Assembly: GCF_003611475.1 (NCBI RefSeq) | Contig: NZ_RAXT01000017.1 | Location: forward strand, 1-64,000 | Length of the DNA: 64,000 nt | Direction: 5' to 3' | Origin: Acinetobacter rongchengensis | Lineage (GTDB): Bacteria > Pseudomonadota > Gammaproteobacteria > Pseudomonadales > Moraxellaceae | In this document: positions 1 to 64,000 of the stretch, piece after piece | How positions within the stretch are numbered: the stretch's first letter is position 1 | How the letters are laid out: each line of letters begins with the position of its first letter | Program-made: the position numbers and the translations under genes | Notes under the pieces: model-generated | Databases searched by the model: none | What the model saw: the letters and a program-made list of their open reading frames with translations, nothing else | What the model was told of the DNA's origin: nothing

Positions 1-86
1 GTCAGCGACAAATAAGACGCAATAAACACTCAACAACTTAACCCTTAAGCTAAGTTCGTTTGCTGTATCGCGTCGGGATGCAGGCT

Positions 87-114
87 ATTCTATACAGTTT
101 CAAAACAATCGCAA
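87..114 (-). promoter_or_regulatory. Predicted sigma-70 promoter reading off the left edge
   Basis: On the minus strand TTGCGA (109-114) and TAGAAT (87-92) are separated by 16 bases and followed by a GC-rich discriminator. Nothing in this window lies downstream, so the promoter would serve a gene beyond position 1. The leader would be at least about 80 nt. The strong -10 and GC-rich discriminator resemble promoters of translation-related or stable RNA genes, but the target cannot be seen. Confidence 0.4.
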
Positions 115-247
115 GCCCTAATTTAATAAAAAACCACTATTTGTGTATTTTTTATACCAATTTATCAAAAAACTGGATTTTTCACTTACTTTTTAACCAT
201 TTTAAGTCAATATTTTATATCTAATAGATAAATTCTAGGATATCCAC

Positions 248-1279
248 CTATTCAAAATATTCTGCAGAAGATTGTGCATGCAAAAAAGCTGGAATTAATC
301 CTGTAAGCGCAGCGCGAATATCAGCCCGCTCATTGATTAACTGATGAGAACCTTCCTCCAACATCAGCAAAGTTTGTAATCTGAATTGCTTACGCACAAA
401 TTCAATATTGTATTTCCAATCCACAGTTTGATCCTGCGCTCCTTGAGCCAACCAAACAGGAATACGACATTTTGGATAAGCCTCCATTTCTTGCATCCAT
501 TTAGACATCGCCAAAATCCAATCCATCCCCATCATTTTAGGTTGTAGTGGATCTTTAAGTCTTACAAAACGAAGAAATTCAGGATTATGGTTATTTCTTT
601 TAAAATGACGTGGCACTTCTCTTTTTATTCTACGAATAATGCCTAAGCCAATTGAATTATGCCACCACGCAGTTTTTGCTGGACGAACCAGAGGCGATAA
701 TAGCAATACCCTCCCCACGATTGGATTTTCACGCTTCTGCGCATATTCAAGTAAGTGATGCATCCAAATTGCACCCCCTGTACTTTGCCCTACACCTAAC
801 CATGGCTTAGGAAGCTGTTCAGCATTTTTAACGTATTGATAAATTGCATGTAAAACCTGTTGATAATGATCAAAGTTTTTAATGTTGGCTGGAGAACCAT
901 CACTTAAACCATGTCCAGGTAAGTCATAAGTAATTACACTAAAGCCTTGTTCTAATATTTCTTTGATAATAGGTTGGTAGATTCCGCTATGTTCCAAATA
1001 GCCATGCAAAAGACAGACCGTACCTTTTAGCTTTTCTATTTTCGGTTTAAAAACCTGTACATGTAATTTAAACAAGGGCATTTCCACAACCCCCTGCCAT
1101 TGCTCACAATCCAACTGATCAAAACCATAAAGCCGTTGGTAGGCTTTTATTTCCTTGTTAGGAACATAGTTACGATTTAAATTTAGTGCTTCTAATAATT
1201 TAGGTGTGGTGTCACGACTAGGCACTGGCAAATCCAGTTGCTTTAAAATGGTCGGATTTAAAAAAGGAATATCTGTCAT
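248..1279 (-). CDS. Alpha/beta hydrolase, lysophospholipase/monoglyceride lipase-like
   Basis: The 343-residue protein has an alpha/beta-hydrolase fold. The oxyanion region is LLHGYLEHSG (about 90-99), the nucleophile elbow is GQSTGG with Ser166, and the likely acid and base are an Asp near 283 (AQDQTVDW) and a His near 313 (EGSHQL). The HGYLEHSG and DLPGHGLSDG segments are typical of the serine aminopeptidase S33/lysophospholipase L2 type, so a lipid ester substrate is likely but not shown. No signal peptide is visible. The start codon overlaps the stop of the upstream DUF218 gene by one base (TAATG), so the two are translationally coupled. The last codons fall in AT-rich DNA with no obvious terminator. 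Confidence 0.85.
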   Translation of the reverse strand: MTDIPFLNPTILKQLDLPVPSRDTTPKLLEALNLNRNYVPNKEIKAYQRLYGFDQLDCEQWQGVVEMPLFKLHVQVFKPKIEKLKGTVCLLHGYLEHSGIYQPIIKEILEQGFSVITYDLPGHGLSDGSPANIKNFDHYQQVLHAIYQYVKNAEQLPKPWLGVGQSTGGAIWMHHLLEYAQKRENPIVGRVLLLSPLVRPAKTAWWHNSIGLGIIRRIKREVPRHFKRNNHNPEFLRFVRLKDPLQPKMMGMDWILAMSKWMQEMEAYPKCRIPVWLAQGAQDQTVDWKYNIEFVRKQFRLQTLLMLEEGSHQLINERADIRAALTGLIPAFLHAQSSAEYFE

Positions 1280-2424
1280 TATGGTACCTCTCTACAGCCA
1301 CTTGAACCAAACAACATATCTCGAATTGTTGCTAAAGTTTCATAATTTGCTCTACGGCTATGGTTATAATTTTGTTGACTTGGCTGCCATGAAGTCAATG
1401 GCGTTGGCATAGGCGACTCAACTGGAATCGTCTCAATACCATTCAATGCAAACAACCTTCGTGTTCTTGGCATATGGTAACGATCTGTAATTAATAATAC
1501 AGTTGGAGCTCCCCCTTTCTTTTGTAACAACAATGAACTAAAACGTGTATTTTCACAGGTATTCATACTTCTATTTTCTAATAATTTGGCTTCTACACCA
1601 CGTTCAGATAACCATTTCTGCATATAAGGTGCTTCTACACCACTCAATACAATAGGCAAATGCACTTTCTTTTCTAAAGCCAATGTTGTTTCCAAACGTA
1701 ATTTTGTATATTGATTGACTATAATATCTTTTTGATTTTTATCTAAAGTTAACCCACCACCAAGCACAACAATTGCATAAGGTTGACTACTTGATTTATT
1801 TTTTTGAGTATTTTCACTCTGAACCAAGGACATATCTTCTTGCACCTGAGATACGGCTAACTCACTTGCACTATACAAGTCTGGCTCAGATTCAGTTTCT
1901 TTAATTTTGTGTGTTTTAAGAAAAACAATATATTCGTCCATCAATGCTTTATTGTCTTCATTATTTAAATCCAACAATTCTTTGACTGCTTCAGCAGATT
2001 GATCAACATTTGGCATTGAACTTGTCTGTTCTGCAAGTAAAGGAATCACAGGTTTTTCTTCTGTGTCTTGTTCATTCTGCTGTTCATTTGCTATTTGCTC
2101 TTGTAATGCTTTATAACGCAAGCCGAGCATTGCAATACCATTTGTATTTTTACTGCTAATTTCTTGTTCCATCAGTTTCAGATAAGCCTGTCTTGCAATC
2201 CACAAATCTGAACCAGGTTCTAAATTTTCAGATTCAGATAAAGCCGCATTTTGTTGGCTTTTGGCTGCAACTTGATTGACTTCAACAGGTACAAAAGTGT
2301 TGAGCAGCTTAACCATCATATTTGAATAAAAAGGCGTGTACCAAAAAACCATTAAACAGCCGAAAAATACAAATAATATTGCAATTATTCGTACTAGTCT
2401 GACCATCCAATGCAATTTCACCAT
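1279..2424 (-). CDS. DUF218/ElyC-SanA family membrane protein
   Basis: The 381-residue protein starts with a cytoplasmic stub and one membrane span (about residues 9-30). A long, low-complexity Glu/Gln/Ser-rich linker follows (about 55-210), then a C-terminal DUF218 domain beginning at PYAIVVLGGGLT and containing the family segments NTCENTRFSS and LLITDRYHMPRTR. Family members such as SanA, ElyC and YdcF are inner-membrane proteins tied to envelope integrity and peptidoglycan or lipid-carrier metabolism; the activity of this one is unknown. It lies between murB and a lipase-like gene on the same strand, 12 bases downstream of murB, which suggests a shared transcript. The linker is much longer than in SanA. 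Confidence 0.8.
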   Translation of the reverse strand: MVKLHWMVRLVRIIAILFVFFGCLMVFWYTPFYSNMMVKLLNTFVPVEVNQVAAKSQQNAALSESENLEPGSDLWIARQAYLKLMEQEISSKNTNGIAMLGLRYKALQEQIANEQQNEQDTEEKPVIPLLAEQTSSMPNVDQSAEAVKELLDLNNEDNKALMDEYIVFLKTHKIKETESEPDLYSASELAVSQVQEDMSLVQSENTQKNKSSSQPYAIVVLGGGLTLDKNQKDIIVNQYTKLRLETTLALEKKVHLPIVLSGVEAPYMQKWLSERGVEAKLLENRSMNTCENTRFSSLLLQKKGGAPTVLLITDRYHMPRTRRLFALNGIETIPVESPMPTPLTSWQPSQQNYNHSRRANYETLATIRDMLFGSSGCREVP

Positions 2425-2436
2425 ATATATACGCTC

Positions 2437-3474
2437 TTAATGGTTTTGAATTAATCCGAACTCATTAAAAAGTACGGGTTCAGGCTCCAAACGCACACCA
2501 AATGTATCAAAAACATCTTTTTGTACAGCATGATATGTTGCTTGCACATCGGTTAAGGTCGCATTTGCATAATTCACTAAGACCAAAGCTTGCTTTTCAA
2601 ACATCCCTACTTGATCTAAACGTTTACCTTTCCAGCCAGCCTGATCGATAAGCCAACCTGCGGCTATCTTAACCTGATTCCCTGTCTGAGGATAATGTGG
2701 AATATTGGGGAATTTTGCAATCAATTGTGAAAATTCTGTTTGATTTATAATTGGATTTTTAAAAAAACTTCCAACATTAGGGTATTGTTTTGGGTCAGGT
2801 AACTTACTTTGTCGAATATGGATAACTTGTTTTTGTAGGTTTTCAGCAGTGAGTTCATCCCCCATCGCAGTTTTTAAATCTCCGTAATTTATTTTTAAAT
2901 CAGGGAATTTAAGTAATTTGAAAATAACATGGGTAATCACGTAACGATTTGGATCATCTTTAAAAATACTATGTCGATACGTAAAATGACAATCTGATGC
3001 CAAAATTGATGTGACTTGATTCAATTTACGATCAAACACCTCTACAGATTGAATAAATTCACCGACTTCTACACCATATGCACCAATATTTTGCACAGGA
3101 GATGCACCAACCAACCCCGGAATTAAAGCTAAATTTTGCAAACCATATAGTTGCTGCACTGTTGTCCATAATACAAAATCGTGCCAATTTTGCCCCGCGC
3201 CAACTTTTAATGTTTGACTATGCTCATCTTCATTTAAAAACTCAATCCCTTGAATATCCATAGCAATAACAAGCGCTTGAATCTGCTCAGGAAGCATCAT
3301 ATTACTTCCGCCTGAAAGCAGCAGAACATTGAGTTCATTAGTTTCAGCAAACAATAAAGCCTCTTGAAGCGCCTGAACAGATTGAACTTTAATAAAGTGT
3401 GAAGCAATTGAGTCTAAACTCAACGTATTGAAAGGCTTTAGTTGAACCTGAGATTCAATATTCATAACGAGCAT
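2437..3474 (-). CDS. murB: UDP-N-acetylenolpyruvoylglucosamine reductase MurB
   Basis: MurB reduces UDP-GlcNAc-enolpyruvate to UDP-MurNAc with NADPH and FAD in the cytoplasm, an early step of peptidoglycan synthesis. At 345 residues it matches the longer type I MurB. The FAD-binding region carries [26 protein letters not shown] and the catalytic serine segment VGSFFKNP. The C-terminal EPEPVLF supplies the acidic residue expected near the end. An AGGA motif four bases upstream supports the start at 3474; an ATG three codons in (MNIES) is the alternative. It sits 20 bases downstream of the phosphatase gene and upstream of a DUF218 envelope gene, so this is probably a small envelope operon. Confidence 0.95.
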
Positions 3475-3494
3475 TCATTCCTAAAATATTTCAA

Positions 3495-4007
3495 TTACTT
3501 CTGTTTAAACTGTTGCTGAAACACGTTCACCCAACCCGTACTACTTGATTCACATTGATCAAGCACACGTTCAAACCCTTGCCCATCACCATAATAAGGA
3601 TCAGGTAAGGCTTGTTTTGGGTATTGAGTATCGTGTTCACTCATCAAAGCGATTTTAGCTTTTATACGATGCAACTCATATTCACTGATCGCTTGCTGCA
3701 TGCGTTGTTGGATATCTTCAAAGTTTTGATGATCCATGGCTAAAATTAAATCAAACTCTAAAAAATCTTGTGTAGTTAATTGACGTGCACGTAAAGCAGA
3801 CAGATCAAAACCCCGTTTTAACGCATGTTTTTGACTACGCTCATCAGGTGCTTTATTGGGGTGATAATTACTGGTTCCAGCTGAATCAACAAAGATATTG
3901 AGTTGTTTTTCATCACAATAATGTCGTAGAACCACCTCAGCAGTTGCTGAACGACAAATATTCCCTAAGCACACACACAAAACTTTGTATGGCATTTTGG
4001 ATGACAT
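3495..4007 (-). CDS. Low-molecular-weight protein tyrosine phosphatase
   Basis: The 170-residue protein carries the signature loop CLGNICRS (Cys13 to Arg19, the CX5R phosphate-binding motif) near its N terminus and the general-acid loop DPYYGDG near its C terminus. Both are diagnostic of LMW-PTP/arsenate-reductase-fold phosphatases that hydrolyse phosphotyrosine through a cysteinyl-phosphate intermediate. In Acinetobacter the capsule locus carries a different member (Wzb). This copy lies with murB and not with wza/wzc, so a housekeeping role is likelier than capsule control. A GAGG motif five bases upstream supports the start. The upstream region up to 4128 is shared with a divergent alcohol dehydrogenase. 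Confidence 0.9.
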   Translation of the reverse strand: MSSKMPYKVLCVCLGNICRSATAEVVLRHYCDEKQLNIFVDSAGTSNYHPNKAPDERSQKHALKRGFDLSALRARQLTTQDFLEFDLILAMDHQNFEDIQQRMQQAISEYELHRIKAKIALMSEHDTQYPKQALPDPYYGDGQGFERVLDQCESSSTGWVNVFQQQFKQK

Positions 4008-4128
4008 AACAACCTCAATTGATCATTTCTTTTATAAAGGCTTATGTTAAGTTATTTAGCATACGAATCCTATAGAACAGTAAAACAATAGTGTTTTAAT
4101 TTATGATGATAGATTAAGGATAATACAT

Positions 4129-5286
4129 ATGAACCATTTTCAATTTCAAACTGTTGCCAATATCATTTCAGGATTAGGATCAATCCAAGAACTCAGCAAC
4201 TTTATCAGGCAAAATAATTACAAAAAAGCCTTAATTGTTACCGATGCGGGAATGATTCAACATTCCTTACATTTACCATTATTAGAAATACTCGAGCAAA
4301 ACCATTTACCGTACGAAATTTATTCCGATGTTCAAGCAGATCCTGCTGAGCATATTGTTTTGACTGCATGTGAATTTGCCAAACAAAAACACGTAGATCT
4401 TGTGATTGGTTTTGGTGGAGGCAGCTCTATGGATGTTGCCAAGTTAATTGCTATTTTAGCCAATCCAAATCAAACTCAAAGTATTCAAGAAATCTATGGA
4501 ATCAATAACGTTAAAGGTCCACGATTACCTTTAATATTGATTCCAACAACAGCGGGTACTGGTTCCGAAGTGACCCCAATTTCGATTGTAACGACTGGCG
4601 AAACCACTAAAACAGGTATTGTTTCTCCAATGTTATATGCAGATATTGCAATATTGGATGCTACCTTTACCATGGGCTTACCCGCACATATCACTGCCGC
4701 AACCGGTATTGATGCGATGGTGCATGCAATTGAAGCGTATACATCCAAAATTAAGAAAAATTTTTATGCAGATATGCTTGCAAAACAAGCACTAAAACTA
4801 CTCAATAAAAATCTAAAACTGGTCTTACAAGATGGATCAAACTTAGAAGCTCGTCAAAACATGTTATTGGGTTCAATGTTGGCTGGTCAGGCCTTTGCTA
4901 ATGCCCCTGTCGGTGCTGTGCACGCTTTAGCCTACCCGCTAGGCGGACATTTTCATCTTTCGCATGGACATACCAACGCTTTGGTTTTGTTGGAAGTATT
5001 AAAATTTAATGCCCCTGAAGCCAAGCAGCAATATGCGGAATTAATGCAATGGTTAAATCCTTATAGTCAAGGCAGTGTTGATGGTTTATGTGACTTATTT
5101 ATTGACCATATGCAAAGCCATCTCGAACAAAGCGGTTTAACACTAAAGTTAAGAGATTTAAATGTTCAAGAACAACAATTAGAAACTCTTGCACAGGATG
5201 CGATGCTTCAAAGTCGTTTATTACAAAATAACCCTAGAGAACTCACGCAAACAGATGCACTAAAAATTTATCAAGCGATTTACTAA
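4129..5286 (+). CDS. Iron-containing alcohol dehydrogenase (group III)
   Basis: This 385-residue enzyme belongs to the Fe-dependent alcohol dehydrogenase family, which interconverts alcohols and aldehydes or ketones with NAD(P). Visible motifs are the nucleotide-binding GFGGGSSMDVAK, the TTAGTGSEVTP loop, TGIDAMVHAIEAY, and the metal-ligand helix regions around AVHALAYPLGGHFHLSHGH, which contain the usual His ligands. The substrate cannot be read from the sequence. It is transcribed alone, divergent from the phosphatase gene. A second, only distantly similar family member lies at 16521-17693. Start ATG follows an AAGGA motif (TTAAGGATAATACAT). Confidence 0.9.
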   Translation: MNHFQFQTVANIISGLGSIQELSNFIRQNNYKKALIVTDAGMIQHSLHLPLLEILEQNHLPYEIYSDVQADPAEHIVLTACEFAKQKHVDLVIGFGGGSSMDVAKLIAILANPNQTQSIQEIYGINNVKGPRLPLILIPTTAGTGSEVTPISIVTTGETTKTGIVSPMLYADIAILDATFTMGLPAHITAATGIDAMVHAIEAYTSKIKKNFYADMLAKQALKLLNKNLKLVLQDGSNLEARQNMLLGSMLAGQAFANAPVGAVHALAYPLGGHFHLSHGHTNALVLLEVLKFNAPEAKQQYAELMQWLNPYSQGSVDGLCDLFIDHMQSHLEQSGLTLKLRDLNVQEQQLETLAQDAMLQSRLLQNNPRELTQTDALKIYQAIY

Positions 5287-5661
5287 ACCTTTAACGAAGA
5301 ATACACACAATTGTTGATAATTTAATGCAAATTTTCTCTACATAACAATGTAGTTTTGCTTAAATTATCACTCAATGCAAAATAAATCATTTTCATACTT
5401 TTATTCTCAAACTGTGTAAAATTCAGCAATGAATACTTGACTTTTATTCTATTTTTTAACCATTTAATTAATTCAAAAAAGTGTTTAATTTTATAATAAT
5501 ATTTTATATATCATAATTTTATAAAAATTAATTATATTTTTAATGACTTATTGGTAGATTTTTTAATGCCATTTTCATTTAATTTTTAAAACATTTACTC
5601 TAGAATCGCTGCCGATCTTGATCGGGAAATTAAGATAACCGACAGTACTGGAAACAATTCT
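5287..5661. other. AT-rich intergenic region before the OmpW-family gene
   Basis: These 375 bases contain no credible reading frame and are very AT-rich. A possible -10 element TAGAAT lies at 5601-5606, about 56 bases before the porin start, but no good -35 partner is visible. A short imperfect inverted repeat (ATCTT/AAGAT) sits near 5615-5636. I see nothing else. Confidence 0.4.
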
Positions 5662-6465
5662 ATGAACAAACTTACATTAGCAATCCTCCCTTTCGCATTG
5701 ATTGGTCTACACACAACCACTCAAGCCGCTACTACTGACGGTAAAACATTTGGGGTTTCTACAGGTTGGCTACATGTTATGCCGCAAAGCAATCCTCAAG
5801 GTGTCAATGGTAAAACAGGTAGTTCACCATTTCTTGGCGCTTTGGCAAATTTACAGTCAGCAAACCCAGAAGCAGGTTTTGAAGTACAAAATGCTGACAC
5901 TGTAGGCTTAATGCTTGATTATTATGTGAATGACAATGTTTCATTAGAATTGACTTTAGGTACACCACCTGAAATGAAACTTGCAGGACAAGGTAATATC
6001 ACTGTTCATGGTGTAAAAATTATTGATTTAAACAACTTTGATGAAGCTGCAACAACTGATGCCTATACCCCAACGATTTCGGGTCGTTATCATTTTGGTT
6101 CAATCAATAACAAGATTCGCCCATATGTAGGCGCGGGTTTAATGTATGCACATTTCTCAAATGTAGAAACTGATCCAGCAATCAATACTGCACTCAAAAA
6201 CTCAAAACTAGGCCCATTTAACCCATCATTAGGTAAAGTAAAAGTTGATGATGCTTTTGCTCCAGTTGCGATGATTGGGGTTGACTACAACATAACGAAA
6301 GACTGGTATGCAACCGCATCGGTTTCTTATGCGCACTTGACAACTTCAGCAGAATTAAAAGTCAATGGTATGACGCCGGCAGGTAAAACCACTTTGATTT
6401 CTGGTAAAAGTGATATTGAAATCAAACCAATCGTGACTTATATCGGTATCGGTTACCGTTTCTAA
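5662..6465 (+). CDS. OmpW-family outer membrane beta-barrel protein
   Basis: The protein has 267 residues, with a Sec signal peptide (about 1-22, ending TQA-A) and a C-terminal Phe in the barrel signal GIGYRF. Typical OmpW strands are recognisable: DNVSLELTLGTP, the IRPYVGAGLMYAHFS region and DWYATASVSYAHL. OmpW proteins are eight-stranded barrels that pass small hydrophobic molecules across the outer membrane. At 267 residues it is longer than classic OmpW (about 210), because of insertions in the first and third loops (roughly residues 40-75 and 105-130). It may therefore be a specialised paralogue. It is monocistronic and ends in a clear terminator. Confidence 0.85.
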   Translation: MNKLTLAILPFALIGLHTTTQAATTDGKTFGVSTGWLHVMPQSNPQGVNGKTGSSPFLGALANLQSANPEAGFEVQNADTVGLMLDYYVNDNVSLELTLGTPPEMKLAGQGNITVHGVKIIDLNNFDEAATTDAYTPTISGRYHFGSINNKIRPYVGAGLMYAHFSNVETDPAINTALKNSKLGPFNPSLGKVKVDDAFAPVAMIGVDYNITKDWYATASVSYAHLTTSAELKVNGMTPAGKTTLISGKSDIEIKPIVTYIGIGYRF

Positions 6466-6485
6466 TTTAAAGATTAGAACGAGAA

Positions 6486-6519
6486 GCCCGTTAAACTATT
6501 TTGTTTAATGGGCTTTTTT
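6486..6519 (+). terminator. Intrinsic terminator of the OmpW-family gene
   Basis: An 11-bp stem with one G-T wobble (GCCCGTTAAAC / GTTTAATGGGC) is followed by six T residues, 20 bases after the stop codon. Confidence 0.85.
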
Positions 6520-6581
6520 CATATAGCATGGTGAAACTCAGAAGATGTAAACACAAACAATAAATTTTAGAAGTCCGAAAA

Positions 6582-7025
6582 ATGAAACCAGTTGTTAAAG
6601 ATCGTTCTCAATATCATTTTTTATTGCCCATTCAAACACGCTGGGCAGATAATGATATTTATGGCCATGTCAATAATGTGACTTACTATAGCTACTTTGA
6701 CACCGCTGCCAATTCACTGTTAATTCAACATGCTGCTTTTGATATTCATCATTCACCGATTATTGGTTTAGTCGTAAGCTCATCCTGCAATTTCTTAGAA
6801 GAACTCACTTATCCTGAAATTATTGAAGTGGGTGTCGCTATTTCAAAAATAGGCAATTCGTCTTTGACTTATGATCTCGCCATTTTCAAACAAGGCAAAC
6901 AGCAGGCTTCTGCACAAGGTCAATTTATTCATGTTTTTGTTGATCGTGAAACGAAAAAAAACACCTCGATTCCCCAAGAAATGCGAGATGCTTTAAAACC
7001 ATTTTCAGATCAAGATTTCAATTGA
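6582..7025 (+). CDS. Acyl-CoA thioesterase, 4HBT/YbgC-FadM hotdog family
   Basis: The 147-residue single hotdog domain carries the 4HBT signature region TRWADNDIYGHVNNVTYYSY (about 18-37), in which Asp is the catalytic residue of this family. Members hydrolyse acyl-CoA thioesters in the cytoplasm; chain-length preference cannot be predicted. The start is supported by the family N terminus and full domain length. The 3' end overlaps the 3' end of dnaX by 16 bases (convergent genes), leaving no room for a dedicated terminator between them. Confidence 0.85.
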   Translation: MKPVVKDRSQYHFLLPIQTRWADNDIYGHVNNVTYYSYFDTAANSLLIQHAAFDIHHSPIIGLVVSSSCNFLEELTYPEIIEVGVAISKIGNSSLTYDLAIFKQGKQQASAQGQFIHVFVDRETKKNTSIPQEMRDALKPFSDQDFN

Positions 7026-9220
7026 ATATTGTGTAATTGCCCATCAAAGGCGTCAACCAAACTTTTTACAACAGCTTCTTGATGAAGCATTTCAGCTGCA
7101 CGTTGGAATGCTTTGGCTTTGCGTTCATTTTGCATCATATAAGGTGTGGTTGATGCGATTTCGCCATACTCCACACTAAATACAGTATTTTCCCACTGTT
7201 GCTTCAACGCAGCCCCTAAATCAAACTGCGCTTGTCCTAATAATTTTTCATATTTTTGCGGAATTTGAAAAACGGATTGCGCATTTATAGTGCCTGTCAT
7301 TAAACCATGTTGAGCAAGCTCTTGAACGGCAGGTGAAAGTTCACTATTTCTAAACCAATATTCCCACTTATCTACCGTCCAATCTCCTTCTAACGTTTGG
7401 TTTTTCAAACTTAAAATTTGTTGAGGGCTTTGTTGATCATTTATAGTTAACGATAGATCTACTGGCTTTGCATCTGTTGCATGAATAACATCAACTTCAA
7501 CAACTGAAGTTTGGTCAATATCTTGATTTACTTGTGTTTGTTGAGATTGATTCGCTTGAACTTGATTGACCTGTTCAGTCGTTTCAGGTGCTAAAAAGAA
7601 AACATCTTGCTGTACCGTGGTTGGTGTAACTGAATTCTGAGTAATCGTAGAAATTGAATCTCCACCGAATAAACTTAAACTTGGTTCGTCTATAGCCTGT
7701 ATAGCTGAATACTCAGTAATTTGTTGATCCGACAATACTTCACTGTGCTCAATAGTCTGAGCAAGCGCTATATTTGTCGCTATGTGTGACTCTGCTGTTG
7801 TCTGAATATTTTCAGTTAACTCTACAATTTCATCATCTAAAAAATCATCACTACTCGGCTCATTTTCAACAATATGATGTTCCGATAATTCATCTTCAAT
7901 ATCTTCAAAAGCAGGATCAAAACCTGAATTGATATTTTGTGCTGAGCTAGGCTCTGGAACACTTACAATATTTTGTGTATTTGTAATTTCAGCATCAGCA
8001 CTAAACTTTTCATTTTCAATAGAATTGGTCTTTACGTCTTGTATAGGCTGAGCTTGAGTCTGAACCTGATTGATCTGATGTCTATTTTCAGCAAGCGAAG
8101 CAACTGGCTGCTGTTGCACAATCATTTCATTGTTTTGTATCGGTCTAAATGCCAATAAACGCAACACAGTCATTTCAAAGCCTTGCTCTTGAGTGACTGC
8201 TAATTGCAATTCAGCACGACCTTTACATGCAATCTGATAGTACAATTGTAAATCTTGCGCCGAAACCAACTGTGAAAGTTGCATAATTTTTCGATTAATT
8301 TCAGCACTATATTTCAAGCTAAGTTCAGGCAAATATTGCAACATTGCCAACTCATGCAGTGTTGAAATAAATTGATCTAAAACCAAAGATACATCCAAAG
8401 CTTGCTGTCTAAATTGCAAGAGAAGCTGGCTTACTCGCTCACGCTGATTTTGGTGAATCACTAAAATCAAATCATAGATAATGGTACGGTCAATTAGACC
8501 TAACATTTCCTTTACATCTTGGTGATGGATCGCTCCTTGCCCATAAGCAATCGCTTGATCCGTTAAAGACAATGCATCACGCAATGAACCCTGAGCAGAT
8601 TCAGCAATTTGCCAAATCGCATCTTGCTCAGCATTAATGTGTTCTTTATTTAAAATATGATCTAAATGATGGGTAATTTCATCTACAGCCAAAGGGCGTA
8701 ATGTAAATTGTAAACAACGTGAAATCACCGTAATCGGTAATTTTTGAGGGTCTGTTGTTGCGAATAAAAATTTGACATGCTCAGGTGGCTCTTCCAATGT
8801 TTTCAACAATGCATTGAATGAATGTGTCGACAACATATGCACTTCGTCAATCAGATAGACTTTGAATCGCCCCTGTGTCGGTGCATAAGGAACGTTATCT
8901 AAGAGTTCACGTGTATCTTCAACTTTAGTCCGTGATGCCGCATCAATCTCAATTAAATCGATAAAACGGCCTTCATTGACTGCCTTACATGTCGCACAAA
9001 CTTCACACGGCGTTGAAGTCACGCCTGTTTCACAGTTTAAACATTTTGCCAAAATACGTGCAATGGTGGTTTTACCCACACCACGTGTTCCTGTAAATAG
9101 GTAAGCATGATGCAAACGTCCACGGTCTAAAGCACTGGTCAGCGCACGAGAGACGTGATTTTGTCCAACCAATTCATTAAAGTTGCGTGGGCGATATTTA
9201 CGTGCAAGTACCTGATACAT
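7010..9220 (-). CDS. dnaX: DNA polymerase III subunit tau/gamma (DnaX)
   Basis: The 736-residue clamp-loader ATPase loads the beta clamp and couples the polymerase cores. The AAA+ domain has Walker A GTRGVGKTT (44-52), four zinc-binding cysteines (C63, C72, C75, C78), the Walker B/DEAD-like motif DEVH (125-128) and the TTDPQKLP sensor region. A long acidic, Gln/Ser-rich, low-complexity linker (about 375-600) precedes a conserved C-terminal tau domain. No obvious A-rich slippery heptamer for gamma frameshifting was seen. The recR/ybaB neighbours common in other bacteria are absent. The start at 9220 gives the canonical MYQVLARKYRP N terminus. The gene overlaps the convergent thioesterase by 16 bases. 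Confidence 0.97.
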   Translation of the reverse strand: MYQVLARKYRPRNFNELVGQNHVSRALTSALDRGRLHHAYLFTGTRGVGKTTIARILAKCLNCETGVTSTPCEVCATCKAVNEGRFIDLIEIDAASRTKVEDTRELLDNVPYAPTQGRFKVYLIDEVHMLSTHSFNALLKTLEEPPEHVKFLFATTDPQKLPITVISRCLQFTLRPLAVDEITHHLDHILNKEHINAEQDAIWQIAESAQGSLRDALSLTDQAIAYGQGAIHHQDVKEMLGLIDRTIIYDLILVIHQNQRERVSQLLLQFRQQALDVSLVLDQFISTLHELAMLQYLPELSLKYSAEINRKIMQLSQLVSAQDLQLYYQIACKGRAELQLAVTQEQGFEMTVLRLLAFRPIQNNEMIVQQQPVASLAENRHQINQVQTQAQPIQDVKTNSIENEKFSADAEITNTQNIVSVPEPSSAQNINSGFDPAFEDIEDELSEHHIVENEPSSDDFLDDEIVELTENIQTTAESHIATNIALAQTIEHSEVLSDQQITEYSAIQAIDEPSLSLFGGDSISTITQNSVTPTTVQQDVFFLAPETTEQVNQVQANQSQQTQVNQDIDQTSVVEVDVIHATDAKPVDLSLTINDQQSPQQILSLKNQTLEGDWTVDKWEYWFRNSELSPAVQELAQHGLMTGTINAQSVFQIPQKYEKLLGQAQFDLGAALKQQWENTVFSVEYGEIASTTPYMMQNERKAKAFQRAAEMLHQEAVVKSLVDAFDGQLHNIQLKS

Positions 9221-9452
9221 GAAAGCTCCTATTTACAGGTCTTAGGATACTGTTTTTTAAGTGTAGAGTGAATTAAAAATACAAAATCAGTCATCATAAG
9301 TTGAAATACGATTCAATAATGACAACGAGTCAGCATATAACTGTTTTACAAGTCAATAATGTAGATCACAGACACTAAAGCTTGATTTCAATAATTCTGT
9401 TGAATTCTTTACAACTTATATTTAACATCAAGAAAAACTCTAGAAAAATCAA

Positions 9453-10625
9453 ATGCAGGAAAATAATTATACAAAACATTTTATTGTGTTTTCGATACTT
9501 TATTACTTAGGGATAAATTTATCAATTTTCATTATGCCTTTGTATTTTAATGAGAATAATGCAGTTAAAATTTATGGACTGGCTTATGCATGCATGTCTA
9601 TTGCTGGAATATTTGCAATATTACTCGGAAAGCTTGTCGATAAATTCAATTGGATTACAACCCTCACCTTAACCACGCTCATTTATGCTTTCGCAATGCT
9701 CGGACGAATCATTACCCATGAATATCTTGCCGTTTTAATTGCTTTCATTGCTGGACTTGTAGCCTCTACTGGGGTCTTGAGCTTAAAAAACTGGATGGCG
9801 TATAGCACTCAAAGTACTTTAACCAATCGCCTTGTGCTCTATCGTAGCTTAATTTTTCATTCAACCAATTTATTTTCAATGGTTTTTGTATTAGCACTCG
9901 CCTATATCATAACAGATAAAAGACATTTGTATTGGTCACTTTTGGTTTTATCCGCAGTCATCGTATTTTTCGCATGGTTATTCTTTTTAAAAATTAGAAA
10001 CCATTATCATATTGATAAACATGATAATAAAAAACTTTCCAAAATTACATTTAATCCAATCATCGTATTATTCTGTTTAAATATGATTTTCTCAGGATGC
10101 TATTCGGGTCTTATTAAGCCTTATCTCATCCTACTTTTCATCAAAAAAGGCTTTTCTGATGAATATTCAATTTTCATTAATTTACTGATTGTTTTTTCAC
10201 AAGTTATTTTCACAACGATAGTGATCAAGAAACTTAACTTTTTCTCAAAATCTCCAATTAAATTACTGATTATTTTAGAAACAAGTTTATTACTGAGTTA
10301 CTTATTTATATATTTTGAATATTTAGAAATCAGTATTTATGTCTTGTTATTTATCTTCATTTTGCGAACATTTTTGTTATCGACCAGTACCTGCACTGAA
10401 GAAATCATTCACATGCAATATATTTCAAAACAACAGTTCGCTGCTGTATTCGGATTGTTACTCACTTTATTTTTGATCGGTGATTCATTTGGTGCATTTA
10501 TATCCTCCTTGGTTTTTGATCATAATTATTTGAATATATTTTTAATTTCAGCTGTTTTTGTTTTTCTTAATCTGTGTACATACATTTTTCTCAGCTTCGC
10601 AATAAAAAAGCACCATCAAATATAA
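9453..10625 (+). CDS. MFS-type transporter of unknown substrate
   Basis: The 390-residue protein is very hydrophobic, with about 12 predicted membrane spans in two halves. A short charged central loop (RNHYHIDKHDNKK, about 182-195) separates them, as in the major facilitator superfamily. The segment GKLVDKFNWITT after the second span resembles the MFS motif A loop (G-x-L-x-D-r). Base composition is more AT-rich than its neighbours and codon use is Ile/Phe/Leu heavy, consistent with a membrane protein or a transferred gene. Substrate and direction are unknown. It is transcribed alone, divergent from dnaX, and its last codons form one arm of a bidirectional terminator. Confidence 0.7.
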   Translation: MQENNYTKHFIVFSILYYLGINLSIFIMPLYFNENNAVKIYGLAYACMSIAGIFAILLGKLVDKFNWITTLTLTTLIYAFAMLGRIITHEYLAVLIAFIAGLVASTGVLSLKNWMAYSTQSTLTNRLVLYRSLIFHSTNLFSMVFVLALAYIITDKRHLYWSLLVLSAVIVFFAWLFFLKIRNHYHIDKHDNKKLSKITFNPIIVLFCLNMIFSGCYSGLIKPYLILLFIKKGFSDEYSIFINLLIVFSQVIFTTIVIKKLNFFSKSPIKLLIILETSLLLSYLFIYFEYLEISIYVLLFIFILRTFLLSTSTCTEEIIHMQYISKQQFAAVFGLLLTLFLIGDSFGAFISSLVFDHNYLNIFLISAVFVFLNLCTYIFLSFAIKKHHQI

Positions 10626-10636
10626 TGGTGCTTTTT
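10605..10636. terminator. Bidirectional terminator overlapping the MFS gene stop
   Basis: A perfect 12-bp stem (AAAAAGCACCAT / ATGGTGCTTTTT) with an 8-base loop spans the MFS stop codon. A and T tracts on both sides let it serve the plus-strand transporter and the minus-strand serine hydrolase. Confidence 0.8.
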
Positions 10637-10667
10637 AAATTAATGAGAATAGCTCATCACTATTCAA

Positions 10668-11933
10668 TCAAAACCAACCTTTACTGCCCTTAATTTCAGC
10701 ATCTGCACAACGTAATGCTTCCTGAGTCAGTCCCCAAAGGCGGTAATCCCCCGTGATTGAGCCTATTTTAAAATTATGGGTATAAGCAAAGCTTAACTCA
10801 CGTTGCGGATCACACCATGCACCTGAGCCATTATAACCAATATGACCAAAACCTTTTTTTGCACGTTTACCCATTGTAATGACACGGTGGTACCCTAAAC
10901 GCCACTTCATTGGAATAGGCATCACACGATCACGCTTAATAGATTGAATCTTACTTAACTCGGCAAATATTTCAGGTTTAATGAATATCTTGCCATCCCA
11001 GACTCCTTTATTTGCCATCATGGCATAAATTTTTGCCAAACTATTGGCAGTAAAAACACCATTGGCAGCAGGAATGATCGCTTGTAAACCTTGATCGCTA
11101 AAAAAGCTAAAATCACGCATACCTTTCGGTACCATTGCATCTACAAAATCCTGCGGATTCTGACCACTCAATTCAATCAATTTATCTGAAAAAGAAGCAA
11201 TTGTTTTGTTTTTTACTTTCGCTTTTTCAGTTCGTGATTCATTTTTTTGTATTGGCTCTGCTTTGGTCATTAAACGTGCAACACGATCTAACTCAAACGC
11301 AGGAATACCAAAATAGGCCCCATCCAATTCAAGTGGCTCAACGAGATATTTTTGCAATAATGTAGTTAAAGTTTGCTGTGTTGCTTTTTCAAGCACACCA
11401 CCCACCAACCAACCAAATGTTAAAGCTTGATAAGCAATATCAGATCCGACTGAAAAACGAGGAGTCGCCTGTTCCATGACCGTTAACATATGTTGCCAAT
11501 CTGCCATTTCAACTGCACGATCAATCACATTACGGATATCATATAAACCACTTTGATGACTTAAAATATGACGCAATGTCATATTTTGCTTACCATTTTG
11601 TCCAAATTCAGGCCAAAATTTTGCGACTGGTGTATCGTAATCTAAAAAGCCTTCACTCACCATTATATGCGCTAAAGTAGCAAGAACACCTTTTCCTGTT
11701 GAATAACAAACCGATAAAGTTTGTGCATTCCATTGTTCAGTATTCGATTTCTTGCCAGTGTAAATATCAACAACTTTTTTACCTTGAAAATAAACAGCTA
11801 AAGCAGCACCACCTTGCTCTGCTCGTCCATCTTGCAAACGACTAAACTGCTCTGCCAAGTCTTGAAAACGCTGATCTACATAACCTTGATAATTCAGTTT
11901 ATCTGCAAAAAAGACACCTTTTAAACCGCTCAT
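10668..11933 (-). CDS. Serine hydrolase, class C beta-lactamase-like/EstB esterase family
   Basis: The 421-residue protein belongs to the beta-lactamase-related serine hydrolases. The SxxK motif is STGK (Ser78, Lys81), and a C-terminal HIGYNGSG segment replaces the KTG box. No signal peptide is visible, which argues against a periplasmic beta-lactamase or PBP and for a cytoplasmic EstB-like esterase or lipase. The region about 215-260 is a Lys/Glu-rich insertion. The terminator of the upstream MaoC gene lies in the 91-base gap before it, so it is probably a separate transcription unit. Confidence 0.85.
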   Translation of the reverse strand: MSGLKGVFFADKLNYQGYVDQRFQDLAEQFSRLQDGRAEQGGAALAVYFQGKKVVDIYTGKKSNTEQWNAQTLSVCYSTGKGVLATLAHIMVSEGFLDYDTPVAKFWPEFGQNGKQNMTLRHILSHQSGLYDIRNVIDRAVEMADWQHMLTVMEQATPRFSVGSDIAYQALTFGWLVGGVLEKATQQTLTTLLQKYLVEPLELDGAYFGIPAFELDRVARLMTKAEPIQKNESRTEKAKVKNKTIASFSDKLIELSGQNPQDFVDAMVPKGMRDFSFFSDQGLQAIIPAANGVFTANSLAKIYAMMANKGVWDGKIFIKPEIFAELSKIQSIKRDRVMPIPMKWRLGYHRVITMGKRAKKGFGHIGYNGSGAWCDPQRELSFAYTHNFKIGSITGDYRLWGLTQEALRCADAEIKGSKGWF

Positions 11934-11977
11934 TTTCCTATTCCTATTTTATCTTTATATCGCGCTTTTTATTGTAT

Positions 11978-12006
11978 AAAAAAGCCTAAATCATCTCGAT
12001 TTAGGC
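11978..12006 (-). terminator. Terminator of the MaoC-like gene
   Basis: Read on the minus strand, a 9-bp stem (GCCTAAATC / GATTTAGGC) with a 5-base loop is followed by six T residues, 19 bases past the stop. Confidence 0.85.
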
Positions 12007-12024
12007 GATCTATTCTATTTGACT

Positions 12025-12879
12025 TTAAAGTGTTTTGACCACACCTGCAACATGCGGCTTATGTGATTTTTGATTTCTGATCAGGAAATCAGTCGCTTTA
12101 GTCTCTTCTGCTGTCAAAAACTCAACAGTCGAAGGTAGAAATATAGGTAACTTAAAAGCAACATCAGCTTCATATGCATCAGGTAAATTCAAGCTTGCTA
12201 AAGCACGCGCTTTACTCCACATTCCATGTGCAATCGCTTGTTTAAAACCAAACGCTTTTGCAGTCACGGCATGAATATGAATCAAATTAAAATCGCCTGA
12301 AACTTTTGCGTAACGACGACCTGTATTTTCGGAAATATTCCACACATCCTTGACTGAAAAATGAGGTTCTTTGGTATCTTTTGATTTTTCTGAAGACGAA
12401 TTTGTTGTTTTTTGGCGAGCCAAATAGGTCGTAATACCTTCAACAACAATACTATTCCCCACTTTAACAGTCGTAATAAAATCAAACTGTAGACCTTTAT
12501 CATGTGGCTTTAATTCACCAAATTTACATGACAACGTCAGTTGTTCATTTACACCGACTTTACGTGTTTGTTTAACAACATTACGAATATGCACCAAGCC
12601 TAAAAGTGCAAATGGGAAAGCTTCTGTCGTCATCATGCTCATTTGCAGACTTTGAGACAGTACTGTTAGATAAATTGCTGGAATATAACCATTATTTTTA
12701 AAACCACAAACTTCGTTATAGGCTTTTAAATGATTAGAATCAACTTTAAAAGAATCCACCACATATTCAACTTGCGGTAGAACCTTTTCACCTTTCGGCT
12801 TTTTGAAAATAAGACCTTGAATAACTTTACTATAAGCTAAATAAGGTTTTGGAAGTTGACTAAAATGGCGAGTATTCAT
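12025..12879 (-). CDS. MaoC-like (R)-specific enoyl-CoA hydratase/dehydratase
   Basis: The 284-residue double-hotdog protein has the hydratase 2 motif in its C-terminal half (YAKVSGDFNLIHIHAVTAK, about 195-213), giving the Asp and His dyad of MaoC enzymes, which hydrate trans-2-enoyl-CoA to (R)-3-hydroxyacyl-CoA. The motif reads D-F-N-L-I-H where D-x-N-P-I-H is usual, so the Pro is replaced. The central linker (about 155-180) is Lys/Ser-rich. It lies 161 bases downstream of a FabG-type reductase with the matching (R)-3-hydroxyacyl stereochemistry. This supports a shared role in lipid or acyl-CoA metabolism, although spacing suggests its own promoter. Confidence 0.85.
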   Translation of the reverse strand: MNTRHFSQLPKPYLAYSKVIQGLIFKKPKGEKVLPQVEYVVDSFKVDSNHLKAYNEVCGFKNNGYIPAIYLTVLSQSLQMSMMTTEAFPFALLGLVHIRNVVKQTRKVGVNEQLTLSCKFGELKPHDKGLQFDFITTVKVGNSIVVEGITTYLARQKTTNSSSEKSKDTKEPHFSVKDVWNISENTGRRYAKVSGDFNLIHIHAVTAKAFGFKQAIAHGMWSKARALASLNLPDAYEADVAFKLPIFLPSTVEFLTAEETKATDFLIRNQKSHKPHVAGVVKTL

Positions 12880-13040
12880 ACTAAACCTTTAAATATTTAT
12901 CGTTATTAAAAAGTAGCTGCTCAATAAAGAAAACATCAGGAAGTCCCCACAGTTAGAATCATCTAAATATAAAAACTTCCTGCCTTTACCCTGCTTAAAA
13001 CGTTCGTAAAAAACTCAAGCAGAGGTACTTTTCGTTTTAC

Positions 13041-14432
13041 TTATGCGCCCAACAAACTTTGGCCACAAACCCGTACAACATTACCATTTAAACCTGTCGA
13101 AGCTGTAGATGCAAATAAAGCAATTGTTTCAGCGACATCTACAGGTAAACCGCCTTGACTCATAGAGTTCATACGGCGACCTGCTTCACGAATAGCAAAT
13201 GGAATTGCTGCAGTCATTTGAGTTTCAATAAAGCCAGGTGCAACAGCATTAATCGTAATACCATCTTTTAAAACTGGTGCAGTAAATTTCACTAAACCAA
13301 TCACACCCGCTTTAGACACTGCATAATTGGTTTGACCTAAATTACCTGCAATACCTGAAATTGAAGATACGCAAACAATACGGCCATTCGCATTTAAACC
13401 ATTATTAGACAATAAATAATCGTTAATACGTTCAGCTGCAGACAAGTTAATGTTGATCACAAGATCCCACATTTCAGGCTTCATATTTGCCAAAGTCTTA
13501 TCACGAGTAATACCAGCGTTATGTACGATGATATCTAAACCACCTTGAGCCGCTGCAGCAGCTTTGATTTTTTCACCTGCATCTGCAGCGGTAATATCAA
13601 TCGCTAATGTAGAACCACCGATTTCAGATGCAACACGGTCAAGATCTGCTTGTTGTGGTGGAACGTCTAAACAAATAACATGCGCCCCATCACGTGCCAA
13701 AACATGTGCAATCGCCTCACCAATACCACGACTCGCACCCGTTACCAGTGCAGTCTTACCTGCAAGTGGTTTTGCCCAGTCTACATCGACAACAGCAGCT
13801 TTTGAAACACGAATTACTTGGCCTGATACATAAGCAGAACGTGGAGACAATGCAAAACGTAAAGAAGATTCCAAGTTTTGTGCTGCATCTGCATCGACAA
13901 GAATCAAATCAGCTGCAATCCCTTTCTTAAATTCTTTGCCTACAGATTTAACAAAACCTTCCAAACCACGTTGTGCAATGGCTTGTTTGATTGTTGGCGC
14001 TGTTTCAGGTGTTAAACCTACAACAATCACACGACCTGATGTTGCAATTTGACGAGCAATTGGACTAAAAAATTTGTGCAATTCATTCAGTTGTTCTGAA
14101 CTTTCAATACCAGAAGCATCAAAAACAACCGCTTTAAACTTAGATTCTTTATCACCTTCATTGAAAGCGCTAACATTTAAACCTGACTTTGCTGCAATTT
14201 GTTGAAGTTGAGCATTATTTCCAGCATAAGTATTGGCATGAATATTACTTAGAATCTGAGCAATTTCACCTGAAAATTGACTATTTGGTGCAGCACCCAA
14301 TAGAACTGCACCCTTTACAACAGGTGTAGCCGATTCAAAACGATCTAATTCAATTGGAGATGGTAAACCTAAATTTTTAATTACAAATTTACCAATTGGA
14401 GATTTTGCAAAAGTTTGGTATTGATCAGACAT
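13041..14432 (-). CDS. High-molecular-weight FabG-type 3-oxoacyl reductase
   Basis: The 463-residue protein is about twice normal FabG size. The N-terminal half (about 1-210) looks like a degenerate Rossmann or flavodoxin-like module. The C-terminal half is a full short-chain dehydrogenase with TGASRGIGEAIA, the HNAG motif, the catalytic Ser (SSISG), YxxxK in NYAVSKAG and PGFIETQMT. This layout matches the FabG4-type reductases that reduce 3-oxoacyl-CoA or -ACP with NAD(P)H. The neighbouring MaoC hydratase on the same strand and divergent thiolase suggest a partial acyl-chain elongation or oxidation set. The start is in a short AT-rich leader, 295 bases from the divergent thiolase gene. Confidence 0.9.
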   Translation of the reverse strand: MSDQYQTFAKSPIGKFVIKNLGLPSPIELDRFESATPVVKGAVLLGAAPNSQFSGEIAQILSNIHANTYAGNNAQLQQIAAKSGLNVSAFNEGDKESKFKAVVFDASGIESSEQLNELHKFFSPIARQIATSGRVIVVGLTPETAPTIKQAIAQRGLEGFVKSVGKEFKKGIAADLILVDADAAQNLESSLRFALSPRSAYVSGQVIRVSKAAVVDVDWAKPLAGKTALVTGASRGIGEAIAHVLARDGAHVICLDVPPQQADLDRVASEIGGSTLAIDITAADAGEKIKAAAAAQGGLDIIVHNAGITRDKTLANMKPEMWDLVININLSAAERINDYLLSNNGLNANGRIVCVSSISGIAGNLGQTNYAVSKAGVIGLVKFTAPVLKDGITINAVAPGFIETQMTAAIPFAIREAGRRMNSMSQGGLPVDVAETIALFASTASTGLNGNVVRVCGQSLLGA

Positions 14433-14727
14433 GATTATTATCTCTTAACACAATTAGTTTTATATGGATCTTAAGTGGTCTATTAACACTAAAACAATCC
14501 CAAATATATAAGCTTTGTTCAAATTTAACCCACAACAAGCTATTTATATCATGCCAACAGACCCATAATATCAGTGACCCATAAGTTTCGGATAAATCAT
14601 ACTTGAGTTACATGCATGATGTCTTGACCTGAAACAATCCTCAAATGTCATTATAGTCAATTCAGCACATTATTGATTATGTTAATGTAAGCACTAAGAA
14701 GATTATCCACGTGCTTGGAAAAGCCTT

Positions 14728-16260
14728 ATGAGCAAAACAACTCAAGAAAATCCAACAGTAGAGAATTCTACAAAAGAAACTGTGTCAAATACATCAAAAA
14801 CTCGTACCCGCTCGAGTAACGCAAATAGCACTGTTTCAAATGCAACAAATAGCACAAAAAAGCCAAGTACTCCTACGGCTTCTACTACTCGTAGAAAAAG
14901 TGCTCCGACAAAAAAAGCTGAAATACCTTCAACGTCGAAAACACAAACTTCTGGTCAACAGGGCAAAAATATGAGTCAAAATACTGTTCGTCGCGTCGCA
15001 ATTATCGGTGGTAACCGTATTCCTTTTGCACGTTCAAATGGTCCTTACTTTAAAGCATCTAACAGCGATATGTTAACTGCTGCGTTAAATGGTCTAGTAG
15101 AACGTTATAACCTTCAAGGTCAACGCTTAGGTGAAGTTGTTGCTGGTGCTGTACTTAAACACAGCCGTGATTTTAACATGACGCGTGAATGTGTACTCGA
15201 TACTCAACTTTCACCTGAAACACCAGCTTATGATATTCAACAAGCATGTGCGACTGGCTTACAAGCAGCTTTCCTTGTTGCAAATAAAATTGCATTGGGT
15301 CAAATTGAAGTGGGTATTGCAGGTGGTGTAGATACAACTTCAGATGCGCCTATCGCATTAGGTGATGGTATCCGTAAAGCATTACTTGAGTTGAATATTG
15401 CTAAAACAGGTAAAGACCGATTAAAAGCATTATCAAAAATCAATGTAAAAGATTTGATGGATGCACCTAAAAATGGTGAACCTCGTACTGGTTTATCAAT
15501 GGGTGATCACCAAGCCATTACTGCTTTAGAATGGGGTATTGCGCGTGAAGCTCAAGATGAGCTTGCTGCATCTTCACACCAAAAAATGGCAAAAGCGTAT
15601 GAAGAAGGTTTCTTTGATGACCTTATGACGCCTTTCCTAGGTTTAACGAAAGACAATAACCTTCGTCCAGACTCTTCTGTAGAAAAACTTGCAAAACTTA
15701 AACCAGTATTTGGCAAAGGTGAAACTGCAACAATGACTGCAGGTAACTCTACGCCTTTAACGGATGGTGCATCTGTTACTCTTCTTGCTTCTGAAGAATG
15801 GGCTAAAGCAAATGGTCATGAAGTTTTAGCTTATTTATCATTTAGCGAAACTGCTGCTGTTGATTTCATTGGTAAAGATGGTCCTAAAGAAGGCTTATTG
15901 ATGGCTCCTGCTTATGCAGTTCCACGTATGCTTGAGCGTGCTGGTCTTAAACTTCAAGATTTTGATTTCTATGAAATCCATGAAGCATTTGCATCACAAG
16001 TTCTTTCTACACTTAAAGCATGGGAAGATCCTAAGTTCTGTAAAGAGCGTTTAGGCTTGGATGCACCATTAGGTTCAATTGATCGTTCTAAATTAAACGT
16101 TAAAGGGTCTTCTTTAGCTGCGGGTCACCCATTCGCTGCAACTGGTGGCCGTATTCTTGCAACTGCTGCAAAACTTCTGAATGAAAAAGGTTCAGGTCGT
16201 GCATTGATCTCAATCTGTGCAGCGGGTGGACAAGGTGTGGTTGCAATTGTAGAGAAATAA
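14728..16260 (+). CDS. Acetyl-CoA C-acyltransferase (thiolase, FadI/FadA-like)
   Basis: Thiolases cleave 3-ketoacyl-CoA or condense two acyl-CoAs. The 510-residue protein has the nucleophile segment QQACATGLQAA (Cys174), the ADGAS-like TDGASVT, the EIHEAFASQ His segment and the C-terminal CAAGGQG second cysteine. The first 81 residues are unusual: a Ser/Thr/Lys/Asn-rich, low-complexity, basic extension with no hydrophobic segment. A second ATG at codon 82 (14971) begins exactly where thiolase homology starts (MSQNTVRRVAIIGG), so the real start may be there. The preferred start is supported by an unbroken frame and plausible codons, but the upstream Shine-Dalgarno is weak for both. The gene is divergent from the FabG/MaoC genes. 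Confidence 0.9.
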   Translation: MSKTTQENPTVENSTKETVSNTSKTRTRSSNANSTVSNATNSTKKPSTPTASTTRRKSAPTKKAEIPSTSKTQTSGQQGKNMSQNTVRRVAIIGGNRIPFARSNGPYFKASNSDMLTAALNGLVERYNLQGQRLGEVVAGAVLKHSRDFNMTRECVLDTQLSPETPAYDIQQACATGLQAAFLVANKIALGQIEVGIAGGVDTTSDAPIALGDGIRKALLELNIAKTGKDRLKALSKINVKDLMDAPKNGEPRTGLSMGDHQAITALEWGIAREAQDELAASSHQKMAKAYEEGFFDDLMTPFLGLTKDNNLRPDSSVEKLAKLKPVFGKGETATMTAGNSTPLTDGASVTLLASEEWAKANGHEVLAYLSFSETAAVDFIGKDGPKEGLLMAPAYAVPRMLERAGLKLQDFDFYEIHEAFASQVLSTLKAWEDPKFCKERLGLDAPLGSIDRSKLNVKGSSLAAGHPFAATGGRILATAAKLLNEKGSGRALISICAAGGQGVVAIVEK

Positions 16261-16283
16261 AACGCCCTACTTTCCAGCCAATA

Positions 16284-16314
16284 AAAACCCTTAAAGTAAT
16301 TTAAGGGTTTTTTT
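16284..16314 (+). terminator. Terminator of the thiolase gene
   Basis: A 12-bp perfect stem (AAAACCCTTAAA / TTTAAGGGTTTT) with a 4-base loop runs into a T tract, 23 bases after the stop. Confidence 0.9.
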
Positions 16315-16520
16315 ATTTTGTAGATTCAAAATTCATCATTTTTTATCAGAACTAAAAATTAACAATACTTCTCAAAATATAACTCGATGTTTCTAATAAA
16401 AAATATTTGGTAGGTGTTTAGTAGGTATTCAAAAAACCACCTAAAGACAATACTCAATCTCAAGGTGTTCATCACCTGTTGGAATGATGAAATAACAAAT
16501 ATGGTAGAAGGAATCGCACC

Positions 16521-17693
16521 ATGGCTTTTAAAAATATTGCTGATCAAACAAACGGTTTTTACATCCCTTGCGTATCACTTTTTGGACCTGGTTGTGCCAA
16601 AGAAGTGGGTATTAAAGCTCAAAACTTAGGTGCTAAAAAAGCACTTATCGTAACTGATGCTGGTTTATTTAAATTTGGTGTCGCTGACATTATTGTCGGA
16701 TATTTAAAAGAAGCTGGCGTAGACAGCCATGTATTTGCAGGTGCTGAACCAAATCCAACCGATATAAACGTACACAATGGTGTTAAAGAGTACAATGACA
16801 ATGGTTGTGATTTCATTGTTTCTCTAGGTGGCGGTTCATCGCATGACTGTGCTAAAGGTATTGGTCTAGTAACTGCGGGTGGTGGTCACATTCGTGATTA
16901 TGAAGGGATCGATCAAAGTAAAGTACCGATGACACCTTTAGTTGCGATCAATACCACTGCGGGTACTGCTTCTGAGATGACTCGCTTCTGTATCATTACC
17001 AATACAGATACGCATGTAAAAATGGCAATTGTCGATTGGCGTTGTACACCTCTCGTTGCAATTGATGACCCTAAACTCATGATTGCTAAACCTGCTGCAC
17101 TGACTGCTGCAACTGGTATGGATGCTTTAACACATGCTGTTGAAGCGTATGTGTCAACTGCTGCCAATCCAATTACAGATGCTTGTGCTGAAAAAGCAAT
17201 TAGCATGATCAGTGAATGGTTAAGCCCTGCTGTTGCAAATGGTGAAAATATTGAAGCACGTGATGCAATGGCTTATGCACAATATTTGGCAGGTATGGCG
17301 TTTAACAATGCTTCATTAGGCTACGTACATGCAATGGCGCATCAGCTTGGTGGTTTCTATAACCTTCCGCACGGCGTTTGTAATGCAATTTTATTACCAC
17401 ATGTGTGTGAATTTAACCTGATCGCATGCCCAGATCGTTATGCAAAAATTGCACAATTGATGGGTGTAAATACTGAAGGCTTAACTATTACAGAAGCGGC
17501 TTATTCTGCTATTGCAGCAATCCGTGAATTATCTGCTTCGATTGGTATTCCTTCAGGACTTGCTGTACTGGGCGTTAAAGCTGAAGATCATGCAGTGATG
17601 ACTTCAAATGCACAAAAAGATGCGTGTATGCTCACCAATCCACGTAAAGCAACAGACGCTCAAGTAATCGGTATTTTTGAAGCAGCGATGTAA
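16521..17693 (+). CDS. Iron-containing alcohol dehydrogenase
   Basis: This 390-residue Fe-dependent alcohol dehydrogenase carries SLGGGSSHDCAKGIG (NAD-binding), NTTAGTASEMTRF, the TGMDALTHAVEAYV helix with the first metal His, and the SLGYVHAMAHQLGG and LPHGVCNA His ligands. It resembles the ethanol/1,2-propanediol/butanol oxidoreductase branch (FucO/AdhB-like). Together with the aldehyde dehydrogenase at 21389-22900 and the GAF-domain regulator between them it probably oxidises a short-chain alcohol to the acid. ATG at 16521 has a GAAGGA motif (TAGAAGGAATCGCACC) at normal distance, which fixes the start. It ends in a strong terminator. Confidence 0.92.
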   Translation: MAFKNIADQTNGFYIPCVSLFGPGCAKEVGIKAQNLGAKKALIVTDAGLFKFGVADIIVGYLKEAGVDSHVFAGAEPNPTDINVHNGVKEYNDNGCDFIVSLGGGSSHDCAKGIGLVTAGGGHIRDYEGIDQSKVPMTPLVAINTTAGTASEMTRFCIITNTDTHVKMAIVDWRCTPLVAIDDPKLMIAKPAALTAATGMDALTHAVEAYVSTAANPITDACAEKAISMISEWLSPAVANGENIEARDAMAYAQYLAGMAFNNASLGYVHAMAHQLGGFYNLPHGVCNAILLPHVCEFNLIACPDRYAKIAQLMGVNTEGLTITEAAYSAIAAIRELSASIGIPSGLAVLGVKAEDHAVMTSNAQKDACMLTNPRKATDAQVIGIFEAAM

Positions 17694-17724
17694 ATTCACT
17701 ACTTCTTTAACTTTTGCTACTTTT

Positions 17725-17758
17725 AGGAATATGACTTCGGTGATATTCCTTTTTTTTA
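17725..17758 (+). terminator. Terminator of the alcohol dehydrogenase gene
   Basis: An 11-bp stem with one mismatch (AGGAATATGAC / GTGATATTCCT) and a TTCG tetraloop is followed by nine T residues. Confidence 0.9.
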
Positions 17759-17969
17759 TGTCCATCCTATAAAAACAATTTCACCGCTTCTCATCACCCA
17801 CCAGCATTAAATTATCTTTAAAGACTGTGTTTATTCACCCTAGAGCAATATATTTCTACACACCAGACCAGTAATATCACTTTCAGGCTTAAACACATTT
17901 AATCTATATAAGCCATGTGATCCAAAATAAAGCCGTTCGATTCGGTCTACTGACAATGAGAATATAAAG

Positions 17970-18803
17970 ATGAAAAAAACAATTTTAATCACTGGTGCAA
18001 ATGCAGGAATTGGATTGACCACTGCTGAAGAATTTGTAAAAGAGGGTCACCATGTCATCTTAGCATGTCGCAATTTGGAAAAAGCTGAACAGGCTAAACA
18101 ACATTTACAAAGCATTGGCACGGGTCAAGTTGATTTAGTACAACTCGATTTGAACAGCCTAGAAAAAGTCAGTCTTGCTGCAGATGAAGTTTTATCAAAA
18201 TACTCACATATTGATGTATTGGTCAATAATGCAGGGCTGATTTCTCAGAACTTAGATATCACTGAAGATGGTTTCGAAAAACATTTTGGTGTCAATTTTT
18301 TAGGTCATTTTTTATGGACGCTCAAACTACTCCCTATTGTTAAAAAATCAGTTCAAGGCAGAATCATTCACCTGTCTTCAATTGGACATTGGGGTGGAAG
18401 CATTCAGCCTGAAAAATTCCTTGCAAAAAACAATAAGCATTACATTATGTTTCCAAGTTACGGTAGCAGTAAACTTCAGAATTTATTGTTTAGCAACCTT
18501 TTGGCGACACAACTTGAAGGCAGCAATGTCACCAGTAATGCGCTACATCCCGGTGCAGTAGATTCTGAGTTATATCGTCAATTACCGAAATTTCAATATG
18601 CCTTTGTTAGCTTGGTGCTCATTCCACCGTCAAAACCTGCAAACCTGATAAAGCGTATGGCTTTGGATGAGGATTGGGCGACTAAAAATGGTGAATATGC
18701 CAGTGTGCAAACCCCTGCTTGGGCTTCTAAAAAATCCAAAGACTTAAAACTCGCGCAATATCTTTATGATTTATCCTATGATTTAGTGAAAACTTATTTG
18801 TAA
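17970..18803 (+). CDS. Short-chain dehydrogenase, retinol dehydrogenase/WWOX-like
   Basis: The 277-residue NAD(P)-dependent SDR has TGANAGIGLTTAEEF at the N terminus, the RNL segment after beta 2, NNAG (about 90), and the catalytic Ser (LSSIG) and Tyr-Lys (YGSSKLQN). The last 50 residues (KPANLIKRMALDEDW) match the eukaryotic-style retinol dehydrogenase/protochlorophyllide reductase-like subgroup. The substrate is unknown. It lies 49 bases upstream of an alpha/beta hydrolase on the same strand with no terminator between, so the two likely form an operon. Confidence 0.88.
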   Translation: MKKTILITGANAGIGLTTAEEFVKEGHHVILACRNLEKAEQAKQHLQSIGTGQVDLVQLDLNSLEKVSLAADEVLSKYSHIDVLVNNAGLISQNLDITEDGFEKHFGVNFLGHFLWTLKLLPIVKKSVQGRIIHLSSIGHWGGSIQPEKFLAKNNKHYIMFPSYGSSKLQNLLFSNLLATQLEGSNVTSNALHPGAVDSELYRQLPKFQYAFVSLVLIPPSKPANLIKRMALDEDWATKNGEYASVQTPAWASKKSKDLKLAQYLYDLSYDLVKTYL

Positions 18804-18852
18804 TGTGTTATTTAATTTTTATATATTTTATACAAACATATAGGAATAAGAA

Positions 18853-19815
18853 ATGATAACGCAGTCAAATGAATATAAGCCTGATGTACTAGGAACAGGA
18901 TATGAGCAACTCACGCTCAATTTCCCAGATGATTATGATGGCAAAGTAGTTGCAACCTTAGTACGTAAAAAAGCCACCCAAACAACCCATAAAGCCGTTT
19001 TATATATACACGGCTTTATTGATTATTTTTTCCAAAAAGAAATGGCTGAACAATTTAACCAACACGGTTATGATTTTTATGCTCTTGATTTAAGAAAATA
19101 TGGGCGTTCTCATCGACCACATCAAAAATATTACGATGTGCTCAATTTAAATGAATATGATGCTGAAATCACAGAAGCATTAAAGATCATTGGGCAGGAA
19201 GGTCATACGAATGTAGTTTTAGCAGGACATTCAACAGGCGGTTTAACCTCAACCTTATATGCTGCGCATCATCCAAACCATCCATTGATTAAAGCGCTTT
19301 GGTGTAATAGTCCATTTTATGACTTTAATATGCCAGCTTGGAAGAAAAAACTCGCCTTACCTAAATTAAGCGCTTTGGCTAAACATTTCCCAAAACTACA
19401 ATTTCCGAGCGAACTGAATAAATGGTACGTGACCAGTTTGCATAAAGATCTAAAAGGTGAATGGGACTTTGATTTAGAATGGAAAAAGAAAACATATCCG
19501 AAAGTTTATTTAAGTTTTATTCGTAGCATTTATCAAGCACAAAAAGAAATTCATACAGGTGTGCAAGTCACTGTTCCCACACTGATTATGCACTCACATA
19601 AAACCACATATCCAAAGAAATTTAATCAAGATGCACAAAGCAGTGATGTCATTTTAGAAGTCAAAGATATGATCAAATACGGCAATAAAATACAAGGCGA
19701 TGTGACGATAATACCCATTCAGAATGGACTACATGATTTAGTCTTATCAGCACCATCCGTACGTGCAGAGGTTTATCAAAAGCTATTCACATGGCTCGAA
19801 CAGAAAAATATTTAA
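18853..19815 (+). CDS. Alpha/beta hydrolase, serine aminopeptidase S33-like
   Basis: The 320-residue cytoplasmic alpha/beta-hydrolase has the oxyanion region LYIHGFIDYFFQKEMAE, the DLRKYGRSHRPHQ lid segment and a GHSTGG nucleophile elbow (Ser near 130). The final His lies in GLHDLVLS. It is probably an esterase or lipase acting on a small lipid ester. It is co-directional with the SDR gene 49 bases upstream and convergent with the GAF-domain regulator only 29 bases away. An AGGAATAAGAA motif precedes the ATG. Confidence 0.87.
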   Translation: MITQSNEYKPDVLGTGYEQLTLNFPDDYDGKVVATLVRKKATQTTHKAVLYIHGFIDYFFQKEMAEQFNQHGYDFYALDLRKYGRSHRPHQKYYDVLNLNEYDAEITEALKIIGQEGHTNVVLAGHSTGGLTSTLYAAHHPNHPLIKALWCNSPFYDFNMPAWKKKLALPKLSALAKHFPKLQFPSELNKWYVTSLHKDLKGEWDFDLEWKKKTYPKVYLSFIRSIYQAQKEIHTGVQVTVPTLIMHSHKTTYPKKFNQDAQSSDVILEVKDMIKYGNKIQGDVTIIPIQNGLHDLVLSAPSVRAEVYQKLFTWLEQKNI

Positions 19816-19844
19816 ACACCGTCAAACTGATTTGAAATTGCGCA

Positions 19845-21050
19845 TCATTGCTCATCTTTATATTTCATGAGCATTTGATGTGCTGGATGTCCCATCGGTG
19901 TCAACTCAATTAAACGCTCTACAGCATCAATCGCTTCTGGAAAATGAGCTAGATGTTTGAGTAAAGCATCTGTCTCATTGGCTTTAAAAATAGCCTCACT
20001 CAAACGTGACTCCAAACAGTCTCGCCATGCACATAAAAATGGGCTTTCAGTTTTTGCAAGGAAAACACCTTTACATAATTTCAAAGCAGATTCGGTATAA
20101 CCTGAATCCAAAGCATTTTCAGCTTGTAAAAAATCAGCCTCTACATGCGCCAATAAACGATATGGACGAGAACCGAGCATTCCTCCTAAAATGTCTCTTA
20201 ACTGCGACATTTCAGCCTTTAAAGTACCCACACTCACTTTACGCTCACCGTAAAGCGCTTGATGTAAATTTTCCAAATTCATCCCTTGAGGGCACAATGC
20301 AAGAATGGTCAAAATTTCAATTTGTCGTGGTGTTAATACCACAATCTTGCCATTAAACAATACCTGAGGCACTGCAAAAGCACGAATGAATAAGTGTTGC
20401 TGTTGGAACTCTAACAATGCAGACTGAATGATAGAAGCACAACGTTCAGCAGCCAAAAGTCCTAAACTATTATGGTGGTTCCATGTGGTTGAAAGATCAA
20501 TAACGCCAAGGACTTGCTTGGAATAAGGATCGATAATCGGTGCTGCATAACACACCCAATCATGGATTGAAGACATATAATGTTCATTGGAAAATACACA
20601 ACTGGATTGTTGCGTTTTAAGCGACAAGGCCAAAGCATTGGTGCCTACCAATTCTTCACGCCATTGCCCGCCTTCAACAAAATGTACCCGTTCAGCAGCA
20701 TTGCGCATTTGCCCACTCGCTGCAGACCAAATAATGGTGCTACCTACATCCCCCACAGCTGCAACCATAGCGGATTGTTCTGCAATATGTTTTAACTCAT
20801 CACTACAATGATCTAAAGCGATTTCCAACGCATTTTTTCTAGCTTGTTTTTGATTGGTTTGCTTTTGAATGAGCAATGGTGCTGCATCACGATCTTTCGG
20901 AATAGATGCTGAATTTGACCGTTGCCAAGAACTGGCAATACTTTGTCCAAGTTGATCTGCATGTTTTAAGGACAAACTACTACTTTGGCGTAATTGCTCA
21001 ATCAGGTTCCGTTTCTGCGCTAACTCTTGTTGACTCAACATATGCGACAT
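19845..21050 (-). CDS. GAF-domain transcriptional regulator (AcoR-like sensor, no AAA+ domain)
   Basis: In this 401-residue protein, residues about 1-60 resemble the N terminus of AcoR/MopR-type regulators (SIASSWQRS). A GAF sensor follows (about 80-215), with the NALALSLKTQQSSCVFSNEH and CYAAPIIDP segments typical of acetoin/alcohol regulators. The sigma-54 AAA+ domain is missing: no GAFTGA or Walker motif is present. Residues about 235-300 (VLTPRQIEILTILALCP) form a winged-helix-like DNA-binding domain, followed by a helical tail resembling an activator (BTAD-like) repeat. Placed between an alcohol dehydrogenase and a divergent aldehyde dehydrogenase, it is the likely activator of both. Confidence 0.75.
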   Translation of the reverse strand: MSHMLSQQELAQKRNLIEQLRQSSSLSLKHADQLGQSIASSWQRSNSASIPKDRDAAPLLIQKQTNQKQARKNALEIALDHCSDELKHIAEQSAMVAAVGDVGSTIIWSAASGQMRNAAERVHFVEGGQWREELVGTNALALSLKTQQSSCVFSNEHYMSSIHDWVCYAAPIIDPYSKQVLGVIDLSTTWNHHNSLGLLAAERCASIIQSALLEFQQQHLFIRAFAVPQVLFNGKIVVLTPRQIEILTILALCPQGMNLENLHQALYGERKVSVGTLKAEMSQLRDILGGMLGSRPYRLLAHVEADFLQAENALDSGYTESALKLCKGVFLAKTESPFLCAWRDCLESRLSEAIFKANETDALLKHLAHFPEAIDAVERLIELTPMGHPAHQMLMKYKDEQ

Positions 21051-21388
21051 TCCTATGCAATTTGTCTAAAACTTCCTCTTATCCCTATCATTATTTTTTT
21101 GGGCCGTTCAATAGTTACACTATCACACTGAATAGATTGGTCGTCAACCAACCTCATACCAAAGCGCTATAACCGCAATAAAAATTAACAAAATCACTTA
21201 ATTATTACGATAAAAGAAACACTTCCAAATATTAGATCATAGTACAAATAATGAGAGTTTATCTTCCAACCTTTCTCCTACCTTCGACTGAATAAGCTCA
21301 AATCATCATGTAAACAATGACTGTGTCATACATGCATCTTCACATACTGATCATGTTAAGGATCAAGTTAAAATAAAGGAATATTCTC
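21051..21388. promoter_or_regulatory. Divergent promoter region, GAF regulator and aldehyde dehydrogenase
   Basis: The 338 bases between the two divergent genes hold no reading frame I believe. I could not find a -24/-12 (GG-N10-GC) sigma-54 element, which fits the regulator lacking an AAA+ domain. The region is AT-rich with several short TCAT/ATGA-type imperfect repeats near 21300-21360, where an operator might lie. Confidence 0.35.
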
Positions 21389-22900
21389 ATGCGTTATGTA
21401 GACCCAAATCAACCAGGTTCAAAAGTTCAATTCAAAGCACAATACGAAAACTTTATTGATGGAAAATGGGTAGCTCCTGTAAAAGGCGAATATTTTGATA
21501 ATGTCTCTCCTGTCGATGGCAAAGTATTTACCAAAGTGCCACGTTCATCTGCAGAAGATATTGAGCTGGCTTTAGATGCTGCACACAAAGCCAAAGCAGC
21601 TTGGGGTAAAACCTCACCAACAGCTCGTTCAAATTTGCTGCTTAAAATTGCAGATCGTTTAGAGGAAAATTTAGAACTGCTTGCAGTTGCTGAAACTTGG
21701 GAAAATGGCAAACCGATTCGTGAGACTTTGGCCGCTGATATTCCATTGTGTATCGACCATTTCCGCTATTTCGCAGGTTGCTTACGTGCCCAAGAAGGTG
21801 GAATTTCTGAGATTGATGAAGATACGATTGCTTACCATTTCCACGAACCGCTTGGTGTAGTTGGCCAAATTATCCCATGGAACTTCCCTATTCTCATGGC
21901 AGCTTGGAAACTTGCACCTGCATTGGCAGCAGGAAACTGTATTGTTCTAAAACCTGCTGAACAAACACCTTCAAGTATCTTGGTTTTAGTTGAACTTATC
22001 CAAGACCTACTTCCAGCAGGCGTACTGAATATTGTTAATGGTTATGGTGTTGAAGTTGGTCGTCCTTTAGCAACCAACCCACGTATCGCTAAAATTGCAT
22101 TTACTGGCTCAACTCAAGTGGGTCAGCTCATCATGCAATATGCAACTGAAAATATCATTCCTGTAACACTTGAACTGGGTGGTAAATCTCCAAATATCTT
22201 CTTTGAAGATGTTTTGGATAAAGAGGATGACTACCTCGATAAAGCACTTGAAGGTTTTGCAATGTTTGCACTAAACCAAGGTGAAGTATGTACCTGTCCA
22301 TCTCGTGCATTGGTTCAAGAAAGTATTGCAGACAAATTCCTAGAAATGGCGGTTGAACGTGTAAAACGTATCAAAACAGGTCATCCATTAGACACCGACA
22401 CCATGATTGGCGCTCAAGCTTCACAAGAGCAACAAGATAAGATTTTGGGTTGTATCGCGACAGGTCGTGCTGAAGGCGCTCAGATCTTAACAGGTGGTGG
22501 TGACCGTCAAGAAGTTGGACAAGGGTTCTACATCGAACCTACCATTTTCAAAGGCAACAACAGCATGAAGATTTTCCAAGAAGAAATCTTCGGACCTGTA
22601 CTTTCAGTTGCAACATTTAAAGACTATGACGATGCGATTAAAATTGCCAACGACACTATGTATGGTTTAGGTGCAGGTGTATGGTCACGTTCAGCGCATA
22701 CGTCATATCGTGCAGGTCGTGCGATTGAAGCAGGCCGTGTATGGACAAACTGCTACCATATTTACCCTGCACACGCTGCATTTGGTGGTTATAAGAAATC
22801 AGGTATTGGGCGTGAAAACCATAAAATGATGCTTGATCATTATCAACAAACTAAAAACTTACTGGTGAGTTATTCAACTAAGGCCATGGGTTTCTTCTAA
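21389..22900 (+). CDS. NAD-dependent aldehyde dehydrogenase, ExaC/AcoD-AldB type
   Basis: The 503-residue class I/II aldehyde dehydrogenase oxidises an aldehyde, probably acetaldehyde or a short-chain aldehyde, to the acid. The N terminus [20 protein letters not shown], cofactor segment [26 protein letters not shown], the general-base ELGGKSPN and the catalytic cysteine region [13 protein letters not shown] (both Cys of the acetaldehyde dehydrogenase subgroup) are present, plus the C-terminal [11 protein letters not shown]. It is divergent from the GAF regulator and close to the iron alcohol dehydrogenase at 16521. A short AAGGA motif is present upstream (TAAAGGAATATTCTC). Confidence 0.93.
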
Positions 22901-22921
22901 GTTGTAACTGTTTCTTAATCT

Positions 22922-22948
22922 AAAAGCGAACTTCGGTTCGCTTTTTTT
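22922..22948 (+). terminator. Terminator of the aldehyde dehydrogenase gene
   Basis: A 10-bp perfect stem (AAAAGCGAAC / GTTCGCTTTT) with a TTCG tetraloop is followed by T residues. Confidence 0.92.
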
Positions 22949-23138
22949 ATTTAGGCTGAATCCATGAATATTACGATAGGCTTGTTGCATAAGCAGCGTT
23001 GTGAGAATCGTTCATTACTGAGAGAATAATAACAATAAAAATCAATATAAAAATATTTGCCAAATCCACAGGTAAAATGGTTTATCTTGTCTCTAATTGA
23101 GCGAGATATAAGACAAGACTAAAACACAGAGCCTGAAC

Positions 23139-24056
23139 ATGTTGCAAATTATCAATATTCTCTTTCCAGCTATTGCACTAATCGGCTTAGGTTTTTACTT
23201 ATTTCAATCTCGTACATTAGAAGCAAACTTTTGGAATGGTGCAGAAAAGCTCAACTATTATGTGCTATTTCCATCATTACTGTTCAGTTCGTTGGCAACA
23301 GCCGACATGCATATTGCGCACATCGATACGATTTTGATGGTTATTTTTCTAGTGATGGCTTTGGTGATATGCAGTGTGTATTGCTTTGCTCAAATTAAAA
23401 AAACCGCTATTTCTCAGATTGGTGTTTATGTTCAAAGCTTAATTCGTTTTAACACCTATATTGGACTTTCTATTGCAACGACAATGAATAACCCAGAAAT
23501 CAAAAGCATTTTGGTGAATATTCTGGCGATCACTATTCCATTTGTGAACGTTGTTTCAATCCTTTCTCTTACCCCAAAACATCAATTAAATATTAAACAC
23601 ATTTTAATTTCTTTAATTAAAAACCCATTAATCAGCTCTTGCCTAGTGGGTATTTTATTTAATGTTTTCAATATTCCACTTTGGCAAGGTTTGAGCAACT
23701 TATTGTCTGCGTTTTCAAATAGTAGCCTAATGCTTGGTTTACTCTGTGTAGGTACCGCCATTCAGTTCAATACAATTAAAACTTATTTTAAAACGTCTTT
23801 AATCATTAGTTTATTGCGAATAGTGGTTATTCCTTGTGTCGCCTTTATCTGCCTACAATGGTTTGAATTAGATTATTCCGCAGTGGTTGCGATAATGATT
23901 TTCTTTTCAATTCCCACAGCATCTTCGGCCTATATTCTAACCAAACTATTGAATGGTGATTATCAACTCATGGCTGCTGTCATCAGTTTGCAAACACTAT
24001 TGTCAGTATTTAGCTTGGCATTGATGCTGACTTTGGTACAAATTTACTATACTTGA
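23139..24056 (+). CDS. AEC-family (auxin efflux carrier-like) transporter
   Basis: The 305-residue integral membrane protein has about ten predicted spans arranged in two similar halves, as in the AEC/bile-acid superfamily. The opening (MLQIINILFPAIALIGLGF), the FPSLLFSSL helix, the central KHILISLIKNPLISS before NIPLWQG, and the C-terminal PTASSAYILTKLLNGD are characteristic. Bacterial members move malonate, malate or other organic acids; the substrate here is unknown. The gene stands alone after the aldehyde dehydrogenase terminator. It could export or import the acid product of the neighbouring alcohol pathway, but that is speculation. Confidence 0.85.
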   Translation: MLQIINILFPAIALIGLGFYLFQSRTLEANFWNGAEKLNYYVLFPSLLFSSLATADMHIAHIDTILMVIFLVMALVICSVYCFAQIKKTAISQIGVYVQSLIRFNTYIGLSIATTMNNPEIKSILVNILAITIPFVNVVSILSLTPKHQLNIKHILISLIKNPLISSCLVGILFNVFNIPLWQGLSNLLSAFSNSSLMLGLLCVGTAIQFNTIKTYFKTSLIISLLRIVVIPCVAFICLQWFELDYSAVVAIMIFFSIPTASSAYILTKLLNGDYQLMAAVISLQTLLSVFSLALMLTLVQIYYT

Positions 24057-24555
24057 TCAAAATGCCTCTAAACCTAAATTCATTTTCTTATTAATTTAAC
24101 GTCAGTTCGGGATAAACTCTGATGTAAGTTATTGAAAAGATAGATTAGTCATAGCGGAGTCTTACCGTTTAAAGTCAGATGTAAGGATTAACCTTCGGTT
24201 AGACCTACTTTTCTTTCGGGATGAGTGGCACTGCCACGCAAGGGCAAAACCTGAGCTGTGATTAAAGCAGCGCAAGAGTCGCCAACTCGACAGATACCAT
24301 CATGTATCTAATATCTTGCAAAAACAGTATATTGCAGATCTTGCGGAATATATTCCTCATGCCTCAAACAATGCGACTGACGTTTCCGTGTATCATATAG
24401 TTGGAAGTAAATCTTATTCCGAGCTCAGGTTAATTTATTCTATTTTAACGATTTTTAAGAAACTGATGATGGAATTTGATGAATGCTTTTAAACATTGAC
24501 CGATGATTTAGCAATCATTTCACCATCATTTTTCTATTGATTTCACTTTCATGAT
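24057..24555. other. Gap with a possible decayed coding remnant
   Basis: These 499 bases contain no intact gene. One plus-strand frame is open from 24136 to 24492 except for a single TGA at 24259-24261. The second part (24262-24492, 76 codons) has no good start codon but reads like protein (for example ADLAEYIPHASNNATDVSVY). I do not recognise a family. It could be the degenerate 3' part of a lost gene, or chance. Confidence 0.25.
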
Positions 24556-25161
24556 TTATTCAGGGTTTTCATCTTTTGAAAGTTGCATTTCTAGAAAATG
24601 TAAATGATCGATTCCCCAAAAGATTTCATCATCCACAAACCAAGTTGGCGCACCAAACACACCTCGTTCAACTGCTTCCTCAGTCACTTGTTTCAGTTGT
24701 GCTTTCACTTGCTCATCTGCCAACCAAGCTTGGACTTGAGTAATCTCCAAACCCAGCCCTTGAACAACATTTGCCAATTCATTGATATCATTTAGATTAC
24801 GTGGATTGCCAAACATGGCATCAAATAAACTATGAAGGATTTTTTGGAAATTTTCAGGCTGATAAATTTGTACAGCAGTAATAATCCGCATTAAATTCAA
24901 AGTATTGATTGGAAAGTACGGATTCATTTGAACAGGAATATTCCATAACTTTGACCAACGCCCCAAATCAATCATCGAATAACGTGCTTTGGCAGGCACA
25001 GCCATTGGACTATTGTTACCAGTTGCTTTAAAAATACCCCCAAGCAACATGGGCTTCCAGACTATTTCGGCTTGATATTGTTGAGCAATCTGCTGTATAC
25101 GCTGAACCCCAACATAGCTGTATGGACTACCTAAATCAAAATAAAATTCGATTTGCTTCAT
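24556..25161 (-). CDS. DsbA-like thioredoxin-fold protein, 2-hydroxychromene-2-carboxylate isomerase family
   Basis: The 201-residue protein begins MKQIEFYFDLGSPYSYVGVQ, the diagnostic N terminus of the kappa-class GST/HCCA isomerase branch of DsbA-like proteins. The CxxC pair of true DsbA is replaced by S-P-Y-S. The C-terminal GVFGAPTWFVDDEIFWGIDHL segment with the cis-Pro is also typical. Members are glutathione-dependent isomerases or transferases for aromatic or lipid-derived compounds. It lies 76 bases downstream of the SDR gene on the same strand, and both may be controlled by the divergent TetR gene. Confidence 0.87.
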   Translation of the reverse strand: MKQIEFYFDLGSPYSYVGVQRIQQIAQQYQAEIVWKPMLLGGIFKATGNNSPMAVPAKARYSMIDLGRWSKLWNIPVQMNPYFPINTLNLMRIITAVQIYQPENFQKILHSLFDAMFGNPRNLNDINELANVVQGLGLEITQVQAWLADEQVKAQLKQVTEEAVERGVFGAPTWFVDDEIFWGIDHLHFLEMQLSKDENPE

Positions 25162-25237
25162 ATACTATTCTTCCTTAACTTTGATATGAATATAATTGAA
25201 TACAGAATAATCATTAAACTTACTTATATATAGTAAC

Positions 25238-25981
25238 TTACCATTTTTCAATCCATGGGCGTAAATCTAATTCATGTGTCCATGCATCTCGTGGCTGTTG
25301 TGAAAGATGCCAGTAATTTTCAGCAATATGTTCAGGGTTCAAAATGCCATCCTGCTCTTTCTTCGCATAGATTTCAGGAAATGAAGTTTTAATAAAATCA
25401 GTATCGATTGCACCGTCCACCACGACATGTGCAACATGAATATTCTGCGGTCCAAGCTCACGTGCCATACTCTGCGCTAAAGCACGTAACGCATGCTTTG
25501 CACCTGCAAAGGCCGAAAAATAAGCTGCACCACGCATACCCGCCGTTGCTCCAGTAAAAATGATCGTCCCATGTTGGCGTGTCACCATACGCTTTGCAAC
25601 TTCTCGCCCAACGAGGAATGCGGAGAAACATGCCATTTCCCAAATTTTAAAATATTTTCGAGCGGTTTCTTCTAAAATACTACAAGGGACATTTGCACCA
25701 ATATTGAAAACCAAAACATCAATTTCACCAATATTGGACTCAATTTCTTCAACCAGTTGCATCACTTGTTCTTCTTTACGAGCATCTGAAGCAAAACCAT
25801 ATGCAACACCGCCTGCCAGTTCGATTTCCTCAATTAAAGGTTGTAATTTTTCTGCATTACGGCGTGTCATGCAGGTGATATAACCGCCTTGAGCGAATCT
25901 TTTGGCAATTGCACCGCCTGTCGCATCTCCTGCGCCAATGACCAATGCGACTTTTGCTTTTTGTTGTTCAAATCCATTCAT
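25238..25981 (-). CDS. Short-chain dehydrogenase/reductase of unknown substrate
   Basis: The 247-residue SDR has a shifted cofactor motif VIGAGDATGGAIAKRFA (T-G-x3-G-x-G replaced by G-A-G-D-A-T-G-G), an N-I-G-A in place of NNAG, a Thr/Ser active-site strand (IIFTGATAGMRG) and no canonical YxxxK; F-S-A-F-A-G-A-K-H supplies the Lys with Phe at the Tyr position. It may be an atypical or inactive SDR, as in several fatty-acid-linked family members. The start is 140 bases from the divergent TetR regulator, and the intervening region holds a perfect palindromic operator. Confidence 0.85.
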   Translation of the reverse strand: MNGFEQQKAKVALVIGAGDATGGAIAKRFAQGGYITCMTRRNAEKLQPLIEEIELAGGVAYGFASDARKEEQVMQLVEEIESNIGEIDVLVFNIGANVPCSILEETARKYFKIWEMACFSAFLVGREVAKRMVTRQHGTIIFTGATAGMRGAAYFSAFAGAKHALRALAQSMARELGPQNIHVAHVVVDGAIDTDFIKTSFPEIYAKKEQDGILNPEHIAENYWHLSQQPRDAWTHELDLRPWIEKW

Positions 25982-26018
25982 AAGCTTTCTCGACAGCGGA
26001 CTTTTATATGATTATAAA

Positions 26019-26032
26019 ATAACGATCGTTAT
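26019..26032. promoter_or_regulatory. Palindromic operator between SDR and TetR genes
   Basis: ATAACGATCGTTAT is a perfect 14-bp palindrome in the divergent region. A second, imperfect copy (ATAACGATTACTATGTTAT, 26035-26053) follows immediately. The arrangement suits autoregulation and control of the SDR gene by the TetR-family protein at 26122. The size and symmetry are typical of TetR-family sites; binding is inferred. Confidence 0.6.
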
Positions 26033-26121
26033 CATAACGATTACTATGTTATAATTTTTAAAGATCGTCAAGATCATTTTTTGATGAAGCATTCCATTAA
26101 ACATGTTGGGAATAGTCCGTT

Positions 26122-26694
26122 ATGCGTTATAAATCAGGCTATAAAGAACAAAAACGCCAAGAGCTGTTAGACATTAGCGGACAATTGGCAAAGAAAAATG
26201 GTTTCAATGCCACAGGTGTGGATGGATTTATGAAAGCGGCAGGTGTCACCAGTGGTGCTTTTTATTCACATTTTTCGTCAAAAAATGATTTATTCAAAGC
26301 CTTGATTGAAAATGAACTACAACACAGTATTCAAATGTGGCAAGACAACCCTCATGACGAACCTTCACAATGGATTGATTTTGAATTGAATCGCTATTTG
26401 GCCTTATCGCATGTTGAACAACCAGACCGAGGTTGTGCATTACCATCACTTGCCTCGGAAATTGCACGGTCAGATGATGAGATTAAACAGGCTTACCAAA
26501 ACGAACTAATTCGGGGTCAAAAAATCTTTTTAAAATATTTAGACAGTGAAGAAACAGCATGGGCTGTTATGTGTCAATTGGTGGGTACAATCTTAATGGC
26601 ACGAAGTGTCACAGACACCGATCTAAAGAGAACTCTTTTAGAATCGTCTAAAAAATCGATTAAAGCATTGATCGCATATTCAGCCACTGAATAA
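26122..26694 (+). CDS. TetR/AcrR-family transcriptional regulator
   Basis: The 190-residue repressor-type regulator has an N-terminal helix-turn-helix of the TetR family (FNATGVDGFMKAAGVTSGAF then YSHFSSKNDLF, about 27-57). The C-terminal ligand-binding region (CALPSLASEIARSDDEI) resembles the YxaF/AcrR_C subgroup. It is divergent from the SDR/DsbA-like gene pair with perfect palindromic sites in between, so local repression released by a small ligand is the likely mode. It is followed by a long near-perfect hairpin that separates it from the convergent gamma-glutamyltransferase. Confidence 0.9.
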   Translation: MRYKSGYKEQKRQELLDISGQLAKKNGFNATGVDGFMKAAGVTSGAFYSHFSSKNDLFKALIENELQHSIQMWQDNPHDEPSQWIDFELNRYLALSHVEQPDRGCALPSLASEIARSDDEIKQAYQNELIRGQKIFLKYLDSEETAWAVMCQLVGTILMARSVTDTDLKRTLLESSKKSIKALIAYSATE

Positions 26695-26712
26695 AGCAAT
26701 TGTATTTTAAAT

Positions 26713-26774
26713 AGATTGGGTTTATTGATATTTCGTCTTGATCAATCAAGTTAAAATATCAATAACCCAAATCT
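26713..26774. terminator. Long near-perfect hairpin between convergent genes
   Basis: Arms of about 21 bp (26713-26733 and 26754-26774, differing by one shifted T/G) enclose a perfect CTTGAT/ATCAAG inner stem (26737-26742, 26745-26750) with a two-base loop. The structure can fold into a single 62-nt rod. It has no long T tract on either side. It lies between the TetR and gamma-glutamyltransferase stop codons and probably acts as a bidirectional terminator or mRNA 3' stabiliser. Confidence 0.65.
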
Positions 26775-26813
26775 GCTTTAGATTCATTTACAAGTTATAG
26801 CTTAAATGCAAGC

Positions 26814-28778
26814 TTATAACGCCCCATTACCTAGAACTAACCCTTCACGACGTGGATCTACCCCACCCGCATATTTTTTCTGATTATTCAAAGCAACTTG
26901 CATAATGGTTGAAACACCACTCGATTGTGCTGCCTGATTAACCACATGATTTTTAGCTTGTAATCCCGCCACCAGTTCACTCAAATTCAACGTGGTATTG
27001 GAACCATCCACATTGGTAATCAAACTATTTGTCGCGCCAAAGTTTACCAGTGATGTCGCTTGCTGAGCATCTAAATTCCAATCCAATATACCCACCAATG
27101 TTTTAACAACAAACTGGATAATCGTTCCGCCACCTGGTGAACCTGTTGCGACATAGAAATCTCCCGGCTGGGTTCCTTTAAATACAATCGTTGGAGCCAT
27201 TGTACTTCTTGGTCGTTTATTGGCTTCTACTCGATTGGCAACCAAAGCACCTGTTGCATCAATCGGATTGGCTGAAAAATCAGTCAGTTGATTGGTCAAT
27301 AAGAAACCATCCACCATGTGGAAAGAACCCATACTCGCTTCAACGGTTGAAGTAACAGATGCAACATTTCCATAGGCATCCACAATAGTAAATTGGGTTG
27401 TACCGTGCTCAAGTGTTTTATCGACCCCAACCGCACTACTAAAATCGCCAGCCGTTGCAACACCCATAGATTGATCTGGGTTAATTAATGCAGCTCTTTG
27501 TTTTAAATAATTTTTATCTAACAGACTTGGAATCCCTTTTGCAGGCAATGCTACAAAATCTGTATCAGCAACATATTTATCCCGATCTGCATAAGCTAAT
27601 CGCTCTGCTTCTGAGACTAAATGCACGCCCATTACATGAGGAATTCCACCTTCATTGCTAATTTGTGAAGGTGGATATTGTGCTAAATCAAAATTTTCTA
27701 AAATACCCAACGTTTGCAATACAGCAATACCGCCAGAAGAAGGTGGTGGCATGGTACACACATAATAAGCACTGCGGTAAACCGAACAGATTGCTTCACG
27801 TTTTATAGGCTTATAATTTTTTAAATCATCCAAAGTCATCAAGCTTGGCGTGATTGGGGTTCGAGCACTGTCATCACCTACCGTTTGCCCTGCTTTTTGA
27901 ATAATGTTTTGAGCAATCTGCCCTTGATAAAGCGCTTGAGCACCTTGGTCTGCAACCTTCTTCAAGGTTTCAGCATAAGCCACATTTTTTAATGTTTCCC
28001 CTACGTTATAAGCCGTTCCATCTGCTTTAAAATAGGTTTGAACTGCATTTTTATCTAATGCTAAATTCGCTTTATTTGCCGCAATTGCATTTGCTAAACG
28101 TCCTGGGACTTTAAAACCATTTGCAGCTAAATTGATTGCATTATCAAAAAGTTTATTCCAAGCCAATTTACCATGTTCAGTATGCGCCATATCCAACATT
28201 TTCATTGTTCCTGGTACGCCAATTGAACGCCCACTCCGACGCGCACTAGGAACTAGTGCCAAAGAATTTGCATTACTCTGATCTTGTCTAAGCAAATAAT
28301 AATTTGTCGCAGCAGCGGGCGCAGTTTCACGACCATCATATGCCGTTACTTTCTTATTTTTTGCATCGTAATACATAAGAAATGCACTACCTGCGATCGT
28401 ACTTGACTGTGGCTCAACCAATCCTAAAACAGCTTGAACAGCTATTGCCGCATCAATCGCGGAACCTCCAGCACGCAAAATATCACAACCTGCTTTGGTC
28501 GCAAGTGGTGTATTTGCCACAACCATGTACTTGTCTGAATATTTGACTTTTAATCCAGTTCGATAACCAGATGCAGGCTCTGGAAAGGCTGGATCTCCTA
28601 CTTGATCTGAACCAACAACCACATTTGAACCATCATTTGCTGTTGCTAAACAACTATATGGGTTTGTATCTTTGATAAGATCACTTCGAACATGATCTGA
28701 ATCATCGTCATCATTACAACCGTATAAACTTAAAATAATAGAGAAACAGCACACCGTTAACACACGTTTTTTTAACAT
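26814..28778 (-). CDS. ggt: Gamma-glutamyltransferase lipoprotein
   Basis: The enzyme hydrolyses or transfers the gamma-glutamyl group of glutathione and related peptides outside the cytoplasm. It is an Ntn hydrolase made as a precursor that cleaves itself before the nucleophilic Thr; here that is the first Thr of HGTTQFTIVD, about residue 460. The GGxAxDAA-like segment (GGSAIDAAIAVQ), PPPSSGGI and GSPGGGTII are all present. A lipobox (LYGC) followed by an Asp-rich linker implies membrane anchoring; this is longer than the E. coli enzyme. Start 28778 is chosen because GGAG lies 9 bases upstream; an ATG five codons earlier lacks a site. Confidence 0.93.
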   Translation of the reverse strand: MLKKRVLTVCCFSIILSLYGCNDDDDSDHVRSDLIKDTNPYSCLATANDGSNVVVGSDQVGDPAFPEPASGYRTGLKVKYSDKYMVVANTPLATKAGCDILRAGGSAIDAAIAVQAVLGLVEPQSSTIAGSAFLMYYDAKNKKVTAYDGRETAPAAATNYYLLRQDQSNANSLALVPSARRSGRSIGVPGTMKMLDMAHTEHGKLAWNKLFDNAINLAANGFKVPGRLANAIAANKANLALDKNAVQTYFKADGTAYNVGETLKNVAYAETLKKVADQGAQALYQGQIAQNIIQKAGQTVGDDSARTPITPSLMTLDDLKNYKPIKREAICSVYRSAYYVCTMPPPSSGGIAVLQTLGILENFDLAQYPPSQISNEGGIPHVMGVHLVSEAERLAYADRDKYVADTDFVALPAKGIPSLLDKNYLKQRAALINPDQSMGVATAGDFSSAVGVDKTLEHGTTQFTIVDAYGNVASVTSTVEASMGSFHMVDGFLLTNQLTDFSANPIDATGALVANRVEANKRPRSTMAPTIVFKGTQPGDFYVATGSPGGGTIIQFVVKTLVGILDWNLDAQQATSLVNFGATNSLITNVDGSNTTLNLSELVAGLQAKNHVVNQAAQSSGVSTIMQVALNNQKKYAGGVDPRREGLVLGNGAL

Positions 28779-29008
28779 TAGGTAGAACTCCATTCTTGAT
28801 TTATTATCTACTCACCTATAATAAATTCAAATTATATTATTGAATTGCATAATAAAATTAATTATTTAAATTTAATAATTGATAAGTAGTTTTTATATAG
28901 TAGGTTTTCTTACAAATGAACTCCAATAAATTGTGGAAATATCAATTTATTTTTAATAATGTTATCTTGATATAAATACTATTGCTTGCACACCATTCAG
29001 ACTGAGCT

Positions 29009-29719
29009 ATGAATTCAAACTTCCCTAAAACTATTTATGCAATCCAACATCTTGCTTTTGAAGATCTTGGCTCACTTGAAGATTTATTTTATCAACTTGG
29101 CTTTCGGGTACGTTATTTCGAAGCAGGTATAGATGATTTAAAACAAGCGTTTGAGTATGAAGGTTTGACCATTATTTTAGGTGGTCCGATTGGTGTTTAT
29201 GAAACGGATGACTATCCTTTTTTAATTGATGAAATTCGCTATTTAAAACAACGCTTAGAAAAAAACTTACCGACGATTGGCATTTGCCTTGGCGCGCAAT
29301 TGATTGCACATGCTTTAGGTGCCAAAGTCTATGCAGGGCATGTAAAAGAAATTGGTTGGAGTGGTTTAGATATTCGTTATGTGAATAACAATATTTTAGC
29401 ACCTTTAGCAGATACAGCCGTTTTACATTGGCATGGTGATACTTTTGATCTTCCTGAAAATGCAACTTTATTGGCAAGCTCAAAAATTTACTCTAACCAA
29501 GCCTTTCAAGTAGGGCAAAATATTCTGGCTTTACAATTTCATGTCGAAGTTGCAGAAGACAGTTTAGAAAAATGGTTAATTGGGCATACTTGTGAATTGC
29601 GTAAAGCCAATATCAGTATCTCTCATTTGCGTGAAGACAATAATAAATATGCTGAGGGTTTGACAGACAAGGCAGAGATTATTTTTAAAGAATACCTAAA
29701 GAATATTGGTTTAGTTTAA
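29009..29719 (+). CDS. Class I glutamine amidotransferase-like protein
   Basis: The 236-residue stand-alone GATase1 domain of the GuaA-like (GMP synthase amidotransferase) type has the nucleophile elbow GICLGAQLIA (Cys93) and the His-Glu pair in LQFHVEV (His178, Glu180), so all catalytic residues are present. No synthetase domain is attached. Family members are glutaminases or gamma-glutamyl hydrolases of unknown substrate. It lies next to, but divergent from, the gamma-glutamyltransferase gene; a link through gamma-glutamyl compounds is possible, though unproven. The leader between the two (28779-29008) is AT-rich. Confidence 0.88.
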   Translation: MNSNFPKTIYAIQHLAFEDLGSLEDLFYQLGFRVRYFEAGIDDLKQAFEYEGLTIILGGPIGVYETDDYPFLIDEIRYLKQRLEKNLPTIGICLGAQLIAHALGAKVYAGHVKEIGWSGLDIRYVNNNILAPLADTAVLHWHGDTFDLPENATLLASSKIYSNQAFQVGQNILALQFHVEVAEDSLEKWLIGHTCELRKANISISHLREDNNKYAEGLTDKAEIIFKEYLKNIGLV

Positions 29720-29753
29720 CTTCTAATCTTCTGATTTTCTTATTCAATTTCAA

Positions 29754-29783
29754 CAATAAAGCATCTAAATAGGTGCTTTATTG
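29754..29783 (+). terminator. Terminator of the amidotransferase gene
   Basis: A 13-base stem with a mismatch (CAATAAAGCATCT / AGGTGCTTTATTG) lies 34 bases after the stop. The following T tract is interrupted. Confidence 0.7.
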
Positions 29784-30020
29784 TTTGTGACTTTTATTTT
29801 GGTACAAATACATTAGTTTGAGAATAAACCACCTATAAAATATATATAATTAACATGAATAATCTCAAGAAAACTTTATTAATTAATATTTAAAAACAAT
29901 AACATAAAATATATTTAGTATTAAAAATAATCAAATTAACACTTGCAGCTCATCTTAAATCATATAGACTTTAGTTTAATAAGAACCACAAACTTGCTAT
30001 ATGCTCATAAGGATTGCAGC

Positions 30021-30164
30021 ATGTTAATGACTTTATTGATCGTAATTGTTTTGGTATTTTTTGTGATATGTGCATGGAGTGCATTCGAAATTTATCTTGA
30101 GAAACGAAAAAATCACAGCACTGTTTACAAACAAATTTCTCAAACTACAGATGAGAATCAATAA
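30021..30164 (+). CDS. Small single-span membrane protein
   Basis: The 47-residue reading frame begins at ATG 30021, with AAGGA eight bases upstream (ATAAGGATTGCAGC). A longer upstream start lacks a site and adds unlikely residues. The protein is one hydrophobic helix (LLIVIVLVFFVICAWSAF, about 5-22) followed by a charged tail ending in TTDENQ. The N-in/C-out or reverse topology cannot be told. Function is unknown. It lies in an otherwise empty AT-rich gap between the amidotransferase and the tRNA gene. Confidence 0.6.
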   Translation: MLMTLLIVIVLVFFVICAWSAFEIYLEKRKNHSTVYKQISQTTDENQ

Positions 30165-30229
30165 TTTAATTAAAATTCAATCACAATGCTTAAAAAATAT
30201 GCATATCAATGATCTTGCTTTCAAAGTGC

Positions 30230-30258
30230 TTGTAATTCAATTCTAATTTCGCTAGTAT
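30230..30258 (+). promoter_or_regulatory. Predicted sigma-70 promoter for the tRNA gene
   Basis: TTGTAA (30230-30235) and TAGTAT (30253-30258) are separated by exactly 17 bases. Transcription would start near 30265, about 30 bases before the mature tRNA 5' end. Confidence 0.65.
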
Positions 30259-30294
30259 TCTTTCTCGAAAATACTTGAAACACCAGTATTTATA

Positions 30295-30371
<77 letters not shown>

Positions 30372-30376
30372 AATTT

Positions 30377-30412
30377 AAAAACCCTCTAAGCCATGAGTCT
30401 AGAGGGTTTTTT
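30377..30412 (+). terminator. Terminator of the tRNA gene
   Basis: An 11-bp perfect stem (AAAACCCTCTA / TAGAGGGTTTT) begins 6 bases after the CCA end and is followed by a T tract. Confidence 0.92.
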
Positions 30413-30667
30413 CTTTATAAATTAGAAAATATTTATAATCTGCCAGTATAGCGATCAAATTTAAAACCTTATAAAACCTGTTGACCCATTTGTTCAAAAT
30501 GATTGAAATTGACTTATTTCAATTTCACGCTGAATTAATGTATTCTAGAATTAACCAAAAAATATCAATTCCTCTAAAATCTCAGAAGCAGAAACAAATA
30601 ACTTCTGTAAATGAATGATTATAATGAATGACATATACAGCTTAGGGCAGAAAGTGACTAATCAATC

Positions 30668-31090
30668 ATGAGTCAAATACTCTTTATTTTGGGTTTCATC
30701 ATGCTGCCTGCCGCTCCACTCTTTAGTCATTTATACTTTTATAAAAAACTCCAAAATTCAGAAAATGCCAAACTTATATATTATCTCAGTTTAATTCCTA
30801 GCATCATTGTTTTATGCGGCGCTGGGTATTTTTCACCCTCGCAAACACTGACCAAATCTGTAAAATGTGGTGTTGTTCAACAATACAAAACTTATAAAAG
30901 CAGAAAACAATCTACATTTGAACGCATTGCAATTGTGATGGATCAATCAGGATATATACGTTATTTTAATTTTGATCAATCCTTGGAGCGTGTACAACCC
31001 AATCAGCATATTTGTTTTGAACTCTATGATCGCTTTAAAAATAAAGGTTTAAGTGAATCACGTATTTTAAATATAAAAAAAGCACCCTGA
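30668..31090 (+). CDS. Hypothetical membrane protein with two spans
   Basis: The 140-residue protein has two predicted transmembrane helices (about 3-23 and 37-55), followed by a soluble C-terminal part of about 80 residues containing a hydrophobic-polar pattern (IAIVMDQSGYIRYFNFDQS), possibly a small beta domain. I do not recognise a family. Only a weak ribosome site precedes the ATG, so the start is uncertain. The stop codon lies inside the terminator hairpin of the convergent acyl-CoA ligase gene. Confidence 0.6.
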   Translation: MSQILFILGFIMLPAAPLFSHLYFYKKLQNSENAKLIYYLSLIPSIIVLCGAGYFSPSQTLTKSVKCGVVQQYKTYKSRKQSTFERIAIVMDQSGYIRYFNFDQSLERVQPNQHICFELYDRFKNKGLSESRILNIKKAP

Positions 31091-31097
31091 CGGGTGC
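31075..31097 (-). terminator. Terminator of the acyl-CoA ligase gene
   Basis: Read on the minus strand, GCACCC-GTCA-GGGTGC is followed by seven T residues. It overlaps the last codons of the convergent membrane protein gene. Confidence 0.88.
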
Positions 31098-31141
31098 AAA
31101 AGGTGAATGAAAGAAACAGACTCAACTACAATCCAATCTGT

Positions 31142-32779
31142 TTATAAAGTTTCCTGCATTTTGGCAATTTCTTGCTGTTTTAATAAATTACGTTGAATTT
31201 TGCCGCTTGAAGTTTTGGGTAAGCTTTCCACAAATTCAATTTCTTTAGGATAAGCATGTTTCGATAATCGAGAACGTACATAAGCCTGAAGTTTGTCACT
31301 TAACTGTTCAGATGCGATATGTTGTGGCTTCAGCACCACAAAGGCTTTCACAATTTCAGTACGCTCAGGATCAGGTTTACCGATCACCGCCGATTCTAAA
31401 ACTTCAGTACATTCAAGTAAGGTACTTTCAACATCAAAAGGGCCAACGCGATAACCCGATGTGGTAATAACATCATCTGCGCGACCAATGAAATCCACGC
31501 CGCCCAAATTGTTCAATCGCACTGTATCTCCAGTTAAATAGTAGTTTCCTACAAATGACTTTCGATTGTTCCCACCATAGCCTTTAAACCATGTTAAAGG
31601 TGATTGTGAAAAATCGATGGCGAGTGTACCAATTTCACCACGCTCAACTTCTTGATTTTGATTATTTAACACAGCAAAACGATGCCCGGGATTGGCAAAA
31701 CCAGCTGAACCAATTTTAATTGGGTGTTCTAAAGCATGATGATTACCAATCACCATACCCAGTTCAGTTTGCCCATATTGGTCATAAATATTGACATTCA
31801 AATCATGTTTAAACCAATGAATCACTTCAGGTGTTAATGGCTCTCCTGCACTACTCACAGCTCTTAAATGGCTTTTGATAGATGCATCAAACTTTTCTTT
31901 AAAGCCAAAGAACATACGAAATGCGGTTGGTGAACCCGTTAAATTATTCACCTTATATTTTTGGATGATCTGCAAAGCATGATCTACACTGAATGGACGT
32001 TCATCCATAATGATGCTATGCCCTAAGCCTAAAGGCCCAGTGATCCCGTAATATAAGCCATATGCCCAACCTGGATCTGCGAGATTCCAAAATGAATCTT
32101 CTTCACGCAAATCGACCGCATGACGCATATATTCTTTAAAAGCCAAAATGGCTTTTAGCGGTACAGGAACAGACTTTGCTAAGCCTGTCGTTCCAGAAGT
32201 AAACATCATTAAAAAGTCATCTTCAAAAGTCAGCATGACAGGTTGCGATTCTGCCGATTGCTTTTCAACTTCTTGCCAAAAATTTGCATCTGACTGTGCC
32301 GTTGTATCTACAGAATAGACCGTTAAAATATGTGGAATATCAATATTATTGAGTTTTATGCGTTGTTCTTCATTGGTTACGATCAATTGTGTCTTTGCCG
32401 TTTCAACACGATGTTCAATCGCTTTTGACTCAAAAGCTGTAAATAAGGGCTGGTAAATTGCACCGATACGCCATGTGGCTAAAATAGTAATGAGTAACTC
32501 AGGCGTTCGGGGCAATAGTCCTGCAACACAATCTCCTGTTTTTAAACCAATCGATTGAAAATAATTGGCTAATTTTGCTGATGCCTCAGCCAATTGTTCA
32601 AATGTCCATTGAGAAGACTCTCCATTTTTGCCTTCCCAAATTAATGCAATTTTATTTGAACCGATAAAACGTTCACAACATTCTACATAGGCGTTCACCG
32701 ATTGCGGATTGCCTTGCAATTGTTGCTCAATTAACTTTTCATAATCAAAATCTTGATAGGCTTGTAGCAGTGTTTTCAT
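31142..32779 (-). CDS. AMP-dependent acyl-CoA ligase, medium-chain type
   Basis: The 545-residue adenylate-forming enzyme activates a carboxylic acid as the acyl-AMP and then the CoA thioester. Motifs present are the P-loop MFTSGTTGLAKSV (about 190-202), YDQYGQTELG (about 335), YYLTGD (A7) and the final PKTSSGKIQRNLL with the catalytic Lys. The pattern fits the ACSM/acetyl-CoA synthetase-like subfamily rather than FadD. It heads a set with an acyl-CoA dehydrogenase and an HSD10-type dehydrogenase on the same strand, which together cover activation, first oxidation and hydroxyacyl oxidation of a fatty or branched acid. Terminators and gaps show the genes are separate transcription units. Confidence 0.9.
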   Translation of the reverse strand: MKTLLQAYQDFDYEKLIEQQLQGNPQSVNAYVECCERFIGSNKIALIWEGKNGESSQWTFEQLAEASAKLANYFQSIGLKTGDCVAGLLPRTPELLITILATWRIGAIYQPLFTAFESKAIEHRVETAKTQLIVTNEEQRIKLNNIDIPHILTVYSVDTTAQSDANFWQEVEKQSAESQPVMLTFEDDFLMMFTSGTTGLAKSVPVPLKAILAFKEYMRHAVDLREEDSFWNLADPGWAYGLYYGITGPLGLGHSIIMDERPFSVDHALQIIQKYKVNNLTGSPTAFRMFFGFKEKFDASIKSHLRAVSSAGEPLTPEVIHWFKHDLNVNIYDQYGQTELGMVIGNHHALEHPIKIGSAGFANPGHRFAVLNNQNQEVERGEIGTLAIDFSQSPLTWFKGYGGNNRKSFVGNYYLTGDTVRLNNLGGVDFIGRADDVITTSGYRVGPFDVESTLLECTEVLESAVIGKPDPERTEIVKAFVVLKPQHIASEQLSDKLQAYVRSRLSKHAYPKEIEFVESLPKTSSGKIQRNLLKQQEIAKMQETL

Positions 32780-32971
32780 GGCAATATCCTTGCATTTATT
32801 TTACAAATCATCTTGATTTGCGATTACATATTTCGCTTTTTGGCTTTTATTGAAAATGCTGATTCATTCAGCTTGTGTTGCATGAACTATAGATAACCAT
32901 GTTTAGATTTTGCGCACAATTTCCAAAGACCTCAATTGTGTTGCGGTTTTTGAACACTCATGATGGGGTGT

Positions 32972-32999
32972 AAAAAAAGATCAGCCTGAGCTGATCTTT
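32972..32999 (-). terminator. Terminator of the acyl-CoA dehydrogenase gene
   Basis: On the minus strand a 10-bp perfect stem (AAAGATCAGC / GCTGATCTTT) with a 4-base loop is followed by a T tract. Confidence 0.9.
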
Positions 33000-33035
33000 A
33001 GATTTTGATGCCTATATTTATGTCATGAAAATCTA

Positions 33036-34172
33036 TCAGCTATGAATCACAGCTCTTGCAATCACTAAGCGCTGAATATCAGAAGCACCCTCATAAATCT
33101 GGCTGACGCGTACATCTCGATAAATACGTTCTACTGGAAAATCAGAAACATAACCATATCCACCATGAATTTGGATGGCATCTGAACATACTTTCTCTGC
33201 GATTTCCGAAGCAAAAAGTTTGGCCATTGAAGCTTCTTTGAGGCACGGTAAATTTGCATCTTTTAAACTTGCAGCATGGTAAATCAACTGTCGTGCCGCT
33301 TCGATCTGCGTTGCCATATCTGCCAAACGAAAGGCAACGGCCTGATGTTGTACCAATTCGACACCAAATGATTTACGTTGATTGGCATATTCAACCGCTG
33401 CATCTAAAGCTGCACGTGCCATACCAACACACTGCGAAGCAATACCGATACGTCCCGACTCAAGATTAGACAAGGCAATTTTGTAACCTTCACCTTCTTT
33501 ACCGAGTAAATTTTCAGCTGGAATTCGACAATTTTCAAAGATAATCGTTGCTGTATCTGAACAATGTTGTCCCATCTTTTCTTCTACACGAGAAACAACA
33601 TAACCCGCTGTATTCGTGGGTACAATAAAACACGAAATCCCTTTTTTACCTGCGGTTTTGTCTGTAATTGCAAAAACAATCGCAAGTTGAGCATGTTGCC
33701 CTGTGGTAATGAATTGCTTTGTACCATTAATGATCCATGAATCACCATCACGTTCTGCTTTACATAACAATGCACCTGCATCTGAACCGGCTTGTGGTTC
33801 AGTTAAGCAAAAACATCCTAGCCATTCACCTGTAGCAAGTTTGCTTAAATAATCTTGTTTATGCTGTTCTGTGCCATATTTTTGAATAATGCCGCAGGGT
33901 AATGAGTTCTGTACACTGACAATGGTTGAGATTGCGCCATCACCCGCTGCAATTTCCTCAATTGCAGCAACCAGTGAAATATAATCTAAACCCGCACCGC
34001 CCCATTGCTCATCAACGGTCATCCCTAAAGCACCCAACTCACCTAATTCTTTCAATTCTTGCGCAGGAAATCTTGAAGTTTTATCCCGCTCTGCTGCGGT
34101 GGGTTTTAATTTTTGCTGCGAATAATTTCGCATCATTTCTTGAACCATTTTTTGCTGTTCATTTAGAATCAT
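33036..34172 (-). CDS. Acyl-CoA dehydrogenase, short/branched-chain type
   Basis: The 378-residue FAD enzyme introduces the alpha-beta double bond into an acyl-CoA. Signatures include CFCLTEPQAGSDAG, the FITTGQHA flavin-binding segment, AVEYANQRKSFGVE and the IQIHGGYGYVSDFPVERIYRD motif. The catalytic glutamate lies in the final QIYEGASDIQ (Glu of YEG). This layout fits the short/branched-chain or isobutyryl-CoA dehydrogenase group. It has its own terminator and a 213-base leader before the HSD10-type gene. Confidence 0.92.
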   Translation of the reverse strand: MILNEQQKMVQEMMRNYSQQKLKPTAAERDKTSRFPAQELKELGELGALGMTVDEQWGGAGLDYISLVAAIEEIAAGDGAISTIVSVQNSLPCGIIQKYGTEQHKQDYLSKLATGEWLGCFCLTEPQAGSDAGALLCKAERDGDSWIINGTKQFITTGQHAQLAIVFAITDKTAGKKGISCFIVPTNTAGYVVSRVEEKMGQHCSDTATIIFENCRIPAENLLGKEGEGYKIALSNLESGRIGIASQCVGMARAALDAAVEYANQRKSFGVELVQHQAVAFRLADMATQIEAARQLIYHAASLKDANLPCLKEASMAKLFASEIAEKVCSDAIQIHGGYGYVSDFPVERIYRDVRVSQIYEGASDIQRLVIARAVIHS

Positions 34173-34385
34173 TTGAGTGTCCTTCTCAAGCCATTAACAT
34201 GCTGTAATATTTTCAAATAAGTGTCTAATCAAATTTTGGCAAAGCCTAGACAGCAATATTTGTAGATATTGCTAAAAAATAAAAAAATCTGATTAAATAT
34301 CGACTATCTACTGATTCTCCCTACTTATTCTTAACAAAATATGAGCTAGATTTATCAAGAATCAAGGGAAAATGATCAATAGGAA

Positions 34386-35156
34386 TTATTTAGCTTGCAT
34401 ACGAATCGCACCATCTAAACGGATGGTTTCGCCATTTAAATAACTGTTTTCACAAATATGTCCTACCAAATGAGCAAATTCTTCTGGTTTTGCTAAACGT
34501 GGTGGAAATGGCACCATTGCACCTAAAGCATCCTGTACTTTTTCTGGTAGACTTTTTAACATTGGCGTTTCCATGATCCCTGGTGCAATCGTTATCACCC
34601 GTATTGCATGTTGAGCCAATTCACGTGCCAAAGGTAAAGTCATCGCAACCACAGCACCTTTTGATGCTGCATAAGCTGCTTGTCCAATTTGACCATCAAA
34701 AGCCGCAACTGAAGCCGTATTCACGATAACGCCGCGATCCTCTTCACCTGCTTTTAATTCATAACGAGAAATCACATCTGCTGCATAACGCAACATATTA
34801 AATGTACCTGACACATTGATATCTAATACTTTTTTAAATGCATCCAGTGCATGGATCCCATTTTTACCCAAGACTTTTGCAGATGGCCCAATGCCTGCGC
34901 AGTTGATTAAACCATTTAATTGACCATATTCTTGTTCTACATTTTTAAAAAACTGCTCTACTGCAACCTCATCTGTTACATCTAATGCGACAAATTTAGA
35001 TTTTTCACCTAAACGCTGCTGCATTTCTTCACCGAGTGCTTGATTCATATCAACCATGATCACATTTGCACCTTTTCCAACCAAATGTGTCGCAGTGGCA
35101 GCGCCAAGACCCGATGCACCACCTGTTACCACAAAAACTTTTCCTTCAATTTTCAT
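34386..35156 (-). CDS. 3-hydroxyacyl-CoA dehydrogenase type 2 (HSD17B10-like SDR)
   Basis: The 256-residue SDR is closely similar in pattern to mitochondrial HSD10, which oxidises 2-methyl-3-hydroxybutyryl-CoA and short-chain L-3-hydroxyacyl-CoA. Shared features are TGGASGLGAATATHL, the NCAG motif, NTASVAAFDGQIGQAAYAAS (Ser and YAASK), TIAPGIMETPML, SLPEKVQ, VPFPPRLAKPEEFAHLV and NGETIRLDGAIRM. With the neighbouring acyl-CoA dehydrogenase and ligase this suggests oxidation of a branched short acid, or general beta-oxidation. It is divergent from the AraC regulator, which probably controls the block. Confidence 0.92.
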   Translation of the reverse strand: MKIEGKVFVVTGGASGLGAATATHLVGKGANVIMVDMNQALGEEMQQRLGEKSKFVALDVTDEVAVEQFFKNVEQEYGQLNGLINCAGIGPSAKVLGKNGIHALDAFKKVLDINVSGTFNMLRYAADVISRYELKAGEEDRGVIVNTASVAAFDGQIGQAAYAASKGAVVAMTLPLARELAQHAIRVITIAPGIMETPMLKSLPEKVQDALGAMVPFPPRLAKPEEFAHLVGHICENSYLNGETIRLDGAIRMQAK

Positions 35157-35341
35157 TGTGTATCCCTATTCATTGTTTGAGTCACTATCGCTATGATTAA
35201 ATAAAATTTATATAGACTTAAGATGCAGATTAAACCGAGTCATGCTTGAGTACAATTTCCAAAAGTTGCATCCTTTATGATGGATTTGGACAATTTTAAA
35301 TTGCTTTGCCCAAAGCATTTCACAACATAATGGAATAGGAT

Positions 35342-36364
35342 GTGAATAATCAACGATTCAGTGAGAATAAAGGTACCATTTCAATTGCACTGGTACATGA
35401 AGCTTTATCCAATGTAAAAGAAAAAGGCTTTGATCTTTATCAAATACTTTCCAAAGCCGAAATTCCACTTGAATTATTTTACTCATCGAAAGCACGAATT
35501 TCGGTTTCAGCTTACGCAAAATTGTGGACTGAAATCGCCAATCAAATGAATGATGAATTCTTTGGCATCGACTCACATCCAATGCGCCGTGGTAGCTATA
35601 AATTACTCTCGAAAATGGTGATGCATGCAGATACCTTGCACAATGCAGTTGAGCAAATCTTGCAATATTTAAATTTTATTTTAGATGATTTCCAAAGCAA
35701 ACTTATTATCGATGAAAACTATGCATACATTGTCATTACAGATAAATTACAACCAAAGAGAATGTTTTGCTATGCAACCTATTTCATGCTGATTCATAGT
35801 CTTATGTGTTGGTTAGCAGATCAGCGTATTTTAATTAATAGTATCCAATTGAAATGCGCACAACCTATTGATGACCTAGATTATCGCGTACGTTTTTGCG
35901 AAAATATTCGTTATCAAACCGATCATCATTATCTCCAATTTGATGCAAATTATTTGAATATTGCGATAAAGCGTGACAAAAAATCTTGGTATACATTTAT
36001 TCAAAATACACCAGAAAATTTATTAATCCGCTTTAAAAATCCTCATGCATTAAGCTCGATGATTCGCAAACAACTATTGTCTCTCGCTCCTACTGATTGG
36101 TATGAACTCAATGGATTGGCTCAGCAACTCAATATTTCAGAAGCGACGATTCAACGGCGCTTAAAAAGTGAAGGAATCAGTTACCAACAACTTAAGAATG
36201 ATATTCGTCGCGATTTAGCGATTGAATTGCTGTGTAAAACAACACATAGCTTACAAGAGATTAGTGAACAATTAAATTTTCAAGAACCTAGTGCATTTCA
36301 TCGAGCATTTAAAAAATGGACAGGTGTAAGTCCTGGGGCTTATCGTGAACTCAAAGTTATTTAA
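35342..36364 (+). CDS. AraC-family transcriptional regulator
   Basis: The 340-residue regulator has an N-terminal arabinose-binding-like domain of the OruR/ArgR subgroup (about 15-200) and a C-terminal double helix-turn-helix (LAQQLNISEATIQRRLKSEG and the FQEPSAFHRAFKKWTGVSPG signature). The start is GTG at 35342, preceded by GGAATAGGA. It is divergent from the HSD10-like gene with a 185-base gap, which suggests it controls the acid-oxidation block (31142-35156). The effector is unknown. Confidence 0.92.
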   Translation: MNNQRFSENKGTISIALVHEALSNVKEKGFDLYQILSKAEIPLELFYSSKARISVSAYAKLWTEIANQMNDEFFGIDSHPMRRGSYKLLSKMVMHADTLHNAVEQILQYLNFILDDFQSKLIIDENYAYIVITDKLQPKRMFCYATYFMLIHSLMCWLADQRILINSIQLKCAQPIDDLDYRVRFCENIRYQTDHHYLQFDANYLNIAIKRDKKSWYTFIQNTPENLLIRFKNPHALSSMIRKQLLSLAPTDWYELNGLAQQLNISEATIQRRLKSEGISYQQLKNDIRRDLAIELLCKTTHSLQEISEQLNFQEPSAFHRAFKKWTGVSPGAYRELKVI

Positions 36365-36574
36365 ACGATCCAGTCATTTTCTTCGTTTTAATTAGCACAC
36401 TGTTTTTATGTCAGTTTTATAAAAATTCATTTTTTATATCTTATCGATGATTACAGCCGATCTTAAAATGGTTGATTTTTATTCAAAATAGATGTAATTT
36501 TCACACAATTCAGAGCACCCTTTTGCTCATTTTGCTGTAACTCCTCCCCTTTAATCAGCCTTTAGGTCAATACT

Positions 36575-36922
36575 ATGCTTAAGATGATTGATGTACTAGA
36601 TCAAAACCTAGTTCAAAACTTTATCAACTCCCTTTCAACCCAAACAGAACACCTCGATGAACTCATCGAAGGGATCTTAAATACATCTAATCACGATTTT
36701 GACAATGTGATGAATCAATTTTTCACCACCAATAATGCGCAAGATATTGCTCAAGCACTTGATATCAATCAAGATCATTTACAAGCAATCCAAACAGGTT
36801 TTGCTATGCAGCAAGAATACATTGCTGATACTGCCAAAATCGTAGCACTTTGCCTTGCACTTGAAACCAACGCTTTAAAGCAAGTAGATATTGCAGATAG
36901 TTTAGAAGGCTATCCAGTTTAA
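36575..36922 (+). CDS. Small hypothetical alpha-helical protein
   Basis: The 115-residue soluble, acidic, mostly helical protein contains no cysteine-rich or nucleotide-binding motif. A helix-turn-helix-like segment is possible around AQDIAQALDINQDHLQAIQT (about 56-75), but no DNA-binding family is recognised. AGG lies 8 bases before the ATG, supporting the start; an ATG three codons later is an alternative. It is followed by a strong terminator that it shares with the convergent prmC. Confidence 0.55.
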   Translation: MLKMIDVLDQNLVQNFINSLSTQTEHLDELIEGILNTSNHDFDNVMNQFFTTNNAQDIAQALDINQDHLQAIQTGFAMQQEYIADTAKIVALCLALETNALKQVDIADSLEGYPV

Positions 36923-36957
36923 TTTAGCTTGCTTTATACCCTTATGTTTTACAAAAG

Positions 36958-36992
36958 AGCCTTGTGAATTCAACATTCACAAGGCTTTTTTT
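36958..36992 (+). terminator. Terminator after the small helical protein
   Basis: A 12-bp perfect stem (AGCCTTGTGAAT / ATTCACAAGGCT) with a five-base loop is followed by seven T residues. Its A-rich left flank also lets it act for the convergent prmC. Confidence 0.92.
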
Positions 36993-37023
36993 AATATGAT
37001 CATGCTCAGAAGTTTAAATTAAG

Positions 37024-37839
37024 TTACATCCAACAACCTAAAGTCACACGGTCATTTCCACCATAATCTTTGACTGTTCTTACTTCTTTAAAACCAGCAC
37101 CTTTAAAGATATTACGTACCGCTTCACCTTGATCATAGCCATGTTCAAGTACAATCCAACCCTGTGCAGCCAACCATTTTTTACCCTGCTGAATAATATG
37201 TTCAATATCTGCCAAACCTTGTTTGTCTGCAACCAAAGCTCTTTCAGGCTCAGAAGCTAAATTCAACATATGCTGATCTTTTGCATCAATATAAGGTGGG
37301 TTCGATACAATCACATCAAAATACTGACGATTCAATGCATCAAACCAACTACCCAAAAAGAATTTAACCTGAGTTAAATCATGCTTTTCTGCATTATGTA
37401 AAGCAACTTCTAAAGTCGGTTCATAAATATCTGTTGCAATCACAGACCAGTTCGGACGCTCACTCGCCAATGATAATGCGATGGCACCCGTACCAGTACC
37501 TAAGTCCACAACACGTGTATCCTCAGGTAAATCAAGGCGTAAAACTGTTTCAACAAGTACTTCTGTATCTGGGCGAGGCACTAAAGTATCTGTAGTCACA
37601 GTCAGATCTAATGTCCAAAAGGGTTGAGAGCCAGTGACATAAGCCAAAGGTTCCCCTGCTGCGATACGTGCCAAACCATTCACATATTCTTGCTCTTGCT
37701 CTGCTGTCAGTTCTTGTGCAGATTTGAGTGATAAATCAAAAGCATCAATTTTTAAAATATGCTCAAGTAACCAAGCATTTTCTTGACGCTCATAACTCTC
37801 AACTTCTCCACGTAAGGCCAAAGCCTGTGCAATATTCAT
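37024..37839 (-). CDS. prmC: Release factor glutamine methyltransferase PrmC
   Basis: PrmC N5-methylates the glutamine of the GGQ motif in release factors RF1 and RF2, using S-adenosylmethionine. The 271-residue protein has a helical N-terminal domain, the SAM-binding DLGTGTGAI (112-120) and the substrate-amide motif NPPY (180-183). Its start overlaps the stop of prfA by one base (TAATG), so the enzyme is translationally coupled to its substrate, as in many bacteria. Confidence 0.96.
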   Translation of the reverse strand: MNIAQALALRGEVESYERQENAWLLEHILKIDAFDLSLKSAQELTAEQEQEYVNGLARIAAGEPLAYVTGSQPFWTLDLTVTTDTLVPRPDTEVLVETVLRLDLPEDTRVVDLGTGTGAIALSLASERPNWSVIATDIYEPTLEVALHNAEKHDLTQVKFFLGSWFDALNRQYFDVIVSNPPYIDAKDQHMLNLASEPERALVADKQGLADIEHIIQQGKKWLAAQGWIVLEHGYDQGEAVRNIFKGAGFKEVRTVKDYGGNDRVTLGCWM

Positions 37840-38927
37840 TAACCACCATTTTGCTGTGCAAGTAATGCAAGCTGATCCGCTTGATATTCACGATGTAAAC
37901 TATCTAACAACTCAGTTAAATCACCTTCCATCACAGCATCCAACTTATACAAAGTGAGGTTAATACGGTGATCTGTCATACGACCTTGTGGATAGTTATA
38001 AGTGCGGATACGCTCCGAACGGTCACCCGAACCCACCAAATCACGGCGCATTTCAGAGGTTGCAGCATCTGCGGCAGCACGTTTTGCATTTTCCAAACGA
38101 GAAGCCAATAAAGCCAGTGCCTTCGCTTTATTTTTATGTTGAGAACGTTCATCCTGACATTCAACCACAGTTCCAGTTGGAATATGGGTAATACGTACAG
38201 CAGAATCTGTTTTGTTAATATGCTGACCACCTGCACCCGATGCACGATAAGTATCAATACGTAAATCTGCTGGGTTAATCTCTACTGTGGTATCAACATC
38301 TACTTCAGGCAGAATAGCCACTGTACATGCCGAGGTATGAACACGACCTTGTGACTCTGTTGCAGGAACACGTTGTACACGATGTGCGCCACTTTCAAAC
38401 TTTAAGCGGCCATAGACCCCTTCACCACTCACAAGGCAAATGATCTCCTTATAGCCACCATGTTCGCCTTCATTTTCAGACAAAACTTCAATACGCCAGC
38501 CTTGAGACTCCGCATATTTGCTATACATACGGTATAAATCACCTGAGAAAATGGCAGCCTCATCCCCACCTGTTCCTGCACGAACTTCCAAATACGCCGA
38601 ATTGGCATCATTCGGATCTTTAGGAATCATGAGAATATTCAACTCAGCTTCGAGTCGTTCAATTAAATCTTTATTTTCTTTAATCTCTTCGACTGCCATT
38701 TCCTTAAAATCAGGATCTGACAACATCGCTTCGGCAGTTTCAATATCATCTTCAGCTTGTTTATACTTTTTCCAAACATCCGTAATTTCAGTTAAATCAT
38801 TATGTTCACGTGACAAATTACGAAAACGCTTATTGTCTGAAATCACTTCGACATCTGCCAATAATGCTTCTAACTCTTCATGTCGATCACAAAGTTGATC
38901 TAATCGTAAACGTAACGATTCTTTCAT
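37839..38927 (-). CDS. prfA: Peptide chain release factor 1
   Basis: RF1 recognises UAA and UAG in the ribosomal A site and triggers peptide release. The 362-residue protein has the codon-recognition PAT motif (188-190) and the catalytic GGQ loop (233-235), and is the usual length. It lies directly upstream of prmC. Its 5' side opens on a 380-base intergenic region shared with a divergent glycine-zipper gene. Confidence 0.97.
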
Positions 38928-39308
38928 TTTAAATACATTCTCAATCTAAGCCTTAGCGATAGCTATCTATATACACCCGATATAAACACTGATCTGCCAA
39001 GAAAATTCTATAATTGCGCATAGTTTACCGATTCTGCCCTTTAAATACAGCAACTATTACAACAAGGCACTGCATTTAACGGCGTCAAGCCATTTTTAAA
39101 TTGGAAATGAAGAATACTTTCTCCATGATTGATTCTTTTTAGTGAAAATCTGCACGTTTAAGCGTCAATTTTAATAGAAAACCTACATTCAGATACTAAA
39201 CACTATCAATTTATGAATACATCTCCATTTTTCAAAAAAATAATTTTGTTACATTTGCCTCCATCGAATAGAGACAGAGCTGTCCAAATACAGGACATGG
39301 AGAAACAT
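38928..39308. other. Intergenic region at the left border of the accessory segment
   Basis: These 381 bases between prfA and the first glycine-zipper gene hold no credible gene. Any prfA promoter should lie on the minus strand near 38990-39040, an AT-rich stretch with TATAAT-like hexamers, but I could not place the elements with confidence. Confidence 0.35.
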
Positions 39309-39743
39309 ATGAAATTAAATACGATCTTAATGACGACTGCATTGACAGTTTCATCTATGTTTACAATGAGTGCCCACGCAGACAACTCAACTCGAATCGC
39401 AGCAACTTCAGCTTTAGGGAGTGTTGTTGGTACTGCTGTAGGTAAACAAATGGGTGGTAACACAGGTGCAATGATTGGTTCAGCTATTGGTGGTGCGGGT
39501 GGCGCTGCTGTTTCAACCAATAAACATGACCGTACTGCTGCTGCAATCGGTGGTGGTTTAGGTGGCGTCGGTGGTTATAGCGTTGGTAAAAGCATGGGTG
39601 GAACAACTGGTGGATATATTGGTGCTGCTGCGGGTGCTGCAGGTGGTTCAGTTTTAGGTAAAAAAGTGTCTGAAGACCGTCATGCAGATCAACGTAAGTA
39701 CAATAAAAAGTACTACAAAAAACACCGTCGTCATAACCACTAA
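39309..39743 (+). CDS. Secreted glycine-zipper protein (first paralogue)
   Basis: The 144-residue protein has a Sec signal peptide ending SAHA-D (residue 24). A glycine-zipper core follows, with repeats of the GxxxGxxxG type (ALGSVVGTAVGKQMGG, AMIGSAIGGAGGA, GGGLGGVGGYSVGKSMGG, GGYIGAAAGAAGG), then a basic tail rich in Lys, Tyr and His. Such proteins sit in or near the outer membrane, but the role is unknown. GGAGA five bases upstream decides the start at 39309; the in-frame ATG at 39297 is less likely. A close paralogue lies at 45317-45865 on the same strand, and the type VI cargo island lies between them. Confidence 0.85.
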   Translation: MKLNTILMTTALTVSSMFTMSAHADNSTRIAATSALGSVVGTAVGKQMGGNTGAMIGSAIGGAGGAAVSTNKHDRTAAAIGGGLGGVGGYSVGKSMGGTTGGYIGAAAGAAGGSVLGKKVSEDRHADQRKYNKKYYKKHRRHNH

Positions 39744-39773
39744 ACTATGTAATATGCAAGTTATGAAATATAC

Positions 39774-39797
39774 AAAAGCACCTTCGGGTGCTTTTTG
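39774..39797 (+). terminator. Terminator of the first glycine-zipper gene
   Basis: Stem AAAAGCACC / GGTGCTTTT with a TTCG tetraloop and T tract, 30 bases after the stop. Confidence 0.92.
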
Positions 39798-39986
39798 TTT
39801 ATATGATTAAAAAATCTTTAAAATAAACATGCATGTCTTGTTCTGATTGAATCAGCTTTAGTTTTTTGATCTGCGCAGTTCCAGCCATCAAGTAAGATTT
39901 AGCTTTCTTTCATTGTTTTAAAACCACTTTGAAACAACGAGTTTATAAAATTCGATTTGAAGCCCTTAAATATGAAAATACACTTG

Positions 39987-40391
39987 TTAATACAAAAGTA
40001 ATTTTGTATCACCACCATCTGCAAACACTTGATTAAAAGCATCTACAATTTTTTTATTTTTATCAGGATTATTAGGTAAAACAAACCAATAGGGATTTTC
40101 TCTGACGACGACAAAAAGTTTTAAATTTTTTTCTTCTGCCACTTTTTTGATATTATTAAATAATGCATTTTCAACTTCATAATCTAGTTCAATTGTAATA
40201 TCAAATTGTTCGTCGATACTTAATTTTTCAAAATCTTCTTCAGTGTATTTATCACCATATTCCTTCAAAACTTGCTGTACATCTTGCTCTATTTTTTTCT
40301 CTAGTGCTGTCGTATCTATTTGGGCATCTTTTAAAATTTCAGAATCTGAAATTCCATTGTCATAAAACTCTTTTATCTCTACATATTGCAT
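39987..40391 (-). CDS. Unknown acidic protein, downstream piece of a split gene
   Basis: The 134 residues are acidic, with a helical first half (EKKIEQDVQQVLKEYGDKY) and an alpha/beta second half (LKLFVVVRENPYWFVLPNN). No family is recognised. It is in the same frame as the 68-residue frame just upstream; one TAA (40446-40448) and 18 sense codons (reading NSQEFTNFRDWLNEHHSY) separate them. The intact gene would encode about 221 residues with an N-terminal membrane anchor. No Shine-Dalgarno precedes this ATG, which also argues that it is a fragment. The position at the end of an effector/immunity island suggests an immunity-like or orphan cargo protein. Confidence 0.55.
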   Translation of the reverse strand: MQYVEIKEFYDNGISDSEILKDAQIDTTALEKKIEQDVQQVLKEYGDKYTEEDFEKLSIDEQFDITIELDYEVENALFNNIKKVAEEKNLKLFVVVRENPYWFVLPNNPDKNKKIVDAFNQVFADGGDTKLLLY

Positions 40392-40445
40392 ATAAGAATG
40401 GTGTTCATTTAACCAATCACGAAAATTTGTAAACTCTTGACTATT

Positions 40446-40652
40446 TTAGGGAATCTCTTGTTTTTTTAACTCAGGAAGCGCTTCCTGAAGTAGGTAATAA
40501 ATATCATCTGAATTGCCCATTTTTGCTACCTTTGCTGTTATAGAAGTGTTTGATGAAATTTCTGAAAAATGAAAAATGGTCTCACATTTGGTAACGATGA
40601 AACTGACGAATATAATAAAAATAGTAAATACGTATTCCATTTTAAAATTCAC
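40446..40652 (-). CDS. Membrane-anchored N-terminal piece of a split gene
   Basis: The 68-residue frame starts with GTG at 40652 or ATG at 40640. It has one hydrophobic segment (VFTIFIIFVSFIVT, about 8-21) with a Cys after it (TKCE); this is not a convincing lipobox, so a signal anchor is likelier. It ends at a TAA that is in frame with the following 134-residue frame (39987-40391), so it is the 5' part of one disrupted gene. Function is unknown. It lies 71 bases downstream of the second immunity-like gene. Confidence 0.5.
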   Translation of the reverse strand: MNFKMEYVFTIFIIFVSFIVTKCETIFHFSEISSNTSITAKVAKMGNSDDIYYLLQEALPELKKQEIP

Positions 40653-40723
40653 TCATTAACTTAAAAATAGATCGAAAACTGCCTTATCCATCGTCTAGAT
40701 AAATTCAGTTAAGCGCTTATTGA

Positions 40724-42025
40724 TTATTTATCAACTTTGATAATCTCACTGACCAAATGCCATTTAATTTTTTTAGCTTCTTTCAAAACGGCATTTTCAT
40801 AAAACTCTAAAAAACGAGGTGCAATATCACCTTTAAGTAATACAACCTGTTGGCGAAGATCATAAACATAATTTTGTTGGTAATCATCACGATCATCATA
40901 ACCAGCGTGCTTAGGCTCCCCCTTAGAATTCAGTTGATCTTCATAACGATAAATACCATCAATTTCACACGGTCGCCCAGACTCTAAATAAATATTCTTT
41001 TTACGTGGTTTTCTTTCTTCATAGTGTCCACAATCAGGAAAAATATCTGGCGCATCGAAACGTCGAATCCAAGCTCTCGTTTGTACTCTGTTTAGAATTT
41101 CATAATCTTCATTGTCAACTAAAGCAATACATAAGCTATTTCCATTTCTTATTGGGCGTAATGCTTTATTTAAATTAAAATAGCTATCTAAAATAGGGAG
41201 ATGACTAGGTAGTAATTGCGGATAATCTTCAAGTTGAAATAAGAAGCCATTTTCTTGCTGTTCGGGCTTTAAATGAAAATGTTCACAATATTTTGGAAAA
41301 GCCTTCACCTCACAAATCCGTTGCACCAAGGTCTTATTGAGATAGGTCAGCCAATCTATACTTTTAATACCATCTTGAATTTTACTACACTCAGATATAT
41401 CTGCACCTTGGTAAATTCCTAAAAATCTTTTTGCTTGTTCAAATACCTCTTTTTGTACACCTCTTGGATCATATGGGATTGTATTTTGAAAGCCAGCAAC
41501 AGCATGATATACCTCTAATTTATCAATACACATTTGAATCAAAGACATTAAAATTTGTTTTTGTTCGACATCAAAAATTAATTGATTAGGTACGCGAAAA
41601 GTTAATGTTGAACCATAAAGTAAACGTCCCTCCCAACCTCGATTCGTAAAAGCATAAATCATATATTCAGGTGCTTCACCACGCTCACCCGACTCGCAAT
41701 ACCATTCAATTTGATCATATTCTTGAGTTTTCATTGCAAAAAACTCTTCAAGCGTTGGCATTTTTTTTGAGTTGATACTCGGTCTACGGTATTGCTCCTT
41801 CTCATTGGTAAATACACATCGAGTAAAATGCCTGCCAAACAATTCGTTATATGCCTTAATACATTCATATAAAGCTTGACGCTTTTCAGGCGTATGTCCT
41901 GCAAAATACAAAAAGTGCGCTTGAAACTCTGCTCCCATAATAAAGAGGTTTGCTTTACCTTTTCTTTCTTCACTCCATTGAAACTTATTTAAATAAGGTT
42001 TCATATCTTGTTCTGATTGAATCAT
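40724..42025 (-). CDS. DUF3396/TsiV-like type VI immunity protein, second copy
   Basis: The 433-residue cytoplasmic protein is strongly similar along its whole length to the gene immediately upstream (42022-43335). Shared blocks are GAEFQAHFLYFAGHTPEKRQ, MTNRGWEGR/FTNRGWEGR, GIKSIDWLTYLNKTLVQRIC and FPDCGHYEERKPRKKNIYL. The pattern matches the DUF3396 family, whose TsiV members neutralise VRR-NUC effectors of the type VI secretion system (established for Salmonella TseV/TsiV). The ATG overlaps the upstream stop by four bases (ATGA), so the two copies are co-translated. The name rests on family resemblance recalled by eye; a profile search would confirm it. Confidence 0.65.
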   Translation of the reverse strand: MIQSEQDMKPYLNKFQWSEERKGKANLFIMGAEFQAHFLYFAGHTPEKRQALYECIKAYNELFGRHFTRCVFTNEKEQYRRPSINSKKMPTLEEFFAMKTQEYDQIEWYCESGERGEAPEYMIYAFTNRGWEGRLLYGSTLTFRVPNQLIFDVEQKQILMSLIQMCIDKLEVYHAVAGFQNTIPYDPRGVQKEVFEQAKRFLGIYQGADISECSKIQDGIKSIDWLTYLNKTLVQRICEVKAFPKYCEHFHLKPEQQENGFLFQLEDYPQLLPSHLPILDSYFNLNKALRPIRNGNSLCIALVDNEDYEILNRVQTRAWIRRFDAPDIFPDCGHYEERKPRKKNIYLESGRPCEIDGIYRYEDQLNSKGEPKHAGYDDRDDYQQNYVYDLRQQVVLLKGDIAPRFLEFYENAVLKEAKKIKWHLVSEIIKVDK

Positions 42026-43335
42026 GCTTCATCTTCCTTGATGCGCACAATCTCACTAACCAAATGCCATTTAATTTTTTTAGCTTCTTTCAAGACTGCA
42101 TTTTCATAAAAATCTAAAAAACGTGGAGCAATATCACCTTTAAGTAATACGACTTGCTGGCGGTAATCATCTAAATTATTGGGTTTATAATCATTACGAT
42201 CCTTATAGCCAACATATTCAGGTTGTCCATCTAAACCGACTTGCTCGTCATAACGATACACTCCATCAATTTCACAAGGTCGCCCAGAGTCAAGATAAAT
42301 GTTCTTTTTGCGTGGTTTACGGTCTTCATAATGCCCACAATCTGGAAAAATATCTGGCGCATCCAAACGACGTATCCACTTACGACTGGCATCTACATCC
42401 AATACTTTATAGTTATTACCTACATCTTGGCTAATATTCCAATAAGCACCATTACGTAAAGGACGCAGTGCTCTATTTAAATTATAAAAGCTTGCTAAAA
42501 CGGGCAGATTGCTAGGTAGCAGTTGTGGAAAGTCTTCCAGTTGGAATAAAAACCCATTTTCTAGTTGCTGTGGTTTTAAATCAAAAAATTCACAATATTT
42601 AGCAAAAGTTTTAACTTCACAAATCCGTTGTACCAAGGTATTACTCAAATAAGTCAACCAATCAATACTTTTAATTCCATCCTGAATGAGATTTCTCTCC
42701 CTACTACCAGCTCCTTGATAAATTCCCCAAAATTGCTCACCTTGAACTAATGCATAATCACCAACCCCCATAGGTCGATAAGGTAAGATGCTTTGGAAAC
42801 CTGCTACTGCATGATAAACATCTAATTTTTCAATAAACAACTGAATTAACTGCATTAAAATCGCTTTAGTTTTAGTATCAAAAATCAGATTGTTAGGTAC
42901 ACAAAATCTAATTTCAGAACAATACAATATGCGTCCTTCCCATCCTCGATTCGTCATAGCAGAAATCATATATTCAGGTGCTTCTTTCCTATCACCAGAA
43001 GCGCAGTACCATTCAATTTGATCATCGGGATGGGACTTTTGGGTAATCACTTGTCGTATAGAAGGCATTTTAGGGTCATCTAAGTCAGCATAATGGCCTT
43101 CACCATGATCATCATAATAACCACCCCAAGTTAAATACTTTCCAAAGTGTTGATTATAGGCTTCAATACATTCCACTAAAGCTTGTCGTTTTTCGAGGGT
43201 ATGCCCTGCAAAATACAAAAAATGTGCTTGAAACTCTGCGCCCGTAATAAATAAATCAGGTTGATCTTGACGATGCTCAACCCACTGAAAGTCTTTTAAA
43301 TAAGGTTCTAAATCTTGTTCTGATTGAATAATCAT
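42022..43335 (-). CDS. DUF3396/TsiV-like type VI immunity protein, first copy
   Basis: The 437-residue protein is a paralogue of the next gene. Start 43335 is chosen because AGGAAG lies 7 bases upstream and because MIIQSEQDLEPYL aligns with MIQSEQDMKPYL in the paralogue; a start at 43374 would add residues overlapping the nuclease stop region. Conserved blocks include GAEFQAHFLYFAGHT, NRGWEGRILY and FPDCGHYEDRKPRKKNIYL. It lies 16 bases downstream of the VRR-NUC effector, the usual place for the cognate immunity gene. Divergence between the copies is concentrated in the first 120 residues and near 190-215 and 320-345, which may reflect recognition of different effector variants. Confidence 0.65.
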   Translation of the reverse strand: MIIQSEQDLEPYLKDFQWVEHRQDQPDLFITGAEFQAHFLYFAGHTLEKRQALVECIEAYNQHFGKYLTWGGYYDDHGEGHYADLDDPKMPSIRQVITQKSHPDDQIEWYCASGDRKEAPEYMISAMTNRGWEGRILYCSEIRFCVPNNLIFDTKTKAILMQLIQLFIEKLDVYHAVAGFQSILPYRPMGVGDYALVQGEQFWGIYQGAGSRERNLIQDGIKSIDWLTYLSNTLVQRICEVKTFAKYCEFFDLKPQQLENGFLFQLEDFPQLLPSNLPVLASFYNLNRALRPLRNGAYWNISQDVGNNYKVLDVDASRKWIRRLDAPDIFPDCGHYEDRKPRKKNIYLDSGRPCEIDGVYRYDEQVGLDGQPEYVGYKDRNDYKPNNLDDYRQQVVLLKGDIAPRFLDFYENAVLKEAKKIKWHLVSEIVRIKEDEA

Positions 43336-43351
43336 GAATGACTTCCTAGTT

Positions 43352-44365
43352 CTATGAATGTGCCAAAGTAGCAAAACCTGTAATCAATATCCCACTACCA
43401 GCAGCTTCTGTAACTCCAATTGCTCCTGCGCTCGTAACTGCTCCACCCGCTGCTCCTGCTAAAATCACCGTGCCACAAATAAAAGCACCTCCAATCCCAA
43501 CACTAGCAGCAATTGGAATCATCAAACTTTGATACTCTTGTAAAGATACATATTTTCGATAAAACTGTACTTGTGGAGATGGTGGTGCAAGCAATTTTCC
43601 TAGTCCTCCCAGCATACTGGGGATACCTTTTTTAGCCGTTAAGCCTGTATTGGCAGGACGAAATGTGGCATTTTTATAAGGCGTTGGATTCTTGATGGGT
43701 GGATAGACTGGAATTTTTATTCCTCCACTTGGTGGTTTCCGAGTAGTACAACTACAATCTTTATCAGATACCTCTCTTACTTTTTGGGGAGCTATAATTT
43801 CATATGCTTCGAATTGCCCTTTGCCCCATTTATCCTTCCCAAATTTGATCTCAACCAAGTATTCTATGTTTTCCTTTCTCGGTTCAAATCTATCCCAATC
43901 AATTGTTCCAAACATCCGCATTTCAATAATTTCAGCAGCTTTGATGGTTAAAATCGTAATATCAGGGATACGAAATGCACCTTTACACATTTCTTCGATT
44001 TGCTTTTGTGCAGCACCCAATGGAAATTCTGAAGGACGGTGCATTCGTTCAGGCTTATTACTCATAAGAGGTTTTGGTACCTTACCTGTCATGTCATAAC
44101 CGACTTCAGCTAAGTACGCCCATACCCCAAAATTTAAATCCGCTTCTTCACGAATGGCTTTGGTGACAGTCTGCTGAAATAGACGTTGCCCAATATTCCC
44201 GATTTTAGGAGCTTTACTGGCTGCACAAATATGCGCACATAAATAGCTTTTGTTGGTTCCAGTTTCTAATTTGATCTCTGTACCTTTGGTCATGGTTTTT
44301 GTTTCTGAGGGTTTTGTCTTATTGGGTCTGTTAGAGCCTGAACCCACTGTATTACGACCTGCCAT
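43352..44365 (-). CDS. VRR-NUC (PD-(D/E)xK) nuclease, putative type VI effector
   Basis: The 337-residue protein has a Lys/Thr-rich N terminus (1-40) without PAAR, a nuclease domain (about 50-200) and a C-terminal hydrophobic Gly/Ala-rich stretch (about 280-332). The nuclease core reads RIPDITIL (Asp135) and VEIKFGKDKWGKGQFEAYE (Glu172, Lys174, Gln184, Tyr188), matching the D...ExK...QxxxY pattern of VRR-NUC enzymes, so it should cut DNA. Upstream are a PAAR gene and a transthyretin-like gene; immediately downstream are two immunity-like genes. The C-terminal segment may be a membrane-passage or chaperone-binding region. Tse-type toxicity is inferred from context. Confidence 0.75.
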   Translation of the reverse strand: MAGRNTVGSGSNRPNKTKPSETKTMTKGTEIKLETGTNKSYLCAHICAASKAPKIGNIGQRLFQQTVTKAIREEADLNFGVWAYLAEVGYDMTGKVPKPLMSNKPERMHRPSEFPLGAAQKQIEEMCKGAFRIPDITILTIKAAEIIEMRMFGTIDWDRFEPRKENIEYLVEIKFGKDKWGKGQFEAYEIIAPQKVREVSDKDCSCTTRKPPSGGIKIPVYPPIKNPTPYKNATFRPANTGLTAKKGIPSMLGGLGKLLAPPSPQVQFYRKYVSLQEYQSLMIPIAASVGIGGAFICGTVILAGAAGGAVTSAGAIGVTEAAGSGILITGFATLAHS

Positions 44366-44380
44366 TCTTCTTTTCCTAAT

Positions 44381-44665
44381 TTATAAGTCAGTTATATGGT
44401 ATTGGTCGAATTCAGATTCCTCTTCATCATCAATTATTTGCATGTTTACAGGTAGTTGTTCATGTGTCCAAAGATGTTCAGTTTGACCTTGCTCATTGGT
44501 ATAACCTTCAATCACCGAACCATCTCCAGCGGATAATCGATACTTTTGATTGGCTATAGGATGATGATCATCACCCAACAACGTATAAAACTCATGATAT
44601 TTTTGTGCTGTTGCAGTGAGTTGTTCTGGAATTGTGGTTTCACTGCTACCATCTGACCATCCCAT
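44381..44665 (-). CDS. Small transthyretin/prealbumin-like domain protein of the T6SS module
   Basis: The 94-residue acidic protein contains the pattern LLGDDHHPIANQKYRLSAGD then GSVIEGYTNEQGQTEHLWT (about 29-67). This resembles the prealbumin-like beta domains often found at VgrG C termini or as free adaptors beside T6SS effectors (x-G-x-P-I-A-N-x-x-Y, then G-x-T-x-x-x-G-x-T). It probably links the effector to the spike, by inference. The start is ATG at 44665, seven bases after the PAAR reading frame; TTG at 44668 is the alternative. It ends 16 bases before the nuclease start. Confidence 0.5.
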   Translation of the reverse strand: MGWSDGSSETTIPEQLTATAQKYHEFYTLLGDDHHPIANQKYRLSAGDGSVIEGYTNEQGQTEHLWTHEQLPVNMQIIDDEEESEFDQYHITDL

Positions 44666-44671
44666 CAAGTT

Positions 44672-44908
44672 TTAACTTGAAATCACTTGATGACCGCAAC
44701 TGAGTAAACAACCATGATAAGCAATCTGACTCCCGTGATCGAGATGCCCTGCCCAACCTTACACAATTCTTTGTGGGCCATGACAACACATCACCCTCAT
44801 TCCCACACTTGCAACAGGCCGTCCCATAATAATTGTTCTGACATTACCTTCAACAACCACACCACCACCTGTGGTTCGATCACCCATACAAATATAATAT
44901 TTCATCAT
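44672..44908 (-). pseudogene. PAAR-domain spike gene interrupted by an in-frame TAA
   Basis: On the minus strand the frame from ATG 44908 reads 49 residues (start MKYYICMGDRTTGGG, later GRPVASVGMRVMCCHGPQRI) and stops at TAA (44759-44761). The same frame then continues GWAGHLDHGSQIAYHGCLLS to a final TAA at 44672. Joined, the 78-residue product is a normal PAAR protein with its paired Cys and His residues. A single change of GAA to TAA would explain the break. AAGG lies 7 bases before the start. PAAR proteins sharpen the VgrG tip of the type VI needle and carry effectors, so the module may have lost its carrier. A sequencing error must be excluded. Confidence 0.7.
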
Positions 44909-45316
44909 TATGCTACCTTATTGTTTAGTTATTTTAATTTAAAAATAAGGCATGACTTTAGTTAACAATCTCAACGATGTCTACTTAAACGCCATGATAG
45001 ATTCAACTCAACACTTAGATTTTTCACGTTTTTCTGTTCAAACATTCAGTTGATTAATAATAAAATTTAAACAAATTCACAAACAATAATACAGACAAAT
45101 TTTCTTGATATTTGTTTTAAAGTTTAAACATTTCTAATACATTTCAAAAATTTGGTTTATCAAAAACCCAATCATGTAGAAATTAAAGAGAGAAAAATAC
45201 AATCCAGACACTAAACGATAAATCTAATTACCTTGCTATCCATAATTATTGCAACATATTTCTATATTCTAAACTCAAGTTCAATAAAACGAAGAAGCTT
45301 CGACAAGGAGTTTGAT
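44909..45316. other. AT-rich right flank of the T6SS island with a possible small reading frame
   Basis: The 408 bases are AT-rich. A plus-strand frame of 33 codons (44952-45053, MTLVNNLNDVYLNAMIDS...) has AAGG too close to its ATG to be convincing; it could be a relic of coding DNA. No vgrG sequence is recognisable. The promoter of the island should lie here on the minus strand. AAGGAG at 45305-45310 belongs to the second glycine-zipper gene. Confidence 0.3.
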
Positions 45317-45865
45317 ATGAAATTACAAGCAATGCTTGGTGCAACTGTGATTGCAGCCACAATGATGACGACAGCCCATGCTGATAATTCAAGTCGTGTC
45401 GCTTTAACCTCTGCCCTTGGTGGTGTTGTCGGTGCAGCGATTGGGCAACAAATGGGTGGATCAACGGGTGCAATGATCGGTTCAGCAATTGGTGGTGGCG
45501 CAGGAGCTGGAGCTGCAACCAATAAAAGAGACCGTAATGGTGCCATTATTGGTGGTGCGCTTGGTGGCGCTGGTGGTTATACCGTAGGTAAAAATGTAAC
45601 GGGTACATCTACAGGTGGTTATGTAGGTGCAGGTCTTGGTGCTGCGGGTGGCGCAGCGCTAGGTAAAAAAGTCAGCGCCGACAACCGATACGATGATCGC
45701 TATGACGACAGATATGATAACCGTTATGACCGTCGCTACGATGATCGTTACGACCGTCGTTATGATAGTAAAGGCTATCGTAATAGTAGCTACCGTTATA
45801 ATGATCGTAATTATCGCCATGACAATGGCAACCATTATGGTTGGTACAAAAATAAAAAGCGTTAA
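45317..45865 (+). CDS. Secreted glycine-zipper protein with Arg/Tyr/Asp repeat tail (second paralogue)
   Basis: In this 182-residue protein, AAGGAG seven bases upstream fixes the start at 45317, which gives a signal peptide ending TAHA-D. The glycine-zipper core is closely similar to that of 39309-39743 (SALGGVVGAAIGQQMGG, AMIGSAIGGGAGAG, ALGGAGGYTVGKN). It is followed by a tail of about 60 residues made of repeated (D/N)-RYD-(D/R) units and Arg/Tyr/Asn/His-rich sequence, polar and of alternating charge. The tail is probably surface-exposed or binds an anionic partner; function is unknown. The type VI island lies between the two copies. Confidence 0.85.
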   Translation: MKLQAMLGATVIAATMMTTAHADNSSRVALTSALGGVVGAAIGQQMGGSTGAMIGSAIGGGAGAGAATNKRDRNGAIIGGALGGAGGYTVGKNVTGTSTGGYVGAGLGAAGGAALGKKVSADNRYDDRYDDRYDNRYDRRYDDRYDRRYDSKGYRNSSYRYNDRNYRHDNGNHYGWYKNKKR

Positions 45866-45895
45866 TTCTGTCTATATTTAAGAAAGCTAAACACT

Positions 45896-45921
45896 AAAAA
45901 AGCACCTACTGGTGCTTTTTT
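45896..45921 (+). terminator. Terminator of the second glycine-zipper gene
   Basis: Stem AAAAAAGCACC / GGTGCTTTTTT with a four-base loop and T tract, 30 bases after the stop. The GCACC/GGTGC core is the same as in the terminator at 39774. Confidence 0.92.
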
Positions 45922-45948
45922 ACATGATAAATACACTAATAATTACAA

Positions 45949-46006
45949 TATATCGAAATTAATCGATATACATCACACCCTTTATATCGTATTATATCGA
46001 TATAAA
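45949..46006. promoter_or_regulatory. TATATCG inverted repeats before the LLM oxidoreductase
   Basis: Two inverted repeats lie in tandem: TATATCGA/TCGATATA (45949-45956 and 45963-45970, 6-base spacer) and TTTATATCG/CGATATAAA (45981-45989 and 45998-46006, 8-base spacer). The second contains the perfect palindrome TATATCGATATA (45993-46004). They end 26 bases before the start codon. This looks like a multi-site operator; the regulator is not in the window. Confidence 0.6.
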
Positions 46007-46031
46007 ATACATTCAGGTTTAGAGTCCGACT

Positions 46032-47045
46032 ATGCCCGCTTTAACAGATACTCAATTAAAAGATACGAAATTTTCAATTCTTGAACTTGCTCCAATTCGT
46101 GAAGATCAAAATGTCGAATTCTCATTAAAGCATGCTTTAGCATTGGCTCAACATGCTGAAAAGCTGGGTTATGAACGTTTATGGCTTGCAGAACATCATA
46201 ATATGGATGGTATCGCAAGTTCAGCGACTGCTGTTTTACTCGGTTATATACTGGCAAATACCCAAAAAATTCGTTTAGGTTCAGGTGGAATCATGTTACC
46301 TAACCATGCTCCACTGGTTGTTGCAGAGCAGTTTGGAACACTGGCAACACTTTATCCAAACCGTATCGAACTCGGTTTAGGTCGTGCGCCTGGGACAGAT
46401 CCAACCACCATGCGAGCATTACGACGCGGTCGTCAAGAAACTGAAGATCAATTTCCTCAAGATGTTTTGGAAATACTCAGTTATTTTGCCGATGCTCAAC
46501 CTCAGCAAAGCATCAAAGCAACACCTGGTCAGGGTACACACGTTCCAGTTTGGTTATTAGGTTCAAGTCTTTTCAGCGCACAACTTGCTGCACGTCTAGG
46601 TCTTCCCTATTCATTTGCTTCTCATTTTGCACCACGTATGTTAGGGCAAGCCATTCAATTGTATCGGGACAATTTCCAACCTTCAGAATATTTAGACAAA
46701 CCCTATGTTTCGATGGGTGTTCCAACTGTAGTCGCTTCAACAGATGCAGAAGCTGAATATTTAGCAACCAGTGTTTATCAACGAATTTTGGCTTTATTAA
46801 CAGGTCAAAGTTTAAAACTTAAAGCACCAATCGAAAGCATGGAAGGTCGCTGGTCAGTTTCTGAGAAAATGGCTGTTCAAAACTTTCTTGCAATGGCACA
46901 AATTGGTTCACCTGAAACAGTGAAAAAAGGCTTGGAAAATCTGTTAGAGAAATATCAAGTCGATGAGTTTATTTTCACTTGTGATATTTACGATACAGAT
47001 AAGCGTCTTGAAAACTTTAGTTTATTGATGGATTTAAAAAAATAA
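46032..47045 (+). CDS. LLM-class flavin-dependent oxidoreductase (luciferase-like)
   Basis: The 337-residue TIM-barrel flavoprotein of the bacterial luciferase/alkane monooxygenase superfamily is related to the YhbW-like subgroup. Signatures include [16 protein letters not shown] (about 57-72), [21 protein letters not shown] and [14 protein letters not shown]. Members use FMNH2 supplied by a partner reductase to oxidise small molecules. The substrate is unknown and no flavin reductase is adjacent. The gene stands alone behind a palindromic regulatory region, so its expression is probably tightly controlled. Confidence 0.9.
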
Positions 47046-47068
47046 TTTAAAAATTACCTTTCCTCTTT

Positions 47069-47106
47069 ACCAAAATGAAATGCTAAGTTTCATTTTGGTT
47101 TTTTTA
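47069..47106 (+). terminator. Terminator of the LLM oxidoreductase gene
   Basis: A 12-bp perfect stem (ACCAAAATGAAA / TTTCATTTTGGT) with a seven-base loop and T tract. Confidence 0.9.
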
Positions 47107-47283
47107 ACTTGTATTTGAACAAATTTATATAATATTGATTTTAAATAATTTTATTAAAATAGAAAAAATAATGTCTATTTATTTTCACAGTTTACAATTC
47201 AGCAATCATGAAATGCTTTGCCATTTATTCTGATGTAGGCATAATAGCCAGATAAAAACCAGTAAAATCAATAAGGAAGAACA

Positions 47284-47769
47284 ATGAATCAATATATCAA
47301 CAAACCGACGCCGGCTTTCATTGCGGTAAGTTGGGTCGCATTATTGGCAGGTGTAACAGCTTACTGTATAGGTTTGTTCAACGCACAATTGGCATTAAAT
47401 GAAAAAGGTTATTATTTAATCCTGATCTTATATGGGTTATTTTCAGCTGTTTCCTTACAAAAAATTGTTCGTGATAAACTGGAAGGCCAGCAAGTTACTG
47501 CGATTTATTATGGGCTATGTTGGGCCTCTGTAATCATCTGCGTCGTATTATTGGCTTTAGGTTTATGGAATGCCAACATGGCACTCAGTGAAAAAGGCTT
47601 TTATATCATGGCTTTCTTGCTCAGTTTATTTGGTGCTGTCGCTGTCCAAAAGAATATTCGAGATTTAGAGTATTTAAAAAATCATCATAACCAAAACCAT
47701 TTGGAAATGAATCAAAGACTAAATCAACTAGACATGCAAGAAGCTGAAGTAAATGATGATCAGTTTTAA
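47284..47769 (+). CDS. YiaA/YiaB-family inner membrane protein
   Basis: The 161-residue protein has four predicted membrane helices formed by two similar halves: AFIAVSWVALLAGVTAYCIG then a second helix, and YYGLCWASVIICVVLLALG then another. Each half carries the shared pattern G-L-(F/W)-N-A-x-(L/M)-A-L-x-E-K-G-(Y/F)-Y. This two-helix repeat is the YiaAB family signature; the E. coli homologues have no assigned function. A charged helical tail follows (about 130-161). AAGGAAGAACA precedes the ATG, confirming the start. Confidence 0.85.
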   Translation: MNQYINKPTPAFIAVSWVALLAGVTAYCIGLFNAQLALNEKGYYLILILYGLFSAVSLQKIVRDKLEGQQVTAIYYGLCWASVIICVVLLALGLWNANMALSEKGFYIMAFLLSLFGAVAVQKNIRDLEYLKNHHNQNHLEMNQRLNQLDMQEAEVNDDQF

Positions 47770-48167
47770 ATTTGTTTAGTGAGTCATCAATCAACGAGAA
47801 GCAAAAGACTTGTAACAAGCAACAGGTCTTTTGTGAATTAAAATTTATAAATAATTCCTCTAAATCTATAGTTTTATTTGATTTTATATTTATGGCACGC
47901 ATAACATCACGATAGCAATATATAGTTAAACAAGACTTTATAATTTAAAAACCATATAGTTTAGTTGTATAGATAGGCTGTTATTTTTCTCATTAAACAA
48001 ATTTTGTAATGAGCTCTTATTGATTGACATCAAGTCTTCAAACCATCAACGTGCAACAACGAAATGACTGATCAGATTTCAAAAAAATCTTTACCAATAA
48101 TTCCAAGTTCGCTATATGAATAACTATCAGAGTGATAGCTTTGAAATAAAACAAAAAGGATATTGAT
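47770..48167. other. Intergenic region before the FMO-like gene
   Basis: These 398 bases contain the terminator at 47803 and otherwise only AT-rich DNA. AAAGGATATTGAT near 48155 is the ribosome site of the next gene. I see no further gene. Confidence 0.4.
47803..47832 (+). terminator. Terminator of the YiaA-like gene
   Basis: An 11-base stem with one wobble (AAAAGACTTGT / ACAGGTCTTTT). The T tract after the stem is short. Confidence 0.7.
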
Positions 48168-48722
48168 ATGCACAGCAAGAAAAAAAGCCAAAGGGATGGT
48201 TTTTTTCAAAATACAGCAGCGTTTTTTAAAAATTATACAGGGGCGCTTATTTCTGCGAATGAAATTAAACAGTCAAATTTTACAGGTTTAAATGTTGCTA
48301 TTATTGGTGCAAACCAATCAACTGTGAGCTATTTAGACTTAATCACACAACATGCGGCATCAGTAAAAGTCTTTCAAATTAAACCTATTTTTGTTCTACC
48401 TCAAACTGAAAAAGGGATTCATCGATTAATTTCTCATCCGCTCATTATCAAAAATCGTCGTTTGTTTAATAATCGCGTAAAATCTTTGTTAGCTATTCGG
48501 TACTTAGATTCTCAAGTGCAAGATCAATGGCTAAAACGCCAACTGATGCCAAACTCTGCAGATGAACATAAAGTTTTTCTCAAGTCAGATACCTATTACT
48601 CCGCATTGCAACGTCATAACTGCAATTTAGTGACTTGGCCAATTGTTAAAATTAGCAAGCATACGCTACAAACTATGGAAGGAATAGAACACCCTGCCGA
48701 TGTGATTATCACCACTTATTGA
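48168..48722 (+). CDS. Partial FMO/Baeyer-Villiger monooxygenase-like protein
   Basis: The 184 residues match only the middle of flavin-containing or Baeyer-Villiger monooxygenases. FTGLNVAIIGANQSTVSYLD is a degenerate NADPH-binding Rossmann strand (G-A-N-Q-S-T for G-x-G-x-S-A), followed by KVFQIKPIFVLP, and later YYSALQRHNCNLVTWPIVKI and EHPADVIITTY correspond to the segment before the second FAD contact. The N-terminal FAD-binding GxGxxG domain and the C-terminal domain are absent, so catalysis is unlikely. An AAAGGA motif is correctly placed before the ATG, so the fragment may still be expressed, as a relic or a repurposed protein. Confidence 0.6.
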   Translation: MHSKKKSQRDGFFQNTAAFFKNYTGALISANEIKQSNFTGLNVAIIGANQSTVSYLDLITQHAASVKVFQIKPIFVLPQTEKGIHRLISHPLIIKNRRLFNNRVKSLLAIRYLDSQVQDQWLKRQLMPNSADEHKVFLKSDTYYSALQRHNCNLVTWPIVKISKHTLQTMEGIEHPADVIITTY

Positions 48723-49333
48723 ATTTGATCTGGTTAATATCCATGCCGAGAAAGGTTTAAGGCCTTTCTCGAACCATCTTAAAAATCAAATTTAAACTCA
48801 AAATACGTTCATTTCAAAAACATGTTGTTGTATTTGGTTTTACTTCAGACATTCATGTCTTTTTCATATTATTTATAGTCAAAATATCACGAACGCTTTC
48901 AGCTTTAAATCCATTTTGTATATTTTCTAACAGATCATAAGTACAAATCATGCTCGTCTAAATCTGCCGTCATTTGACAGTTTTCAATCTTTAAAGTTTC
49001 AACAATAATTCCCTCAAATCCGCGATTACTCTAGGCAAAACAACCTACACAAGATCACAAGCTAGCATTCATTGTTAAGTTTGATGTTAGCCCCTTCAAT
49101 CCTGTTAATAAAAATAACAAGGCAGATAAAACAAAATGCAGACAAATTATACAAAATGAGTTGAGAAATAATTAAGCCAGTTTTAAAAATCAGCCCAAAA
49201 AGGCTTTTAGACACATTTTGTAATAATTTATATTTCAAAAAATAATGTCTGATCAGTCATTATTTTTAAATATAAAAAACATAAAAAAAGCCAATATTGA
49301 TATTGGCCTCTTCGAAAAATATTTTGGATGAAA
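48723..49333. other. Gap between the FMO-like gene and osmC
   Basis: The 611 bases contain a 9-bp perfect inverted repeat (CGAGAAAGG / CCTTTCTCG, 48747-48771) without T tract, probably a weak terminator of the FMO-like gene, and the osmC terminator near 49283-49307. I found no reading frame that looks coding. Confidence 0.4.
49283..49307 (-). terminator. Terminator of the OsmC-family gene
   Basis: On the minus strand GCCAATA-TCAA-TATTGGC is followed by a run of seven T residues, 27 bases past the stop. Confidence 0.88.
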
Positions 49334-49753
49334 TTATAGCGCAATAATTTCAAAATCGTGGGTAATTTCCACACCACCATCAGAGAGCATTTTACTTGCT
49401 GAACAGTACTTTTCAGCAGACAGCTCAACGGCCTTAGCGACTTGTTTTTCCTTAACTTCTCGACCTGTGACCACAAAATGTAAATGTATTTTTGTGAAAA
49501 CTGCAGGAATTGTATCTGCTCTTTCTGCTTTAAGTTGACATACCACATCGGTCACATCTTGGCGAGATTTCTTCAAAATCGTCACAATATCAAATGAAGC
49601 ACAACCACCAAGTCCCATTAGTATCAACTCCATAGGACGTGGACCACGGTTTTCACCGCCATATTCAGCTGAGCCATCCATTACGACTTGGTGACCACTT
49701 TCTGATTTTGCTTCAAAAGCAACATTCTCTAACCAATGAACGCTAGTTTGCAT
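49334..49753 (-). CDS. OsmC/YhfA-family protein
   Basis: The 139-residue OsmC-like protein carries the paired cysteines expected of the peroxidase fold, Cys51 in GLGGCASFD and Cys117 in AEKYCSAS. The family reduces organic hydroperoxides through these cysteines; the YhfA branch is less well characterised. The order RPMELILMGLGGCASFD matches YhfA. It is divergent from vfr, as yhfA and crp are neighbours in enteric bacteria, which supports the identification. Confidence 0.9.
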   Translation of the reverse strand: MQTSVHWLENVAFEAKSESGHQVVMDGSAEYGGENRGPRPMELILMGLGGCASFDIVTILKKSRQDVTDVVCQLKAERADTIPAVFTKIHLHFVVTGREVKEKQVAKAVELSAEKYCSASKMLSDGGVEITHDFEIIAL

Positions 49754-49904
49754 TGCAACTACCTAAAAAAAGCTATAAATTTACAGGGTACCTGTACACT
49801 AGCATAAAATGAGTTGATAAGGAATTTCATCTCTACTGCTTCTACGTGACGAGTTCAATTTAGATCAACAGATCTAGTTATTATCCAATTCGGAATTTTT
49901 AAGC

Positions 49905-50612
49905 ATGCCTTCTAATTTTGCACAACTTAGTACAGATGCTTTGTCTCCTGGTCAATTACCTGAGTCAGTCAAAGCTTTACTCAAAAGAGCTCACATCAAT
50001 CGTTTTCCAAAACGATCTACAATTATCGATGCAGGTTCTGAGTCAAAATCTCTGTATTTAATTTTAAAAGGTTCAGTTTCAATTATTTTACGTGAAGATG
50101 ATGAGCGTGAAATTGTTGTTGCATATTTGAACCCTGGGGATTTTTTTGGGGAAATGGGCTTATTTGAGCAAAATCCACAACGTACTGCGGAAGTTAGAAC
50201 CCGTGACGTATGTGAAATTGCTGAAATCTCATATGACAATTTCCACGAAATTAGCAAACAATATCCTGACTTAAGCTATGCTGTATTTGCACAGCTTGTT
50301 CGCCGTTTAAAAAATACAACGCGCAAAGTCACAGATTTAGCGTTCATTGACGTATCTGGCCGTATTGCTCGTTGTTTGATTGACCTTTCTTCACAGCCTG
50401 AAGCAATGATTTTGCCAAATGGTCGTCAAATCCGTATTACTCGCCAAGAAATTGGACGTATTGTCGGTTGCTCTCGTGAAATGGTAGGCCGTGTTCTTAA
50501 AACACTTGAAGAGCAAGGCATGATTGAAACAGATGGTAAAGCAATCCTTATTTTTGATGTATCTTTGGAAGAATCATCTTTTTCTGAAGATGATGTTGAT
50601 GATGACGAATAA
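49905..50612 (+). CDS. vfr: cAMP-responsive regulator, Vfr/CRP family
   Basis: The 235-residue Crp/Fnr-family protein has an N-terminal cyclic-nucleotide-binding barrel (about 30-130) with the phosphate-binding cassette GDFFGEMGLFEQNPQRTAEV containing the Glu and Arg that bind cAMP, a dimerisation helix, and a C-terminal winged helix with TRQEIGRIVGCSREMVGRVL. It is longer than E. coli Crp owing to a short N-terminal extension and an acidic tail (FSEDDVDDDE). In relatives it controls motility, virulence and competence genes. It is divergent from the osmC-like gene and has its own terminator. Confidence 0.94.
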   Translation: MPSNFAQLSTDALSPGQLPESVKALLKRAHINRFPKRSTIIDAGSESKSLYLILKGSVSIILREDDEREIVVAYLNPGDFFGEMGLFEQNPQRTAEVRTRDVCEIAEISYDNFHEISKQYPDLSYAVFAQLVRRLKNTTRKVTDLAFIDVSGRIARCLIDLSSQPEAMILPNGRQIRITRQEIGRIVGCSREMVGRVLKTLEEQGMIETDGKAILIFDVSLEESSFSEDDVDDDE

Positions 50613-50704
50613 AATATTTAAACCAGTTTAAGAACTAAATACTTTATTTAATGTCTATTAATTTAGAACGAAAGTATTCTTCTCTTAGCGCTAAGATCAT
50701 ATTA

Positions 50705-50731
50705 AAAGCAAACCTCCGAGTTTGCTTTTTT
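50705..50731 (+). terminator. Terminator of the vfr gene
   Basis: A 9-bp perfect stem (AAAGCAAAC / GTTTGCTTT) with a six-base loop and T tract, about 90 bases after the stop. Confidence 0.88.
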
Positions 50732-50898
50732 TACTTTTCATTGCTCAGTTTAACTTTTGCTATAGCTAAATTATTAACAAATTTATCACATATAGATAAT
50801 AATCCTCCTTTTTTAAAATCACTGATAGCCTCCTATTTAAGCTATGATAAATCTGCATGTATGACCCAACATTATTTTTATTATTCTAAGGATGTGCA

Positions 50899-51948
50899 AT
50901 GAAATCGAATCGTTTAGGGCAATCTGATCTTATTGTTCCAGAAATTTGTCTAGGTACAATGACGTTTGGTGAACAGAATGATCAAAATCAAGCTTTTGAA
51001 CAATTGGCTTATGCACTTGATCATGACCTTCACTTCTGGGATACCGCAGAAATGTATCCCGTTCCACCCAAACCAGAAACACAAGGTTCAACAGAAACCA
51101 TAATCGGCAATTGGATTGCTCAAAATGGACAACGAGACAAACTGATTTTAGCAACAAAAATTGCAGGGCCACAGCAAGGTGGTCGTCATATTCGAGATGG
51201 TCATACCAAGTTTATCCAGTCTGAAATAGAATCAGCGCTAGATTCTTCTCTAAAGCGCTTACAGACGGATTATGTTGATCTGTACCAATTGCACTGGCCA
51301 CAGCGTTCTACCAACTTCTTTGGCTCATTAGGCTATACCAATCAACACGCAGCACTTACACAAGATGTTACCCCACTTGAAGAAACCCTCACTGCACTTT
51401 CTAATGAAGTTAAAAAGGGACGTATCCGCCATATTGGACTATCCAATGAAACCCCTTGGGGAACCATGAAATTTCTACATTTAGCGGAACAGCTCGGTTT
51501 AGAGAAAGTTGTCAGCGTGCAAAATCCTTACAGTTTACTCAATCGTACTTATGAGGTTGGTATGGCTGAAATTGCACAATATGAACATGTAGGCTTACTG
51601 GCGTATTCGCCTCTTGCATTTGGCTTTTTAACTGGAAAATACCGTCATGGCGCACGTCCTGCTGATGGACGAATTACATTATTTTCACGTTTTAGTCGTT
51701 ATAGCAATCCACAAAGTGAATGGGCGACTGAACAATATGCCTTACTCGCAGAAAAACATGGATTAAGCTTAACTCAATTGGCTTTGGCTTTTATTAAACA
51801 ACAATTTTTTGTAGACAGTACAATTATTGGCGCAACCACCATGGATCAGTTAAAAGAAAATATCGATGCATTTCAAATTGATTTGACTGAGGAGATTTTG
51901 ACTGAAATTAACGCAATTCATCAACAACAACCAAATCCAGCCCCTTAA
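50899..51948 (+). CDS. NADP(H)-dependent aldo/keto reductase, Tas-like
   Basis: The 349-residue AKR reduces aldehydes or ketones with NADPH. The catalytic tetrad is spread over the typical positions: FWDTAEMYP (Asp and Tyr), KLILATKIAG (Lys) and LYQLHWPQR (His). The opening MKSNRLGQSDLIVPEICLGT and the YSPLAFGFLTGKY segment match the E. coli Tas subgroup. CTAAGGATGTGC gives a good ribosome site. It is followed by a bidirectional terminator and is convergent with the M48 protease gene. Confidence 0.92.
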   Translation: MKSNRLGQSDLIVPEICLGTMTFGEQNDQNQAFEQLAYALDHDLHFWDTAEMYPVPPKPETQGSTETIIGNWIAQNGQRDKLILATKIAGPQQGGRHIRDGHTKFIQSEIESALDSSLKRLQTDYVDLYQLHWPQRSTNFFGSLGYTNQHAALTQDVTPLEETLTALSNEVKKGRIRHIGLSNETPWGTMKFLHLAEQLGLEKVVSVQNPYSLLNRTYEVGMAEIAQYEHVGLLAYSPLAFGFLTGKYRHGARPADGRITLFSRFSRYSNPQSEWATEQYALLAEKHGLSLTQLALAFIKQQFFVDSTIIGATTMDQLKENIDAFQIDLTEEILTEINAIHQQQPNPAP

Positions 51949-52001
51949 TGCAAATCAACAATTCAGCTGAGTATTTTATTCTTTATAGGCAATGACTTGA
52001 T

Positions 52002-52031
52002 AAAAAAAGGATGCTTACGCATCCTTTTTTT
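52002..52031. terminator. Bidirectional terminator between the Tas-like and M48 genes
   Basis: A 13-bp stem (AAAAAAAGGATGC / GCATCCTTTTTTT) with a TTAC loop lies between convergent stop codons. A and T tracts on both sides suit both directions. Confidence 0.92.
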
Positions 52032-52058
52032 CTTAGCACTAAACAGACAACTTGTCTA

Positions 52059-52844
52059 TTATTTCCCACCGCGCGCATTATAAACCGCCATTGCAGCAGG
52101 CAAATTCTTTTTCATTGCATTGATACGTGCTGCATCAGATGGATGAGTTGACAATATTGCAGAACCTTGTGCTCCACCTTGTTTTGCCATTTTCTCCCAC
52201 AATGTAATTGATGCCTGAGGGTTATATCCAGCTCGTGCCATCATCATCAACCCACCTTGGTCAGCACGACTTTCTAAGCTACGTGAGTATGGCAACCCGA
52301 CACCGACTTGACTGCCCAAATCAATCGCAGCATTGCCCAATTCACCAATCTGGCTACCAGCATACGATTTACCAATACCTACAGCTAAGTTTGTTAAAGC
52401 TTGCGCACCTAGTTTTTGCTTAGAATGTTCTTCTAAAGCATGTGTCATTTCATGTCCCATAACAGCGGCAACTTCTGCCTCTGATAAGTTCAATTTATTT
52501 ACAATGCCTGTATAAAATACAACTTTACCACCTGGTGCAACATATGCATTGATCGTGTCAGATTTTAAAACTGCCAATTGCCAATCGAACTTTTGCCCTG
52601 TTTGGTTCATTTGATCTGCATACGGTTTTAATTTAACAAATGCAGAATAAATCTTTTTATACGTTGCTGATGAGGTATCTAACGTATTTTTACTACGCGC
52701 TTCTTGCACAGTTTTATTAAAACCTTGAGCAGCACTCATATTCAAAGTAGCTGAATCAGCACCTGCCATATCGGCAACAGTTGTACAACCAGAAATTGCT
52801 AAAGCACTTGTAGCGCACAAACTGAGCAATAATTTTTTCTTCAT
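52059..52844 (-). CDS. M48-family zinc metalloprotease lipoprotein (YcaL/LoiP-like)
   Basis: The 261-residue protein has a lipoprotein signal peptide with lipobox LAISGC (Cys about 20) and a peptidase domain with the zinc motif HEMTH in VMGHEMTHALEEHS (about 130). The third ligand Glu lies in the downstream SRSLESRADQGG segment. It is a periplasmic, lipid-anchored member of the Oma1/YcaL/LoiP type, which acts in outer-membrane protein quality control. The acyl anchor probably sits at the outer membrane, since the residue after Cys is Thr. It is convergent with the Tas-like gene. Confidence 0.92.
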   Translation of the reverse strand: MKKKLLLSLCATSALAISGCTTVADMAGADSATLNMSAAQGFNKTVQEARSKNTLDTSSATYKKIYSAFVKLKPYADQMNQTGQKFDWQLAVLKSDTINAYVAPGGKVVFYTGIVNKLNLSEAEVAAVMGHEMTHALEEHSKQKLGAQALTNLAVGIGKSYAGSQIGELGNAAIDLGSQVGVGLPYSRSLESRADQGGLMMMARAGYNPQASITLWEKMAKQGGAQGSAILSTHPSDAARINAMKKNLPAAMAVYNARGGK

Positions 52845-52960
52845 TATAATTTTCTCCGCATAAAGAAGTTGAATTCCACAATGATGCGATTATATTCAAT
52901 AACTTGGGGGCAATAAAATAAAATAAGTTACAGATTGATAGGATTTATGTAATTGTTCTG

Positions 52961-53266
52961 TTATAAAAACTGCACAATTAGCCAATATACTAAGCAAATT
53001 ACATTTAAGACCAAATATATTTGGCTTAATGGTTTTATTTTTTCATTCAATTCGACATTTTTTCGTTTTGCAAAAAGAATTGCATTTTGCAGCAAAATAA
53101 TCGGGACTAAAATACACGCAATAATCACACTCAAACCTAATAACGCACTATTAATTAATGCTTGGTCTGTTGTTTGCGCTTGAATAATCATCAGTGCGAT
53201 TGTTGGCGCACCTCCCATGGCAAAAATAAGTGAATAAAAGATTGTATTTGAAATATTTTTTTGCAT
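52961..53266 (-). CDS. Small hypothetical membrane protein
   Basis: The 101-residue protein has three predicted transmembrane helices (about 10-28, 40-64 and 82-101). A basic loop (AKRKNVELNEKIK, about 66-78) lies between the second and third, probably cytoplasmic. No family is recognised. A GTGGG stretch immediately before the ATG is the only candidate ribosome site, so the start is uncertain. It stands alone between the M48 protease and purA. Confidence 0.5.
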   Translation of the reverse strand: MQKNISNTIFYSLIFAMGGAPTIALMIIQAQTTDQALINSALLGLSVIIACILVPIILLQNAILFAKRKNVELNEKIKPLSQIYLVLNVICLVYWLIVQFL

Positions 53267-53763
53267 CCCACAAACCCATTTCCATTTTAGTGCTACATTC
53301 TAGCAAGCTTGTAATTCATGCATAGTAGATTCAATTTCGACTTTAGTCGTTATTTAAAAGTAAATATTTTTATCCATCTTAAGATATAAACGCTTAAATC
53401 TCCTTTTTTGAGAGCCTACATCAAGGATAAATAAAAAGATAGCCTATCAAAAGCTTAAACAAAACCGCCAAGATATTACCTGATCATATTCAAAAAGCAT
53501 GATTATAGTATGATAATTCGAGTGATTTACTCCAAAATAAAAATAGATTTGTCTTTTCAATATTCAAGACAAGATCCCCGTTATAATCTGAGTTAAGAAT
53601 AATATCCTATATTATAGCCAATACTTATTGATAAAATGATTATCACCATATGATTTTATGGTTGTATAAAGAATAAATTCAGAAAATTTATTCTCATACA
53701 ATTTATTTTAATACAAGAAAGCCCCGTAAATACGAGGCTTTCTTGATGATTCTCATCTAGCGA
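53267..53763. other. AT-rich gap before purA's 3' end
   Basis: The 497 bases hold no gene I can support. Near 53560-53700 there are several AT-rich stretches with short imperfect repeats of TTATT and ATAAT, and the purA terminator lies at its right end. Confidence 0.4.
53716..53744 (-). terminator. Terminator of the hisZ-purA transcript
   Basis: AAGAAAGCC / GGCTTTCTT with an internal CGTA/TACG pairing forms a long hairpin 20 bases after the purA stop. The T tract on the minus strand is short. Confidence 0.78.
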
Positions 53764-55098
<1,335 letters not shown>

Positions 55099-55161
55099 TC
55101 ATGCTGTTAAAATTGAAAACCACACATCAGTGTTCTAAAGATTTACACTCATGCCTAGCGA

Positions 55162-56328
55162 TTAAATTTTTTCGACTTTCCACTCATCTGCAACAAGTAC
55201 CATTTGGTGTGTTGCGTTTGGAACAGAGCTTAAATCATCATTACCCAACAACTGTATTACACTTAAACCTTGGCTACGAGCTGTTGCAATCGCTGCCAAT
55301 AAAGCTTTGTCAGTACCCTTTGGTGCTACGACTTTTTCAATCTGTTTAAACTGACCTGCACTGAGTGCATAAAGATCACAACTAAAACCTGTTGCAGGAC
55401 GTGCACGACCAAAATGTTCACCAATACCATCGTATCGACCACCTAAAGCAAGTGGTGCAGCACGGTTTGGTGCATACACAGCATAAGTTAAACCTGTGTG
55501 GTAATGGTATGAACGCAGTTCCACAACATCGATACCGATGCGTAGTTTAGGCCAACGTGCTTGGATCTCGAGTTGAGTTGTCGTTAAAACATTAAACGCT
55601 TGTTTAAATGCTTCATCAGCTAAAATATTGACACTTAAATTGGCCTGTAATGCAGCCAAATCACTTGCATAACGACCTAAAGCATAAAAGTCTGAGCCGA
55701 ATTTCAATTCTTTTGTAAATTCTGCAAGTTCAGGTAATGCTTTGCGTTGATACAAATCAGAAAGTTGGCTCTCTGTATCTTTGCTTAAACCTGCTTGCTT
55801 GACTAAACTTCTAAATAAACCGACATGCCCTAAGTCTAAATGAGCACTTTCCACCAACCCTGCTGTTTCAAGCAAACCCAGCATCACGTCAATCATTTCA
55901 ACGTCTGCATCAATGCTGTCTGAACCAAAAAGTTCTGCACCTAACTGTAAAGGTGCACGTGTGGTATTAAAACCTTGAGGTTTGGTATGAAGGACAGTTC
56001 CTGCATAACAGTAACGCGCCACACCTTGTACTGGATGTACATGGGCATCGATACGTGCCACTTGCGGTGTCATATCGGCACGCACACCAAGCAAACGACC
56101 TGAAAGTTGGTCGATGACTTTGAAAGTGGCTAAGTCTAAATCTTGATTCGATTCGGAAAGAGAAGAAAGAGATTCGATGTATTCGATAAATGGCGTGTAC
56201 ACCAACTGATAACCTCGAGATGCGAGGAAATCTAAAGCTTCACGGCGCAATTGTTCAATAATTTGCGCTTGCTCTGGTAACACATCAGCTACACCATCAG
56301 GTAATAACCATGTCTCTGAAATGGGCAT
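55162..56328 (-). CDS. hisZ: ATP phosphoribosyltransferase regulatory subunit HisZ
   Basis: The 388-residue protein resembles a class II histidyl-tRNA synthetase catalytic domain but lacks the anticodon-binding domain. The motifs TPFIEYIESLS, RADMTPQVARIDAH, YCYAGTVLHTKP and ALGGRYDGIGEHF are present. HisZ partners the short-form HisG in histidine synthesis and confers feedback control; hisG is not in this window. It is followed by purA. Its leader (56329-56400) contains a strong intrinsic terminator 43 bases before the start, which suggests attenuation or a residue of a lost upstream gene. Confidence 0.95.
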   Translation of the reverse strand: MPISETWLLPDGVADVLPEQAQIIEQLRREALDFLASRGYQLVYTPFIEYIESLSSLSESNQDLDLATFKVIDQLSGRLLGVRADMTPQVARIDAHVHPVQGVARYCYAGTVLHTKPQGFNTTRAPLQLGAELFGSDSIDADVEMIDVMLGLLETAGLVESAHLDLGHVGLFRSLVKQAGLSKDTESQLSDLYQRKALPELAEFTKELKFGSDFYALGRYASDLAALQANLSVNILADEAFKQAFNVLTTTQLEIQARWPKLRIGIDVVELRSYHYHTGLTYAVYAPNRAAPLALGGRYDGIGEHFGRARPATGFSCDLYALSAGQFKQIEKVVAPKGTDKALLAAIATARSQGLSVIQLLGNDDLSSVPNATHQMVLVADEWKVEKI

Positions 56329-56675
56329 GTTGTAAACCTAAATCCTGTCTGCGCGGCACAAATCCGCATAAAAAAATCGGGAGCACACCCGATTTCTCTT
56401 AGTTTACCACGTTCATTTGCGCTATGCATTAATAAAATAACTTTTGCATAACGAATAATGTGATGCTTTAAACACATTTTAATCAAATCCCCAACTTCTT
56501 TTCAAAACCAAGATAAAACTGCATGTTCACATATAGTACTTACCACACTAAAGTTATTTTATTACAAAGACTTATACCAATATTTTGGTTGATATTTTCA
56601 TCTATAAATTTATAATTTTAACGTTGAAAATACATACAAATTTTGAAAAAACACAACAACACTTTGGGGAAATTT
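56329..56675. other. Leader of hisZ and 5' region of the divergent acidic protein
   Basis: The 347 bases contain the terminator hairpin at 56371-56395 and otherwise AT-rich DNA. The hflK/hflC genes that precede hisZ in some gammaproteobacteria are absent. GGGGA before 56676 is the ribosome site of the next gene. Confidence 0.45.
56371..56395 (-). terminator. Intrinsic terminator in the hisZ leader
   Basis: On the minus strand an 8-bp perfect stem (AAATCGGG / CCCGATTT) with a 6-base loop is followed by T residues, ending 43 bases before the hisZ ATG. No minus-strand gene lies upstream, so it acts inside the hisZ leader if the promoter is further up. Confidence 0.75.
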
Positions 56676-57185
56676 ATGGAAATGCACAGCAATGTTTATT
56701 ACAAACATGCAGATTCAAAAGTTATGGCTGACTTGGATCGTTTATTTAAAGAGCATCAAGGCGATAAAGATAAGTTCATTGCAGCTGCAACAATACTAAA
56801 TCCTGAGCATGGTCAAGAACTTGCATCAGACCTTTTAGATAGTGTGGATAATATCGAATTCGATCTTGGTCCTGAAACCATTCAGTCTGTCGAAGGTTAT
56901 TCTATTGCTCATTTTGTTCACGGTTCATCTGGCGATGAGTTTATTGAGGCTATTTTACTGTTCTTAAAAGCTTTAGTTGCAGATATTGATACTCGAGCAT
57001 GGGGTTGCGGTGATGATGACCCATGGGAGTTTTGGCTCAAATTTGAAGGTGATGAACTGGTCCGTGAAGATGATGAGCCGTTTAATGATCCTGAAGAAGA
57101 TGAAGAAATCAAAGCCTCGATTTATACATGGTGGCACGATGGCCTACCTGAAAGTATCAAAGAAGGTTTTCTAAACGAAGAATAA
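56676..57185 (+). CDS. Acidic hypothetical protein
   Basis: This is a 169-residue soluble, strongly acidic protein. Start ATG 56676 is chosen because GGGGA lies five bases upstream; a TTG at 56643 would extend it and ATG 56682 would shorten it. No family is recognised. The segment DTRAWGCGDDDPWEFWLKFE (about 106-125) is rich in Trp and Asp and is followed by an Asp/Glu stretch, possibly a metal- or protein-binding surface. The C-terminal YTWWHDGLPESIKEGF is also aromatic-acidic. The acidity recalls immunity or inhibitor proteins, but there is no partner gene next to it. Confidence 0.6.
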   Translation: MEMHSNVYYKHADSKVMADLDRLFKEHQGDKDKFIAAATILNPEHGQELASDLLDSVDNIEFDLGPETIQSVEGYSIAHFVHGSSGDEFIEAILLFLKALVADIDTRAWGCGDDDPWEFWLKFEGDELVREDDEPFNDPEEDEEIKASIYTWWHDGLPESIKEGFLNEE

Positions 57186-57198
57186 GTACAAAAAAAGC

Positions 57199-57231
57199 AA
57201 AAGTACACAATCTCATACTTGTGTACTTTTT
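57199..57231 (+). terminator. Terminator of the acidic protein gene
   Basis: A 12-bp perfect stem (AAAAGTACACAA / TTGTGTACTTTT) with an 8-base loop and T tract, 14 bases after the stop. Confidence 0.9.
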
Positions 57232-57486
57232 ATGAATCACACACCTAAATTCAACTTAGATCACAATATCTATTGGCTATTTACAGCCTTTCTTGAACAA
57301 TTCAATAAAATTAAACATGTGCTGTAATAGATTTTGAAAGATATAGACCAATATTCATATTCTATTGCAACAGGCGCATGAGATACTTCTAGAATTGAAA
57401 CAAGCTATGTCTTTAAACGATTTATAAGAATAGATCTTTAGCTTACTAAAGATTAAAAAACAAATTTATTTAGCTACTTACAAAAA

Positions 57487-57786
57487 TCATTTGCTCGACA
57501 AGTTCTGTTGTAACAAACGAATAAGTTCAGCATTTTGTAATTCAACTTGAGCCATACGAGCTGTGGTTTTATCAATCACCTCTTGCTGAACATGCATTTT
57601 CTTTGCCAAATCTTGCATAATTTGCAAAGTCTGTTTGAGATGCTGTTCTTGTGCATTGATGTGTTGTTCTTGATCTTGTTGAATCGATAAAAGTGTTTGA
57701 TTCTCTTTAGAAAGCTTACCTGTTTGCCAAATAATGAATATCACAGCCAAATAAAGAAACACGATTCCTGTAATTATAAATATCAT
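57487..57786 (-). CDS. Small membrane-anchored coiled-coil protein
   Basis: Start 57786 is chosen because GGGGA lies 7 bases upstream; an earlier ATG at 57843 lacks a site. The 99-residue protein has one N-terminal membrane helix (IFIITGIVFLYLAVIFIIW, about 2-20) followed by a long Gln/Glu/Leu-rich coiled coil (about 30-96). The architecture suggests a cytoplasmic or periplasmic rod held at the membrane, as in some division- or envelope-associated proteins, but no homology is recognised. It precedes an Epd/GAPDH-type gene on the same strand in map order; that gene lies upstream in transcription, 127 bases away. Confidence 0.6.
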   Translation of the reverse strand: MIFIITGIVFLYLAVIFIIWQTGKLSKENQTLLSIQQDQEQHINAQEQHLKQTLQIMQDLAKKMHVQQEVIDKTTARMAQVELQNAELIRLLQQNLSSK

Positions 57787-57913
57787 TGCATTCCCCAAAA
57801 AAATCAAACTTGATATGACAAAACAAAAATTACTGATCAACAAATAATTTTGGACTCGTCTAAAATCAACGAATTTAAATTAAAGCTCAGATAACAGATT
57901 TAATCACAAACTG

Positions 57914-58939
57914 TTATGCAGTAAACAACTCACATAAATCAAGCAAACGGTTTGCATAGCCCCATTCATTATCATACCAAGCAAATACCTTGGCTTGATT
58001 TCTAACCACCATTGTCTGTGTTAAATCAACAATTAAAGAATAAGGTGAATGATTAAAATCACTAGAAACCAAAGCTTCATCGGTCACGGACATAATTTCA
58101 GCATAATCATACTTAGCTGCTTGAATTAAAGTTTGATTGATTAAATGACTGGTAATGGGTGACTTTGAAATAAAAGTTAAATCAATCGCAGCAACATTGA
58201 TCGTCGGAACACGGATAGAGTAACCATCGATACGGTTTTCCATCTTTGGCATCACTTGTTTCAATGCCCCTAAAGCCGAAGATGTGGTTGGAATAATATT
58301 TTGACCTGAAGCACGAGCACGACGCAAATCACGATGTGCATGATCTAACACGGATTGATCTGCTGTTACGGCATGAATTTCTGTCATTAAAGCCGTATCA
58401 ATCCCAAAAGCATCATCAATTATTTTAACCAATGGAACAAGTGCTTGTGTCGTACATGACACACTGGAAATAATTTGATCGGTTTGTTTCAGCTCATGGT
58501 GATTTACACCATAAACAATGGCCGCATCGACTGTATCAAAAGGTGCAGCACCGATAATGACTCGCTTGGCACCAGCTATAAGGTGTTGAGTTGCGGCCTC
58601 ACGTGAACGAAACAGTCCCGTACACTCCAAAACCACATCAATATTTAAATCTGCCCATGGCAAGTGCGCAGGATCTGCTTGTCTTAAAATTTGAACTTTA
58701 AGTTTAATTTGACGAGCGTCGATAGACATGTAAATCTGTTCATTTTCCTGAACAATTTCTACCGCTCCATCAAAGCGACCATGTGTCGTATCATATTTAA
58801 ATAAATGGACTAAGGTTTCAACATCTGCAATATCATTGATCGCAACGATTTCAAAATGGAAGTTTTTCGGATTTTCAAACCAAGCTCGTAAAACATTTCG
58901 CCCGATTCTACCGAATCCGTTAATCGCCACACGTTGCAT
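57914..58939 (-). CDS. Glyceraldehyde-3-phosphate/erythrose-4-phosphate dehydrogenase (Epd-like)
   Basis: The 341-residue NAD-dependent phosphorylating-type dehydrogenase has an N-terminal Rossmann motif (INGFGRIGRNVLRAW) and the catalytic cysteine in SVSCTTQ (Gln where Asn is usual in SCTTN). The DHAHRDLRRARASGQNIIPT segment follows, then RVPTINVAAIDLTF, which is closer to erythrose-4-phosphate dehydrogenase (RVPTINVSAMDL) than to glycolytic GAPDH. In relatives Epd feeds pyridoxal phosphate synthesis. The substrate choice remains open. Pgk and fba are not adjacent in this window. Confidence 0.88.
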   Translation of the reverse strand: MQRVAINGFGRIGRNVLRAWFENPKNFHFEIVAINDIADVETLVHLFKYDTTHGRFDGAVEIVQENEQIYMSIDARQIKLKVQILRQADPAHLPWADLNIDVVLECTGLFRSREAATQHLIAGAKRVIIGAAPFDTVDAAIVYGVNHHELKQTDQIISSVSCTTQALVPLVKIIDDAFGIDTALMTEIHAVTADQSVLDHAHRDLRRARASGQNIIPTTSSALGALKQVMPKMENRIDGYSIRVPTINVAAIDLTFISKSPITSHLINQTLIQAAKYDYAEIMSVTDEALVSSDFNHSPYSLIVDLTQTMVVRNQAKVFAWYDNEWGYANRLLDLCELFTA

Positions 58940-59386
58940 TATTTATCCTTAAAGTTGAAACAATAGATTTCAGATTGATATGTTATCGGATTTCTAAGCT
59001 GTACGGCGAATATTTATCAAAAAAATAACAGCAAATATTTGTTTTTAAATATGGCTAAAATTATACGAGATTCGATCATAAATACTGCGCGTTCGAGCTT
59101 TAAACAAGGGTGGTCGTCCTTTAAATACGCATTTCGTTTAATGTTTGAAATTAGATTGTAATGACAAAACGGCTATGATTTGAAAATATCGAGTCTAAGC
59201 CTAAGTTTCGATGAAAGTTAAATTACATAGAAAACCAATAATTCACCTTAAAATCATTGGTGGAGTTGCTATTTTCCGTTATACTTTGGCGTTTTAAAAA
59301 ATTAAGCCTGTGTGAACACTGAGCAGAAAAAATCAGACTCAGCAACACACTTTTAGCCAATATGAAAATGAAGGAGTGACTTGGTT
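58940..59386. promoter_or_regulatory. Leader and promoter region of alaS
   Basis: TTGGTG (59257-59262) and TATACT (59280-59285) with 17-base spacing form a good sigma-70 promoter about 95 bases before the alaS start. The rest of these 447 bases shows no gene. Confidence 0.6.
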
Positions 59387-62077
59387 GTGAGTACTCGTAT
59401 TATGACAACTGCTGAAATACGTGAAGCTTTTTTGCGTTACTTTGAATCGCAAGGACATACACGTGTCGCGTCGAGTTCACTTGTACCCGCCAACGATCCT
59501 ACCCTGCTTTTTACCAATGCAGGGATGAACCAATTTAAAGATTGTTTCCTTGGCTTAGAAAAACGTGATTATGTTCGTGCAACGACTTCACAAAAAGTTG
59601 TTCGTGCAGGCGGTAAACACAACGACTTAGATAATGTAGGTTATACCGCACGTCACCATACATTCTTCGAAATGTTAGGTAACTTCTCTTTCGGTGATTA
59701 CTTCAAACGTGATGCCATTAAATTTGCTTGGGAATTCCTTACAGGTGAGGAATGGTTAGCACTTCCTAAAGATAAATTATACGCCACTGTTTATCATACA
59801 GATGATGAAGCCTTTGACATTTGGAACAAAGACGTTGGTTTAGATGCAAGTCGTATTATCCGTATTGGTGATAGCGGCGCAAAATACGAATCGGATAACT
59901 TCTGGACAATGGGTGATACAGGTCCTTGTGGCCCTTGCTCAGAAATCTTCTTTGACCATGGCGACCACATTTGGGGTGGTTTACCAGGCTCAGCTGAGGA
60001 AGATGGCGACCGTTTTATTGAAATTTGGAATAACGTTTTCATGCAGTTCAACCGTACTGCTGATGGCGTGCTTCATGCCTTGCCTGCGCCTTCTGTCGAT
60101 ACAGGTATGGGCTTAGAACGTATTTCTGCTGTAATGCAACATGTAAATTCGAATTACGACATTGACCTGTTCCAACACTTACTCAAATCTGCTGCTGAAA
60201 TTATCGGTGTAGATATGAGTCAAGCAGAAGCAGATGCCCAAGCAAACAATTCAGCGATTGAATACCCTGCTTCACTAAAAGTGGTTGCTGACCATGCTCG
60301 TTCGTGCTGCTTCTTGATTGCAGATGGTGTGAATCCTTCAAATGAAGGCCGTGGTTATGTACTGCGTCGTATCATCCGTCGTGCTGTTCGTCATGGCAAT
60401 AAAATGGGCGCAACTGGCACATTCTTCTACAAAATGTTGCAACCCTTAATCGATGTTATGGGTCAAGCTTATCCTGAATTGATCGAACGTCGTCAAGTTA
60501 TTGAAAATGCTTTAATTCGTGAAGAAGAATTGTTTGCAAAAACACTTGAACAAGGTTTGAAATTACTTGAAGGTGAATTAGCAAACCTAAAAGGTAAAAT
60601 CATTCCAGGTGAAACTGTATTCAAACTTTATGATACTTACGGTTTCCCTACCGATTTAACTGCAGATATTGCACGTGAACGTGGTTTGGAAATTGATGAA
60701 GCTGGTTTTGAAGTTGAGATGGCAGCGCAACGTCAACGTGCGCGTGATGCAGGTAAATTCGCAATTGACTATAACAACATTGTTAAAGTTGATGGCGAAA
60801 CTCAATTTGATGGCTATTCAGCGACACAAGGTCAAGGTCAAATCATTGCCATTTACAAAGATGGTGTACAAGTTGACGAAATCCTTGAAGGCGATGAAGC
60901 GCTGATTGTCTTAAACCAAACCCCTTTCTATGCTGAAAGTGGTGGCCAAATCGGTGATACAGGTATTTTCAAAAACGATACTGGTATTTTTGAAGTTCAA
61001 GATACTAAAAAATCTGGTGGTGCTTTTGTACACCAAGGTATCGTCACGATGGGTAGCTTGAAAGCAACTCAAAATGTTGAAGCAATTGTTAAAGCTGATC
61101 TACGTGAAGCGACTGCACGTAATCACTCTGCTACTCACCTGTTACATGCCGCTTTACGTCAAGTTTTGGGTGAGCATGTTCAACAAAAAGGTTCATTGGT
61201 TGCTTCTGACATTTTACGTTTTGACTTTGCCAATGACCAGCCTGTAACTTTCGAGCAATTGCAACGTATTGAACGTATTGTCAATAATGAAGTGATTGCC
61301 AATACAGCTGTTTCTACCGAACTCTTAGACATCGAAGCTGCTAAAGCAAAAGGTGCAATGATGTTGTTTGGTGAAAAATATGGTGACGAAGTTCGCGTGT
61401 TGTCTATGGGTTCACTCAAAGATGAGAAAAACTTCTCAATTGAACTTTGTGGTGGTATCCATGTGAAACGCACGGGTGACATTGGTTTATTCAAAATTAC
61501 TTCTGAAAGTGGTGTTGCTGCAGGTGTACGCCGTATTGAGGCTGTAACTGGTACCAAAGCACTTGAAACTGTTCAAAAAGTTGATGCGGATATTCTTTAT
61601 ATCAATGATGTATTGAAAGCTCAAAAAGATCAAACTGTTGAAAAAGTTGAAGCAGCTGTTGCAACGTCTCATCAATTGCAAAAACAAATTGAGCAATTAA
61701 ATCAAAAGTTGGCGAACTTCCAAGCGAAAGACTTATTAGATCAAGTGCAAGATATTGCTGGTCGCCAAACACTTATTGCCACTGTTCAAGGACAAGATGC
61801 GAAATCTGTTCGTCATCTTCATGACAGTGTCAAATCCAAATTAGAAAATGCAGTCATCGTACTTGCAGGTGTAGATGGTGACAAAGTCAGCTTAATCGCA
61901 TCTGTAGCAAAAGATTTTACTGCAAGTCTAAAAGCAGGTGACATCATCAAACACTTAGCGACCGAGCTTGGTGGTAAAGGTGGTGGTAAACCTGACTTAG
62001 CACAAGGTGGCGCGCCACTAAACGAGAAGTTTGATCAAGTGATGGCAGATTTAACTGCTTGGCTTGCTCAAAAATAA
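59387..62077 (+). CDS. alaS: Alanyl-tRNA synthetase
   Basis: AlaS charges tRNA-Ala with alanine and hydrolyses mischarged Ser- and Gly-tRNA-Ala. The protein is about 896 residues. The class II catalytic core ([18 protein letters not shown] and the [15 protein letters not shown] region) comes first, then the tRNA-binding domain, the editing domain with [11 protein letters not shown] and [13 protein letters not shown] (the zinc His/Cys set), a coiled coil and the C-Ala domain ending [20 protein letters not shown] lies 10 bases before GTG 59387. TTG 59381 and ATG 59402 are alternatives, the latter beginning right at the conserved [10 protein letters not shown]. The start is therefore ambiguous within 21 bases. 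Confidence 0.95.
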
Positions 62078-62140
62078 TACTTCACCTTTTGTGTAACTGA
62101 CCCTAATGCCAATTAGGGTCATGGCTTATATGGAACAACT

Positions 62141-63421
62141 ATGGCATTAATCGTTCAAAAATATGGCGGTACCTCTATGGGTACTCCCGAGCGCATTTTA
62201 AATGTTGCTCGTCGTGTAAAGCGTTGGCATGACCACGGCCACAAGGTTGTAGTGGTTGTATCAGCAATGAGTGGTGAAACCAACCGCTTATTGGCTTTAG
62301 CGAAAGCCATTACCGAAACTCCTGATCCTCGTGAATTAGACCAAATGGTGTCTACTGGTGAACAGGTAACGATTTCAATGTTAGCAATGGCGCTTAACTC
62401 GATTGGTGTTGAAGCAAAATCTCTAACAGGTCGCCAAGTGGGTATCAAAACTGATAGCTCATTTACCAAAGCACGTATTGAATCTATAGATACTGACGTT
62501 ATGACAGGTCATTTAGATGCAGGTCGTGTAATTGTTGTTGCAGGCTTCCAAGGCTTTGATGCTGATGGCAATACCACAACTTTAGGTCGTGGTGGTTCAG
62601 ATACTTCAGGTGTTGCACTTGCAGCTGCTCTTAAAGCGGATGAATGTCAGATTTATACAGATGTTGATGGCGTATATACGACTGATCCTCGTGTTGCACC
62701 TAAAGCGAAAAAAGTTGACCGCATTTCATTTGAAGAAATGCTTGAAATGGCATCTCTTGGTTCAAAAGTTTTGCAAATTCGTTCTGTGGAATTTGCAGGA
62801 AAATACCAAGTGCCTTTACGCGTATTATCAAGTTTTGATAATGACAATGATGGCGCATTCGACGAACATTTCAAAAAAAATGTCGGGACACTAATCACTA
62901 CAGAAGCGGAAGACAATATGGAACAGCCAATTATCTCAGGTATCGCATTTAACCGTGACGAAGCTAAATTAACAATTTTAGGTGTACCTGATGAGCCAGG
63001 TATTGCGTCTAAAATCTTATCTCCTATCGGTGCAGCAAACATCGAAGTCGATATGATTATCCAAAACGTTGAAGAAGATGGTACGACTGACTTCACGTTT
63101 ACTGTAAACCGTGGTGAACTTAAAAAAGCCAAAACAATTTTAGAAGAAACTGCCCGTGCAATTGGCGCACGTGAAGTTGCAACTCGTGATGATATCGTTA
63201 AAGTATCGATTGTCGGTGTTGGTATGCGCTCACATGCTGGTGTTGCAAGTAAAATGTTTACAGCACTTGCAGATGAAGGCATTAATATTTTAATGATTTC
63301 AACCTCTGAAATTAAAATTTCAGTGATTATTGAAGAAAATTATTTAGAACTTGCTGTGCGTTCTCTGCACACTGCATTCGGTTTAGACCGTGAACATGGC
63401 GAATCAAGTGCACATGCTTAA
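62141..63421 (+). CDS. lysC: Aspartate kinase
   Basis: LysC phosphorylates aspartate, the first step to lysine, methionine, threonine and diaminopimelate. The 426-residue class II enzyme has the catalytic KYGGTSMG motif (residues 7-14), GRGGSDTSGVALAAAL, and two C-terminal ACT domains (VPDEPGIASKI and the HAGVASKMFTALADEGINIL region) for lysine/threonine feedback. It lies 63 bases downstream of alaS on the same strand, which is the alaS-lysC-csrA order of Pseudomonas and Acinetobacter. No hairpin separates it from alaS. Confidence 0.96.
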   Translation: MALIVQKYGGTSMGTPERILNVARRVKRWHDHGHKVVVVVSAMSGETNRLLALAKAITETPDPRELDQMVSTGEQVTISMLAMALNSIGVEAKSLTGRQVGIKTDSSFTKARIESIDTDVMTGHLDAGRVIVVAGFQGFDADGNTTTLGRGGSDTSGVALAAALKADECQIYTDVDGVYTTDPRVAPKAKKVDRISFEEMLEMASLGSKVLQIRSVEFAGKYQVPLRVLSSFDNDNDGAFDEHFKKNVGTLITTEAEDNMEQPIISGIAFNRDEAKLTILGVPDEPGIASKILSPIGAANIEVDMIIQNVEEDGTTDFTFTVNRGELKKAKTILEETARAIGAREVATRDDIVKVSIVGVGMRSHAGVASKMFTALADEGINILMISTSEIKISVIIEENYLELAVRSLHTAFGLDREHGESSAHA

Positions 63422-63472
63422 TATTTAGTCTAAAAAATTAAGTATTTCGCTATTCCAAGTGATAAAAAACAT

Positions 63473-63502
63473 GAGCCACTATAGTTTTTACTATAGTGGC
63501 TC
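63473..63502 (+). terminator. Hairpin between lysC and csrA
   Basis: A perfect 12-bp stem (GAGCCACTATAG / CTATAGTGGCTC) with a TTTTTA loop, 51 bases after the lysC stop. The T tract is poor, so termination may be partial. Confidence 0.75.
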
Positions 63503-63659
63503 TGTTATATTAGATTATGAGGTTTAAGAATAATTTTCAACAGAACGTGCAAAGTGAAAAATTTGTCACATTTTTCTGTTAAAATTGTCTCTGCTATCGA
63601 GGTTGTTTTTCGTATTTTGAAATTCATCGCAGGTTTAGCGTTTAAGCAAGGAGATAAAC

Positions 63660-63914
63660 ATGCTGATTCTGACCCGTCGTGTCGGAGAAACATTAATGAT
63701 TGGGGATCAAGTCAGTGTAACTGTGCTTGGTGTTAAGGGCAATCAAGTGCGTATTGGTGTGAATGCACCAAAAGAAGTATCTGTTCATCGTGAAGAAATC
63801 TATCAACGAATTCAACATGAACGTGCTATGCATGAACATCTTCAACACATCGATCAAGATTATCAGCCTTCTTTTGAAGATGATAATACAGTGCAAAATA
63901 ACTATAATCGTTAA
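63660..63914 (+). CDS. csrA: Carbon storage regulator CsrA
   Basis: CsrA is a small dimeric RNA-binding protein that binds GGA motifs in mRNA leaders and controls translation and stability. The 84-residue protein begins [15 protein letters not shown] and has the conserved [20 protein letters not shown] segment. It is longer than the 61-residue E. coli protein; the extra C-terminal part (about 62-84) is acidic and is typical for Acinetobacter. AAGGAGATAAAC gives an excellent Shine-Dalgarno. It has its own terminator at 63936. Confidence 0.97.
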
Positions 63915-63935
63915 GGTTATAGTCTTTTTGCAAAA

Positions 63936-63960
63936 TAAAGCGGCTCTTGAGGCCGCTTTA
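63936..63960 (+). terminator. Terminator of the csrA gene
   Basis: A 9-bp perfect stem (TAAAGCGGC / GCCGCTTTA) with a seven-base loop, 22 bases after the stop; T-rich sequence follows. Confidence 0.85.
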
Positions 63961-64000
63961 AATTTATATGAATTTCAATAAATGATTATTGCTCTAAACC

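Follow-up and report, generated by a model that had tools for sequence, protein, structure and literature searches.

A conserved terminator hairpin at the predicted transcription start of hisZ-purA in Acinetobacter and related genomes

In Acinetobacter, the genes hisZ and purA are preceded by an extended -10 box that is followed, after a nearly fixed gap, by a short hairpin and a run of seven T. Comparison between genomes establishes that the -10 box is conserved, that its distance to the stem and the length of the T-run hardly change, that the pairing of the stem is maintained, and that the element is linked to hisZ. From this arrangement we infer where transcription starts, where it terminates and how it might be regulated. 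On balance, it seems probable that the hisZ-purA promoter is fused to an intrinsic terminator beginning at the first transcribed base, and that part of the transcription is released as RNAs of about 25 nt. The fixed pairing of start and stop points to a control of hisZ-purA within the first 25 or so bases. We thus favour the first alternative of the original prediction made for this DNA, that the hairpin is an attenuator of the hisZ-purA transcript.

RNA polymerase would bind the extended -10 box and begin at the foot of the hairpin, and about 20 nucleotides at the start of the transcript would fold into a GC-rich hairpin with a U tract at once after it. Some polymerases would then release the RNA of about 25 nt, others would escape into a 66-nt leader and on into hisZ-purA, and the expression level would be fixed at promoter escape. 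Read-through could be set by the exact start site, by the supply of the initiating NTP or by factors bound to RNA polymerase, or the terminating fraction could be constant; an upstream antiterminator RNA is not expected to set it, since there are a few nucleotides at most before the stem. If true, this would also show how Acinetobacter throttles hisZ-purA, in which the synthesis of histidine is joined to that of AMP. The usual attenuation models need RNA upstream of the terminator, and they do not easily explain one that is attached to the very start of a housekeeping operon and has been retained across much of an order. Such a terminator provides a natural and widely sampled test bed for two questions: whether an intrinsic terminator acts on a 25-nt transcript, and whether the choice of the start site decides between termination and read-through.

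The hairpin, the promoter-like box and the predicted start

The window, i.e., the whole stretch of DNA analysed, comprises 64,000 nucleotides of a contig of Acinetobacter rongchengensis. On its minus strand, the hairpin (H1) reads AAATCGGG-TGTGCT-CCCGATTT and is followed by seven T, whose end is 41 nt from the ATG of hisZ (42 if the end is set at 56371, as originally predicted). The features of the region are listed in Table 1. The prediction of a perfect 8-bp stem with a T tract in front of hisZ was correct in place and form. It had also stated that no gene lies upstream on the hisZ strand and that the next gene is divergent, and indeed no minus-strand ORF of at least 80 aa was found upstream of the hairpin before the divergent plus-strand ORF, which itself has no Pfam match at E 0.001.

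Table 1. Features of the hisZ-purA region, in window coordinates.
Feature	Position	Strand	Basis or remark
purA (adenylosuccinate synthetase)	53764-55083	-	PF00709; 78 nt after hisZ, same strand
hisZ (ATP phosphoribosyltransferase regulatory subunit)	55162-56328	-	PF13393, histidyl-tRNA synthetase-like domain; name hisZ from the original prediction
Likely Shine-Dalgarno AGG of hisZ	56337-56339	-	8 nt before ATG; TTTAGG invariant in 33 aligned rows
Second hairpin H2, GCGG...CCGC	56354-56367	-	Directly after the T-run
T7 (U7) tract of intrinsic terminator	56370-56376	-	3 of the 7 T also paired in the stem
Hairpin H1, 8-bp perfect stem AAATCGGG/CCCGATTT, 6-base loop TGTGCT	56374-56395	-	Sequence, covariation, fold
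Predicted transcription start, foot of the stem (about 56394)	56393-56395	-	6-8 nt after the -10 box
Predicted extended -10 box of the hisZ promoter, TGGTAAACT	56401-56409	-	Conservation with the hairpin; control against other terminators
Possible -35 region ATGCAT (often GTGCAT or GTGCAC in relatives)	56424-56429	-	17 bp before the -10 box; weak consensus match; by eye
Divergent neighbour ORF, 169 aa	56676-57185	+	Can start at ATG 56676

By sequence, covariation and fold, this is a GC-rich hairpin with a U-rich tract directly after it, as in intrinsic (Rho-independent) terminators. A consensus scan reports H1 on the plus strand only; the longer T-run is that of the minus strand. The 25-nt RNA counted from the predicted start has a folding energy of -9.2 kcal/mol (z = -3.4), a value that none of 200 shuffled sequences reached. 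The fold is well above chance, yet its stability is moderate rather than extreme, and it is likewise only moderate in Acinetobacter at large (about -9 to -10 kcal/mol). For the whole 66-nt leader, the fold is not better than that of shuffled sequences, 55 of 200 of which do equally well (z = -0.5). Rfam yielded no family for the element: the search of window positions 56200-56700 at E up to 5 gave three weak matches, all far under their gathering scores, and the search for cis-regulatory RNAs (T-box, riboswitch and others) in eight relatives gave none at the gathering score.

The TGGTAAACT box is separated from the H1 stem by the five bases AAGAG. Transcription is expected to start 6-8 nt after a -10 box, and the spacing of five bases therefore places the predicted start at the foot of the hairpin. 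A pattern search for TGnTAnnnT followed by a hairpin succeeded in 130 of 140 hisZ leader loci. Pairing begins 6-8 nt after the -10 box in 78 of 92 distinct elements; with the predicted start, the RNA ahead of the stem is then about 0-2 nt long in these and at most 5 nt in the rest. The patterns behind the counts of the 140 loci, the 92 elements, and the 120 leaders and family loci given below were written after the sequences had been seen, and their positives are thus selected. Of 68 distinct elements, 62 have 7-8 nt between the -10 box and the GC core of the stem and the other six have 9 or 10, whereas the distance from element to hisZ varies between 29 and 524 nt (36 genomes). In elements of the CCGGG/CCGAG type, the fifth base after the -10 box is C in 35 of 45, the sixth is A in 39 and the seventh is A in 38, which fits the pyrimidine-purine step expected at a transcription start. 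The start should matter for the fold: the predicted energy goes from -9.2 kcal/mol for a transcript beginning at base 7 after the -10 box to -4.5 for one beginning at base 11.

The predicted start also bears on the kind of attenuation. That the hairpin is conserved, accompanies hisZ and lies just downstream of a promoter-like box upholds the idea of an attenuator, which had been made to depend on such conservation. The classical version, with an alternative anti-terminator pairing, finds no support: if the predicted start is right, most elements have only about 0-2 nt of RNA ahead of the stem. A leader peptide does not fit either: no run of His codons was seen by eye in the window's leader and, if the predicted start is right, there is no room for such an ORF before the stem.

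Conservation within Acinetobacter and pairing of the stem

The -10 box, the stem and the T-run were found together in 80 of 80 named Acinetobacter loci and in 40 of 40 further loci, i.e., in all 120 leaders, the window included. One of the loci with the element, L102, comes from a strain of A. baylyi other than the laboratory strain ADP1. Some of the 40 repeat named species, and they include 17 genomes that have a HisZ hit and no match to a 192-nt leader query. This query matched 81 of 99 Acinetobacter genomes. By eye, 71 of these matches run from the -10 box or earlier to at most 6 nt from the hisZ start; the other 10 are partial, one of them off the conserved part of the leader. Only five matches, that of the window among them, reach further than about 25 nt beyond the -10 box on its upstream side. 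In the 120 leaders, the nearest upstream ORF differs in kind; counted mechanically, with some spurious ORFs included, it is on the same strand in 107, on the opposite one in 11 and absent in two.

The stem pattern TCGGG-N4-8-CCCGATTTTT occurs at the hisZ leader in all 13 Acinetobacter genomes searched, and it has a single copy in 12 of them and two in the window's own. In the latter genome, the hisZ leader is the only match of model R1 below E = 1 (4e-7; the next is at 1.15). Model R1 includes the -10 box, so its matches lean towards sites that have one.

The pairing of the stem was assessed in an alignment of 47 rows (the window and 46 of the 68 distinct elements). In these chosen leaders, 95.4% of the pair cells hold standard pairs, a proportion that falls to 59% when the partner is shifted by one column, and both sides have changed in 34 cells against a mean of 11.8 in shuffles. 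Two other measures of covariation are not above shuffles (pairs with double changes, 3 versus 2.7; further pair types, 6 versus 6.8), because the changes are confined to few columns (UA to CG, GC to AU, AU to GC). The stem varies between TCGGG/CCCGA, CCGAG/CTCGG and CCGGG/CCCGG, and the length of the loop varies too.

Reach across the order and linkage to hisZ

Outside the genus, the element is frequent though not universal. In the same family, it was found in 12 of 20 loci from 14 genus labels, one of the eight misses being cut by a contig end, and in 12 of 19 further loci (11 by pattern and L201 by model R1). This second set originally had 20 loci, from which L203 (112 bases at a contig end) was omitted; L208 was omitted from the locus search with model R1. 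In other families of the order, which we take to be Pseudomonadales, model R1 finds the element on the hisZ strand in 15 of 20 loci, six of the 15 being in its training set; the 20 loci had been picked from the list of HisZ hits before their leaders were seen. The exact extended -10 box is present in 14 of the 15 positive loci, and L181 has a further variant, identified by eye.

At E 0.05, model R1 matches 104 of 194 genomes of the order. In all 30 loci of its best matches, the window included, hisZ is downstream on the same strand. We then related 45 matches to 69 hisZ places, leaving out weak HisZ matches and the window. A match lies at hisZ in 36 of the 69 genomes with a placed hisZ (30 of 63 outside the training set), and nine of the 45 matches are not at hisZ, two of these being in genomes without a placed hisZ. 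The other 33 of the 69 genomes have no model R1 match at hisZ; in one of them, G262, the element was found by pattern.

A control made without model R1 used terminators with the stem fixed as CCGGG. When an extended -10 box was required at 5-9 nt, 24 sites were found in 76 genomes of the order, and all 24 are upstream of hisZ. Without this condition there are 87 sites: 27 at hisZ, of which 24 have the exact box and three do not, and 60 elsewhere, of which none has it. The latter are strand-sites and correspond to about 42 distinct places, as 17 symmetric terminators were counted on both strands and one site is the back of a hisZ element. The linkage gives a Fisher p of about 2e-18, which is only a guide because the genomes are related. 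The background in Acinetobacter was taken from a sample of 464 kb, into which two hisZ leaders had been put on purpose. It has 112 strict terminator-like sites, and an extended -10 box occurs 2-10 nt before the stem in these two leaders and in none of the other 110. A plain TAnnnT box at this distance is common (23 of 112 sites), so only the extended form discriminates.

At the level of the class, eight of 274 genomes have a model R1 match at E 0.01, among them three members of the order itself (the window's own genome, G245 and G260). The six matches in the other five genomes have neither hisZ nor purA in the stretch of about 3 kb inspected and look like ordinary terminators. The purA gene of Escherichia coli K-12, taken as an outgroup, has a promoter-like TGGTAGAAT and no hairpin.

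Alternative readings and known systems

The surroundings of the element in the order suggest another role, which we regard as rather unlikely: a one-way gate, whose terminator would halt read-through from hflKC or another neighbour and let pass the polymerase that started at its foot. The native hairpin would form too early, with sigma still bound and the RNA too short, so that hisZ-purA would be insulated and keep its own promoter. In 27 of the 29 best-match loci other than the window, a same-strand ORF ends 27-158 nt before the element, where a terminator of hflKC is expected, and the stem and T7 of the element are those of a true terminator. This ORF is presumably HflC-like, and the short ORF that separates element and hisZ in many of these loci DUF2065-like (both names from sequence resemblance). 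However, the element persists also beside a divergent upstream gene, as found in the window and in eight relatives that share this neighbour. Insulation would be equally good with a terminator ahead of the promoter, and L176 seems, by eye, to be built in this way. Finally, the nearly fixed gap to the -10 box would require an additional reason. The original prediction had noted that hflC precedes hisZ in several relatives, which holds elsewhere in the order, where the element is mostly between the hflC-like gene and hisZ. Given this gene order, the element may well predate the loss of hflC here.

The hairpin could instead cap the mRNA at its 5' end against RppH and RNase E, with termination weak or incidental. 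We consider this distinctly unlikely, although the start is predicted at or beside the first paired base in those 78 of 92 elements. In ompA and papA, the mRNA likewise begins with a stem, a position that in hisZ is predicted. Such stabilising stem-loops are not known to require a U7 tract. Stem-loops of this kind that stabilise mRNAs are known in E. coli, according to titles cited in PMC3997798, and the parts of that article consulted indicate that the RppH of Bacillus subtilis needs at least two unpaired 5' nucleotides. What a cap leaves unexplained is the T-run, which has exactly seven T after the stem in 85 of the 92 elements in spite of changes in the stem. This constancy, and its persistence as the stem sequence changes, argue for a real terminator over a mere 5' cap.

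It is very improbable that the dyad, at +1 to +20, acts as a repressor site in DNA rather than as an RNA structure. A position over the transcription start is typical of operators and speaks for it. Some candidate attenuators were also earlier assigned to palindromic sites that transcription factors bind (Naville and Gautheret, PMC2965389, in the parts consulted). Yet the half-site sequence and spacing that an operator would keep fixed vary here in both arms and loop, and the T7 follows the dyad. In L181 (genome G292), about 40 extra nucleotides in the terminator loop form a long stem, the leader folding as a single long hairpin in which the -10 box, foot, T7 and GTG are kept. That the hairpin is the functionless scar of a lost upstream gene's terminator, the second alternative originally put forward, is barely credible: it may once have served hflKC, given the HflC-like gene upstream in other families of the order, but all 120 Acinetobacter leaders keep it while the upstream ORF changes in kind and orientation, and DNA well upstream of the -10 box aligns only in the closest relatives.

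We return to the promoter fused to a terminator. An intrinsic terminator may not be efficient on a 25-nt RNA, perhaps with sigma still bound, and a polymerase so near its promoter may be poor at termination. No sensor or regulator of the element was found in this analysis. A further suggestion, tentative and with the balance against it, is that these leaders represent a class of promoter-escape attenuators, in which the terminator would begin at +1, there would be no sensor RNA, and read-through would be set by the initiation event. In one form, transcription would begin a few bases further along, through NTP supply or nanoRNA priming, and the stem would lose pairs; in another, a polymerase born at the foot would pass and an incoming one would be stopped.

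The nearest known case that we found is GraL, in the greA leader of E. coli. The consulted text of PMC6829880 places its terminator at +19 to +48, reports that GreA regulates its own gene through it, and calls the system complex to class as attenuator or riboswitch. As predicted for hisZ, a terminator is close behind the gene's own promoter and a short RNA is released; the word "antiterminator" is absent from that text, although Naville and Gautheret do see antiterminators in greA leaders (PMC2965389, in part). GraL differs in that its hairpin is preceded by about 19 nt that matter for regulation (PMC6829880, in part), whereas the hisZ stem begins directly at the predicted +1; the genes are unrelated. 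The hisZ leader of Bacillus, a predicted attenuator (Naville and Gautheret 2010), shares a 5' terminator before hisZ but contains a short ORF that includes a series of His codons (PMC2965389, in part); no such ORF is seen in the window's leader, and Acinetobacter is not mentioned in the main text of that article. By prediction, the hisZ leaders have the geometry of GraL, with the terminator no further than about 50 nt from where transcription of the gene itself begins.

To our knowledge, no regulator of the AlpA kind acts at the hisZ leader. The AlpA/tB system of Pseudomonas aeruginosa and the lambdoid Q systems also have a promoter followed by an intrinsic terminator that RNA polymerase must pass; AlpA differs in that it binds between the -10 and -35 elements and binds RNA polymerase (PMC9371919, in the parts consulted). 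Neither hisZ nor purA occurs in the consulted part of the TSS-EMOTE paper, and no description of the element in Acinetobacter or its relatives was found among the matches listed. Since GraL is the nearest case, the Bacillus hisZ leader is of another type, and there is neither an Rfam family nor a description among the matches listed, we file the element, within these matches, as a previously undescribed form of promoter-proximal terminator in a leader. A hairpin terminator is reportedly linked to initiation events also in the antitermination by tiny abortive RNAs of T7, to judge by the title of a 2010 study by Lee, Nguyen and Kang; that system, unlike the present one, has a phage polymerase.

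Three other candidates in the window were rejected. One was a small RNA of about 100 nt that would be transcribed from a promoter-like site (56505-56476), might contain a stem CGTTATGCA/TGCATAGCG (by eye) and would end at the hairpin; it was dropped because, outside the closest relatives, this region does not align with the window. A pairing between GTAAACT and AGGTTTAC, close to the hisZ start (152-nt fold, z = -2.9), was dropped as the -10 sequence differs in most relatives, and a leader ORF (ATGCGG...) because its frame and stops differ between species and no Shine-Dalgarno sequence was seen by eye. The second hairpin, H2, is conserved in Acinetobacter: in an alignment of 33 rows (the window and 32 of 60 distinct leaders), two of its four pairs show compensatory changes in both arms (e.g., GTGG/CCAC and GCGA/TCGC).

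Within Acinetobacter, the neighbour of hisZ changes often while the leader stays fixed: among the loci L031-L110, look-alikes of an Lrp-type regulator, an isochorismatase, a GAPDH-like protein and a lipoprotein were seen by eye, and an ORF similar to the divergent 169-aa neighbour lies beside hisZ in eight of the 80 named loci (by eye). Seven loci elsewhere (L124, L126, L128, L202, L205, L206 and L207) have boxes like the extended -10 before hisZ, as judged by eye, and no hairpin by eye or pattern; they are possible secondary losses of the terminator alone. In L176 (genome G244), a terminator hairpin upstream of hisZ has no -10 box in front and a -10-like TGTAAAAT downstream (by eye), which looks like the ordinary arrangement and a natural contrast to the fused promoter and terminator.
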